Below, one piece after another: positions 1 through 64,000 of a stretch of 64,000 bases of DNA. How positions within the stretch are numbered: the first letter of the stretch is position 1; each line of letters starts with the position of its first letter. Under the pieces are notes generated by a model. The model worked only from the letters and a program-made list of their open reading frames with translations. It was not told the DNA's origin and did not search any database. The position numbers were made by a program, and so were the translations under genes. Origin of the DNA: Paramacrobiotus metropolitanus (taxonomy: Eukaryota > Tardigrada > Eutardigrada > Parachela > Macrobiotidae); the NCBI RefSeq assembly GCF_019649055.1, contig NW_026570418.1, forward strand, positions 62,001 to 126,000, read 5' to 3'.

Positions 1-123
1 AATTAATTACCGCGATAATAATGAGTTTAATAATGGCCACATCATAGTGTCAACAACAACAAAAATAAACCTTTGCAGCAAATGTACAGAATATAAGCCG
101 TGATTATATGCTAAAGAACGTAC

Positions 124-1765
124 CGAGCGTCTCGCGCATGAGTCTGTACATGTTAATGGAGTCGGTGTCCTTCGTGCACTCCCTGACGACCTCGCCCGGC
201 TCGCTCCCCACCACGAGCACCTCCTCCGCCTTGGCCATCCGTGCGATCATGATGTAGCGGACCTCCGAGAGGCCACGTCGTAGAACTTGCGGCGGGGGTG
301 CTGCGCCGGAGATTCCAGGCCGCCACTCCTTATTAGCGAGAGCGGGAAGAAGATGGCGCCGGCGGAGACGGGGTAGGCGTTGAAGGGGGGCTACAGGTAA
401 AGCTCGGAGGCCAGCGTGTTCCAGAACTCCAGACAGATCTTGAAGATCTCGATCTCCTCCATCACCGAGATGAGCAGCCTGTAGCGCAGAGTTTCCGGCA
501 GATGGGGGCGCAATTCCGTGACTTCTGGATCAGCGGGCCGTGCTCCTTGATGCAGGTGGCCAGACACAGCATCAGGTTCTGGATGAACTTCTGCTCGTCG
601 TCCATGCCCTTGCCGATACGCGGCGCAGATGTCCGTCTCCAACGGCATAATCTGAACCATTCCGAACCACAATGCCGCCACCAAAAAATAACGAAAATTA
701 ACTAAAATTGTCAATTACACAAACACATCATGAGCAAGTATATATGTACATAAAATTTCGTTTCCAAGAAATGACTGCTACCACAAATCACAATTTAATA
801 CTTGTTTGCACTAACAAAATAATTATTATCGATGTGATAAATAAAAACCGTGCGACAAAAAAATCACAAAACAAAATTACTAATGTATTATTATTATTAT
901 TACGGCACAAGAGCAGACAACCTAAAATGGACTTCAAGTCTGGTCGAACTATATCCATAGCAAAATGAAAAGACTACGAAATATGGAGAAAGTGCCACCT
1001 AGAATAAGAACTGAAAACTGGTAAATTTTTTTGAACAATCGGAAAGGCTATATACACACGACGAAAGTATAAACTATAACAACGCTAAATAAAAATGACA
1101 TCTTGCCCGTGCACTACGAAATCCACTATTATAATATAAATCTGCCATAAATATAAAATTATAGTCCCTTAAAAAACTCATTTAAATGTAAACTAATACA
1201 GACTAGAGAGTACTAATTCACCAGCAGAATGAATAAATTCAAAAAGTGAAAAATGATAGAATAAGAATAAAACAAACTCACAAACAAAATAAGTAAACTA
1301 AGAAAACGAAAAATTAATATTACGAAATAGTCATTTAATTGACCACCTTCAAAATTTCAGAAAAATCGATCAGCAAATGATTTATGCAGAAAAACAGAAA
1401 CATATTAGTAAACAAATGGGATAAAAAACAAATGAACTAGAAAGTTAGGAAAAAAGCAAACGAAATAAATGAATTCAGCCGTTTTACCTGTTTCAAATGC
1501 TCCATCCTCTCGCGGAGCGTACGCTTGAAGGCGGCCTCGAACTGCGGAGGCTGGGAGACGGAGATGCCGGAGATTACCGTCAAGCACTTGAGTGTGACGT
1601 GAGTGATTACTTGTTCTCGGGGTTCTGCGGGTTTTCCCGCCCAGCATGGGCAGGCGTCCACGTTCGAGATGCTCCTTCAGCTCCGTCAGCACCTTCTGCG
1701 CCTCTGACTGCTCATACTTGGCCAACAAAATATCTTGCAAACCAGCGCAATGTCTAGTCACTCGG
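124..1765 (-). pseudogene. XPO1-like: Degenerate exportin-1 (XPO1/CRM1) copy, two exons
   Basis: Exportin-1 carries leucine-rich-signal cargo out of the nucleus with Ran-GTP. Read on the minus strand, exon 1488-1610 gives a stretch like VTLKCLTVISGISVSQ and ends at CAG|GTAAAA. The next exon starts after TTCAG at 651 and runs to a donor (CTCG|GTACGT) near 124. It encodes [31 protein letters not shown] and, in another frame, [10 protein letters not shown] and KDTDSINMY. These follow the order of XPO1 from about residue 290 to 430 as I know the family. The copy is broken: at least three frame changes lie inside 124-651, plus an in-frame stop after ASELYL. Upstream (1610-1765) a piece resembling the XPO1 N-terminus (SEAQKVLTELKEH) abuts the residue-290 region, so about 230 residues are missing. 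The intron is 652-1487. Exons are far more GC-rich than the intron. Later exons, if any, lie beyond position 1. Confidence 0.8.
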
Positions 1766-3059
1766 AGAACTAAAAGCCTCTGAAGGACCCGAGGCTGATG
1801 CAGCCATCCAAGGCTGGCCTTCGCTCACCCTTGTGCAAGTCGTCAAAATCAGTGCTTGAAAATACCCATATGCAACGCGCAGTCTACAATCACGAGCTCA
1901 AAATAACGTTAACTGTCAAGTTTACAATGACGCTGTTAAAAATCACACTCGGAAATCACTATAAGTATGAGGCAATTTCTAATTTTAATTTTATACGCCA
2001 TACTTCACAAAATAAAACTCAAGATTAACCATTACTCATTACTGCACTCAAGAGAATGGAGACATTTTAAAGATGCCGTTGAAGACTGCGTATTATAAAG
2101 ACGCAGTGCAGCGAGATGCTGCTTTGTGTGCGTCAGGTGCCCATATGCGGTATGCTGTAGATGTTACCAGGTGGCGCTGCTAACTGTAAGTGCTGACTGC
2201 GCGCGCTTCTAACACGCTGACACGGCACAGTAAAACGTGAATTTTGTAGGATTTCTATTATATAATTTATACTGTTTGTTATTTTATAGTATAGTGAATT
2301 TTATAGCACTTCCTATGTACTTGACTACTTCAGCTTCTACAGTGTTCTTTCTACAGGCACGCAGTTTTCAAGCTGCTGTAACAGCAGAAAAAACGAAAAC
2401 TAACAATTATTGCAGTTTTCCAGCCAACAAATTACTTAATAATTAATGCAAATATGAAACTTACCTGTACTAAGTTTGTACATTAAAATTTGTATAATTG
2501 TATACAGACTGTCTGTTCTAGTATTAAATTTGTATATTAATTTTTATGTATTTAATTGTGGTTATAAGATACGTGGTGCTTTCGGACTGGCTGACGAAAC
2601 AACAAACAGACAATTATGGTCTGATTTTCTGAACAATTTTCTGAAATCCATAACAGTTTCTCTGTAAGTGCTCTAGAGTTCTTTACTTTATGTGCTCTTA
2701 ACCAACATAATTAATTTGAATCCCGTAGCCGCAGCGCGCCGCCGTGCACTACTCACGGCGAGATTTTCAAAATGCATAAATATAAAAAAGAATATATTTA
2801 CACTTGGAAGAGAAGTGTTCCATTTTTCAACTCATGCCATAACAATTCTTTTATACTTGAGTGGCTAATTAACTGACACTTGAAAAACGGAAATCCCGTG
2901 ATTGTAGCAACTTCCGGTTCGAACTTGGAACTGGTGGAGACCTTTGGGTCTAATCTAGTACGATTATTGGCATTTGGAAATCGTGATACCACATTCGAAC
3001 TAGTATGGAGCTTTTCTGCGTACTTAGCAAGTTCGAGTACGATCTTTTGACTTGGGAGA
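1766..3059. other. No gene recognised
   Basis: AT-rich sequence. Short open frames occur on both strands, but none has a recognisable motif or a good splice context. Positions 2798-3059 may be a flank of the exon family copy that follows. Confidence 0.5.
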
Positions 3060-4310
3060 CCGGAAAGGAACTACATCGTTCTCCATAAGAACTAAAAATC
3101 ATGTAACTGAAAAACCTTGAGGATATCAACACGGGCGATACCTCCGTGGAAATATACAATGTTGTTATCAAAAACTTTTTTTGTCGTCGTTAACGCGGGA
3201 AAATTAAACAGTACAAAGCAGCAATAAACGAGGATCGCGGAAATAAAGTGCGGCTTGTCTGCACTCTACACCTGTTAAGGATTTTGTGGAGTTTAATAGC
3301 TCCGTAATTATAAGAACAAATCTCAAAATTGACCGGAAACAGCTTCGGGTAATAATGTTTTATAATGAACCGTCATTATCAAGTAAGCGATTTTAGACTA
3401 GAAGATAAATAGAATGCTGCAATGGAAATACAAGGTATCAGTAGATAAAGGGCAACAGTTACGGAAGAAAAATAACAGAGGTCAGTGTTTTTTCCTGGAT
3501 CAGTGGAGCACGTGAGCGTGGTGTCAGTTCCAGTGCAACGACAACAGCGACGTTCGTAAGTACGTCCGCTGACGCTGGAGATGGTCACGCCCACTTGGCC
3601 ATGGAACCGCTCGCTACCGCCCTCGAGGTGCTCAGCGCCGTCGGCACACTGGACGCATAGTCGGCAAGGTGAATACGTGATACAGAGAAGAAATCCCAAA
3701 TGCGGCAAAATGCAGAAACCGTAGAAGATTACTGCTTGGGAACAAGACGATAGCGTGCTATGTAGGACTAATGCGATCCAGCTTTTTACGGCTTCGGTGC
3801 GTAAAGAATGCGTGGTTTGTGTAGTGCTGTGACTACTAGAGAAATTAACATCGTAATCGCATAAGCAACAGAGTAGCTTTGGTTCAGCATGCAATATCAT
3901 AATCACATGTTTCGGTTTCAAGCTTTATTTCTCTACGTTATTGACGAAACCAGTCACCGGTCGATGGCAACTTCGATGACGCTTAACTTACTTTTCCTTG
4001 CCGTCTAATATAACTTTAAAAAGCCCAGCTCGCTAGCTGCGTGTGCAACTGCACGACGGTTGATTATTATCATAATTTTTAGGTACACATTTCAGTTTTA
4101 AATTTTAGTGCAACATGCTGCGGATATTCTCTTTGCACAGTGTAGCAGAGGTGCGGTAAGGCAGAGTTACCCGTTTATCGTTGATTTCATGTGTATACTT
4201 ACTTATATACTTCATATAAAATTTCTTTATAATTCTTACAGACAAAACAAAATCACCGCCACAAATAACATACGTATTTGCTGTGTTTATTAACTCGTAA
4301 ATTGTCGCTC
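3060..4310 (-). pseudogene. Recurring exon family, copy I (unknown multi-exon protein)
   Basis: I do not recognise the protein. This stretch is one of a set of related minus-strand segments. It matches 12990-14310 almost collinearly; for example the blocks around 3330-3440 and 13320-13440 are nearly identical. Minus-strand reading gives pieces such as LKPKHVIMIL, a segment rich in F, L, C and I that could be membrane-spanning, and a conserved EHLEGGSERFHGQVGV segment (about 3590-3640) that recurs at 13590 and 24840. The longest open frame (3379-3921, 180 residues) crosses what look like exon borders in other copies, so it is probably not a real product as read. The wording of the peptide is preserved between copies while frames are broken, which fits a decayed gene. 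A chemoreceptor-like membrane protein is possible but unproven. Confidence 0.5.
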
Positions 4311-4518
4311 AACGTGCACATGTTTGCAAAGGTTTCAGAAGAAAAACAACACTTAAATGAAGGGATCGTAGTGCAAAGGCTCTGGTTGCAAGCTTCCTTT
4401 ACTTTCTTTGCTGAGGTGATATTGACAGACATTTAAATATGTAGATGGCTCCGCATACCACCTTAATGAAACCATTCTTCTTTTTATGCCACTTTTGACT
4501 TTTAACATATGGAATCGT

Positions 4519-5575
4519 TTTATTTCACAAAATGCGGTAACATCAGTTTCAGAACAACAGATAAAAAAAAACAAAATTTCATTTAATGCTGCCGCTCCCT
4601 CCATTGTCCCGAGCACGGAAGCAGCGTTGCCTCGCTGAATTTCCAGCGACAATCGTTGACGGAGGTACTCATGGGAGCGAGGCTCACCCGTATACTGTTG
4701 AAGTCGCTTGCCAATTTCTTTCATTAAACGGCTAGCTGATTTTCTCCATGGTCCAAAAGTTTCAAATGCCAGCGGTACACAGATGTACAATGTAGGACTA
4801 AATGGTCGCATAGCCCCGTACCCAGCATTCTGTACGCAAGCGATGCAGTGCACTTGTACGAAACGGATATTTTGAACTCAGTCGTACAGTGCACTGCGCT
4901 GCATTCGTATTGAATGTGGAGATGTTGAGTATGCGACCATTTTGTCCTAAGCTGTATCTGCCCTGCAGGTACAAATACAATCCCGCTTTTCTATCCTTCG
5001 CCTGAGCGGCGGCAGATGGCGCTGTAACTGAGGTGGACTTCCGATGAGACACAGCGACAGTATCCACGCAGGTCACGACCCATGCCAAACACATGCCGCG
5101 CTGCCACGCGAACGTGGTGCACCCGTCCGGTCGACGATCTGACGTATGAGATGTACCTCGCGGCTCCAGTTTTGCGGGGATACCGGCTGAAACTAACGCC
5201 CTGCACAGAATGTTGTTCAGGCCGCCGGGGCGTGCATGCCTTCCCCCAGAGGATGCACATGACAAGCCGTGGTGACCATACACATCTACGGGCTTGTGGA
5301 ACATGAGTGTGCTTCACAGATATCTACACCCAGTCTCAAGCCGACTGATATCTTTACGGCGTTGTCGTCCAAGAGGTTACCGATATGTGCCGAGGGCAAG
5401 GCATTCAACCATATGCCAGCTTCCCGTGTCGACTGTGCGAGAAACGGGCCCGGTTAATTCATCGTCACGGAAAATGTCCAACAGTATGGATAGTGATGTG
5501 TTACACAGCGGAAGGTCCCATGCTCGTTGTGCCTTTCATCGAGACTGGCGGGACCATGGAGAACAAGACCTATAA
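4519..5575 (-). pseudogene. Retroelement C-terminal region (zinc-knuckle plus nuclease-like), copy 1
   Basis: Minus-strand peptides in order: QRAWDLPLCN, LPSAHIGNLLDD, LRLGVDICEAHSC, KPVDVYGHHGLSC, AGIPAKLEP, RRPDGCTTF, CVDTVAV, AKDRKAGLYLYL, VPLAFETFG, RSHEYLRQRLSLEIQRGNAA. This matches, from memory, the region found downstream of reverse transcriptase in invertebrate retroelement proteins: a Cys/His cluster followed by a block with RPDG and a later D, which resembles a PD-(D/E)xK nuclease layout. The nuclease role is inference. Frames shift at least twice (about 5300 and 5420). A 153-bp MITE splits it at 4795-4947. The 3' tail, with an AATAAA near 4519-4524 on the minus strand, matches the tail of the second copy at 60272-60967. 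Upstream of 5575 no reverse transcriptase is seen, so it is truncated. Confidence 0.7.
4795..4947. mobile_element. 153-bp MITE with TA target duplication
   Basis: Left end GGACTAAATGGTCGCATA and right end TATGCGACCATTTTGTCC are inverted copies with one mismatch in 18. TA lies immediately outside both ends (4793-4794, 4948-4949). A second, inner inverted repeat (GCAGTGCACTTGTACG and CGTACAGTGCACTGC) makes the whole element fold. It sits inside the retroelement copy, between LQGRY and LYICVPLAFE. TA duplication and short size fit a Tc1/mariner-type non-autonomous element. No transposase is present. Confidence 0.8.
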
Positions 5576-5615
5576 TCACCTCTTCACCTGGCGGCGCCCA
5601 TCTTCTACTGTCTCA

Positions 5616-6095
5616 GTCGCACAACGAAGCGTCTGCTCATAATCGCCCGCGGCCATCAGTTCGACCTGGAGGACTTCCTGGCCGTAACGGAGGTGATGGC
5701 CTTCGCGATGCAACGGGCCCCGGTCGGGATCCATCTGGCGGCGCTGTATGTCATCGGAGGCACGAGGGTCCTGCCAGTACTGGACTCATGTGAGTGGTTC
5801 AGGAGCGTTGCGCTACGTAACCACTGTGGTGTGCACAATCCGCAGCTGCTGGATGATTTTCTGGCCCCTTGGGGACCTCTACCGTGCGATGCCATCCATT
5901 TGGTCCGCTGCACCGTTGCTGTCGCGGTGTCGTGGAATGACAAGCGGCGACTGGCCGGGCGCGCTGTGGGATGGCGTGGAGGCCACGCTGCCTCGCGATG
6001 ACAAGCTGCAGAAGCTAGCGGTGTTGCTGCAGTCTGTCTGCACTGCGGTGGAGGAGAAGGAATGGCATGTTAAACGTCGGGAGAGGATGTGCCGA
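5616..6095 (+). CDS. Coding exon of unknown protein, with a frameshift
   Basis: A likely acceptor (CTGTCTCAG) at about 5615 is followed by an open frame that encodes TTKRLLIIARGHQFDLEDFL, then AFAMQRAPVGIHLAALYV and LDDFLAPWGPLPCDAIHL. Near 5940 the sense changes frame and continues as GDWPGALWDGVEATLPRDDK and LQKLAVLLQSVCTAVEEKEW, ending at a good donor (CCGA|GTAAGC) at 6095. Composition is GC-rich and the peptide is globular-looking, unlike the surrounding AT-rich DNA. I do not recognise the family. It could be a C-terminal exon of the F-box family seen at 43 and 58 kb, because the Leu-rich, Trp-containing style is similar, but no motif proves that. The single frameshift suggests a pseudogene or an assembly error. 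It starts right next to the truncated end of the retroelement. Confidence 0.5.
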
Positions 6096-6310
6096 GTAAG
6101 CAGCCGTGTTTATATCTGGCGATAGGAGTTCTCTATATTATAACTGCTTGAAGCGTAACTAAATAACACCTAGATAAATCTAATAAGACTGACTAACTAA
6201 ATAGCTATTTTAACGTCTTAATTTTTATCATTTTTAGTAGTGTGACCGCGAAAGCACTTTTTGTTAGGTTGTTGGCTATTGCCTAATAAACATACCTTTT
6301 TATTACGAAG

Positions 6311-6440
6311 TGGCTATTTTGCCGCACTAGGGTGGGCGAAATAGCTTGTTGGCTATTTTACCGCACACTGCGTTAAAATAGTTGCTCAGCTATTTTGCCG
6401 CACTATGGTCGGCAAAATAGTCAGTTGCTTATTTTGCCAC
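6311..6440. repeat. Tandem array of hairpin units (CTATTTTGCCG / CGGCAAAATAG)
   Basis: About three and a half units of roughly 40 bp. Each unit contains CTATTTTGCCGCACTA and its near-complement, as in GGTCGGCAAAATAG, so every unit can form its own stem. The units differ by a few substitutions. Confidence 0.75.
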
Positions 6441-7314
6441 ATCATTATTGCAGCCTGTCTCGCCGCGCACTTTCCATGAGCTCTGTACGGTAAAGTGCCG
6501 AAAGTTCTGTAAAACAGCGTTACTTACTTCAAACAGAATCTTACAAAGCGTTACGGAGCTACGAGACACTCCAACTCAAAATGTGCCATTGTTAATCGAG
6601 GCTACGTATGAGTGGCTTCGCCTTCGCCTTCCGCCCTCTCCTCCGCCTATGCCTTTTCAGCGGTGCGCATTCGCCTTCGTCTTCCAAAAGTGCACTTTTC
6701 ATTCGTCTTCTTATGTAATTCTTAAGTTCCTTAGGTTATATTCCAATTTCCGAGGGTCTTTTGCAAGGTTTTCTTATGTTTATGTTTTCCTAGCCGTTAG
6801 TCGAATTAAAACTTAGTTTCAAAGCAACCATGCGTTGACGGTTTTAGTCCGGCTTTCAGTACTGTTATCGGCAGCACAACATAGAGGCTAACGATTGTAA
6901 ACAGCTTTATTGAGGAATCAATAAACTGGAGCAAACAAGTAGCACGAAAATGCCCATCTGGAGCGATCTGCACCGAGCCTGATGGTTGTAGCGCTGTAAT
7001 TTATGGTTTCATCCGAGCAAAGCCCCTAGGTTCACCTGTAGCCAGCACAGTCTGCGCGTCAAATACCGTAAAAGAATTATCCATCAATCATCATGGGCAA
7101 ACGAAAGCGTAATGATTTGACTTTATGTTCATCGTAACATCGAAGTATTGATCCGGCGTTTCTTGCCCCAAGCGGTAGATGTGGTTGCTCATTCCGTTGT
7201 AGCGTTGACCTGCTTGCATTTCGCAAATCGGTCGCTAAATCTGTCCAGTCATTCATTAACGGTCCAGTTTCTTCACGCTCGAGGGTTGAGTGGTTCTCGT
7301 ACCACACGAGGGCG
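6441..7314. other. No gene recognised
   Basis: A pyrimidine-rich stretch (about 6610-6690) and otherwise mixed sequence. A 122-residue plus-strand open frame at 6448-6816 has low-complexity serine/phenylalanine composition and no motif, so I do not call it a gene. Confidence 0.4.
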
Positions 7315-7432
7315 GAGCCGGAACGGCACGGCCGGGAACGGCACAGCCCAGCCGGGAACGGCACATCCCGGAACGGCACAGCCCAGCCGGGAACTGCACA
7401 GCCGGGAACAGCACAGCCCAGCCGGGAACGGA
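7315..7432. repeat. GC-rich minisatellite (GCCGGGAACGGCACAGCCCA units)
   Basis: Six or so imperfect units of 10-20 bp built from GGGAACGGCACAGCC. On the minus strand it reads as GCAVPGWAVP-type repeats, which is a by-product of the period and not a recognised protein. Confidence 0.8.
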
Positions 7433-10400
7433 GTCTCAGTCCGGTCGGATTAGTATGCTGCTCATCTGTGCTGTCCAACGCAACTACCTGCAGTCCTGGA
7501 CGCTCGCCGTTCGAGGCGAGTTGGGCCCATTACGACTTGCGCCGTATGCCGATCGTACCGGCCGTTGGTTCCGATGGAGTTGAGTAACTCGTCACCACGG
7601 CATCTCATATCGGCAGCTTACCGCGAGGTCAATTCCTCCATCCCGGCAGGCTGGAAAGCTTGCCCCAATTAACTCGCATTCCATATTGTCCCGAACGTTT
7701 GCATTGCCTGCCTGGCGGTTTGATTGTCTCGTTCCGCTGCCTTTAATCGAATCCGTCGTTCGGTTTTGAGGAAATCCATATTTCCGTCTGCTCAAGCCGC
7801 TCGGTCGCCATCCTGTCACTCGGGGTTGTCACCCGCTGCACGGAGATAACCTTATCACATGAAGTCGGCGCTAAGAATCGCTGCACACGCGGAAGCGTGC
7901 CGCCAGGCGTTGTTTTTGTCCATCGCCACCGTCGGGTACACAGGAGCGCTTGATTTCCCAGGCTGCAGTATCGGCTGCTGTTGCTGTTAATAAACAGGGG
8001 CACTCGTTCCTCCTGGCTGCACCACTGGCGGCAGCTGCTGAGTCAATGGCGAAGTAGCTAGCGCATTGGCGGCATTCTCTGATTGTTTCGCCTGGATCCC
8101 CGAAGCAACCATCGCGGCTAATTCATTTGAAAAAGCTTTTTTAGTTGCCGCTCAGGGCGGTTTCCGTCCTTTGCGCACCATGGCTACGGCTGCCCTGGAA
8201 ACTAAGAACCCCGTTGCCGGCTGTCTGGCCACCCGATATCCCGTGTTCCAGGTGGAAGCGCCAAGCCAGGTCGGTCAGGATTCGCCACTCTGACGGGTAA
8301 TGCGGCGTTCCAGCGGCGGCGCCGATCCTAGTACCAGCGTTGGTACGGGTTGTGGTTCCAGTCGTTCCCTGCTCGTTGTACCCGTCCGTCATCTCCGTTT
8401 CCCAGCGTCGTGCCGGGCCAGGCGGATTCATGCCCACTGGATTTCCAAAGTTCTGGCCTGCTATATTCCATCCCCCTTGGTCGGTTAAGTTCTGGCACAG
8501 CTAACCCCCACCAAAACTGCCGCGGCCCCTACCTCGCGGCTGGCTGAAGTTCCCTCCATATCCGGGCTTCCGCCGTAGTTCCCGCCGTATCCTCCAGTGC
8601 CTCTACCATACCTGCTTGTCCCCGGCGGGTTCAGTTGGTGCTGTCCGTAATGTGGCGTGGATGCAAATGCATAATCGGGCGACGCGAATCCTTATGTCGG
8701 CTGCACTGGCAAGCACGAACATCATCCTTCCGGCCGGCGAAATGAGCCGTAAACTTGGCCATCCAGAAACTGAACGGCTAGCCGTGCTTCGGTCCTTCTG
8801 CCGTCGGTTCCTTGTATAAGTATACTAGTCCGCCACATGTCCGGTTAGAGCCCCTCTCACGTGCGACCATGAACTCAGCGATTACTGCGCTAGCCACTAA
8901 TTCGTGTCGTTTTTGTAGGCGGCAAAGCTGGTATACCGATCCGCCCTGAATTCACATATCGCCGTCCAACTTGACGGGAGGTCCGTCATCCGGCTGGCCG
9001 ATATCAGCGCTCGCAGGAGATTATTCGATTTGCTAACGTTGCGTCGACTCCGATCAACATCGGCCCGGCCTCTGGGTTTCTCTTTCCGGTCGTGTAGGGG
9101 GCCTCGGTCGGCATCGGCCTGGTCAACCCGTCAACCAAGGCGTTTCGCGTCCCGGCGAGAGTCGCCGGGAGAGCTGTCCGCCGTGATGCAATACTGGAGC
9201 ACGAATTTAGACAGCCGGTCGGCCGGATGTATCAGCAGGCCGTATTGCAAAAGGGCTTAGTGCAGCATAGATAACAATCCCTCTTGATCGAAGCGCAGCT
9301 TCACCGGGCACATTTGCCAGCTGTCGGAGAACAATTGTCTGCCGCGGTCACACGATAACCGGAAGACAAACCCTGCCGACCAGAACGAACGGTGCGGCAG
9401 CCCACGCTGGCGCGAACACAACATCGGACCCAGGACCAGCGTCAACGAAATCCGTCAAAAAGTGACAGTCGGACAACGGCCGCCACGACTACGACGACCG
9501 ACTTCGAGAATGATCCTTGCCGCCGACATAAACTGGTCCGGCGTCGGCGAGACGCCAGATATGCGGCGCCGGATTAATTGACCGAAGAAGTGTACTGACG
9601 TGACCAACCGGGTTTGGCAGCGAACTACTGGAAATCTGAGTGGATCCGTGCCAGGCTGATATCGAAAGTTCATTCTGTCGGATGTGTCGAAATCGTCCAC
9701 CACGTCAATCAGGTTTCTCGTGTCCCTGTTCCTTCCGCCGCTTAGATCCATCGCTCAGGATGGGTTCGTGCGGCTGCGACGTTCGATCTTGAAGCCTCCT
9801 TTCTGTTCCGGTCCGTTTCTACTGTCCGTCCGGCTTCCGTGCATTTGTCCGTTTTGCCGCATCGGTAGTCCGGGCTGCCGTGTCGTTCAGTCCCACAGAA
9901 TCAAGGGGCCGCGGAGTAGCACGTGATGAACTCGATTGACTCGGCCAGAAATTTATTTAGCTTTTTCTTGTACGCTTGTCTTGTCTTCTTTTGTTGCCGT
10001 CCACAGCTGTTGCTGTAGCATCTCTATCGCTTCGGTTCTTTTGTTGCACTCTTGCCTAAGGTAGACGCTCTCGGTCGCAAAAGTGTCCACCCGTGTTTCG
10101 AGTCGGTCGGTGGCTTCTGCCATGTCCGCATTCTCCGCTTTCAGGGTGGTGATAGTCGCATCCCTTTCCGCCAGGTTTGCCTTCTTCCGGTCGATCATAT
10201 TCCGGGCGGCAGCTAACTGGACTTCCAGATGTGCCAATTGTTCGTTTCTCGTGCCATCGGTGATCTGTTCCGGTGCCCCGCTAAGTGTCTGTAACTGCTG
10301 TCCTTTCGGCGTCTGAAATACCGGCCTGTTTGGGTCGGGTCGAGTTATATCCGCGCTCGGTTTCGATTCCGCGCTGCCGTCTTCTAGAGACACTGGAACA

Positions 10401-10800
10401 ATTCCGGCTCGAACATTCTCGACCTGTGACGGTATGGGCGACTCACCCGTCAAGCGGTCGACTGAGCTCCCGGTCGAATTCTGCCGAGTAACCGTTGGTG
10501 TGAGCTGTTCCGCTCCATCCGGGCCGGGTGATATGGCTGCCGTGCCGGGTTACGATCCTGGCACTGCGGTTCCGCTACCCGTTCTCCGGATTGTGCGTTC
10601 ACCGGATCGGTTTGGTCCGCAGTGTCCACTGGACCGCCGGGTTACCGAGCGAGCGTGTCTGATGCGCGGCCTACTTCAGCGGGCTATCCGTACGTATCCG
10701 GAGGGTGTTCCGTCCGTTTTGTTAATTGCGGACCGACTAAAATGTCAGCTGGCTTCAGACGTGTGTAACCGTCCAAAACAACCGGCGGTCGTCTGAGACG
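7433..10800 (-). mobile_element. Retrotransposon gag-like block, degenerate
   Basis: A GC-rich island in AT-rich DNA. Minus-strand order from high to low coordinate: a coiled-coil protein (9953-10453), a region with LIDVVDDFDTSDRMNF (about 9690-9740), a segment LLQYGLLIHPADRLSKFVLQ (about 9200-9260), a degenerate zinc-knuckle-like CRLQKRH (about 8900-8920), then a Gly/Arg/Tyr-rich stretch such as RYGRGTGGYGGNYGG (about 8570-8620). This order (coiled coil, capsid-like helices, knuckle, RGG tail) is what Gag proteins show. The family is inferred, since no reverse transcriptase, integrase or LTR was found. Many frame changes and stops mean it is not functional. The block's right edge coincides with a large hairpin (10761-10827). 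Confidence 0.5.
9953..10453 (-). CDS. Coiled-coil gag-like N-terminal protein, 166 residues
   Basis: An uninterrupted minus-strand frame starting at the ATG at 10453. Residues about 1-60 are Pro/Ser/Asp-rich and look disordered. From about residue 68 to 155 the sequence is a heptad-type coiled coil (EQLAHLEVQLAAARNMIDRK, then LERTVD-like and EAIEMLQQQLW segments) with frequent Lys/Glu and Leu spacing. It ends with KTSVQEKAK. Such a domain is common at the start of retrotransposon Gag, and the downstream pieces on the same strand support that. As an isolated reading it could also be any coiled-coil protein. No RNA or DNA binding motif is present in this part. Confidence 0.5.
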   Translation of the reverse strand: MTGESPIPSQVENVRAGIVPVSLEDGSAESKPSADITRPDPNRPVFQTPKGQQLQTLSGAPEQITDGTRNEQLAHLEVQLAAARNMIDRKKANLAERDATITTLKAENADMAEATDRLETRVDTFATESVYLRQECNKRTEAIEMLQQQLWTATKEDKTSVQEKAK

Positions 10801-10827
10801 ACCGGTCGTTTTGGACGGTTACACGTC
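10761..10827. repeat. Large near-perfect hairpin at the edge of the GC-rich block
   Basis: GTGTAACCGTCCAAAAC followed by ACCGGCGGTCGTCT is mirrored by AGACGACCGGTCG and TTTTGGACGGTTACACG. Arms are about 32 bp with almost no loop and a few mismatches. Base composition changes sharply just after it, so it may mark an element end. Confidence 0.85.
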
Positions 10828-12989
10828 GAACCGATTCCTCTGGTTTTCAGATTTTCTGTTAATGTAATATTGGCTCCAGTTTCATGACACAGTGAAAGTG
10901 TTATGACGAATTTGTGAACTGAAAGGCAAAGGTGCGACCGCAGCGCGTTTCCAAAAACATATGACGGAAAAGACATTATTTTTTTACCAGTGTACCAATA
11001 AGGCATAGCAGACATATTTCAAACGTTAGGGGCATAAATCTACCGGGGTCTGCAAACAAACGAACTTACTGAACAATAAAAATTGTAACAAAAATGTTTC
11101 CGCTAGCGTAAGCAATGCATACAGTGGACGCCATAAATCTGTTACAGTCGGTCGCCGAATGAGCAATAAACAAGAAACACAACTGTGCACAGACTCATGC
11201 AGAATTCAAACGCGCGCGTTTCCGAACAGATACCATCAACCGATATCTCAAAAGAATGAGAAAAAAATGGCCAGATTCTTAATACCAAACAAATGGTGAC
11301 ACTAAATTTGTTAAAGAACTAAAACCGATCATAAACTGGTCATAAAAGTACATTTTCGAATGGCCGGAAAAATTAATATTCTCACCCACATGCTGTCATT
11401 TTTTATGGAAGATTACTTTTAATAACCCCACTTTAAATTAAACGATTCGTTTTTTTTCAGTCTATATTAATACATTTTAAATTAAAGGGCAACCAGCAGT
11501 TCATGCGTGGGAGCCAGGGAGCGCCTTGCAGTGAAAGGCCTCTAACTGAAGGGAATCGTAGTGTAAGGGTCAACAGGATAAATCTGTATTCCGCATAGGA
11601 TACTGCAACGCAGTTACAGAAAACACGGGCGTTATTCCAAGTTAAAATTAAGCGTATTTTTCTCAAAAAGTATTTTCGTCATGAAAACGGGGAAAGTAAA
11701 AAGCTAAAAGTGAGGATCATTGAGAATTCATATTTTATAATAAGTCATTTAATAGGAGTCTACCGACAAGTCGCCATTTCAGCGAACACCAGTGATATAC
11801 ATACAGACACGTACATTGTATTACCGAAGCCACAGTTATCGCTACAGTAAGCCGGAATGTTTTAAAATAATCCTTTGATTTCTGGCTAGACGCAAAACTG
11901 CAGTCCGGTTTTTTCTTGAGATTTTAGGTACGGTAAGATCCGTAATCAATAAAAAAACGAATGTATAATTTCTTAGATCAAAGACTACTGGCGATCAAAT
12001 TCTCATGCGTGCAGTACTTCCTGGAAGAGATGAGCCACTTCCCTACGCTAGTCATATACGGCACCGGGCGATATGGAAGCAGATGCTGGAAGAAAATGAT
12101 CGAACTCCTCTTTTAGTAACTGCGGCTCCAACTGTATCCGTTCATCAGACGCATAACTCCTTCCGGCCAGGATGGATTCGATTCTCATTTCTCAGATCAT
12201 TGTCTGACGACTGTTATACAAAGACGATGCCGCATCGGGGAAAGTGATCGGGTACGCAGTCGTGGTCGGTCAGCGCCGCAGCGACACACTGCCACTTCCA
12301 CGCCAGATACCCAGCAAATGAGCGATGACGGTCTAAATCTGCTGCAATGTTTTTGCTCAAAAGACCTCCAAGATGGGGATGCAGATCTACATACTACCCC
12401 TTAAACAAGTGAAACCTGCTTTCTCGCAGTAATCACTAATCATTACGACACAACATGTCAGATCAACGTGCACAAAATAACTGCCAGACGCTATGTCATA
12501 TTGTCAACTTTACAGTGTATGTAATAGTAAGTAATTTATGTAATACACTTAGATAAATTTCTCAAACTGCTGTCTCAAATACTTCGAAGGAAAACGTCAA
12601 TAACAGTACTAACGATAGTTAGTGCTGAGAATCTAGGGATTACTTGATTAACACGACAGTAAGAAATACACGCGATTTATAAAAACTGAAAGTCAAATAT
12701 TAAGTGAAATTTATAAAAAAAAGACCTTCGGACTCAGTTTGTATTAAATGAAAAACTATCAATAAAATCAGTAAAGCTGTCACAGCCGTGCATTTTCGAA
12801 TAGCTGGAAAGTATTATTTCCCCTACATTCTGCAATTTTCTGCGCAATAATTTTGACCACGCCATGTTTCAATAACGGCGTTCTATAATGAAAGATATAA
12901 CTGCTTTCTCCGGTGTTAATTGTTGCATTTTAAATCACACAGCAGAATACTGCAACCAATCCTCAAAGAGTGCAAGTGTTCCATAGTGA
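10828..12989 (-). other. Exon-family fragment plus unassigned sequence
   Basis: At 11457-11660 the minus strand encodes a piece with NNARVFCN and LLTLTLRFPSVRG. The same LTLRFP exon recurs near 13010, 16990, 20020 and 21650. The segments 11165-11270 and 18318-18437 are alike (shared CCGATATCTCAAAAGAA). A plus-strand frame at 12005-12247 shows no motif. The rest holds nothing I can identify. Confidence 0.4.
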
Positions 12990-14460
12990 AATGCGGTTCG
13001 TTGGAGGAAATCGTAGTGTAAGGATCATTAGTTGGTTAATTCAATTACCGTTAATTGAAATGCCGTTACAGAAAGCACGGGAGTTATTCCCCGCACAAAT
13101 TGACAATGTTGTTATCCGAAAATTTTTTTGCCATCGTGAATGCAGGGAAAATTAAACACCATAAAGGGAGGAATATTTTGAATTTGTTAACATTTCATAT
13201 TACGTTAGGTTTTATTCTTTAATGCAGCAAATAACGAGAATCGCGGAAATAACGTGGCTAGTCTACACTTATAAGGACTTTGTAGAGTTTAATAACTCTG
13301 TATAAGAACAAAATATCTCAAAATTGACCGCCAATCATTTTCTGGTAATAATGTTTTACAATGAACCATCATTATCAAGTCAGTGATTTAAGACTAGAAG
13401 ATAAATGGAATGCTGCAACGGAAATACAAGGTATCAGTAGATCAATGGCAGCGATTACGGTAGAGTAATAACAGAGGTTGGATCAGTGGACCACGTGCGC
13501 GTGATGCAAGTTCCTGTGCAACCACACCAGCGACTTTCGTAAGTACGTCCGCTGACCCTGGAGATGGTCACGATCACTTGGCCATGGAACCGCTCGCTAC
13601 CGCCCTCGAGGTGCTCAGCGCGGTCGGCACGCTGGAGGTTAATGCGCCACGCATGGACTCGGCAAACTGATACGTGATACAGAGAAGAAATCCCAAATGC
13701 GGCTAAATGCAGACAATGAAGCGAATAACTGCTGGAGTAAAAGACGGCAGCGGGCTATGCAGGACCAATGCAGTGCAGCTTCCAACGGCTTCTGCGCGTG
13801 AATGATGCGTGGTTTGTGTAGTGCAGTGGCTACTGGAGATCCACCGCATCGCGACGATTAACATAGTAGCAGTGGTTCATCAAGCAATATGATAATCAAA
13901 TGTTTCGGTTTCAAGTATTTTTTCTCTTTACGTTATTGTCGGAACCAGTCACTGGGTGATGAGAACTGCGGTGACGCTTAATATACTTTTCCTTGCGTTA
14001 ATAGAACCCTTAAAAAGCACAGCTCGCTAGCTGCATGTGCAACTGCCGAATGGTTGATTATTATCATAATTTTTAGGTAGATATTCAGTCTTAATTTCAG
14101 TGCAACAAGCTGCGCTTATGCTCTGCACAGTGTAGCAGAGGTGCGTAAGGCAGAGTTACCGGGTAAACATTGGTTCGGACCTTTGGATGTGTGTACATAC
14201 TGTATATATGCTTCATACAAAATTTCTTTACAGATGTTACAGACAAAACAAAAATAACCGCCACAAAAACAATTAACATACGTATTTGCTGCGTTTATTA
14301 ACTGTGGCCATTCCTCCGTAACGATTTTGTTGTTGTCGGGTGGTCCTGATCTCCGACTGGATGCAGGGCGGTGCAGCATTTGAGAAAAACTGTCGGACTG
14401 GTTGCAGCACGAGCAGAGACCATTCGCGTCGCAATCTTCCCAGAACACCACCATCTTCCC
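12990..14460 (-). pseudogene. Recurring exon family, copy II
   Basis: Near-collinear duplicate of copy I about 10 kb away. Minus-strand pieces in order from high coordinate: an exon with RAATSPTVFLKCCTALHPV (about 14360-14440), an exon with a hydrophobic VFVAVIFVLSVTSVKKF segment and LPYAPLLHC (about 14100-14300), SPVATALHKPRIIHA (about 13800-13850), EHLEGGSERFHGQV (about 13570-13620), and the LTLRFP exon (about 13000-13030). Several stops and frame breaks interrupt the sense, for example within 13850-13900. The product family is unknown. The hydrophobic exons suggest a membrane protein. Transcription would run from right to left. Confidence 0.5.
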
Positions 14461-15140
14461 AGTTTGCTCATTTCTTCCTTATTTATTGTTACAGTTAACT
14501 TTAATTTGGACTTCTTTATCAGCGTTATTTTTATTTTCGGGAAAAGTATCACCAGCCGTAACTGGCCAGTTAGCAAATAATTATAACAAATTATTTACAA
14601 AAATAATACTAGTAGGTAAATAATAACTATATATGCACACATATAAGTGTGCTGCACACTTATGCATCTCCCGAAATTTAACTTTTAAAAATGGTTTGAG
14701 TCATCAAACATTCACGGTAGGTCAACAACACTACTGTACCCACTGCTGTATTAAGACTGAAAAAAACAACCAAATTATAATAATTATACTGCATCTCCCG
14801 TGTTTCTGCATGAATATTACTTCAAATTTCAAAACCTCACGGCCAATGATTCCCGTCGAAGGTGAACAATAGCCACAGCACTACGATTTCTGCGTTCTCC
14901 GGTACGTTTCTATACGTTGCCTGTGTCACTGTCGACTGAATGCTTTCTTTACCGAGCGTTAAAACTGAGGGCAAAGCCGTATTGTTTTTGATTTCCGGTG
15001 CTCGACCGAGTAAATTGTCTTCCAGCTAAACAAAGGTTGTAAATAATAATAACACAAGAGCACAAGAGCAGACTCACAATCTCGAATTGCGTGTAATCAT
15101 CAAAATGCTGCTGACTCGCACTTTTCCGTTGCAATTCTAA
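14461..15140. other. No gene recognised
   Basis: AT-rich. Only short open frames without motifs are present. Confidence 0.4.
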
Positions 15141-15680
15141 CTGCGAATAAACGTGTTGCACACGGGCACGCCTCCGTGCCCGTGGAACTGCTCACTGGCG
15201 CGCTCGATTTGCTCGGCGGGAGCGCGGCCGGCCGCTGTATGTTATTGCGCAACCCACGACCTGCAAGTTGGCTTCGTGAGGGAAAATCCCAAATGCGGCA
15301 AATAAATCAACTGAATGCCAAACATTAGAAATGAGAAGCTACATGACTGAAAGCCCTCACAGCGTTACAGCAAAAATCTCAGTAAGCAACATGTCTTGCA
15401 TTTCAGAAAGATGATAGCGTGTACAGTCCTTGACGGCAACGGCGCGCTAATGATGCGCGGAGTTTGCAGTGCAGTGGCTAGCTAGCCACTGCACTGCAAA
15501 CTCCGCCGAATCCTATAGGATTCGACTCTCACGGTGCCAGAGCCGCAACGGTGTAGCACAAGCGATATCAGCTGTTCTGGTTTAGTATCTAAACCATATC
15601 TTTCTTCCTGACATTAGTGACGAAGCCAGTTTCCAGTCAAAACTAACTTCGATGACGCTTAGGCACCTCTTTTTTTGTAC
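15141..15680 (-). pseudogene. Recurring exon family, rearranged copy with palindrome
   Basis: Carries the SEQFHGHGGV version of the conserved segment (about 15170-15210) and the family sequence TTTGCAGTGCAGTGGCTA, but the latter is folded back into a 50-bp perfect palindrome (15457-15506). Right of it the family sequence GAGCCGCAACGGT and the GACGAAGCCAGT...GATGACGCTTA block (about 15628-15662) continue in the usual order. The exon is therefore destroyed by local inversion-duplication. Confidence 0.45.
15457..15506. repeat. 50-bp perfect palindrome
   Basis: The two halves are exact complements, with the centre at GTGGCTAGCTAGCCAC and no spacer. A second, shorter palindrome, GAATCCTATAGGATTC, follows immediately. 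Confidence 0.95.
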
Positions 15681-16799
15681 TGTAATTATCTATACAATTT
15701 CATGAATTTTGCACTCTCCAGATCGGAATTTCGAAACAGTCTTCTTCACGTTTTGGCTGGCTAATATGCCGGACATGGAAAACGATTTCGAGCGTTTTAA
15801 CTTCATTTCATTTCTGAGTAACGAATTGTAGTGAACTGGCTATTGTAGTGAACTGGCTATTGTAGTGAATTGTAGTGAACTGAACCCAAATCAAAAATCA
15901 TTAGAAAACCGTGCTGTACTTGATTTTATTATAATTATATGGATTGAGAAAACATGTGCATAGTCTCTTTTTTTGCGAAGTGGTACTGAAATGAACTACG
16001 AGTAGACGTGTTTAGGGCGGTCGATTTTAAAATACAGCCGAGTGCGCGACAAGCCGTCCTGGGATCGCTTGTCTGCGAACAGTAAGCGGCTGGGAATTTG
16101 GCCTTACAAACGTACCGACGAAAGTCAATTTTTTTAATATCCATTTCAAAGAGGAAACGTTGTGTGTGTCTCGCTTATGATTCGTGATTCCTGTGGCACG
16201 GGTATTCGAGAGCAAATAAAATCTTTTCGATGTGGTACACGTTTTTCGGCATCAGTACGGGATGGTTGCAGCTAAGTTGTACTATTTTTAGCCTGGAGTA
16301 ACTTCGTTGGTGCTTAAAGTTATCTTGGTGTTAGTTTGTTTTTCCGGTATGTTTTCGCCGCACAGTCGCAAACGCTGCTTAAAATAGCAGACACAAATGC
16401 AAACGGTTATGCAACAGTCCTACAGAAATGCGTATTTCTTAATCGACCAAACGGTCGCAGCAATGCTACTGTATATAGACATAAGAAAAATCAGAATTTA
16501 ATGACCTCGTGTGAGTTCTTCAAAAGTTTGAATAATATTAAAATATTTTCGAAAGTTTTAATATTTCATACCCAGACATTTAACTGCTCTGGTCGGTGGC
16601 TTCCGCTCTTCGTAATTGTGTCAACAGGAAGACGTTGGCACAAGTTGCCTTCGATTTCGTTTTGCATCGTCCTTGGCTCCATCAATTCTGCTGTAGGCAA
16701 TATTGTATTTTCAGAACGTAAATTAAATACATAATTCAGTAACTTTTAAAACATTACGACTTTCGTACTTCGTTTGTTAAGAAATCATAAATCAGTAAA
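15681..16799. other. No gene recognised
   Basis: A triplicated GTAGTGAACTGGCTATT motif lies at about 15829-15882. A 132-residue plus-strand open frame at 16336-16734 has no recognisable motif or coding-like composition, and I leave it uncalled. Confidence 0.35.
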
Positions 16800-18350
16800 A
16801 TGGTCATAGCAGCACATTATTGAAAAGCTGTAAAATAATCTTTTCACCACCGTCATTTTTTAGAGAATAAATTTCACGTTTTAGTGACGATTTTTTTAAA
16901 TGAATGATTCTTATACCTTTTTCGGGTTTCCATTACTACATTTAGAACCAACCGTTGCCACCAAGCTTTCATGCTTTATAGCTGATAAGTTATGATGGAA
17001 GGAATCGTAGCGTAATGGCACAATGTTTTCGGATCTTGGTTGATGTACAAGATGATGCATTGCTGTCACTGCAAACACAGACAAACCCCTTGTATTTAGA
17101 TGCATATTTGCAACACAAAAAATTTTTACTCAAAAAACAATTTTGTCGTCCTAAAAACAAATAAAAGGGTTTAAAGGTGACTATTGTGAATTTTTTTATT
17201 TTTTGGGCTACTATTAGATAGAACAAAATTTAAAAAGGTCATCACATAAGCGGTTAATCTACACGGTTAAAGGTTGTTACTAAGTTAATATGAGTCTTCA
17301 GTAGTGCTCATTGCACACTTCTGTATGATGCCCTAGAAATCTGTCGCATACAAAAACAACGGAATTTTTTTCTGGATGGTTTCTCATCTACTGTAGAATT
17401 TGATGTAGGACCATCGCCGGTAAGAGAAAGCTGTCCGACGGGCTACTGCGCGCCTCCTACTTTCCGAAATTAGCAGACTAAACCCAGTTTCTGTTTCAGT
17501 TGAAAGCATGAAAGCTTCTTGGTAAATGTTGAAAAATGGCATTAAAAACGTTCTTTTAAAAAACAGGAAAAACGTTTAGTTAGCGAAAATAGCTTATGAC
17601 TTTTGTCAAGTGGGAAGCATAGAACGGCTGTAGCAGATAAAGGCTGCCATGTTAAAGGGCTGACAAAGAAAATACGGAGCTAAATGAACGTTCACAATGA
17701 AATGCTCGTAATGTGTAATATGTGCAAAAAGAAAGCATTCTTGCATTAAGCATAATGGCATCAGTGTGTTGCGCCGGGTATGCAAGGCACAGTTCGTGAC
17801 GGCAGCAGCGCGGAAATGTTGCGTGGTTTGTGTAGTACAGTGGCTACTGAAGATTTCCGCCTTCCGACCGAGTAATAAAGCCGCAACGGTTGACGCAATA
17901 ACGTTTTCAACTATTTCGGTTAGCGTTTCTTCTTTTTCTTCTTTAAGGTATTTTTCTTATGTTTTCTTTTGTCGGGAAAAAAGCCTTCAGTGTCAAAACG
18001 GTTTCTACAAAAATCTGCGCGCTTGCCGACCACTTATTACCGCCGTCCTTCCATGGATCTTTAACAAGCGCTTTCCGAATCTTTTGCCAGGAGAGAACAG
18101 ATGTGGTTGTGGATGAGTCCGAGCTGGCGTCGGGGAACAAGAGAATGCCCGAAGACACCGCATCCCTGCACATATTGCCGCTGTGTCATGTAGTTCTTTG
18201 CTCTATGGCAAACAAGAGCGGTCTTCAGACAAATCGCCGCTATGGTGAAGTAGAGAGATTTATTTGGTCCTGGCACTGTATTATCCAGGACCAAATGACC
18301 AATAAAGTTGAATAAACAATGGTCAAAAACGCAACTGTGCACTAACTCAT
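16800..18350 (-). pseudogene. Recurring exon family, copy III
   Basis: Parallel to copy V (21640-23610). Shared landmarks in the same order are GGAATCGTAG (about 17003 and 21653), GATGTAGGACCATCGCC (about 17405 and 22088), GTGGTTTGTG...TGGCTACTG (about 17822 and 22690) and GCCGAGCTGGCG-type sequence (about 18120 and 23410). Minus-strand peptides include VPLRYDSFHHNL and QYVQGCGVFGHSL. Frames are broken. A 12-bp-arm hairpin (ATTTGGTCCTGG / CCAGGACCAAAT, 18262-18296) lies at the upstream edge. Function unknown. Confidence 0.45.
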
Positions 18351-18452
18351 GCTGAACTCAAACACTTAACACTTGCACCGTGCATATTTCAGAATTGAAA
18401 CCAACAACCGATATCTCAAAAGAAGGAAAAAAAATCGACAAGGTATGCCTCA

Positions 18453-18504
18453 TATTTCGATCACTTTAAGTATACGGTTTCATATTTCGGTTCCCGGTCA
18501 CTTA
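18453..18504. repeat. Direct repeat, partner at 19637-19682
   Basis: TATTTCGATCACTTTAAG and ACGGTTTCATATTTCGGT correspond to TATTTCGGCCACTTTTAAG and ACGGTCTCATATTTCGGT about 1.2 kb to the right. A run of nine or more C follows the left copy. Confidence 0.6.
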
Positions 18505-19999
18505 CACCCCCCCCCCCAAGTGGCGCGCTACATGAATAGCTATTGATCTCACACGTGTTTTTTTATGTGTTTCTCGCTGGTCTGTAGTCATCAAAACAAA
18601 GCTGAAAATGTTGGAATTTTAAATTTCTGAAGTTTGTAAACGCGTTGGAGCTGTTATTTACCTTGCACCAGGTCCAGTTCCGGTTCTTACGTTGGTTTCC
18701 TATGGAAGGTGTTTTGTGAATTCATGCCTAACACACATCGTTGGTGCGGTTTTATTTCTTGGCGGTGCATTTTTGTTTCTTTCGTTGGTGAGATTTTAAT
18801 TCTGTGACTAGAAGGTTTTTTCAAAGGGGCGCCGTATGCTGTGCACTTTTTCTTATTAGACGCCAGACGGGATAAGAAAAAATTGTTTTGTAGCAACATC
18901 CGCCAGACAGAAGCAGCAGTCATTAACGATAAAAACGATTTAATTTTTGCACCACCGGTTTTCGATTTGGTTTGCTGCTGGTTAATCGTGCTTGAATACC
19001 GATAAACACTCCAGATTTTCAAGTTCATAATAAGTATTATGGTGTTGATCAGCTTAGGAGTTCGCTTTGGATTGGTTGAAAAAAAAGTAAAAAAAAAAAA
19101 AAAGCACTGAAACGCTGTACGAGCATCTGATAGAACAATTCAGCCATGAATTTGGTTTACCAGCCTGCCATTATGACTAGATAAACGCAGATGGAGTCCC
19201 CAAACCAGCCGCTGTACTACGATTACTCGGTAAATTCTGGTATTGGTTTGAGCTTGCGTTAAGGCCGGCCGCTGGGTCCTAAAGAAAGCTATAATCCACT
19301 CTCTTTGCGATTTCCTGAATAACAATATGATTACAGTATCCATGCTTTTACCTGGTATATTATAAAATCCATCACTTGACATATTCGCAAGTATCAATGT
19401 ATTGCCATGAGATTCACTGTGTTTCTACCGAGAATACAGTGGACCGCAAAAAGATGTTACAAAACGCGCGCAACCGGGTACTTACAGTAACTTATCTGTA
19501 ACTAAACAGCCACTCGGCTGGCCTTCGGGCTGGTGATATTAATAGGCCTACGACAAACTGAAAATTAAATGCTCAATTTTTTTTAAGATTTCACAAAGGA
19601 TACAAAGGTTCGATACTTGGATGTGTCTTATACATGTATTTCGGCCACTTTTAAGCAAACGGTCTCATATTTCGGTCACCTGGTGGCTGATGTCAAAATT
19701 TTCGGACAAATAAAAATATCTGAAATAAATAGCTTTCATAGTGAAAACTTCCCTCATGCAATTTGACAGTTAGCTTCTTTGTGCCCAGTGATGCACTTCA
19801 ACTAACAGTTAGCTATATTAATGAATTTATGTTCCGATTATCATTTCTAAAACTGTCGGTTTTAATGAATGCGTTTACTTAAAATTTGAAAGAGCTTTTG
19901 TTAATTAAAAGAGCTTTTAAAATTAAAAGAGTTTTTTTATAATTTTAAAATAATTGTTTTTTTTAAATTAACAGAATTTTTAAAATAAGAGACCGGTAC
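18505..19999. other. No gene recognised
   Basis: Contains a poly-A tract (about 19081-19102), the second copy of the direct repeat, and AT-rich filler. The minus-strand frame 18687-19028 shows no motif. Confidence 0.35.
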
Positions 20000-21310
20000 A
20001 ATGCATTTTAACGAAGAAAATCGTAGTGTAAGGGTTCACTAGAGTCGACTTTTCTCGGCCGCACTTGGTACTGCCGTGACATTACAGCAAAAGCGGACGT
20101 AGAAATATGCAATCTGTTTATCAACTTTTTGTCGGCGTAAAAAGGAGAATAAACGAACAGCTAAAGGGATGATTGTTGGGAATTCATATTTTATAATAAA
20201 TTTAAGTTTTATTACGTAACAGTAAAAGCTAGGACATTCTAGTGACCGTGTCTGGCTAAGGAGCCACAGATTTAATACTCCGCCCATTAGTTTCTTATGG
20301 AATGGCAGCAGGCTTCTTGAAAATTAAGCTGGCCTTGTTTAAAAGCACTTCTGAAAATCAGTCATCTAGCTTCCATTTAAAACATGAACCGGTCCTTTTC
20401 TGGTACGCTCGGCCATGAACAAGACAATTGCGATTACAGCAGTGTACAGAAAAAATATTTTATTATCATAAATAAATTAAAATTTGTATCATTTCATTAT
20501 TTTATTATTACTGTTTTGCCCGGAAACCCATAAACTGCAGTCCCAGTTTAATTAAAAATTTACAAATACAGGTTTATTTTGAAATACATTTCAAAAAGTG
20601 CGGAAGTTGCTAGTCAAATATGGCAAAATGTCCCTTCAAAACTGAAGCAGGCACAATTATATTAGCGTAGCAGTAGAACAATTCTAAAGTTCACTGTTTG
20701 TACGCGGTTAAATGGACCTCCCGCTCGTACAGCTGATTCCCGTGCAGCTTATTATTTTGGTTCCACGATTTGGGCTCGACCGCCACGATCGACGGCCTTG
20801 CGAAGCGCAAGAAAGCCTGGAAGGTGAGTACGGTGATGTACAGAGAGAACATCTGAAATGCGGTAAATAAGAAGGATAACAGCGGATCACGAAAATAATG
20901 AGCTAAAAAAATGATGGTGACCATGAAAGTCTTGTAATCTAAATCGAAGGAATTACTGAAGCAATGAAAGACAATAGCCTGTTTCTGGCGGTTCGATGCG
21001 GTACAGACCAGACAGCTGATGGAAACGGCTCCACAATGATGCGTGATTAGTGTAGTGGCTATTAACCGCATCTGACGGTACCAGAGCCGCAACGGTTCGT
21101 GAAGCAACAGCGTTATCAGCTATTTCGGTTCAGACTTAACTTTTTCTCTTCACCGTTTCTACGAACCCGGTCACCAGTCCAAATTAACTACAGTGACGCT
21201 TAAACCCTTGGATTTTTTGTACCTAAATATCGGCACTGCAGAATTATCCATATAGGCGTTTCGAAAATGCGTTCGTTCCACTTTGGCCTTCTAATATGCC
21301 GGACAGCGGT
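20000..21310 (-). pseudogene. Recurring exon family, copy IV (longest open reading)
   Basis: The best preserved member. An open minus-strand frame of 138 residues (20691-21107) reads through LIATTLITHHCGAVSISCLV, a 20-residue hydrophobic run around FMVTIIFLAHYF, then LLSFLFTAFQMFSLYITVL and FQAFLRFARPSIVAVEP. Two or three membrane segments are therefore likely. The start of the frame corresponds to the AVATALHKP exon of other copies. The LTLRFP-type exon lies at 20020-20040, and the GTCACCAGTC...GTGACGCTTAA block at about 21170-21205. A multi-pass receptor-like protein is plausible. I cannot name the family, and flanking exons carry stops. Confidence 0.45.
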
Positions 21311-21639
21311 AACGATTTTGTCGTCTTTTGGACTCATTTTTGAATAGTACAGTGTAGTGAAGCGGCTAATACCGTATACAACACAGAAAGGAACAGCGGA
21401 CTGCGCTTGACGCTATTATAATACAATTTGCAGAATCAAGGAAACATTTGCTTAATTTTTTTACTAATAATTTCATGGCGAATACTTTTTTCCTTTTATT
21501 TTGGCACCTTTTAATTATCACATTTTTCGATGAACAATGGGTTTTTTTCCTGTCTCCATTACTGTTTTTAAACTAGAAGATTGCACCTGGGACTGGCTTC
21601 ATGCGTGGAAGTTGTCCACATTAAAAATCAATACATTTG
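21311..21639. other. No gene recognised
   Basis: AT-rich spacer between two family copies. Confidence 0.4.
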
Positions 21640-23610
21640 GAAAAGGGAGGAATCGTAGAGCCAGGGCACAATAGGCTTGGCGTTTCGGAATGTTTACAAG
21701 ATATTGTAATGCTACTTCGGCAAACGCACACGTTATCCCTGTTTACGAGTAATTTACAAAAGTTTTATCAGAAAAATTTTGTCTCTCTAAAAACGAAAAA
21801 AATAGCCAAAAAGAATGGTGATTATACAGTTATACTGTCTTCTTATTTGTAATAATCTATGTTTTAGTATTTTATGAACAAAATATTAGTAAAGGTTATC
21901 GCTGCAGCGGTTAGTAACTTGGCCTGGTATACATGCATAGCGGTTTTTATGTTTATGAACTCTCTAATTAGAATAATCTTTCAAACTTGACCACCAAACA
22001 GTTTATGTATGGTCAAATCTGTAACATATAAAAATAATGGAGATTTTTCTGCGTGGTTTTTGATTTACAGAGTACTGTAGAACGTGATGCAGGACCATCG
22101 CTCGTCAGAAAGCTGCCCGACGGGCTGCTACGCGAGTATGAGAAGCATTCAATTCTGCGCTCCTCCTTTCAGAAATCAGCACAATGTACCAGCATTTTTT
22201 CAAACTTTTTTATTAGAATTATATTATTTACATGTTATCTTATCTTTAAGGTCCCATCAAAAAACACCATCAACCGTAATCAATGCTGAAATAAAATTCA
22301 CAAAATACCGGTAGTACAGGTATATTTTGAAAGAATTTATGAAAGACATGAAAGTCCCTTGTTAATTATTGAAAACGGTATTAAAAACCTGCGTTTAAAA
22401 AACTGGGCAATTGTTTAGTTAAATAGTTGATGTAAAATGGAAAGGTGGAGCGTGACAGATACAAATGCTGATAGGCAGAACGCCAACGAACGGTGACTAA
22501 GTAAATGCTGACAGGTAGAACGCTAAACAAGAAAAATAAACAGCTAAATAAATGTAAATATGATGAACTGCTCGTACTTTTTGCTACAAAACGAAAGCAT
22601 TATTTCGCCAGAAAACCACGATATGTAACGCGCTATGCCAGGTTTATAAGGCTGAGTGCGCGACGGCAACAGTGCGGGAATCTTGTGTGGTTTGTGAAGT
22701 ACAGCGGGTAGTGGCTACTGCGGACGACCGACAAATAAAGCCGCAAAGGTTCCCGAAAAAACGTTGTCAACTGTTTCGGTTATAATTTTTTTCCACAATA
22801 TTGTCGCATCCAGTCGTACCACTCCATTGGTATTGCAATGACAACTTCTAAGCTGTCCCTAGTGGAGTGGGTTACACACCCGTACCACGATCGGAAGTGC
22901 TGGTGGTGTTAACGAATTACTTTAAGATCGCTTATGTAATTAACTCTTAACGAAAGCCGGCAACGGAACACATTGTCAACGCGTACGCACACATTTTTAT
23001 TCAGCTGAAAACATTGGAGAAGGGCAAGGGCAAGGGCAAGAGCAAGAATGAATTCAGATCAGTTAGACATTTCCCAAACCAGTCTAGAAATCCACGATAA
23101 AAGTGAAGATTCGTACAAGTACACGTTCAGATGTTCTCCACTTCAACTAGCACCAATGAAATCCTCATCATCATTACTGTAACATTGCCGATCTTATTTG
23201 TACGGCTACAGTATCCTTCCGGACCTTGCCGAACGCAGTGTCGCATGGGATTATGCCGCGGTCACTGCTGTCGGAAAAAATGGCTTTCTGTCGCGGTTTC
23301 TTCAGAGATCTGCAACGCCTGCCAAACACTAACCACCGCCCATATTCTGCGCAGCTTTAACAGGCGCTGCGAATGTTTTTGCAGATGGAGAACAAATGTG
23401 AATGAGGCCGAGCTGGCGCACGACGCCGGTGGCCATCAATGTCCGAGGACACCACATTCCAGCACATAGTGCCTAAGTTTTGTTTCGCGTTCTTGTCAGG
23501 TCTCTGTCGAACAAGAGTGGTCAGGAGACAAATCGTCGCTCTGGTAGAGGAGAAAATTTGACTGGCATCACAGCCGTTGTCGCTGCTAAATGGCAAGTTT
23601 CTTCTAAACA
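21640..23610 (-). pseudogene. Recurring exon family, copy V
   Basis: Second member of the copy III/V pair; the landmarks are listed for copy III. The minus strand at 23357-23611 encodes SSTRATICLLTTLVRQRPDK and RPHSHLFSICKNIRSAC, which aligns with ICLKTALVCHRAKNY and HNHICSLLAKDSESAC of copy III. A small GGGCAA tandem (about 23017-23046) sits between exons. Stops and frame breaks are present throughout. Confidence 0.45.
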
Positions 23611-24043
23611 CAATATCATGAGCATGTATGCGAGTGTGCGGTGTTGCTCGTGGTAGCTCTTATAAAATTTCCTATATCATTAATGATTGACCTTTTCTTA
23701 ACGTTCGAATTTCCATCGTTTTAATTACCGTCTACATGCGCAAGCATCTTGACGACGCGTAAAGACTTTTACCAATTCGAAGTTGTTGCTGCATTAAGGG
23801 ACGTATAGTAACACCGTAGTACGGCGCCTCATAAAATTGGTAAAAATGACCTTTCGTGCATGGTGATGTACCGCAAGATGCAATGCTAGCCTTAAGCACT
23901 CTTTACAATTTTTTTTGTCTTATGCGGAGATAATTTTGCGAGCAGTTTCCCTTTAGATCCAGTAACTAACGTAATAAAAACGCTTTAAGCTCCTTTTTTG
24001 CATGCCAGTCACCAGTGCGATTTTGGTTACGGAGCAAACTGAG
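23611..24043. other. No gene recognised
   Basis: AT-rich spacer without identifiable content. Confidence 0.4.
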
Positions 24044-24262
24044 AATTGACGGATGTCGAGTCAACCGACCGCCCAACTACCACAAACCCTAGACAAACCG
24101 CGACAGGCTGGGCCGCAACAAAGAAGTTATCAGCTGATTATCAGCCGACGTCCGTGGAAGTGGAAAGATAATTTGATTCGGATTATGTTCTGGCGGACCG
24201 TCCGCACCCTTTGCTCGAGTCCCAAGCCACGCTGCAGTCACGGAAATCTACGGAAATGGTGG
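24044..24262. repeat. Dispersed repeat, partner at 32446-32650
   Basis: Both copies share, in order, GACGGA, AACCCCAAGCAAACCGCG (CCCTAGACAAACCGCG here), CTGGGCCGCAACAAA, CAGCCGA(C/T)GTCCG, GGACCGTC/GCGGTCGGTC and CAGTCACGGAAA. This is a direct repeat about 8.4 kb apart of unknown nature. Confidence 0.6.
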
Positions 24263-25178
24263 CAAATAAAAAAAAATTAGGATTTGTTTGCGCACCGCCC
24301 GACGCTTACATTTTGCGGGCGCCGGCATTATCAGCCGGTCCAGAGATGAGATTAGGTCCAATTCCTTTTAGAGCGTGATGTAGGACAAGAATAACGCGGT
24401 AGAGAAAACTGTCAGTCTGGTTGTAGCGCCTGTTTGGTAAACTATCTGCGCCACCTCCGTGCCAAACGTGGCAAACTACACCAAATATTTCGTCATTTTT
24501 ATCTCAACAGCGTTATATTTTCTAGTGTTGTTATTTCTTTATTATTTTAATATTTGTGTGTCGTCTGGAAACCATCATCCACCGTAGTCCGTAAACACTA
24601 TAGATCTAGGACAAATGCCTCCGAGTAGTTAGAAAAATGATTGGTGTCAAGTGACATAGAAAATATGAGTACATAGAGCGCAGCAGATGTGAGTGGACAT
24701 CTACAAAAGTCACCTTAAATTTTTGAATCAACTAGGCACGCGTGCGTACCGCTAGTTAGAATGCAGCAACTCCAGGAACTTCCATGAACACGTCCTCTGA
24801 CCCGGCAGATGGCCACGCCCACTTGGCCGTGAAACTGCTCGCTGCCGCCCTCGAGATACTCAGCGCGGGCAGTACGCTGGGCGCATGACCGGGTAGGTGA
24901 GTATACGTGTTGCAGAGAAAATCCCAAATTCGGCAGTCGACAGATAAATAGGTTAAAAGCCGAACAATTAAAATTTAGCTAAATAAACCTAAACTACGAA
25001 ATCCTTATAGTATAAATCTAGAAAATTAGTGCATTCGAAAAGACGATAATGCGTTAAACTGGGTCAGTGCGGCATAGCGCGTTTTACGTCAGCGATGCGT
25101 TAATGATGTGTAGTTTATGTAGTGCAGTGGCTACTGCAAATCCTGCGCTGTCGCGATTAGTAACAGAGTAGCAATAGC

Positions 25179-26626
25179 TCACCACACTCGGTGTAGCTAA
25201 ATGGATAAGCCTTCGGGTTTTGAAAGATAGCCTACATCGAGCGCGGTTTGGACTTAGATGGGTGACCACTGAGTTCATGCTGCGAGTGCACGGCCCGTCA
25301 GGCCTGTGTGCGAAGTGGTTAGTCAGCACCAGCGCTGACCGTACGGAGTGGCGTGTACGTTTCTTCGATGCCTGTGGTTAATACGGATTCTACTTGGATC
25401 AACTCACCACTTCGAATCGGAATTGTACGCCAACGGTATGCTGGACCCGGTGGACGTACGAAGGGCCCTCTCTGACTGAACTTTGATACGGATGCGATTT
25501 GGAGTGATACTGATCTTGTTGTTCCTTGGCTCTGTGCCTTGTGCATGGCGCGCTTTATACCCGTTTAAGCTACGCCAATTCTGTGACGTGTTACATCTGT
25601 AGTGTACGTATTACTGTTCTTTAAGGGGATCACTATGAGATGACTTTCATATAAATGGGTTATCGATATTAACATCAGCTTGTAGGAAATTTTTCGGGCT
25701 TTCAAATAGTATGTCTCGATGGGATATATTGTATTGCGATCATAAGTTATTAGTAAAAAAACAAGACCGGGTCAGCATAGGCGAAGTAAGTGCAATGATG
25801 TTATCGGCTAGCCATGGCCAGCCGCATGGCAGATAGACCTGGACAGCAGAACAGAACGCCTCATGCTGTCCTGTGGCCGGAGCCAAGCTGATTCTTCCCT
25901 CTCTAGCTATGCTCTGTCTGATCTCTATCCTGCAAAACGCGGGCTTGGGTAGCCGGCTCTGCCACACATTGCTGCCGGTCAGTCAGCAAGCCTTTCATTC
26001 AGCTGCCGTTTTCCAAAACTTATGAAATGGCTTTAAAATCGATAACTCCATTGTAAAACTTGCTACACTTTCCAAATGGGCATCAGATAATGTGTTATTT
26101 TCTAGAAAGCTTATATACCGAGACACTGCCATAGTCCAATAAGGCATGTTTGAATAAACTCAAAAAACACTTTTCAAAAGTGTTTTTCTCGATTTTTTGT
26201 AAACTAACAACATTTTTTATTAGCATGTTGGAGAATATAAGCTTTCTAGGCTAAAACACATCCAATGATGTGTATCACATCTAATTTGAAAAAACTTCCT
26301 CATTCGACTTTTGAATTCAAAGTTTTTCCTTTGTTTCTATGAATAGCTCTGTCCAGAGAGAGCGTAGACAAGATCGCAATACACCATTGTGTAGCCAAAC
26401 CCTTTGCGCATGCAGTCAGAACAATGGAAACAATGATCTTCCAGTTGTTTTAACCTATTCATGTTTTGCCAGATCCACTTTCATCTCATAGGGATCCCCT
26501 TAACGGAGTGTGGTGACTTGACTAGCCATAGCATATTTAATGTTCTTCGTGAATAAGGATATGTGATAATGCCGAAATGTACCCGGCTTGGCTACTCAAT
26601 AAACAATCAATCAATCAATCAAACCA
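25179..26626 (+). mobile_element. 5S-rRNA-like SINE, itself interrupted by a MITE
   Basis: The head (25190-25275) has a Pol III box-A-like TAGCTAAATGG and a stretch, ACTTAGATGGGTGACCAC, that matches the internal box C of 5S rRNA. The body continues to 25620 and resumes at 26504. The 3' end is AATAAACAATCAATCAATC, a typical SINE/LINE-type tail. Outside, AGCAATAGC (25170-25178) and AGCAATGGC (26627-26635) look like a 9-bp target duplication with one change. The body contains a stable stem, GTCAGCACCAGCGCTGAC (25323-25340). The 5S relationship is inferred from the box match. The rest of a 5S gene is not seen. Confidence 0.55.
25625..26499. mobile_element. 875-bp non-autonomous element with TTAA target duplication
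   Basis: TTAA lies at 25621-25624 and 26500-26503. The ends are inverted copies: GGGGATCACTATGAGATGA on the left; the right end reads TCATCTCATAGGGATCCCC on the plus strand. Internal inverted repeats are also present, such as TTTCTAGAAAGCTTATA (about 26098) versus TATAAGCTTTCTAGG (about 26236), and an AAAAACACTTTTC / GAAAAGTGTTTTT hairpin in between. TTAA duplication is the hallmark of piggyBac-type elements. The class assignment is inferred from that. No transposase frame is present. Confidence 0.75.
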
Positions 26627-27010
26627 AGCAATGGCGATAACAACTGGTTTTGGTTTGAAGCATATTTTTTTTCTCTTTGAACATTACTGACGAAGCCAGC
26701 CACGTGTCGCTTTCCTGTTAAAATGACGCTAACTAATTCTAACCGTTAAATAACACATTTAAAAAGAACTATGCTGCATGATGGCATATTACGATTATAA
26801 TTTACAGATACCCGTTTTAATTTTTATTTATCATGCAACAAGCCTAGGATATTCTGCACAGCGTAGCACAGGTACGTGAAGGCTGAGTTACCGACTTACC
26901 GTTAATTATTGGTTCTATCCCTTCGTATATAGGCTTAATATATAAAGCACATGAGTGCTGGAAGTGTCACAAACAAAAACAACTGCACAAATAACGTGCA
27001 TAATTATTTC

Positions 27011-27934
27011 GTATAATGTAATAATTGTGACCATCCTTCTGCTGTTATTCTTCGTTACGTTTTTCCTGCAAGAATGTCGGACACCGCTATAGCAATTTTG
27101 CCTTCCTTTTCGGGCCTTTTAACGGTCCTTCGTTTTCGAATGATGCAGTGTGTGTCCTAATTTTTCTAGAGCTTCTTTCGATTTATTATACCGATGTACG
27201 GCGATCTGGTAAAATGAATTTTTGACTAAACAATTCTGAACGGCGAAACTGGCAAGAGTGGCTGCGGCCGGCTAAACGGCTGACCACGCCGCTGAAAGTC
27301 CTTACCACAGCATCGCCGTTACGGGGATCGTCCTGGCCTATACGGTGATTTCGTCTGCGACAAGCGCTGACAGGATGACCAGCGGCAACGCGGTGCGACT
27401 GGACCGGTGCCGGCCTCGAACGGCGGCAGTGTAGTGTCGGCGATTGAACACCCATTCACTGCCCAGCATCCACACGCCGCGTTCCAGCGGGCGCGCTGAC
27501 ACGCGCGGTGGGTTGGATATTCCTGCTGCCTGCTGTCGTTGCTGACCAGCAGCGTGCCGGTCAACCGGTCAATCCAGCTGTTTCAATTGGCTATAACCGG
27601 CGTCTGGCAGGGCTTCCTTGCTGCGTCAGTGTAGCAGGATAGTTCGGCAGAAAAACAGTCGCAGGTGTCCCGTAAGTGCAGGTAGATGAGTCACGTTTAA
27701 AGCAATCGTATCTGTACGAACCTAAAGAAATCCAGCAGTGTTCCCCAAATCAGCGAACACTTGGCCTACGTAGGTTTTCGCCCGCGACATATATACGGAT
27801 CGTGTACTAAGCCAGTGACCAGTCAGAATTTGAAACATTTCCAACTAGGAACATTTGCTGGTGCATTATACCCGTGTGAGGAGAGAAGCGGCTCACGTAC
27901 AGCGACAAAACCTTTCAAAGGATTTCAACGTATT
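27011..27934. other. GC-rich unassigned block
   Basis: 27230-27660 is GC-rich like the gag-like block, with two overlapping minus-strand frames (27186-27455, 27319-27564) rich in Arg, Cys and Pro. No conserved motif was found, so it may be degraded transposon sequence. Confidence 0.35.
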
Positions 27935-28006
27935 GCGCCGTGGTGCAGTGGTACTGCCTACGCGGATCTAACGACGTAGCCGGGGTTCGATTCCCCCATC
28001 GGCGCC
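27935..28006 (+). tRNA. tRNA-like sequence with irregular anticodon loop
   Basis: 72 nt. GCGCCG at the start pairs with CGGCGC at the end. The box A match is TGGTGCAGTGG and the T-arm is GGGG-TTCGATT-CCCC with the box B GGTTCGATTCC. The D-arm can pair as GCAG/CTGC. The anticodon stem CTACG/CGTAG encloses 12 nt instead of 7, and position 65 is unpaired. TTTTT follows directly, as for a Pol III terminator. It is either a tRNA pseudogene, the head of a tRNA-derived SINE, or a functional gene with an odd arm. The amino acid is not assignable. Confidence 0.5.
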
Positions 28007-28011
28007 TTTTT

Positions 28012-30138
28012 CAGCCGTTTCTCAGTTTCCCTCGGATTGGGCCCTGCTGATTCCCGTATTTCATAGCCTTTCGATTTTGGAATGAAAGATATCGTAAGAG
28101 TAACTTGGATTTGCCATTCGGAAATTTATTTTAATCTTTATGAAATTCGAGCATCGTATGGTATTATGCGGAGGTCGAGGGAGCCACAGATGGTTTTGCA
28201 AAGATGGTAAGTACTCTATTACGATACAGAAGTCGCAAAAAACGTAGCACTTTTGCCTTAGTATGAACCAACGCTGGAAAATAGGTGGCATGCGAGAGTT
28301 TTTAGATAAACAACCTGAGAAAATATTACTGGAAAAATTATTAAGTAAACACGGAAATGAAAGCAAAAAATAAGCATAACAGCTTATAAATGATTATTAA
28401 TGCAGGAAAAGTATAGCGTCGTCTATGTGACAAGTGAGGCATGTACTTGACACTTGACAGCAAAGATGCGTAATTTGTGCGAAGCTGATGTAGTGCAGTG
28501 GCTGTTTGTGTGCGAAAGCAACTTTAAGCCGCAGCGATAGATCGGACTGAAGCGCTACGAATGCTTTTGGTTGGAATTCCATCTTTTTTATCTTGTCATT
28601 ATTCATTGTCGTCATTATTATATTGACGAAGCCCGGTATCAGTTGATACCAACGTCGATGTCGCTCGCCTATTACATACTTCTCTTAACATCAGTGTTTC
28701 TAAATTATTTACATTACGTGTTTCCACGTAATCGATGCCCTCAGTAAGAACGCAAAGCAGCGACCCGTGGACGAAGAAACCCAGGAATGTTTCCCCAATC
28801 AGAGAATACCTCGCCAACCAGAACATTAGGCTAATAATGTACTGGTTAAACCTTTTCAAACCGGCGTGCAAGCATTCACCCATCGGACGGACACACATGT
28901 TACCGTACAATAAGTAAATAACGCAACCAACTTCTAAACTGCCTAACCACTGCACAAGGCAACCACTGATCTCTACAAAACTATTTCCAGCACTGAGCAC
29001 ACTAATTCACGGAAAGAGATAATATGTACGAGTAAAACTAATCAGGCGTCTAACTTGTGCGACAATCGTTGTCTAGTCAGGAATCGAACGGTGGTACTCA
29101 ATGTGACCCCACAGGCTGCAGTCCGATTCAATATCGACAGTGCGCAGCGGTATGATGTCGTTAATTCCGTAATGCTGTTCCGTCTACCGACGCACTTCTG
29201 TCAGGCAAGTCCATGATATCCGTTCCGTATTATTAAGAAATGTTAATGACAAAGTGTAAGGAGAACTTTGGCGAAAGCCAAGGCATAGGTTTCACCCGCG
29301 ACACACTGATCGATGACCACTCACTGGTCAGTCAATGGTTAAAATTTGATCTACGATTATTTGCTTGTATTTTATACCCATATTTCAGAGGCTTCCCATT
29401 TTTAAATAAAAGATATCGCAAGAACATCGTAAAATTTATTATTTTATTTAAAACTTTCAACGACGTGGTATCACCTGGTACAATGCGGAGTCGAAGGCGG
29501 TTTTTCAGAGATGGTGTTTTAGAGCCAAAAGTGGTACAAAACGCGGCACTAGGAGTCAACGTTGGCACCCTATAATCGCGGTGTGCGAAGCCTTCACCGG
29601 TTCACCCTAAGTACTAAAATGTCTGTTTTTGACCAGTGCAGCTAAGAAGATTTTACTAAAAAAAATTCGAAATAGGTAAAACCTGAAATGAAATTTTAAG
29701 AAAATGTGTACTTAAGAAAATTTATCGTATAAAGGATTATTAAAAAAGCCTAAGAAAGAGAATAGCTTAGTCTACCGGGCCGATAAGATTCTTAACAACA
29801 GCGGCACACGAAATATGCGTGGTTTACGTAGTGCAGTGGCTTTTCCAGTGTGCGGACCACTTCCGGGCGAAGGAATCATGGAGACTAAAGCGCTATGAAT
29901 GGCTTTACTGTATTTAGAGTTTCATCTTTTCCCTCGTGACATTGTTAACATTATTGTGCGATAACGCTTAAGTATTATGTATTTCCCTACACATTGTGGC
30001 TTCCAATTCTTCACACTTTGGGAAAGCTAGCATTTTGAAACGTTAACTACTTCCGCTACGCTCTGGCTTGGTGAGATGTCGAGCAGCGCAAACGACTTTG
30101 AATATTTTTTAGGGTTGTGAATCTCCATGGTTTTGTGC
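28012..30138 (-). other. Scattered exon-family fragments
   Basis: The TAGTGCAGTGGCT signature occurs at about 28483 and 29828, each followed by the family GACGAAGC-type block (28625) or a related sequence. Minus-strand 28397-28615 gives QPLHYISFAQITHLCCQV, in the position of ATALHKP of other copies. Frames are broken. No complete exon set is visible. Confidence 0.35.
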
Positions 30139-30373
30139 AGTGGAGTGCAGTCAACTGGCCTTGAAGGATTATAAAAACACTTCAACAGTTTATCAGACTG
30201 TAGATGAGCTTGAAGTTCTGTTGATCCACAGTTGTGCGGCAACCGATGCAAATCACAGTGACTTTTTTCTCCAGCAGAAAAAAGAAGCCGAAGAGATCCG
30301 AGATGCTGAATTCGGCTTCGGCATGGACAAGGATACTAAATTCCGCAACGCTATCCTCAAGTATGAAACATAA
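30139..30373 (+). CDS. Possible terminal exon, 77 residues, unknown protein
   Basis: Preceded by TTTTGTGCAG, a plausible acceptor at 30139. The frame reads LALKDYKNTSTVYQTVDELE, then a stretch ending FGFGMDKDTKFRNAILKYET and a TAA stop. AT-rich 3' sequence follows. The charged, non-repetitive composition looks protein-like. The same acceptor sequence (TTTTGTGCAGTGGAGTGCAG) is, however, similar to the family TTTGTGTAGTGCAGTGG signature read on the other strand, so chance is possible. No family recognised. Confidence 0.3.
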
Positions 30374-31797
30374 TTAAATCTATTACTTGAACAAGTTAAA
30401 TATATTTTTATTTACTTGAGTTAATTTAATTAAATACCTAGATTAATTTTATGTTTTATTAGTACTTGACTTCGCCTGTTGTAATACGATAATGCACCGT
30501 ACTACACTGGCATAGTTTTGTTATGCCGAACGAGGGCGGAATTAATACAGATAGACAAAAAAAGACAAATGCCTATACAGTTAGCAAAAATAACTATTGT
30601 CGAATAGCAAAGCAAATACAAGTAGAGCGAAGTTCAAAACACTCAAAGTACAGAAAGGCTATGATTGCTATTTTTTTAAAGTAATATTTATTGTAATAAT
30701 ATTGTACGAGTTAACGTGGCTTTACACCATTTTTGCAAATTTTAAAATATTTTTTTAAATATTTTTTAAAATTTTAAAATTTGTTTTAAAACTTTAAAAA
30801 CATGGCAGAAACATGGTTCGGGGTACCAACGATCATTATCGTAATGCGCGTTTTTATGCACAATTTGAAAAGATCGGTTGATAATAAATAAGGCTTTTGT
30901 TATACCGCCTTGCATATAAACTTCTGGTTTTTTTTAACCGATAAGTCCTCTACCGGATGTTGCGCGCGGACAAACGGTTTTGTGCCAATGTCGATGATTG
31001 AACTCTTTTGGGCCTAATGATAGAGAATGTCATACATCAATGCAAAGAAGTGGTGCTCAAATTTGGTAACATGTACCGGCACAATTCCCTTAAATTGTCG
31101 GCCGCTTTACCCAACATTACACGGCAAAGAATGCATGGCTATGGTTCGAATTTTAAGTCCACAAAATGAAACGGTAGCGCATGAGAGTGATTATCGCAAA
31201 GGTCACCAGAGCCACTAAAAAGCAACTGAGCAGGTAGCACAGTATGGAGCGCCTACTTGGCTGACGGTGCATCGTTTCCACTTGTCTTCCGCTAAACGCG
31301 CCTTTAATTCCAGGTGCGCGCGCCGGTGAACACGCCTTTAAAACCAGCAAGAAAAAGCAAGTAAATAAATCTCTATACTGAAATACAGAAATACGAATAA
31401 TACTAAATCTAGTGTAAGCGTAAAAGAAAAACGACAGCCTCCCTCCTACAGAAAGCAAATAATGCGGCATATGCTGCTGTAACGCAAGTGACGACAACAA
31501 GGCGTTTGTGTAGTGCAGTGGCTAAACTGCCTCTTGGTTTGACGCGGGTAATGCATCAACACCACTAACGAAAGCAAAACGTATTCAACATTTTAATTAG
31601 AGTTTAAGTTTTTTCAAATGATCGATAAAATGTTTGGCCGCAGTGTAACATTGAAGCCGCAGCGTAACATTGAAGACGTACGTAGTTTAAATAACCGTAC
31701 GGCCGTTAACGAGATCCCGCGGAATCCCCTGATTATTTCTGCACAAATACGCTAATAACGCGTCGCTTGATCGTCACCCGACAACCCAGGCTCAGTA
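30374..31797 (-). other. AT-rich spacer with one exon-family fragment
   Basis: 30730-30800 is nearly pure A/T. The family signature GTTTGTGTAGTGCAGTGGCT is at 31501-31520, next to a minus-strand frame (31153-31500, 115 residues) with two hydrophobic stretches (YLLSVGGRLSFFFYAY, LFTCFFLLVLKAC). At 30961 GATGTTGCGCGCG...CAAACGGTTTT matches 37989 in the TIR element. Confidence 0.35.
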
Positions 31798-31969
31798 ATC
31801 GACCGAAGCGAAGGTCTTTTATGTTCAAGAACAGTGATGTTATTGACGTATAATTATGTAAGTGACGTACTACATATATGACATATATATAAGTGACCGA
31901 CTGACTAATTAAATAATGTGTTGGAAATTCCCGTTTTCTGGAACATAGAGGAGCTTCGCTTTGGTCGAT
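31798..31969. mobile_element. 172-bp MITE with TA target duplication
   Basis: Left end ATCGACCGAAGCGAAGGTC and right end AGCTTCGCTTTGGTCGAT are inverted copies, extending inward through TATGTTCAAGAACA / GTTTTCTGGAACATA. TA flanks at 31796-31797 and 31970-31971. The interior is AT-rich. A single matching end lies at 39137-39188. Confidence 0.75.
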
Positions 31970-32139
31970 TATATAATATGGACCTGCCCGGCATCCCAAA
32001 TGTTAAGGCGAATATCAAGCAGAGTGTGCGAGTGCTTCCACTTCATCTTCACGAGCGTCGTTTAAATCATGTTTCAGAGTGACAAGGTCTACGCACACAA
32101 GCGAAAGATAAATAACGTGCTAGGTATTACATTAAAACC

Positions 32140-32190
32140 TTGCTTTAGGCTGCCGCTCCGTCATTGATCCCGAGAATGGTGCCCAGTGTG
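32140..32190 (-). pseudogene. Short retroelement C-terminal relic
   Basis: Minus strand reads GTILGINDGAAA, which corresponds to GTMEGAAALNEIL at the end of the retroelement copies at 4.5 and 60.9 kb, with nucleotide match CTGCCGCTCC...CATTG. Very short, so only a fragment. Confidence 0.35.
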
Positions 32191-32445
32191 CTTATTTTTT
32201 GTCAAAAAGAATTTTTCATCGCATATGATGATCAAAACAGCGTGAGCACTTTTGTAAGTTTGTTATGGCATTTGCAGCGAGTTTAAGACACAGACCTATG
32301 TGTGAAAACTAAAAGCCATTGTCCTACGATTTTCGATATTTCTAGCTATGGTCACTTAGCTATCTGTTTGAGTACGAGTGTAAATGCATGCGAGAAAAAC
32401 GCTTTCAACTCTCTTTACATGCCGATGTGATTTCGCATAATGAGA

Positions 32446-32650
32446 AAGGCTATGGCTGACGGACGCCGAGCTAAGCGATTGCCGGGAACCCCAAGCAAAC
32501 CGCGGTATGCAGTCTGGGCCGCAACAAATGACTTATGGATTAACAGCCGATGTCCGATGGAAAGGTCACACTGCTTGGATTATTTGTTAGCGGTCGGTCA
32601 GCAGGGCGGTTTCCCAGATCCATGCCTTTGTTCAGTCACGGAAACACAGA
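32446..32650. repeat. Dispersed repeat, partner at 24044-24262
   Basis: See the partner entry for the shared blocks. The surrounding sequence is not homologous, so it is an independent unit rather than part of a larger duplication. Confidence 0.6.
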
Positions 32651-33980
32651 GTGTTTGGGAGTATACTAATGGGCGATGACCTTTGTCCAATTATAATCAT
32701 GCTGAATTCCGATAAATGAGATACTGTGCGTGTATGTATTTCGTGGCGGTGGCCGACGTACGGACATCTCTTGTTTCGTAATCGCTGATCAGTGATGACC
32801 TTTGCTGCGTAACGGACGATTAGAAGCTGGCCAGTTTTTGCAGCAGTGGTGTGGGTCAAAATCGTCGCTTGCCCTGAAATCATCACCAGCGAGAGTAAGA
32901 TACGAAAGGTCACATAGTTACATGAGTTTCTCTTAAACGCTAGTTTCCTGCTTGAAACTGCCACGGTGATATTGTTGAATTCCGCCAGTCTGGCTACCAC
33001 AGTTCTGCATGATTTTCGAGCGCCGCTTAATATTTCCATAACACTAACAATAATTAGGGCAATATTTTAGGTTTTATGTGAACGTTAACCTTTTTTTTGG
33101 TTTTTTGTTATTTTGGGGTAAAATAGATACGGATACGGTGCTTCAAAAACTGCTTGTAGTAAACAGGCTGGGAGCAGAAACCTGCTACGCAAAATGGTTT
33201 CCCGATTCTGGATCATGACGTGACTGACGTCGAGTACTGACGACAACGGTTGGCAAATTATTTTGGCCATTGAATTTACACGAGCACGTTTTCGCTTATA
33301 AAGCATTCTGTTTAAACTAGACTAAAGGTAGTAAATAAGGAATAAATGGAAAATTTGATGAAAATGTTCTAAACTGTCTTACACCGTGGAAAGGTATGCA
33401 ATTTTAGTTTTTTACAATTATATGACGCTAGTTAACCCTTACAATTAGGTTCGAGTTTCTGTATTACGTGTGCACTCGAGTGCACGCTTTAAAGTTGCCG
33501 CTTAACGTCATTTCACCGAGCAGCAGCGAAATGAGCCGTAACCAAAATAAGGAGAAGTCATCCGATATACTGTCGTTATAAGATATTTCTCCACATTAGA
33601 AGCCCGCAAAAACTGCAGTCCGGTTATAGATAGCTGCCTTCAAAAATTTTAGCATAGTTTCCCAAGATCTTTAATGCGGTACAGCTCCTACACGCGCAGA
33701 ACGTGAACCATGATACTAAAAAAATTCAAAAACTGATGAAAGTGTCCATGTGTATTTTACATGTCGCAAACTACTGCCAACTGATTTCGCTTTTTATACT
33801 TTCTCGAACTGTCCACTCACTCACTAGCCACTTCTCTACGTTTGTCATCATACAAAAGTAATTCACAGTGAATAGACAAAGAATGCGATAATAGTGTGGA
33901 CAGATGGGATTTCACGATCACACCTTGGCCAGCACAGGATGCTTGTGCTGGCCCAGGTGTTAGGGTACGTACTGTAGAAC
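32651..33980. other. No gene recognised
   Basis: Short minus-strand frames at 32632-33039 and 33085-33306 have no motif. Nothing else identifiable. Confidence 0.35.
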
Positions 33981-34469
33981 GGCCTAGACTCCAACTCTGA
34001 CTCTGACTCTGATTCTGACCACTCAAACTCTGACTCTGACCGCTCAAAGTCTGACTCTGACTCTGAAGGTTTCTTAGGTTTCTTAATAGGTTCTTAGGTT
34101 TCTTAGGTTTCTTAGGTTTCTTAGGTTTCTTAGGTTTCTTAGGTTTCTTAGGTTTCTTCGGTTTCTTCGGTTTCTTAGGTTTCTTCGGTTTCTTAGGTTT
34201 CTTAGGTTTCTTAGGTTTCTTAGGTTTCTTAGGTTTCTTAGGTTTCTTAGATTTCTTAAGTTTCTTAGTTTTCTTAGGCTTCTTAGGTTTCTTAGGTTTC
34301 TTAGGTTTTCTGAGGTTTCTTAGGTTTCTTAGGTTTCTTAAGTTATTCTTATGTTATTCAGTCAGAGTCAGAGTCAGAGTTTGGACAGTCAGAGTCAGAC
34401 TTTGAGTAGTCAGAGTCAGAGTTTGAGCGGTTAGAGTCTGAGTCAGAGTCAGAGCTTGAGCGCGGGCCC
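33981..34469. mobile_element. Fold-back element, copy 1, with 8-bp target duplication
   Basis: 489 bp. The outer arms are built of 6-bp units (CTCTGA on the left, TCAGAG on the right), so they are inverted to each other. The core (34064-34340) is about 30 units of TTTCTTAGG. The left end starts GGCCTAGACTCC and the right end reads GAGCTTGAGCGCGGGCCC. Both flanks carry TGTAGAAC (33973-33980 and 34470-34477), a perfect 8-bp duplication. Eight bp is the size made by hAT-type transposases, so mobilisation by one is inferred. No gene is encoded. Confidence 0.85.
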
Positions 34470-34477
34470 TGTAGAAC

Positions 34478-36881
34478 ATACTCAATATTTTCTATCCGTT
34501 CAGATCGGTGTGTTGACATATGCCGGTTATTTCTACAGACAGTCGTTTCATCGTTTAGGAATCTGGATAGAACTATTAGAAGGGGTCTATAGCATTGCGA
34601 ACCAATTCGCAAATACTGCGCTAATGAACTAAAGAATTTTCCATACAAGCACTGATTTAACGTAGTACGGTGGCTGTATTTAACGAAATCCACGATCACA
34701 GCATTATTTTTCTTTGCGCTATCTGTTTATTCGCTAAACCGCCCTTTCTGTTATCAACCGTTCTTTATACATTTGATGATCTTCATAACCCCGTGAAAAA
34801 TAATTTTTCACCACTGCTTATTCTGGCTGAAAAATAAGTTTTCAAATAGACACCTACGCCTTTAAATACCAAGCATTGCTAGGTGCGAAGAAACCATTGC
34901 CGAATAAACTTTTATTACGTAGTGCGTTGGCTATCTACGCCTTCCGTGACAACGCTAAGTTCAAGGCGCTCTTAATATACATTGACTAAGCCCCTTAATG
35001 ATCAAGCAGGACACAGAGTAATAATTTTTGTCACGAGGATGTCTCTTAAAAAACGAAAAAATTCAATTAAAAATAGAAAGTTTACAAAACTGACCAGGGC
35101 TCGGTCACCACCTACCCCCTCAGAAAAATCTCAGCTTTTGTTTGAAGACAGAATACCTATAGGTATGGGGAACACTTAAAAAATACTTTCATCGGCAATG
35201 GTCCAGTGGGCGTGGCCAAACTCCACTTTAATGGTTGACATTATTGCATGTATTGCCATTGCCGTATTGCTGTACATAATTATGGTGTTACAGATTACAC
35301 AGATAAATTTATTTTGCGAGTCCTGCGTTGTCCATTACCACTATAGTTTTAGTCGTTGATTACCCATTACCACTGTAGTTATACTCCTGGATTGGAACCT
35401 TTTTAGTCCTTCACAGTAAAACGTAAAAAATAAACACTGTACATTTATAATTTTCTCAGACTTTGTAATAATACACACCTTTGTAACCTATGCTTGCAAT
35501 ATGCCTGCGAAAAGACGATAGGACAGGAATAAGAAACCGCAGTTGCGTAGCAAAACACGGCTTTATGACCGCAGTGGCAGCTGTTGTGGGTGGGGTCTTA
35601 CATTTACAGCGCTTGGACAGCTGCATAGAATACAACTGAAAACCTCTCAGCCTCCTTTTTGATTTTCTTCTTGCGTTTTTCCATTGTGACAGTTTATTGC
35701 GAACCAAGCAAAGTATGCAACACTAGAATTGGCGTCACGACGTCTGATCGTACATCGGTGGCACCGACGCATAAAGCAATGGTTGCTTATAATTCGCTGC
35801 AACGGAATGCCTGCGATTTATTATGAAGATGAAAGCGGTAGAGTTGACGTTCGACTTCTGTAAAATGTACGTGTTTCAGTTATTGAAAAAGTGGGCACGT
35901 GTGATAGTTCTCGTCGGCCTGCGAGCGCGCCATCGAGGTCATCCTCCACTTCAACGGCGTCCGCGGTCACAATGTAGAGGTCGCACAGTCTTGAGCTTGC
36001 ATTCGTCATTCACTTCTCTTCCATATTCTTAATGAGGGCAGTCAACAGTTAAATGGTAACTATGGTGCACCTGCGGCGTGCGAGTGGTTGAACGATAGGA
36101 GTCGCTATTCGTGGATGACCTTTGCCTTGCAGCTAGCGAAGCGCGAGATTCGCCGCCACACTTCTGCAACTGGCAGTTTTGCAAACTGTACGCGCCACTC
36201 TGATCAGTCATTCTGAGCAATATGAAAATATATCAATCAGGGCTAGTCATTATTGTCGAAAGTTAAATTATTGCGGATAATTCCGGATAACTACATTGTG
36301 CATGCATTTTACAAAATGGTGGCCCAGTATGGGCGTGTTTCCTTTATACATGACTTATCCGGCAATAACTCTGCGAAATAATGTACTGTTTTCCACGTCC
36401 CCACAAAATGACAACAATTTGTTAAAAGTGTTGTTAGGAAATGAAAATCAATGCTATGAAATCCCATTTATAAATTTTTTTAAATTTTAATAAGCATTAC
36501 AACACAAGCACAAACTAAGCACCGAAACAGATCAGGGATGAAAGAACAGTAGGGCAAGAAATTATGGAAAAACCATGATGAAAAGCACAAATGAAATTTA
36601 TAAATTTTATAACACTGGACCATTATTCCGCTTAAATAAACAGAAATAAACTGGTTTATAACTTTGCGACTGGCTGCTGCATACAGCGTGCACAAAACGA
36701 ACGTCGACGGTATTTCGACTGTCCTGGTGCGCGAAGCCACTTCCCCCTCGGTAGTCACCAAGACCGACGGAAACCTCGCCTCAATGCCAGTATCCTGCTA
36801 AAATCGTTACCAGTAATATATTTTGTACGTGCAAAATCTCATGCGGAGCTATGAAAAAGCAGTTAACAGAATAATTTGTAC
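34478..36881 (-). other. Exon-family fragments and unassigned sequence
   Basis: Family signatures at about 34660 (ACGTAGTACGGTGGCTG) and 34918 (ACGTAGTGCGTTGGCTA). 35330-35395 holds a direct repeat of CCATTACCACT(A/G)TAGTT. Minus-strand 35821-36009 reads SRLCDLYIVTADAVEVEDDLD, possibly a real exon remnant but unassigned. Confidence 0.3.
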
Positions 36882-36935
36882 CGTAGTGCATATGAAGGAG
36901 ACTTCGGCTTCATACTCGGCTTCATATGCACTACG
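36882..36935. repeat. Hairpin with 16-bp perfect arms
   Basis: CGTAGTGCATATGAAG and CTTCATATGCACTACG are exact complements separated by 22 nt. Confidence 0.9.
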
Positions 36936-37566
36936 TTTGTACTCTGTCACTGTACTGTGAGTAAACTGTATGTGATTCTGCAACTGTCGGCATGTGTCTG
37001 TGCTCAGCTGCGTTTTTCCTGTTTATTAGTCATTGGGTCCTGGCGTTAATATTGTCGGTCTCGGACCGATTGCAAGCCCCTTTTCTACAATTTGTCGGCG
37101 CAAGTTGAACAGTACGATGAGGGAAGTTATGCATGGTAGTGTAGTGCAGTGGCAAGTGGCCGGTGGCTCTTCAGTTCAAAAAAAAAGCCTTAATTGACAC
37201 GGAAAATAAATTCATTTCCACTGCTTCGCCTAGAGTTTCTTTTTCTTCTTCACCTTTTCGCCAGTGAAAACCAACTTTAATGATGCTTATAGACTTGCAG
37301 TATCCTTCATAGTTCAACTATGTACATACTGTAATCGCTGAGAATGTCTCATACCCTATTCCGACAGACCTCCGAAAGCCCATATTTGCAACAACAAAAA
37401 GCCAAAAACTGCCGAATTCTCCTTCTTTTAAAGCTCGCGGCAAGGAAAACATTTGCTTCAACAAGTATGCATTCGGTACTTTTGGATATGCATTTAATTT
37501 TGAAACGCATTACATGAATGAGTCAAGATTTACAGTGCTGCATTTATAACTAGGAAAGTGCGCCGC
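36936..37566 (-). other. Exon-family fragment
   Basis: Signature TAGTGTAGTGCAGTGGC at 37138, followed by the CCAGTGAAAACCAACTTTAATGATGCTTAT block (37260-37290) typical of the family. Isolated and without an open frame. Confidence 0.35.
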
Positions 37567-38757
37567 TTTAGGCTAGCACTATAAGACCGAAGCGAAGCTA
37601 CTGCTAGAAACAGCAAAGGGAAACATAACCCAACGAGGTCATACGTTCATGGCTGCTTGCCAAGACTTTCGTACTACGACCAAGACCCACCATTCTGTAT
37701 AATGTAAGTAATACAACAAAGTCCTTGAGTACGATATTTATTACAAGAATGTATGTGTCTCCGTAACATTCATATAATACAGGGTTACGCGAGAGAGATG
37801 GGATCAGGGCCATGCTGCTGTACGACTTGTTCCGGCCCCGTGGTGCCGCGGGACAGCGAGAGCAACGGAAACCTTCCTCGAGATTCCGTCTTGCTCTTCC
37901 TGGCGAGCCGATTGATCGGGTAATAACCAGACTTTTGGTACACAACAACGCATTTAAACTTTTCTCCCAGTTAAGTACGGCATATGTCGGCAACCAGATG
38001 TTGCGCGCGCAAACGGTTTTCAGAACAATGTACACCAATCATTTAGCTTTAGAAAGACGTAAAGTATCACAAAAAAGCGATTCGGAGTGCGCGAAAGTGC
38101 ATAACCCCCATATAATACAGATTGATTCCTGCGTGTTCATTAATCACCATTAGTACAAGATGCACGGAATATTAATGCCGCCTACTGCTAAAGGTACGAG
38201 TAAGTGACGCTTACTGTATCTTTTTAAGTTGGAAACGTTCTTACCGCACTCTTTATACGTACTGCAAGTGATACGAGCAAGGTTTTTAATTATATTGGTT
38301 GGAAAAATACATTCCCTCACATTCTAATAGCAACGTTTGTTAATTAGTAGTAGTGTACCATAAATAAAATATTATCACAATTTATTACAACTAAAGCTAT
38401 GAAAAAGTTCAAAAAATGCGGAATCACTGTGTCACAAACCTGCTTCTAGCAGCGTCCGCTGCGCTTTAAAAACCCGATCACTTGCACGCCCGTGCGCTAA
38501 TTTTGGGCGCCAAATAAAGCAAATGTTGCCCGCGATAGGTGCGTGGTCCCTCATTACAACCTTGCGGCAGAATGCCCTGTTACACGTTTTTACGAGTTGC
38601 CGCTCACCGGTTTATCTCTACGCCCCTGCCAATCCACTGTTTCTTAGCAGATAGAATTAGATCAAGCTGAATCTACCCGTAGGAATTTGCTGGATTGCAT
38701 TCCCTCTTACTGTTCCGATTCCCTAGCTTCGCTTCGGTCTTATGGTGCTAGCTTAGA
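37567..38757. mobile_element. 1.2-kb element with ~33-bp terminal inverted repeats
   Basis: Left end TAGGCTAGCACTATAAGACC continues as GAAGCGAAGCTA. The right end, read on the minus strand, is TAAGCTAGCACCATAAGACC then GAAGCGAAGCTA. Homology weakens but continues outward for about 20 bp. Open frames inside (37604-38038 minus, 37812-38153 plus) overlap each other and match no transposase I know. No clear target duplication was found, so the exact borders are uncertain. The ends share GACCGAAGCGAAG with the 172-bp MITE at 31.8 kb. Confidence 0.65.
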
Positions 38758-39136
38758 ACGGTGTTACTTCTAACCTCACCTGGTCAGTGGTACAGTAAAT
38801 GCTACAGGAAAAAAAGATAGGGGTTCCTTTTTTGGATATAGAGGGTCTAGTATAGCTTCAGCTGCTAAATCAGTCAGCTGTGCGCTGTTTCTTGGTAGTA
38901 AGTCTAAGGACATTCTGTCAGTACCGTGCTTAGTAGAATTTGCTCTTAGGACCGAAAAGGCACGTTAGTAAGCCCATTAGTGTTTTGGCCTAATGCTCGG
39001 TTAACTGTTTCCCAAAGTTGTAGTGCCTAAATGTTATTGAGCGCCTAGCAGTCCTACCTAAGTGCCCCCTAAGTGTCGGTTACGCCCTAACTACTTAGAG
39101 CGTGACCGACAACTTAGGGCGTGACCGACGCACAAA

Positions 39137-39188
39137 AATTCCCGTTTTCTTGAACATAGAGGACCTTCGCTTCGCTTCGGTCGATAAT
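39137..39188. mobile_element. Solo end of the TA-type MITE
   Basis: ATTCCCGTTTTCTTGAACAT followed by AGAGGACCTTCGCTTCG and CTTCGGTCGATAA corresponds to the right end of the element at 31798-31969. Confidence 0.6.
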
Positions 39189-40385
39189 TTTTTAAGAATG
39201 TTCAAACAGAATAGTAAGACTGTACTCCAACAAAATGCAAATAAAGCTAAACTCCAATACGCTGGATGTCCGTTTGAAGAGTGAAATCCAAAATAAAGAG
39301 CGACCTTTGACAGTAATCAACGCTTCCGCTTATTAAGCTATGGTCTTCATAATTATTTGTAAATTAATTTTAAAACCTGTGTACTGGTAGTTTTAGATCT
39401 GTATTTATGGAAAAATTTCTGCTGTTTTTGCATGTTGAAAAAGGAGTTTGAAATCGGCAAAAAAGCCCACGCACTACGTTGCTTGTGCATTTTCTGTGTC
39501 AAACATCCGTCATCGCACACGTCATCATTTAGACGTAGGTTAGCCCATTAAGATACCGGCACGTTCCTTCATGAAACTCACTAAAAATGTTCAGTTTTAT
39601 TTTTCACATTTCAAGGGAAGGAATGCTTGTACCTAGATACAGTATTTTTTACAAATGAAATTTGTTTGCTCCATTTGAATTTTGAAACCTCTCAGTCTCT
39701 ATATACAGTATGTCTGTACATCAGTATCTATCAGTTTGTGCACATGAGTTCGCGATTTTAAATTGTCTGACATTCAAACCTCTCTTACCATGGTATTTTA
39801 TTTACTTTTTAGGGAAGCTTTTGCTCTAACTTTCTTTATCACTGTTTCTTTTTTGTTTTGGTGCTGCTGAAAGTCAGAGACTTGTCGATAATTAGCTGAA
39901 GGTGCAAGGTGTACTGTCTTCCGCATAGCAAACAGCAGATTCTGTCACTGGCAAAAAAACTTTCTCAGGCTGGCAACAACGATATACTGTATAATTTCAC
40001 AATCGCCATCTTTTGAAATTGACTTAAGTCGTGCTTAATTTTGAGACAAAAGTTTGTAAGAAAATACCACAGCTACCTGCAAGAACACTAGTTTTGCTAT
40101 TCTGAGAAAAAATCTCAAAGCATAACAGGTGCCCCGACTCTTCCACAGCGAATTGTCATGATAAGCTAACAAATCTCAGCTGAATAAATATTACATAAAC
40201 AGGCATTAATGAAAAGACGCTGTTCCAGAATGGCCGGTGTATGCGACAGACAGTTATTCTAGTAAACAATCTAACAATGCTTACCGTGCACTTTTATTCC
40301 GTTTTTTAATATTTCAAATTTGGCTCCACGTAACATCAGCATCACGCCTAATTTTTATTCCAAGCTTTCTTGGTATTTTTTCTTA

Positions 40386-40443
40386 TACATAAACATAAAC
40401 ATAACATAAATATAAACATAAACATATACATAAACATAACAAA
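40386..40443. repeat. ACATAA microsatellite
   Basis: Imperfect runs of ACATAA over nearly 60 bp. Confidence 0.9.
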
Positions 40444-41769
40444 TAAGAAAAATAAAAAGGGAAACTAAAGATAATACTTACGTCGTAATTCGTCTGCTAT
40501 GCCGGCTTGTATGCAAGCGTCATTTGTCTAGTACTTTTAATTTTATGTTTCCAACAATTTGTCCGTGAGCAAAGTTGTGTGAATGCTATCGAAATACCAT
40601 CGGCATAAGTTAGTTAAATTCTACACCGAGATTTGCGGCGCCTTGTTAGTTCCTCCACATATGTTTCTTTGGCCAGCAATTCACATACATGGTTGAAAAA
40701 GGTGCCGAAGTTGAAGAACCGAGAGCGCCAACAGCACAAGCGAATTATGGGATCCAGAGTTAAAAAGTTGCTATGCCTTCTGATAATGCATAAAAAAAGC
40801 ATCGGAGTTGCTGCAGCGATTTATTTAGCCTGTTATACTCTACTGCAAAGCACGACAAGTTGTGGAGAATGAACTATAGCCACAACACTACATTTTGACA
40901 TACATGAATTAGCATATACAGTATAACGCAGTTCAAGAAAATCTGCCCAACTGTAAAAACGTTCAAGTCGTCCAGTTGTGATAAGTAAACGAGCGATGTA
41001 GCCCCACTTTCCTTAGTCAGCCACAAAATTAATTACTCCTACCTTGCTGCCGAACCGACTCCGTCCTAGAATGTTGATAACTCTTTACAACGTACTTATG
41101 ACAGTAAAGTTTGTAGCAGCTGTTTTTGTAGCCCATGGCGGAATGGAAAGACAACACTGGAACAGGCAGCTGATTCTGTGCTTTATTAAAACTCATCTGA
41201 AAACTTTACAGCTGAAATTACTTGATCAGGAAGGCTCACTCCAGTGTTTCTGGAATCTGACCATTTCTCCTTTTCCTGGTGCTTGACATGACAGTGGTAT
41301 AGTCTCTTCCTTGATCTTCTTTCAGCTGCAATTTTTCAAGGCGTTGTTGGAAGTCGTTTTTCGGAATGCCAGTGCTAGCACACAGCAGCAGCTTGTTCAT
41401 GGATTATGGAACTACGTAACATTTAAACATAAACTTGCTGCGCGTAAAATCTTGGTACGCTACATGCGCTAACCGCGTCTAGTGCTCACTAAGTGCAGAA
41501 TAGTGGTTGTATGGGCGCATGAGATAATGCGGAAAAACATTTCCCGTTGTACTACCGGGCGATGACCTTCGTGTTGTTAGTATATGACGAAGGATTCCGA
41601 CGATAGAGATAAGCCCGCGTGGCAAAAAGGGAAACAGTGCAACGCTAAAGGCAGCCTCGGTTACTCTGCTTGCGCAAACAACCTAAAAGTGTGATTATAC
41701 AGTAAGTACAATTAATTTTTACTTTCTAGTTATTAGAAATCGGCCATTAAATAGGCCCATGAAGACCTA

Positions 41770-41996
41770 CCGATACAATGTGACCGAGAAGGTCTCCCAT
41801 ATCTCCAATAAAAATGCCAAAAATAGCTGCTAACTGTAGGACAATACCTAGAAAAACAAACGGACATTAACACACCAGCCAGAAACACAACCAGTTGAAA
41901 AAATAAAAACCTAACAGCCTTTTTCTGTAGCGTAACCAACCCTTTCCTATCTAGCGCCGTTAAATAAAAAAATTTCAAGATAACTGGACGTGACAA
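41770..41996 (-). CDS. Possible membrane-protein exon(s)
   Basis: Minus strand at 41770-41848 has an acceptor (TTTTTCTAG|GTATTG) and a donor (GTATCG|GTAGGTC). The enclosed frame, IVLQLAAIFGIFIGDMGDLL followed by GHIVS, is a clean hydrophobic helix. Just upstream, VRFLFFQLVVFLAGVL is another hydrophobic stretch. Together they look like two exons of a multi-pass membrane protein. I cannot name it, and no other exon is obvious nearby. Confidence 0.35.
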
Positions 41997-43390
41997 ACAG
42001 CGCGGATTGAATGTGAAATAATTATCTTGTTTTGCGTATTGCTTTTCGTTGCTGATTTTCTAGAGAAACTAGTTGTTTGGATTGCATTTACCGGAAATTA
42101 TTGAGGGCACGATTCTCGTTTTCCCCGGTCTTACAGTACTGCTGGGTAGATTTTGTAATACTGAATAATGTGCACACGTTTGGAAATGGTTCGAAAAATA
42201 ACAATGGACTTTGATGCAGAGAAATGTAGTGCAAAGGCTTTACTTCGAAGCGGCATTCACCTTATTTCCTGAAGTGACATTGCTGGCTAAAACTTATGGT
42301 AACAATGTAGTGATAGAGACATATTTTTTTCGTAAGAAAAACAAAATTAAGAAAAACAGGACTGGTCGATTATTCAACTATACAAGGCAGTTTTGTAAAA
42401 TTTTACGACCGAGAATGCAGTCATACGGTCTTTCGAGCGCACAAAGTCAATTTATTTATCGACAAGAAAAGCCCGCCAAACTTTCAACGCTGAATCACTC
42501 GAAGGCACCGAAAACTGTTACCGGCAGTTGCTTTCAAGTATCAGCTTTACAGTTTTTATTCTGCTTTCAGAAGCGAAAAATACGAAAACATAGGACAGAA
42601 AATATTTATTATTACCACCTAGTTTACCGGAGTGTTTTCGTAAATTAGATACACGTCGATTACTACAGATTGTACAACGGGTTGAAAGCAGAAAAATTGT
42701 CGCTCGTGCTCCGCAAAAAAGAAACAAAGATCCGTAGAACAACCTCACCAAAGTATTATGATTACCTAAACAACAGCACATGTGAGAAACACGATGCAGA
42801 GGTTGAATTAAAAATGGTTGTGAATCTTCAATAAGACTAGACTGATTTCCTCATTAAATGCTGGCATTGAACAGCAAACCCATAATCAAAATCGATCTGC
42901 AAAATTCTCAATCACCGGAGTTTCGAAACCGATAAAACCAAGTAGAAAGCATAACACTCGTAAAAAATACACTATAAAAAACGCAAGTACTATCAGGCCG
43001 CAGGTAGCTTCCGGAAAATTGAAATTTTCATGTAAAGAAAAACCATCTATTCTGATTCCGACCCGCGTTCGGCAAACTTGAAAATGTCAACAAAATCAAT
43101 CAGCTAGGGCGAATAGAGCAGCATTTACGTCACCGCACATGTGTAGTACGCATGGGTACGTTAAAAAAATGGCGACACAAATTCTGAAACCTGATATCTG
43201 GCCAACAAATGTGTTTGTAAGGGAGCAGGTGCAGAGTTAATGGTGTTAAAATACGCTGCTGTCTTCTTGTTTAACGCTTGATCTGAAATGCTGTGTATTC
43301 TGGAGAATTGTTATTGTCGTGACTCGTGAGTGTCTGCTGCCTCGAATTGGGCTCGGCCCTGAATGTGCGTGGACGTTAAACCATTAAAAC
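41997..43390 (-). other. Exon-family fragment at 42200-42240, otherwise no gene
   Basis: AGAGAAATGTAGTGCAAAGG (42220-42239) corresponds to the LTLRFP exon of the family (compare GGGATCGTAGTGCAAAGG at 4362). A 145-residue plus-strand frame at 42211-42648 begins on this antisense signature and is judged accidental. The rest shows nothing. Confidence 0.35.
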
Positions 43391-45117
43391 TCAGTACAAA
43401 TGCCTCACACAACTGGTCGATCTCATTCTGCAGCCGTTGCCACGCCGTTTGGATTCTTGCCCATCACGCGGAGCCGTTCTCCCGGTCGTCGCCGCTCTTC
43501 TGGTCGTCGCCGCTCTCCACGCCCGCAGTATGCATGTCCACGAGATTCCACAAATCCGCTGCCACATCCCGGTGACATCGCCACCGCTCCCTGGATCCGC
43601 GTGAGCAAACGTCATGCGAGTGCGAGCTGCCATTTCCCAGCAGCGTCGCCACTGACTGCGACCGGCGCCTAACCAGCGGATGGCATACCGATGCGGATCC
43701 AACAACAGGGTGCATTCTGGGCGGAAAGAGATGGCCTTCAAGCGCTGTGCTCCGCAGCGGGACGCCAGGAATTTCAAGGCATGGCTCGTGTCCTGCACCC
43801 AGCCCGCATCGTCTCCCCGAATCATCAGGCGCTGTGTGGACGCACTCAGCCGGCGGACCATGAAGGCGGTGAGGGGATAGTCGGCGTGGTTTTCACTGCA
43901 CCGGGGAATCGTGAGGAAGCACATTAACACCGGCGACTGCAGAACGACCGCCCAGCGGCTGCATACACGCTGAAGGCGCGTCTGTTGCATAATGTACGCG
44001 TGGGAGAAGACCTCCAGCTGCAATACCACCGGCAGCCGCAGCGGAGCGCTGTTAATCACCGGCGGAGTGTCCGTCACGATGCGCAGCGTTTGGTATATTA
44101 TCATCCTGGGAAGAGCCTTCATTAAGCGGCTGGCAAACTGATAGAAGCGTGCCTGCACAATCACCAAACATGCGAGAATTGTTGCTGCAATAACTGATAA
44201 AACAAAACCGATAAAATAAAAAGCATATAAATAATGAAACAAACTGAATGCTATCAGTGAAAAATAAAATAACGATGAAAAATTACCTGCCGGCAGTGTG
44301 TGCGTTCAGTGTACGTCCAGGTGCAGCCGTCATCCATACGCTGCAGAAACCGAAACGGAATGATTGCATACTCCAAGGACCGCTGCGAAATGAACGTTTT
44401 GTCCCGACGCTCGTCCAACAGATGGCGCTGCATCGCCTTGGACTAGAGCGCCAGCTGTGCCATTAAGCGCACATGTCCCTTGAAAAACATTCCTGGACCG
44501 ATAACGAGGCCGGAAAAGTATTCCTCCCCGTAGTACGCTCGCAACTCGGCATCGCTCCGCGGCCCACTGGCTAGAGCGCAGCAGGGTTAACGCAGCCGCT
44601 GCGGCGGGATGACATGGAGGGGTCCATCCGGCACGCCTTCCGCATTCAGCAGCTGCAACACGCCCACCTCCCCCGGCCAGCCGCTGCCCTGCTGTTGTGG
44701 GAAGGACATGGGAGCGGGCACCCATGGCCGCTGGGACGCAGCAGCACTTGCACCGACTGCCGCTTATCGGGACGGGGCTACCACATATGCAGCAACGTCA
44801 GCATTTCGAAGACACGGTGGAAGGGCGTTAAAGTCGATATAGATGTCCATCACCCGCGACGTCCACCACGCGGCCGTAACGCAGATGACCGCTCTCCTCC
44901 GAGACGTCTACACTGCCGCTTCGCAGCACATCTCGTAGCGTTCCACAGTGCCTTTTAAGCGCGATGCGTACTTACGGGTAGACAGCTGGAAACGAAGCAA
45001 AAGCCAACATTCTAACCACGGCGGACGCAAGAAACAGCGTCTTTGACGATAGAACCGAGCAGAGACGAAGACTTTTGCGGGAAACGTCACTGAGGACTGC
45101 ACGGAACGCTGGAACAA
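43391..45117 (-). pseudogene. F-box protein pseudogene, two exons
   Basis: F-box proteins give SCF ubiquitin ligases their substrate choice. Exon a (45117-44287) encodes HLRYGRVVDVAGDG, MSFPQQQGSGWPGEVGVLQL, AELRAYYGEEYFSGLVIGPG and, after an in-frame TAG, MQRHLLDERRDKTFISQRSL then RFLQRMDDGCTWTYTERTHC, ending at CGGCAG|GTAATT. Exon b starts after TTGTGCAG at 44152 in the same phase. It reads ARFYQFASRLMKALPRMIIY and then the F-box-like LRLPVVLQLEVFSHAYIMQQ continuing TRLQRVCSRWAVVLQSP, followed by QRLMIRGDDAGWVQDTSHAL. The intron is 134 nt. Stops in exon a and frame changes after about 43700 indicate a pseudogene. The N-terminal domain is unlike known F-box partners. Confidence 0.65.
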
Positions 45118-45786
45118 GCTATTCGTTAACTAATATTTATAATTGTTATGGTGCTCGTGTAACAGTATATACTCCAGACGGCTAACGTATTTATATGTTC
45201 GTAATTGTTCCCACCGTAGAATGTAAAGGTCATCTAAAATTTTGTTGCGCTCCCTTTAACACCTATTATTCGTACTTCGTAGTATGAATGTTCGCAATAT
45301 GAATGTCATAACAGGTAGCTAATATACAGTACAGTAGATATATAGCCAGCGGATGACTGGTAACAACAACATCTCGGTGGCACTCGATACAAAAATTAAT
45401 ACGAACAAGTAGGTACAAAACTCTACGCTGTCTACAGTATTTATCTAGTTATTGTAATGACGTAATGTTATGCAGCGCTGCGACTAAATTCATGAACACC
45501 ATAGCTAGTTATAAAGTCAAAATAACGGCGCTAATGTTTTGGTGTAGCGCATTTGCCGCCAATAACGTTCAAGCAGATATCGCGCTGACAGTCTCAATAT
45601 AACTCGCAAGTACCGGTATCTGTTCAAAATTTATTGAATTACATTTTAATGATTAACCACATGGAATACAGGTTTCAAACAAAAAAAATCCACACAACAG
45701 CAAATCTACCAATCCTGAACACATGACAAACGAGATTAGCCGTTAGCGAAAGTCTAAAAGACAGAGCCCCCACATGCCACACAAAC
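45118..45786. other. No gene recognised
   Basis: AT-rich sequence upstream of the F-box pseudogene. No clear promoter elements. Confidence 0.35.
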
Positions 45787-46144
45787 TAGGTCACTGGTTA
45801 GCGGTCGAAACGCAAAGCGTTGAATTAATAAACCCAGATCACATCGTGTGCAACAAGCAGAAAATCCCTCTCCAAACTTCCACGTCCTATTCACCAGTCC
45901 ACAGAGCTCGGAAGATTCACCATTCAGGAGGTTCATGAAGATGGCCAAAGACAGTTGAATGAAATGAACGAAGCAGCAATGGAAATGCCAGGGTCCCCCA
46001 GGGTTCCAGAGTCCAGATCCACGGTTCCCATCTTCACCAGGCACGAAAGAAGCTCACACGGAACACCAAAGCAATGCACTAGCTAGGCCACTGGTTAATG
46101 GTCGAAACGCAGAGCGTTGAATTGCTAACCCCAGATCACATCGA
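45787..46144. repeat. Direct repeat of ~62 bp, copies 296 bp apart
   Basis: CTAGGTCACTGGTTAGCGGT (45787) and CTAGGCCACTGGTTAATGGT (46083) continue in parallel through CGAAACGCAAAGCGTTGAAT and CCCAGATCACATCG. The minus strand contains GTTTCGACC, reminiscent of a Pol III box B, so a SINE dimer is possible. Confidence 0.7.
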
Positions 46145-46852
46145 GCACAGCGCCCAGAAATCCCCCGCAGTCCGCCCCCGTGGCCAGCTAAATCCTCCCC
46201 GAGGCCCAAACCCGAACCCCCGCAGGGCTCCATCCAAAAGACAGGGAAAGGGTGCGACATCAGATCAGCAGTCATGAGTAAGAGCAGTAATGAGTATCAA
46301 GGAATGGAGAAATGCGCTGGAAGGCAGTAAATAAGGCGCTCCAGTAACGATGGGCCCGTGATGAATAACTGCGCGAGATGGTTTGTCCCTGCCAATCTGG
46401 TTTGAACCAGAATTGGCAGGGCTTCTTATTTGGTCGAAAAAACTTACCAAAAGCCACTTGGATCGCAAGAAAAAACAAGACCTCTAGACAAGTCTGTCTA
46501 GAGAAAAAAATTTTTAAGTTTTGCAGATTTAGGTAGGAAATTGATCTTTACAGGAACAAAAATTTATTGGTTATAGAACTTTTTAACTCGTTAAACAACA
46601 AACAACAAAAGGCTGTGATACGAGTAGGCGTACACAGTGCACAGATACATAGTGTGTTCAAACTTATTGAACTTCAGGTTGAGAACTGGGGAGTGTAATA
46701 ATAATCAAGACAAAAAAGGCGTGCAAACACAAATTAAGCTATCTATTACTTACGCTGTACGCATATTGGCATAATAGTCGAATAATGAGAATGCATACAC
46801 AAATTAATAAAATTTATGTCCTCGTAATCCGTCCCACTATGATCGTATCCAA
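46145..46852. other. No gene; one hairpin
   Basis: CCCTGCCAATCTGGTT / AACCAGAATTGGCAGGG at 46388-46421 forms an almost perfect hairpin with a 2-nt loop. CTCTAGACAAGTCTGTCTAGAG follows at about 46481. No coding sequence recognised. Confidence 0.5.
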
Positions 46853-47197
46853 CTAGATAACATCCATAAACTGAAAGGTAACGACAGGTGCCGGAATTTC
46901 TCGATATTCAGAAATTGCGCCGTACTCAAAGCCAGGTATTAAAAAGTACGCAGCAGATTTTAATACACACACCGCCCAGCAAATTGTTGCTATACCATCG
47001 GTTGGCTTATCATGATTAATTTTCGCCGTTATGTACAACGGGCTAAGCAATAAGCTACCAAAACAAGAAGATAAGGACCCTGTGAATGTAATGGTGTGTA
47101 TACTGTATGTATAGTATATGGCGCCAGTTTTTTTGGAAAAACAGCGAAGTTGAAACGCACGTGCGTATAACAGACAATTGCGTCGAACCGGCACCAA
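46853..47197 (-). CDS. Possible membrane-protein exon, 114 residues
   Basis: An open minus-strand frame with two hydrophobic stretches: FTGSLSSCFGSLLLSPLYIT (about residues 38-57) and ICWAVCVLKSAAYFLIPGF (about 72-90), separated by a polar loop KINHDKPTDG. Such spacing is common in multi-pass proteins. No motif identifies the family. It may be an exon of a chemoreceptor-like gene, as proposed for 53.8-55.2 kb, but there is no link in sequence that I can see. Confidence 0.3.
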   Translation of the reverse strand: MVPVRRNCLLYARAFQLRCFSKKTGAIYYTYSIHTITFTGSLSSCFGSLLLSPLYITAKINHDKPTDGIATICWAVCVLKSAAYFLIPGFEYGAISEYREIPAPVVTFQFMDVI

Positions 47198-50100
47198 AGC
47201 AGATTAATCATTAAAACACGACACCGTTGGCCACCCTGCTGGATCAGGTCTGTGTCAAAACACGAGTGTAAAGCGCGTTAGAAAGCGCGGTTTCACTCGG
47301 TAACAGCTAATATTCTCTCTAATAACAGCCATATTCTCTCTTCAGAATTTAATGATCTCGTAATGTTTATACAGGCAGTAACAAATTATTATCACTACAG
47401 TTCCAGCTTTCCTTCCGGTCCGGAACTGTTTGTCTTCAATAATACTGCATGGCGTGGAGTGCTGCTGCCCACTGGGTATGTTTGATTAGATCATTAGAAT
47501 TGCAGTGCTGAATCATTATTATGAGATGCAGTATTAGTATCGTTAAAAATAATTTTCTATTTACATTTAGCACGCGGTCAATCTAATTCGTGCTTCGCGC
47601 TGTGTTATTTCAATTTCGTTACTTGTACACATAATTAGCGCTTTGACGTACTACAAGCTTATCCCGTAATTTCCATCGTAATGTATAGATAGCACGTACT
47701 CTGCATATAGCGTGAAATTTTCGTTATAATTTCTGCCACTACGCTACGTCTACAATGGCAAATTTACTATTTAAGGTGAAGTTAATATTTTATTACATAA
47801 TTCAAAATCGATGGTTCTTACTCGTAATTTATGTAGATCGATATTTGGCAAGTATCAGCCATGCCAAATGAGGCCTGTCGATCGTAAAAAATATCCCGTG
47901 ACGCGCTGTCGTATGGAGTTTAACATAACTCGTGAATTTATATTTTGTCGCTGTGTATGTAATAGAAATGTTAATGTATGTTATAGAAATTACGGGACAA
48001 CCTTGTAAACGTAAGCGCAGTTTTTGGTAATAACCATTGGCACACTCCAGTCTTCAGTAGGACAACGTTGCACAGCATGGACTGAGTATTCATACCAGAA
48101 TGTATTTTACTGTAGAGTGACAGTGGTACGAATTTTAAGTTTGGGATTATTACGTGTCTCAGGTGTCTGTTTTTCTACTTTGTTGCACTATTATACTGCA
48201 GTGCGGTCAACCAAAATAATAATTAGTAAAATTAAATTAATAAGCCAGTACCACTGCTCGCGAGCTTCTATGTTTTAAATTGTTTCCATAAAATTATGTT
48301 AACACTCGCACAATTTCTACTGCCGCCTAGGCGCAATAAATACTTAAAAAATCCACAGAAACTTCAGTTTTTATCAAAACTTCTTTAACTACCTATGTAT
48401 TCCAAGGGAATTTTATTGGCTACAAAACAACGTAAAAGAATTTCTTGAAAACGTTGGCGTTGTGACGTTAGAAAACAAAAAGGGGAACCATGTAGAATCG
48501 CACTGTACTCATGTTTCTTGCATTTACGGAAGAATAGAATTTTGTTTTCGTATTCTGTCGACGTACGATGTTAGTTTTTGTTATGCGATACAATTTGATT
48601 CCAATAAAAGCGTTGGGATAAATTTTATTCGAAAACTGGAAGGGACGTCTCGCAAGAGGGTGACTGTAAAAAAACACTTGTTCTGAGCAGCATTCGTCTC
48701 TCCGAACAGGTTTTGTCACTGAATGCGCCGAATCGCTTGTGGCTACAGTAGTCAGTAGTTCATTGTTTACGATTTTTCTACGCTTCTCAGTTTTTTAATG
48801 GGTTTTGCTGTTTCGCATGCATTATTTCCTCTGGTTAGTTTTAAGATTTCAGTCATTTCACGTTTGGAAATTTCAACTGCTCGCGAGGTCAACCTCGGAA
48901 CCACTACATCATGTGATGTGGCTCACGTAGGATAATAACTGGATGACTATTTACGCGTTTATCATGGTTATTTCGTCCTAACAGCACACTGAAGTCCTTC
49001 GTTACGATTATTATCTCTAGTGGGCTTCAGAATTTTACGAGAGTGCTCACGTTTTTTGAAAAGACATCATATTGTCGACTGCCATAGCGTTGAAGTCAAC
49101 CCCTTTCTAATTTATGCTTCGTGGGTTCGACGATTAACCTGGGCTATACTGCCGTGTCGAAACCTTGTTGTTACCTAAGTTTTTACTACATTATCCTGGA
49201 CTGCCGTCAGTTATCAGCAGACCTTGAAACCTTTTTTGTAGATCTGGGAGTTGACTCCAGATAGCACGACATCATAGCTGCTATCAAAAAAAGGAACCTG
49301 AACACACTTCGAACACTGCTGGGGCTGCTCAATCGCTTGTCATTGCAATAATAGTGTTGCAGCACTGGAATTGTAGTTTACGAATGGTGTCAGAATACGT
49401 TGGAACCAAAACGGGTCGACCAAGGCACTTTTAAATTTTCATTGGAATGTAATAAAAGTTAAAATCGTAATGATCGGCCAACGTAAAAATATAAACAGCT
49501 AAGATACTGCAAAATAGAAATTCGAATTGGAATTTAAAATTTGGCGCAAGTGCCTGGAAGTCTTGTAAGACAGCCGGAAATGGGCGTATTGCAAGAACGT
49601 GATTGGCGCTGCCTGGCCGGCGCACAGGAAAAGCCGACGTAAATCGAACGTGAAATTGTGCGAGTGTTAATTGTGTTTCGGGTTTGGCCCATCAATAATT
49701 AAATACTTTATAGCTCTCAATTTACTTGTACCTGCAAGCGAACCACCAAATATGAGTGTGCAGAAAAATTTTTTTCTAAGGAAAACACTTAGACATGAAT
49801 AAGCCTTCAGCAAGTGCGGTGGTTGTATTTTGCCAAGGCGCTGTACTGTTTAAGCTGCCAACTGCCAAGCCTAATTAATATAGCATATCACAGACGTGAT
49901 TTGTGATATACGTATATATATATTTTTAATTGTTAGTATAGAGTTCATGTTGCAATTACAGCAGACAGATAAGAAAAGCTGGAACAAGCTGTTCCTAACT
50001 TCCGCGTCTGTCTATTTTTTAAAGGGGAAAGATGGAAAGTAGACAACAATAGTAATGTTTCTCTCACTTTGCCAGTTCAGTTGCCTAGTTCAGTTGGCCA

Positions 50101-51284
50101 TCAGACCGGTGTTCTAACGTCAACAGCAACAAAGTGAACAAACTGTACAGTAAAAAGCAATTTTCACAAAATTTTTTGCATTTATTCATAATCAATGCAG
50201 TTGCGAATGCCTACGTATGGGTTTCCGTAGGAAACGTACCAAAGATGTTATTAGCATATGCCTTGTGATTCATTTTTATTGCGGCGCTTTGTGCAGACGT
50301 CAATACAGCGTGACCTTTTAAAATTTTTGTTCCGGTTCTTACTCATGCACTTGGTGCTTGACCATTGCGGTTAGCGCTGTACATGATAAATTGACTGTGT
50401 GCTGGTAACATTTTCAAAAATTATAGAGTTGACCAACCATTCCGAATGTGATTCCTACGTGCAGTGTCACATTTTATGTGGCATCTGCCAGGTTTCATCG
50501 CTTGCCAGTTGCCAGAGACTCCAGCTTTTATCGCATGCCATGCCATTGGCAGTGCCACTGGCAGGTGCCACTGCCACGTTTTACCCCCTGCCCAATTCAA
50601 CAACTGAGCAGAAAAGCCAAATGCCGGTCAACAATTTGTCGGTCAGCCGGTTGTGTAAGGCAGCAACATGCCGGTCATCAAACTGTCGGGCAGCGAATTC
50701 AAGGTAATTGAGGAGCTATCGCAAGCAAGGCATCTCCACAACCGTTTTTGTCAATGACTGGTAGTCTGGTAACGATATCGACATTATTAAGTTGTCCCCA
50801 TGAGTTTCCAGCAAACCACAAAGGTTCAAAACACCACAGTAAACCAAGTTTAAGTAAACCATGGATCTCGTTTGTTGGGGGTGCAAAAAAAGGAAGTTTA
50901 GGCTCGATAACTCATGGCTGCTCATCTCGGCGTTATCTCTGCATAACGCCATGTAAATTTCGGCGTTTCAGTCTTTGTTTACAGAAAAATGGAGAAAAAT
51001 CTTGTACTGACTGGAAGGCAATTTAGGCCGATCATGTCCTGTTCTAAAAGCCAAGTGATTAACAACTGAAGGTTTCTTATCAGACTACTGACGTTAGCGA
51101 CACAGACATTGTAACACAAAACGAAACTGGAAAACCAGAAATACCAAACAGTCACACGTAATCTCCGCGCTGCAATGTTTGCAGTTAGAACACAAAATTT
51201 AAAAGGTCAAATTCCAGCTGTACGGGCCTGTTTAGGTTCTCTCCAAAGTAGTTGTTGTTGCTGTTCTGTTCTTCTGGCGACTTA
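47198..51284. other. Long stretch without recognisable genes
   Basis: Short frames only. 50510-50580 is a GCCA-rich patch (TGCCA repeated). 49888-49920 contains a TATCACA/TGTGATA hairpin next to a TA run. Confidence 0.4.
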
Positions 51285-51576
51285 TCATCCCGGTGATCGC
51301 AGGCGAGGATCCTTCAAAAGGCTCCCAAACATGTTCATTGTTGAGGGCGTGCATGTCGACGCCGGTATGCAGGCGCCGACGGCGCTGCGAACATATCCCG
51401 GTAGGCACATGCACCCGGCTTTGCAGAATTTGACGGGGCAATTGGGAGTGCGGTTGCTGCAGGTCGGGTCGCACAGTGCACAACTGCCGCGCCTCTCGTT
51501 GCAGTTACAGCCCTGGTTCAGGGATGGGTCGCAATGAGCCGCGCCACCCGTTACCGGGATCGTAACCAGGCCCATG
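51285..51576 (-). CDS. TIL-type cysteine-rich secreted protein, exon
   Basis: TIL (trypsin-inhibitor-like) domains are small disulfide-rich folds found in protease inhibitors and in extracellular proteins. The minus-strand exon follows an acceptor (TTTGTAG) at 51576. It reads HCDPSLNQGCNCNERRGSCA, then CDPTCSNRTPNCPVKFCKAG and CMCLPGYVRSAVGACIP, ending ASTC and a 25-residue tail before a TGA. The CxxGC-C-LPGY-R-----G-C----C pattern is the TIL signature. Twelve cysteines are present, against the usual ten, so an extra pair near the N-terminus is possible. No signal peptide is in this exon; the first Met is at the acceptor, so a leader exon is expected at higher coordinates but was not found. 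No reactive-site assignment is attempted. Confidence 0.75.
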
Positions 51577-52316
51577 CTACAAAGATTTATAGGTTCAGAC
51601 TAGAAAACGTAAAATCGGAAGGAAGATAATTATAACTGCTGGTGAAGTATTAATCCCTGATGTCTGGAAAATGCGAGACATACAGTTTATGACGAAACGG
51701 TCGACTCCCGGCTATAGCTTTGTTCCGTGTTATGGGCTACCACGCTTATTATTCCAGTTTTTGGTTAGAAAAGCCGGTTTTGTCAAAGTGTTGCTTTGGT
51801 CGTGTAAGACACACAATAATACTGAGCAATGCGCCATGTACAGAGTACACACGTACGCTTTGTCTCCAAGCGGTAAAGTTGGTTTAAGCAGAATCGTTCG
51901 TTATGAAACAGAATACTCGGTGTGGGAGCGCTCGACCATTTTCTCCTGTCTATTAACCCGGTCGACATCATGCATGCCAATTGGCACGGTGAAGGACCAA
52001 ATTTCTGTTAGTTGTTCTAGCGCTCATACAGTGTGTTTGTTGGTTCCGTTTCAAAGAAGAAGAGTGGAAGTATGGTTTAAAAAATGAAATTGCATAGTAC
52101 AGCAATACTACAGAGTTGTGGGAATGACCAAAGGTGGACAAAAGCTACCAAACCAGGTTCGCGGAGGTCAGCCACCCGCCCAGAAACTCGAGCATGAGAT
52201 AATTACGCAAAAAATCATTCTTTAAGTATGCATAGGACTTTATTCAAAAATGAGCAGGTCGTACTTGCACAGGTGGACACCGTCCGACCACGATCATTCT
52301 AAAAATCTGTGCCAGT
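51577..52316. other. No gene recognised with confidence
   Basis: A plus-strand frame of 138 residues (51671-52087) has no motif, no good splice context and no relative in the window. It could be a small unknown gene, but support is lacking. Confidence 0.25.
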
Positions 52317-53579
52317 TTTGGCACGCATGGGTTTGGTACTATTTAATGCCAGAAGTTTGAAATTCTGTATAAAAACATCGAATCAAGATAAAAAATTGCA
52401 CGTACAATTAAAAAATCTCACTAATTTAACCCTTTTTAGTGGTCGTAATTCAGTGGCCATCAAAGTGACCAGTGGTCACTCAAGGTGAAAAAATCTCTAA
52501 AATCGCCTTATTGGAAATAAGCCCGAAAATTAAGAAAACTAGGCACAGACATACGCACTAACAATTGTTTTTGGCATTCCCGTAAGTGCGTAAAACCACC
52601 TGTATTAGGGCGTGTACTTTTACTAAAAAATGTGCAACTAAAAAATAAAAAAGTTTGCATTTTGGTGTCGCTGACGATGCTATATCAGCGCATGAACAAG
52701 CGTAACTGCCGGATTAACAACCACCTTGTAGCCTCGCCGTATCACAACTTTTGTAATGACGGGAATTGTGTAATGGCACTTCAGTTCTTTTAATTTATAT
52801 ACTCTTAAGCACTTTACGAGTGCACACATTAAATGCATTTTCTGTTAACTAATCCAAAAGCAGTTAATACATATCCGGAAACTTCCGGTCAGTACACAAA
52901 GAGTGTCCATTTCTGCAGTTGACTTAGCTGCTTTCTAAGTTAGGGTAAATAAGTCTCGCCGATTTTCGTTGCGTCTAATTAATACTTAATAATTAGAAAA
53001 CATTCAGCATTACAATAGGTTTAACATTATCGCCATAATAAAGGTACTTACATTAACGTAAATTCTGTTCCATCAAGATTGCATAGCGAAATGGTCCTCT
53101 ACACTACTGCCCAGCGTCTGGCGTTGTCTCTGACAACGCCAGTCCATGACAGCCGCAGTCCAGCACAGCGAACTGAGACAGCTGTATGCATTTATTTATC
53201 AAGCAGGATCAAACGGAGCGCTGGTCAAAGTAAAATGCTGTTTGATATACTTCGCGCGTTTCCTCATAGACAACGTTTTTGTGCTTGCATAGTGCTAACC
53301 GATTTTTCCTTGATCATAAGCGTTTCTATCTGTTTTTCGTGATATACTGACCACTTTATATCATGTTTGTGGTTTGCCAGCTATGATCGGCAGTTTTAAA
53401 CATTTTTCATTCTGCTGACCACTGGTCATCCTGCTGACCATCTAAATTACCTAACTGAATAGCGCTCTTCGAGGTGTTTCACTTAAGCTAAACTATGCTC
53501 GTGTACGATATTTTTGTGAATTGTCATTTGAGTAAAACTATACAGTGCCAATTGGCTCAGTTCCCATGCGTGCCATTTT
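52317..53579. mobile_element. Inverted-repeat-bounded stretch, possible 1.26-kb element
   Basis: TTTTGGCACGCATGGG at 52317 and its inverse CCCATGCGTGCCATTTT at 53563 face each other. Further inside, TGACCAGTGGTCA at 52471 and GACCACTGGTCAT at 53418 are also symmetrical. A perfect 11-bp-arm hairpin (CTGGCGTTGTC / GACAACGCCAG) is at 53118-53142. No target duplication or coding sequence was identified, so borders are approximate. Confidence 0.4.
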
Positions 53580-53768
53580 GGCATCATAGCGTCCTGCTTG
53601 ACCTATGGTCACAAAAATTCAACAAAAAATAATTTTTCTTAATTGAATTATTTGGTCGAAGATTACCAATTTTCAATCCGGTATTCCTATCCCTTCTGGT
53701 ACCCGGCGTTAGTAGGTTAAGGCTACCACGGCAACAGCATTCTGTTAATTACCAAATGCACAGCTTCC

Positions 53769-55177
53769 TTACCGGCCTTCCGTGGGATTCCCACCAGATT
53801 CCGTAGGGTTCTGCGCACTGATGCTTCCATTGAACAGGATTACCGCGCCGCTGATGACAGCAAGCGCAGTTGTGCGTTGCAGCAGCATTGCGGTACAACT
53901 AATATCTAGAGAAAGCAATGCCGTGAGATTTGCGCAAGGGTACTGTACGGGCTGGCTGAAAGAAATAAATTCAGCAGAGTCGGATGTCGGTAGTATTTAT
54001 GCGCTCTGGTGCAGTGCTCGCAATTTCTGGCTGTTTTGGCCGTCAGGCTAATGTCTGGTCGTAGTAATTGAATTTGGCGCATCTCGAATTCGTCTGGAAA
54101 TTCACCGTTATTGGACAACCTGCGGGTAAAATATATCGAGTCATAAATCGCTGCCTTAATCAACTCAAGTACTGCAATGTCGTTTGATTGACTAAATAAT
54201 GGAAATTTTATCGTCAATGATTCGACTGGCTTTTTCTGTTTGCTAAGCTGGTTGGTTCCAACAAATTGATCTTAACGGAGCAACAAATGAATTTTAGCTG
54301 TCGCCCAAGGCAGCAGACGCGCATGTGATGCTGCACTGAATGTCATTAATTCTGCAGCTGAACAAAACTGCATTTCCTAGTCGGCTTAGCAAAAATACTG
54401 TACCGGGGATTATAAATTTACAATTCAGTGTGGAAAGTCTCATAAAAGCCTCAAGAAAGTACATCCATAGAGGCAAGCACATTCGGTAATAATTTTTCGG
54501 AAGTATTCCCTGCAGAAGATCTTTATCGTAAACCCAACACGATCTAAAAATCGTAACTCAAATACGCGCAATAAAAATACAATAAAATTTTTGAATGCGT
54601 CCAATACGATTTACGAATACAGAGATTCGAAGGCTTTCGGCACCGGAACGAGGTAGAGCGGCAATTCAGACACTTATGTCGCATTACCGTTATTATCCTC
54701 GATCATGTTATACATGTACTCATACAGTGATCTGTAATTGTCCATGAAATCTGTAAACCATGGAATCAGATAAACTTTCCGATAGAAACGCCCTCGAGAA
54801 ACGCCCGTAGAAATCTTAGTGAGATGTATCATCTTGTTATGAGACCACCCCGACCAGCATCCTTTGTCCAACCCTTGGAGGACACATTGTGGGCCACTAA
54901 ACAACTTTGCCGAGCGCGGCAAATGAAATGCCTCATCCAACAAATTGTCTGCAGTCGATCGGCGAGAAAATGTTATGCTGCAACAGCCGAAAAGGTTAAA
55001 AAGAAAACTAAAGTGCCACAGCCAAATGCTTCTAAATGCTGAATTTATGTTTGTTAACTGCTCCAACTCAACATGGCATTGTTGTTTAAAACGATTGGAC
55101 AGGATTCCAATTTTCCGCTGCACTACGATTTTTATTGACTTGAGGGTCAGAAGCAACTTCAAGCAGCACTGCTGCAT
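53769..55177 (-). CDS. Candidate chemoreceptor-like multi-pass membrane protein, several exons
   Basis: Successive minus-strand coding pieces. Exon 55177-about 54685 reads ILSNRFKQQCHVELEQLTNI, SAFRSIWLWHFSFLFNLFGC, LPRSAKLFSGPQCVLQGLD and ends near ATAACG|GTAATG. 54482-54294 is hydrophobic (CLPLWMYFLEAFMRLS and FIIPGTVFLLS). 54217-53980 gives LELIKAAIYDSIYFTRRLSN and EFEMRQIQLLRPDISLTA. The last exon, 53898-53769 after GATATTAG, reads CTAMLLQRTTALAVISGAVI then LFNGSISAQNPTES and a stop. The order (a polar helix pair, an E..QIQLL..DISLTA segment, a final hydrophobic helix) resembles the C-terminal half of arthropod-type gustatory receptors. That is an inference from style. Exon joins after SLTA are not resolved, and the N-terminal half is not found. 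Confidence 0.4.
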
Positions 55178-56848
55178 TTTGCATCTACCTTTGGTTTACG
55201 TATTTTAATCGCTTAATTCTTTCTTCATTATTATTAATAAGTGTCGCTTTCTAGCAAAAACGAGTCTGGCCTGTTGATCCATCGCGGCGAATGATGTAAT
55301 AGTTAATATGGGTGCTGGACTTGCAGTAGTGAAACAGGAGGTACAGTATTTATTCAACAGTTAAGTGCCGACGAATGTACAGAGAGTGCGGTTTCTGCTA
55401 CGAATCTTTTACTCGGCTGCTTAGGAGATCCGAAAATTAACTACCCAATTGTTTTAGTCGCTAATTTAAATTTTTGCAAACTGAAATTTTCCGCCATCAC
55501 GTTTTACAGTTCATTCAGAGTATTTTCCGCTTTGTATTTCTCATTGCATTATCCGTCGCTGGAAAAAACGAAACGAGAAAAAACGCTATGCAAACAGTTT
55601 TGCAATGAGCAGGAAAGACCCATCTAAAGTATACGTATCGGGGCCCAAGGATGGCACCGCGTTTACTTTAGCAGTTCCATCGGCAAAATGCTGTCGTAGT
55701 TCCTCTTGCTATTCGGTATATTGTCGAAGGCGATCAGATCTGGATGGCGAGTAGAGGATTGATTAGTTCACTGCGTACTTCTTTCTACGCCCGTCCGGCT
55801 TTGTATCCAATCCAGTTTTGCATCCAGCTCTTTGCTTTATGTCATCTACCCACAACGGCGAACGCTATTCAACAATGAGTATTTTGCCACGTGATAGTAA
55901 ACTAATAATGTCGGTTGATCTGTATGCGCAGTGTCTGCTTGACAATATTGCGATACTGAAAACCTGACAACCTTCTTGCGATCGGCGTAAAAAGTATCGC
56001 CGAAAAGCACTGACATAAAACATTTTCTTTAGAATTTTTATTTATTGTGTTTGCGTTTGCGGTAATACACCTTTATTACTATTTAGCTACGAATATCGGC
56101 AAAAAAGGTACAAATTAAATGAAGCAGTATAAATGCTGAGACAGAAACATTAAGATTTTGCGGTCTAAACCCTGTTTTTGAAGTTTACCCTTGCAAAAAA
56201 AAAAGCTGCTGTGTGCCATCGGCCATCGTTCTACGATGTTCTGTTTATCACTTTGCATTGATTTTGTGGAATGTACTGTATCAATGAGCATTATGTTTTA
56301 TGAGGGAAATAAATGATCGATGATTTTCGGAAATTTTCAAACCAAGAAACACCTGTAGAGGAATTTGTTTTGTTAAAGTATTTCAGTTTCGCGATGTCAG
56401 GATTAATAAATTTTCGGTATAGCATAGCGGCTGTAATCGACAAGAGTCGACGTACTGTTACTTCTACAACTTTCAACCAGCATGTCATAATACAGTTACC
56501 TACGACCAGCCGCTGTAAAATTAAGTAAATCATAAAGTGGAAACCCAACAGAATTCCGTTTCAACACCTTCATAAAGTAATACATGTATCTATCGCGCTT
56601 TTCTAAAGACATACATATATTTTCTGAATACATACATCGGTCGTGACATGCTATACGGAAGTCGCACCGCGACAACCGCACTAGATGACCAAACCTGATA
56701 TCGGTAGAGTGGGAATGTGCTCTCCACTCCGTAACTGGTACTACTACCTACTTCCGCTAGGTACGAGCGGATAGCTGCGCCTAACGAAAGTTACCGAAAC
56801 CGTTTTTCGCATACGGTACCTGTGGTTACTGAGCTGTAATTACCAAGA
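55178..56848. other. No gene recognised
   Basis: AT-rich. A minus-strand frame at 56291-56548 has a weakly hydrophobic start (GFHFMIYLILQRLVV) and might be an upstream exon of the candidate receptor, but the link is speculative. Confidence 0.3.
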
Positions 56849-57030
56849 TACTAGCGGTGGTTGCGAACCACCTCGTTGCACGAGCGCGAGTGCCACTGGG
56901 TAATGATATTGGGATTGTGGAATTGGAAAAGCGTGACGTACGCTCTTCGTGGCGTCAGACAAATTTTATGCTCTTGAGTCTTGACGAAGACTTATTGCAG
57001 CACCTCGCGCTTCGCGCTCGGTGCAAATTA
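56849..57030 (+). repeat. ~180-bp repeat, inverted copy at 61071-61251
   Basis: Shared blocks with the partner in opposite orientation: TACTAGCGGTGGTTG, GCACGAGCGCGAG, CACTGGGTAATG, CGCTCTTCGTGGCGTCAGAC and CACCTCGCGCTTCGCGCTCG. The end at CTAGCGG carries its own short stem (GTGGTTGCGAACCAC). The nature is unknown; a SINE or MITE is possible. Confidence 0.8.
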
Positions 57031-57246
57031 ATAACTGAGAGCTCTGGGATAATTACGTAGACGCTGGTAAGGATTTTGTTGTTGCGATCCTATGTTGTTA
57101 TTATTATAACTCTTTTTACCGTTGGAGAAAAACCTCCCCAAAAAGATTGTGTTCGACTAATTTAAAAAAACTATTTTCTCGTAGATCGCTCACGTTTTAA
57201 AGCAAGCAGTTGAGGATAAACTGCATGATTTGTTATGCCGAAGAAA

Positions 57247-57480
57247 TTAGGCCACGCCGGCACGTGTTTTTGATAGTTTGTTGTGTAAGTTGAATAGGTC
57301 CGATGCGTGGATTATGCATGGTTTGCGTAGTGCAGTGGCTACTGCTGTATTCGTAGGTTCGTTGAAATTTGACAAAGTCACTACTGATAATGAGAATAGG
57401 GCGCTCTCAACTGTTTGAGTTAGAGTTTCTCCTTTTTTTCTCTTCACATTATCGACCAAAATTTTACAATTTTACGGTCA
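57247..57480 (-). pseudogene. Isolated exon of the recurring family
   Basis: Minus strand reads EPTNTAVATALRKPCIIHAS. It matches AVATALHKLHIINAS at 25.1 kb and SPVATALHKPRIIHA at 13.8 kb. It lies 20 kb from the main cluster, on the same strand. Confidence 0.5.
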
Positions 57481-57868
57481 AATTAAATAGACCGTTCTGC
57501 GATCAATAACCGGCATTGTCACGTGTCGCTGGGAGCGGATTGGACGAGTATTTTTGGTTTGGCAATAAACACAGAATCGCAGCTGCTACTCACCGTCAGA
57601 AGTTAGCTGGTTATTATTGCAATTTATTACATCTATCTTTTTTATTGCGTAAAGATTTTTCTACTAACTTCTATTTCCTGTGAAATTTAATTAATTTCTC
57701 GATCAAATGAGCAAATCTGACCAGGTTGAGCACCGCCGCAAAAAAAAACGAACAGTCTGACAAAATCGGAATTAATCACAGGCTCGCAGCTATTAAACGG
57801 ACAAAAACCGACGAAATTGCTAAATGGCAAAAATATACATAAAAGGACAATATGCCGGCATAAAAATT
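57481..57868. other. No gene recognised
   Basis: AT-rich 3' flank of the F-box gene. Confidence 0.4.
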
Positions 57869-59505
57869 CTAGTCGGCGGCATTTTCTCCAGTCCATTCCT
57901 CCATCTCGTAGACGCTGGATTCGCCGTCGGCACGGCTGTCCTCACAGGCTGGCAGGTGATCCGCGTGCGCCGTGTCGTCCGGGGCGGATGCAGGACGGCG
58001 CTCCGCCGCATCCATCCAACGCGACAAGGCATACAAGCAGATGCGATTCAGCTGGTCCACATCTGCGCTGACCACATTCTCCTCACTCCACTGGCGTCCG
58101 CGATAGTGTGCCGAGGGGCGCGGATCGCAGGACTGCAAGTCCCGAAGGATCTGCACTACATATATCTTTTCTTCCAGCACAATTGGTTTCCTTGTCTAAC
58201 TCCATTTCAAAATTTTCTAATTTATTTTAATTTATACCAGAATAACTTTTTTTTTAGTTTATTTCTGAAATAAAATCATAAAAAACCAAGTCATTATTTT
58301 TTAACAAATAGCAATAATAAACAAAATGAAAACTTCGTTTTATCTGTGCGATGAAAAAAGGAACTTCTGTTTAATTACTATTTAAATAACAGCACCTGCA
58401 CATCAAAAATTCGATTAAATTCAGTGCCGATTCAGAAAAATTCAGTTAAATTCGATTAAGTTCAACAAACTAGTGCAATGAAATAAATGTTGAAGAAAAC
58501 ACCGAAGTTATTACTGTTTCATTTATTATTAGAAAAATTATCATCTCTCCATTTTAAAATAATTCACAAACAGCCCGAATTCGTTGGAATTTCCAGTCTA
58601 ATTAAAGCCGTACAGTAATTACGATCTTAAAACGTTTTACGTGATACTTTTTAACACAGCACACTAGCCGTTTCTACCTTGATCATTGGCCACGCGTCCT
58701 TCCCGCTCTGGCAGGCAAGGGCCAGGCTACCGACGATGCGCTGCAAATCCAACGGCGGTCCCGTCCAGTGCAGATGCCGCTCCAAGACCTCCACGATGCG
58801 CGCCGCATCGGCCTGTCCCGGGGTGAAGACGGCAGCGGGAATGCGGAACTCCATCCAGGGCGCGCCGACTTCATCCGGCAGGGTGAGGACGTAGCCCTTC
58901 CAAATCACCCGGTCACAGCACGCAAACAGTTGGGCCAGGTGCGCGGCCGTCTCGGCGGCCATGCCGGCCAGGCTGATCGGGGCCCCGCTGGCGTACAGCG
59001 CCGCCGACGCCCCGACCTCCACCGCTCGGTCGTACATGATCAACCGGTGCAGCCGTGTGCCGCTGCGGTCCAGGTGCCGGCGAATGAGACCCAGCGGTTC
59101 ATTGGCGATGTATTCGGCGTCCCGCAGGTACCAGCAGCGGCGGTGGTCGGTGGTGCTGCCGATGCAGACCCTGCGGGTGGCCGGTGTCAGGCATTTGACA
59201 ATACAACCGTATAAAACGTAATCGAAATGCCAGTGTGGAGGTGACGCCGAGTCGGCCGTCTGCTCCGCAACACGCACATCGCGGCAAAGCTCCGCCGACG
59301 TCAGAATGCTGTCCCACAGCTGACAGGTGCGACGGCAGCGTTGACGCGCGACGGTGTCAAGCGAGCGGAAAACCTCCTTCAGCACGTCCAACGACAACAC
59401 CAAACCATCTTCGCCGACATTCAACGGCTCCTCTTCTGGCGACGGGTGGGTGTTCTTCGGCAACTGGGCGAGAAAGGCAGGATGCCTTCGTTCACTGGCG
59501 AACAC
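57869..59505 (-). CDS. F-box protein gene, two exons, 369 residues
   Basis: Probable substrate adaptor of an SCF ubiquitin ligase (Skp1-cullin-F-box), inferred from the F-box. Exon 1 is 59505-58678 and exon 2 is 58150-57869. The intron (58151-58677, 527 nt) has AAG|GTAGAA and TGCAG|ATC junctions in phase 0. The ATG at 59505 opens the frame. Residues about 34-78 form the F-box: LVLSLDVLKEVFRSLDTVAR, then CRRTCQLWDSILTSAELCRD. A Leu-rich region follows, LIRRHLDRSGTRLHRLIMYD, then IVEVLERHLHWTGPPLDLQR. Exon 2 gives LQSCDPRPSAHYRGRQWSEE, DVDQLNRICLYALSRWMDAA and an acidic tail ending ENAAD. No stop or frameshift interrupts it, unlike the related pseudogene at 43-45 kb. The substrate-binding part matches no named repeat class. 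Coding GC is well above the flanks. The gene lies between inverted repeats and beside a fold-back element on its 5' side. Confidence 0.75.
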
Positions 59506-59623
59506 CCGAGCCTATATTAAAGACGGTTGGTGGGTTATAAATCGTAATCTGTCTGGTTTAATCCAAGTGCGCCAGGTTTCTTCAGTATTAGATGGACAGT
59601 TTTCAGATTCAGAACTTCTAATA

Positions 59624-60262
59624 GGCCCGCGCTCAAGCTCGGACTTGGACTCGGACTTGGACTTCTAAAACTTGGACTTGGACTTCACTTGGACTCTAAA
59701 ACTTGGACTTCACTTGGACACTAAAACTCGGACCTCACTTGGACTCTAAAACTCGGACTTCACTTGGACTCTAAAACTTGGACTTTATGACTTAGACTTG
59801 GAATTAGGCGTTTCTTATGTCTCTTATGTCTTCTTACGTTTCTTCATGGTTTCTTAGGTTTCTCAGGTTTCTTAGGTTTCTCAGATTTCTTAGGTTTTTT
59901 TAGGTGTTCTTAGGTTTTAGGTCCCTTAGGTTTCTTAGGTTCCTTAGGCTTCACGGAATACGAAACAATACCTAGATAACCTATGAAATGTTAGTAACCT
60001 CAGAAACCTAGGAACATGCAACAAACCTAAGAAACCTAAGAAATCTAAGAAACCTGAGAAACCTGAGAAAACATGAAGAAACGTAAGAAGACATGAGAAA
60101 CGCCTAAATCCAAGTCCAAGTCATAAAGTCCAAGTTTTAGAGTCCAAGTGAAGTCCGAGTTTTAGAGTCCAAGTGAAGTCTTAGTTTTAGAGTCCAAGTG
60201 AAGTCCAAGTCCAAGTTTTAGAAGCCCAAGTCCGAGTCCAAGTCCGAGCTTGAGCGCGGGCC
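59624..60262. mobile_element. Fold-back element, copy 2
   Basis: 639 bp and almost wholly palindromic. The left end GGCCCGCGCTCAAGCTCGGA mirrors the right end TCCGAGCTTGAGCGCGGGCC. Arms are ACTTGG/CTCGGA units, then TTTCTTAGG units on the left face CCTAAGAAA units on the right around about 59950. It has the same ends and the same 9-bp core unit as the element at 34.0 kb. No 8-bp target duplication is seen (TTCTAATA versus GCATTCGT). The right end directly abuts the retroelement copy that follows. Confidence 0.8.
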
Positions 60263-60271
60263 GCATTCGTC

Positions 60272-60967
60272 GAGCGTAGGAATTAGCACTCCCAGCCTAT
60301 TTGGCATCGATTCACTCCGCGTCCGATTTAATGTCTAAGCTGCTACCTGATCACCCCCCCCCGCCGTTAACACTTCCGCTGCCTTGGAATTGCGGAAAGC
60401 GAACGCGCGCCTCACTGATCTTCCTAAGCCTAACTTTAGGAAGTTACAACGGTCCTGGGACTTACCGCTGTGTAATGCATCACTATCGACTCTCCTGGAC
60501 GTTTTTCGCCATGACGAAGTAAACAGGGCTCGACTCCTGGGTCAGTCGACACCAGAAGCCGGTTTATGGCTGAATGCCTTGCCCTCGGCGCATATCGGTA
60601 ACCTTCTCGATGATGAAACCGTAATGATATCGATCAAGCTGAGACTGGGAGTTGCAATCTGTGAGCCTCATCTTTGCGCTAAATGCAACAAGCCGGTCGA
60701 CGTGTACGGCCACCACAATTTGCCCTGCTCTTTTTCGGCCGGAAGAGCTACCCGTTTAGTGAAAGAAATCGCCAAGCGGCTTCAGCAGCACACGGGAGAG
60801 CCACGCTCGCACGAATTTCTCCGCCAGCGACTGTCACTGGAAATTCAGCGAGGAAACGCCGCTTCCGTGCTCGGAACAATGGAAGGAGCGGCGTCATTAA
60901 ACGAAATTTTGTTTTTGTGATTAACTGTTTATAACTGTGATGTTACCGCGTTTCAATGAAATAAAAA
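60272..60967 (+). pseudogene. Retroelement C-terminal region, copy 2, nuclease part deleted
   Basis: Reads LALPAYLASIHSASDLMSKL, a frame change at a run of ten C (60355-60362 region), then LPKPNFRKLQRSWDLPLCN, EAGLWLNALPSAHIGNLLDD, LRLGVAICEPHLCAKCNKPV, YGHHNLPCSFSAGR and directly LVKEIAKRLQQHTGEPRSHE, FLRQRLSLEIQRGNAASVLG, ending ASLNEILFL with a TGA. Compared with copy 1 the block from AGIPAKLEP through RPDG to VPLAFETFG is missing cleanly and in frame, so the zinc cluster is fused to the C-terminal helix region. The 3' tail (GATGTTACCGCGTTTCAATG then AAATAAAA) matches copy 1. Sequence left of the fold-back element (about 59530-59620, LSGLIQVRQVSSVLDGQFSD) may be the interrupted upstream part. 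Confidence 0.7.
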
Positions 60968-61070
60968 TACTCGACACCAGATTGTTGATTGCATTAGCGC
61001 AAATGATTGTTGCCTCAGTATTTAACTCGGATTTCTTAATCTTCATGTTTTTCAAAAGCCTTTTGTACCT

Positions 61071-61251
61071 TAATTTGCACCGAGCGCGAAGCGCGAGGTG
61101 TTGCAATTAACTGATCGTCAAGAGCACAAATTTGTCTGACGCCACGAAGAGCGTCATGGCTCAGTTTTCCATTCCACAAACCCAGTACCATTACCCAGTG
61201 GTACTGGCTCTCGCGCTCGTGCAATAATGTGGTTAACAACCACCGCTAGTA
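61071..61251 (-). repeat. ~180-bp repeat, inverted partner of 56849-57030
   Basis: Opposite orientation to its partner, so the two bound a 4.4-kb segment. The copy is more diverged in the middle and has a small GTACCACTGGGTAATGGTAC stem of its own. Confidence 0.8.
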
Positions 61252-64000
61252 ATTATTATATTTAAACGTCAGCGTAAAAATAATTGCGAAAAATCGAAAC
61301 ATACTTGTCGACTGGATTTTCTTCAGCAGAAATTGATCAGCAAACAAAATTGGCTACAACGCCACGCCATTTATGCCACCGTACTACAACCTCGTGCAAT
61401 TTATCCGTTATATCCGACGACCGAAATATGTCTTCATGGTTGAAGTATTCACTACGCAATAACTGCATTCCCGGCCAGCAATGACGCCCCATCGATACAT
61501 GAAACACAGACACATAGACCACACATTGTCTGCGCAAGCGTGCATGTGCAAATTCAGTGCCGAATATGATTAAAATGATACGTTTTTGCGCTGGTTTCAA
61601 ACGTTTAACGCTCGGTTACAAGTGTAACTGACACAGACAGCGATGTGGAAAGTACTAGAGGTTTGAGTATATGTGGTTTCGTGACCTTGCGTTCTTCCCA
61701 ACCTGTCAGCCGTTTGCTCCTTCGAAGTGGAGAATAAGCACTTCTGGGATGCTTGAGTCATGCCTCACCAATATCGTTGTGGTATGTTGTCCTGAAGCAA
61801 GGCAACAGTCTGAAGTCAAGGTAGAACAAGGAATTAAGGGTTAGCTGACGTGGAAATGCCGAGCGGGAGAGACGTGTCAGCGGATTTTGTGGCGAATGCG
61901 GATTTTTATTTAGCGCGATTTATTTCCTTACAAATCTATCGGAACTGCTGGTAGCGGTTTGGCCTTCATTCGGAGATCGGCAAAACGTTTGCAAAAAGGA
62001 AAAGGTCAATCTAAATGGGTCTCTGTATTAATTTTAACTTCTATGTAAATCCTCTATGTAATTAAAGTTCATGCAGCAATTGCAGACTGGACTTTTTCCA
62101 TGGACAAGCGGCCACAAGCCTCTGCACTACGCCGGCGTACACCAAGTACAGAGTACCAGTGTACTCGTATGATGGAACCAAAACATGTAAATCGTACTGG
62201 TAAATCAGATCGAATTTCCTTTTGTGAAACATGCGCATATCTGATGCAGCTAAAACCCACGAACATTTCCAATGTATCGTATAATTAATCTGTAAATGTA
62301 CTCACAACGCATAGAGCACGGTGTAATAAATAATAATTTAATACCGCACTTAACAGCACAAAAACAGAAATCCCATCGTCCACGTGACAATACTACTCTG
62401 TCCCACAACACGACACTCAGACAAAGGTCACTCCGATTAAGCCGCGCAATGCAATACTTAAGCCGCGCTGTTAGTAGTTTTTTTCTTCGCTGAATCGAAG
62501 TTGCCGTTGCCCTGAAGGAGTTAGACGGTTCGACTCGCAGCCTACATGCATATAAAATTCGTAGATCGGTTGGTGAAGACGGTGTTCTTGCATTTTTGTA
62601 TACGTACCTGACTCTCCTTGGCCACGAGAATGGGAGGGTTTTGACATTTAGCAGTTTTTCTATAGCACGAAGCGCGTTTGTTGCGACATGGCGTTAATTG
62701 GCTTCTGGTGCAGTGTCAAGTCTCTGCACACTTCCACAGTATGGCGCAAACGTAGAGTAATGGCGCACTCAGTCGCCGAAAAAGATGCTGCGGTGTCTAA
62801 ATGCGAGTGTAAACTACAGTAAAATGGCAGCTTATTCGCTTTGAACCATTATTTTTGTGCATTGCATTTTTTTTTTACAAAAGAGGCACAATCGAACACA
62901 TATACGACTAACACGAGCGCTTTATGCATCTTGGACTGCTCGTGAGCCGCCTATGTACAGCTACTGCGTAAAACAGCCAGCATCTCTGTTTGGCATTTTT
63001 ACGATGTAGAGGAAGATAGAGTGAACTTTTGTGAATTGCACTTAGCTTTAACATGTTCCAGTGCTCCTAGAATTTACTACTCACGGCCGTAGGTGTACGG
63101 CCGTGAGTATGCCTGGCTTCAGCACGCATTGAACGACTTCAGATACTAAAGCTAATTTTGAAGCACCCATTGTACCGTCGTCGAGGAACCAAGCGTTGAA
63201 CTTGGACTTGAGAGCAGACGTTATTGGGAGTATTCCCAAGGAGAACAAATGGTTATGGTTAGTTGAAGTTTTGCCAAAAATAACAACTGAACACATCCAC
63301 TGCACTACGAATCACATCAATGCTACTGCAAGACACATCTTGTGACGACGGCCCGACAGTATCGGCGATTGCACATCACCGGCCGCGCAGTGCAAATAGC
63401 CGCATTCTACTGTGTTCCTCTTTTCCTGCAGTTTACTTTTGCCTCGTTTTCTGCGTAATAAATTTCTTTTGTTTTCGAAAATTGTTCTCAATAATTGGTT
63501 GTTTTCCTTGCTGGAACTCAAAGTACAGCCACTGTTTGCAAATTAAAGCATGTCAACAGGTTGATGGGTTTATTTACGATAACAAAAAATTATAAAACGC
63601 ATATAAAAATATTAAAGCAAAATTAAATGTAAACGGTAAAATTATTAAAGTAATACGCTTGTAATTGTTACCAAGATTTCAACAAATTATACGCATTAAA
63701 AATATCCCAACGTCAACGTGAAAAACGTTCCGGAGACAGTCCTGTTGGAGAAATTTCGGAAAAAGTTTCGCAGATGTATTTCCTGAGTCACTGGTATTCT
63801 GCGGATGATACTGATGGCTAACGAAAGCAGCTCGAAGCTTTTGCGAAGCTCAACTACTGGATTCTGCCCATTATCGATCTTGCAGTCTTCGGCGACTTAC
63901 TTGCTCTCAAATAACGTCTGCTTGAGCCTGTCCAACACTTTCTAACGCATAAAAGTACAGGACCGGACTCCTGACACTTTACCAGCACTCTGCAGATCGT
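61252..64000. other. No gene recognised; one hairpin
   Basis: Only short frames without motifs. ACTCACGGCCGT / ACGGCCGTGAGT at 63079-63108 is a perfect 12-bp-arm hairpin with a 6-nt loop. ACTGCACTACGAATCACATC at 63299 is an inverted version of the family GTAGTGCA signature, possibly a relic. Confidence 0.4.

Follow-up and report, generated by a model that had tools for sequence, protein, structure and literature searches.

Closest described systems

The FB and FB-NOF elements of Drosophila have fold-back arms made of tandem repeats, a 9-bp target site duplication, and a longer partner that carries a gene. The element analyzed here resembles them in these respects: arms, 9-bp duplication, and longer partner. 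Transposons of the hAT type are recognized by an 8-bp target site duplication, and a SWIM or FLYWCH zinc finger is common, if not universal, in the MULE superfamily.

Tm1 belongs to the Mutator/Foldback elements, forms a family in root-knot nematodes (PMC3169594), and is the nearest published parallel among the literature compared. Tm1 features the same 9-bp duplications; inverted ends built from a short tandem motif in variable number; outermost motifs that differ between the two ends; and short, MITE-like copies next to copies with a MULE-type transposase (PMC3169594). The long forms differ: Tm1-A has 2,593 bp, encodes a 496-aa FLYWCH-MULE protein, and carries other motifs (PMC3169594), whereas the long elements here have 17.7–19.4 kb and SWIM-like and Cys-rich regions.

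Rehavkus elements resemble the present family by description: a 9-bp duplication, a minisatellite inside or adjacent to the termini, and a long element (PMC6446971, PMC10218199). However, the published minisatellite lies "prior to the 3' TIR" (PMC6446971), whereas here tandem-repeat arms occur at both ends, and the reported PHD finger (PMC6446971, PMC10218199) is not recognized here. Rehavkus-1_TC has 9.5 kb, and its inverted termini contain repeats of 164 bp (PMC10218199); the long elements here are about twice that size, with units of 6–33 bp.

Tetris of Drosophila virilis is likewise a non-autonomous fold-back element with tandem repeats in inverted ends and a link between transposon and satellite (PMC4079207). 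It differs in having units of approximately 220 bp that turned into satellite arrays, and a search for its autonomous partner was unsuccessful (PMC4079207), whereas a candidate partner is found here. The open-access literature searched holds no report of the ends or the core letters described below.

The 488-bp fold-back element

The window is a stretch of 64,000 nucleotides from the tardigrade Paramacrobiotus metropolitanus. It contains a fold-back element of 488 bp with A-type arms at positions 33,981–34,468 (minus strand, the GGCCCGCGC end first being the family orientation). Each terminus carries GGCC. The GGCCTAG end (GGCCTAGACTCCAACTC; 33,981–33,997, plus strand) was identified by the genome count of GGCCTAGACTCCAACTCTGA, and the GGCCCGCGC end (GAGCTTGAGCGCGGGCC; 34,452–34,468, plus strand) by its own genome count. 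Repeat and inverted-repeat analysis places the left inverted arm, made of CTCTGA and 21-bp units, at 33,989–34,062 and the right one at 34,387–34,460 (both plus strand). The arms are 89% complementary across 74 nt and consist of 6-bp and 21-bp units, so that the long inverted ends of tandem repeats typical of Foldback elements are present. Between them, tandem-repeat analysis finds the core at 34,067–34,344 (plus strand), with 30.6 copies of AGGTTTCTT. The fold-back is strong—the DNA z-score is −9.4, and none of 100 shuffles equals it. A preceding sequence-only reading had described such a fold-back with 6-bp-unit arms and about 30 copies of a 9-bp unit, and the measurements bear this out.

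Comparison of the flanks reveals a 9-bp target site duplication, CTGTAGAAC, at 33,972–33,980 on the left and at 34,469–34,477 on the right (no strand assigned to either). The same reading had proposed defined ends, and GGCC does stand at both; the last base that it gave to the element, 34,469, is a duplicated base, and the element ends at 34,468. Its perfect 8-bp duplication TGTAGAAC has to be replaced by the 9-bp CTGTAGAAC.

A (KKP)n reading frame stays open through the core on the minus strand (33,817–34,353). The main periods of A-type elements—6, 9, 21, and 27—are all multiples of 3, and hence this open frame is probably a by-product of them. Just beyond the element, at 33,920–33,960, lies a 17-nt inverted repeat, ACACCTTGGCCAGCACA / TGTGCTGGCCCAGGTGT, of 94%.

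Family size and target site duplications

The element belongs to a family, as had been supposed. The GAGCTTGAGCGCGGGCC end has 203 exact copies in the 169.8-Mb genome and the other end, GGCCTAGACTCCAACTCTGA (20 bases), has 83; the reversed-pattern control for the former and the control for the latter gave 0. For the duplications, 64 loci were fetched from 100 of the 203 places, with approximately 800 bases per locus; they hold 67 ends and, together with three ends of the window, yield 70. The 9 bases flanking the GGCCCGCGC end on its outer side were compared with the 9 bases after each GGCC located at least 50 bases inward. Among the 70 ends, 55 have CTCTGAC arms (type A) and 15 have CTTGGACTT arms (type B).

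A 9-bp duplication beside a far-end GGCC is perfect in 21 of 70 ends (17 of type A and four of type B), and is found in 28 with at most one mismatch, in 35 with at most two, and in 38 with at most three. When left flanks were swapped among copies, the mean number with at most one mismatch was 0.045 and never exceeded 1 in any of 200 swaps. The length of the duplication is sharply defined. With the GGCC ends as the starting point, none of the 70 shows a perfect match of exactly 7, 8, 10, 11, or 12 bases, and one shows a perfect match of 6; among the 22 copies in agreement at the first eight bases, 21 are also in agreement at the ninth; and flank agreement falls to 0.17–0.29 immediately beyond the 9 bases. 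Of the ends, 32 have no duplication within three mismatches, 11 of them having no far GGCC in the approximately 800 bases fetched. One of the 32, L031, is the end of a giant element with a perfect duplication (see below), and the remainder are still without one.

These lengths bear on the proposal that the element is a hAT transposon, with an 8-bp duplication and a hAT transposase acting in trans. The genome does contain such transposases (53 matches). However, duplications of exactly 8 bases are missing among the ends counted, the ninth base takes part in nearly all of them, and the giants with the same ends hold a gene linked to MULEs. The hAT reading is rejected on the duplication length of 9 bp and is very improbable. 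A duplication of 8–11 bp, commonly of 9 bp, is a trait of MULEs and is found in the short copies and the giants alike.

The imperfect duplications (among the loci L034, L046, L060, L032, L039, L052, L053, and L061) follow a pattern of their own. In the 14 copies with one or two mismatches, 14 of 21 mismatched bases sit at positions 7–9 of the duplication, with G there on the side of the GGCCTAG-type end in 10 of 14. At L034, L046, and L060—the last with three mismatches—six bases are duplicated and GGCCCG comes next, a sequence identical to the initial six bases of the element. The pattern resembles a footprint left by repair or by a neighboring element since lost.

At L009, L010, and L048 as well as at L006, L017, and L047, the ends sit inside larger repeats, and their outer flanks are almost identical. 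Duplication rather than transposition thus produced some of the 203 ends.

Empty sites

For each of the 21 perfect copies, the two flanks were fused around one target copy, and the resulting junction was searched in the genome. Paralogous matches that span the junction were found for four of the 21 insertions (L024, L026, L042, and L063). Six matching places were aligned, and all six read across the junction, lacking the element and having one target copy, which is identical in L090, L091, and L092 and one base off in L093, L094, and L095. The empty paralogue of L024 (99%) shows one difference in 155 positions. The remaining 17 junctions yielded no paralogue among the 40 candidates scored out of 289, which says little.

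The duplications and the empty sites tell against a view in which the copies are no transposons at all, but fragments of a satellite dispersed by replication or recombination, with flanks that resemble duplications by chance. It draws on the wide spread of the 9-bp unit—1,336 matches to three units, and 19 of 20 sampled arrays outside these elements—and on the ends that lie within larger duplicated stretches. Against it stand the empty sites and the 28 duplications with at most one mismatch, of which no swap in the null gave more than 1. On these two grounds, an origin as a chance repeat or a piece of satellite is rejected as exceedingly improbable. The idea that DNA resembling a satellite has moved as a transposon is upheld by the 9-bp duplications and the empty sites.

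The second copy of the window

A second, palindromic copy occupies positions 59,624–60,262 (no strand assigned), with B-type arms (CTTGGACTT) and the 17-bp end on both sides. The arms comprise 137 nt at 96%, and tandem-repeat analysis places the core, arrays of 9-bp GTTTCTTAG in both orientations, at 59,810–60,101 (no strand assigned). The flanks carry no target duplication, 7 of 9 bases being mismatched. The sequence-only reading had joined this copy with the 488-bp element. In favor of this, the two have the 17-bp end and the 9-bp core in common, but their arm repeats differ, the second copy having the CTTGGACTT type, and it lacks a duplication. An F-box ORF of 286 aa (58,651–59,511; E 0.00018) adjoins the second copy.

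Giant elements with matching ends

The ends at L031 and L040 lead into long non-repetitive DNA that is common to both. The L031 end forms the left terminus of a giant element on C7, which features 167-bp inverted ends of CTCTGAC units, the duplication CGTACAAAT, and a right end one base off the 17-bp end. L040 (C9) is an internally deleted copy, and its far side enters N. The 377-aa ORF of the C7 giant, used as query, has 18 genome matches, and two of the best lie inside further complete elements on C368 and C59. The three complete giants have lengths of 19,375 bp (C7), 18,953 bp (C368), and 17,725 bp (C59); each carries a perfect 9-bp duplication, and their ends equal the 17-bp family end with 0–1 mismatch.

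The C368 giant has the duplication TTCTCAAAC, A arms, and a transposase block 95% identical to that of C7. The C59 giant has the duplication TATTGAAAC, CTTGGACTT arms, 65% identity to C7, and the 17-bp end with one difference. In a second C59 copy the right end is of B type, and the 25 kb fetched contain no left end. A more distant element on C455 (56% identical to C7) has the right end GCGCGGGCC and yet another arm unit, with no left end within the 20 kb fetched. The arm repeat hence tracks the transposase lineage: CTCTGAC occurs in two giants of one lineage, and CTTGGACTT in one that is 65% identical.

The ends of the window copies can be set against those of the giants. The GGCCCGCGC end of the 488-bp element agrees with the C7 and C368 ends at 93–94 of 106–107 positions, compared with 80 of 109 for C455 and 72–75 of 104–105 for C59. 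At the GGCCTAG end the likeness is lower, with agreement to C7 and C368 at 84–87 of 102–106. The second window copy agrees with the C59 ends at 79–84 of 98–106 and with those of C7 and C368 at 76–78 of 104, such that C59 is only slightly better.

Among 322 arthropod MULEs, the greatest length reported is 10.0 kb (PMC13359780). By that figure, the candidate giants are nearly twice as long as the longest arthropod MULE (PMC13359780).

Coding content of the giants

The long elements contain three conserved blocks on the same strand: 377 aa, 412 aa, and a Cys-rich one of approximately 130 aa. The ratio dN/dS is 0.11 for the first block (C7–C368), 0.18 for the second (C9–C368), and 0.04–0.06 for the Cys-rich third (pairs of C7, C9, and C368); a 44-codon piece of the second block (C9–C7) gives 0.55, with few changes. 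For pairs with C59 and C455, silent sites are saturated. The second block of C7 is broken in frame, the first block of C455 contains a stop, and neither was mended. The protein-coding gene of the giants is kept under purifying selection. In a tblastx comparison of C7 with C59, those of the best 40 of 107 rows that fall outside the blocks all lie at approximately 13.6–14.3 kb, in both orientations; for C368 with C59, the best 40 of 148 also include short matches near 1.5–2.1 kb and 13.3 kb.

A Pfam scan of the three blocks, with E up to 1, returned no MULE domain and two weak unrelated names. The second block features a SWIM-like zinc motif (Pfam E 0.12, 12.4 of the 19.6 bits asked). The connection to MULEs runs via intermediates. 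Both main coding regions are united in a single ORF in the relatives L082 and L083, which match PF10551 (MULE) with E 0.0015 and 0.00019, at 19.4 and 22.2 bits compared with a cut-off of 27.6; the other relatives scanned, L081 and L084, do not match it. The family profile finds L082/L083 with E 1.4e-21, compared with E 0.34–0.77 for F-box and FABP controls, and four PF10551 proteins of the genome weakly (E 0.02–0.04, probability 1–2%). In addition, FDVLYTV, FVSDEQPALYE, and NNATETANS contain aligned D, D, and E residues, with C..H between the second D and E; we read this D..D..(C..H)..E arrangement as the MULE pattern. With reservation, the giant gene may be regarded as a Mutator-like transposase, linked through intermediates below the Pfam cut-off.

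Two further readings, one narrower and one rival, have to be weighed here. The giants may be elements of the Rehavkus type, which are sisters of MULEs or lie within them. The 9-bp duplication and minisatellite termini fit the published description (PMC6446971), and the giants have a conserved Cys-rich block. However, Pfam with E up to 1 recognizes no PHD finger in the three coding blocks—the gene model being incomplete—and the zinc motif of the second block is SWIM-like. We regard the Rehavkus assignment as possible but somewhat doubtful; it is compatible with the preferred reading as a Mutator-type element. A fold-back element of the P superfamily such as Galileo would likewise have long, internally repeated inverted ends. 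The transposase of the giants, however, links to MULE, and its three blocks contain no THAP or P-type match at Pfam E up to 1, so this origin is highly unlikely.

The 9-bp core outside the family

Three AGGTTTCTT units in a row match the genome 1,336 times (control 0). From 100 listed matches, 20 arrays were fetched out of the first 21 away from known ends, C5:1821916 being passed over. The single array that lies in a family element by its ends is L099, whose duplication has two mismatches; the other 19 lie outside this fold-back family and include at least three other repeat families. Across the sample, a duplication with at most one mismatch occurs in 0 of 20 and with two mismatches in one of 20, compared with means of 0.1 and 0.5 in shifted controls, which is no excess. 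On account of these 19 arrays, the core array is rejected as a feature exclusive to this family.

Among these, L111 and L116 represent a different fold-back family, with arms of 16-bp tandem units (CATTCATTTTGGCCAC) around a AGGTTTCTT core. L101, L103, L109, L110, L112, L113, L114, and L117 form a separate repeat family with a AGGTTTCTT core and conserved flanks.

The giants contain 0–1 exact AGGTTTCTT units and lack the core array. A derivation of the short elements from a giant by simple deletion is therefore not supported.

Proposed mobilization and wider reading

With its ends, its 9-bp duplications, its empty sites, and giants that carry matching ends and duplications, the 488-bp element is very probably a non-autonomous fold-back transposon of the Mutator type, mobilized in trans by the 18–19-kb elements. 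The transposase would be supplied by those giants in which the GGCCCGCGCTCAAGCTC end is followed by CTCTGAC arms, and the short element would move by cut-and-paste. The enzyme itself may be a divergent Mutator-like DDE transposase (MULE in the broad sense, Rehavkus included), predicted to make target cuts staggered by 9 bp. Its binding sites are probably arrayed in the tandem-repeat arms, and the 9-bp core may serve as filler.

More tentatively, the genome may house at least three giant, satellite-armed Mutator lineages (18–19 kb; C455 known by a single end). Every lineage would have an arm repeat peculiar to it, arms and transposases evolving as matched recognition arrays. The AGGTTTCTT core, taken up by short copies of two arm types and by at least one quite different fold-back family (L111/L116), would then point to exchange of the core, or selection for it, between unrelated elements.

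The elements constitute a new family within the known fold-back/Mutator kind. Unusual are the giant size and the core, which is common to other families yet missing from the giants. Short copies, empty sites, and transposase candidates with matching ends occur together in one genome and make the role of simple-repeat arms testable. The same genome renders the exchange of repeats between transposons and satellites testable as well.
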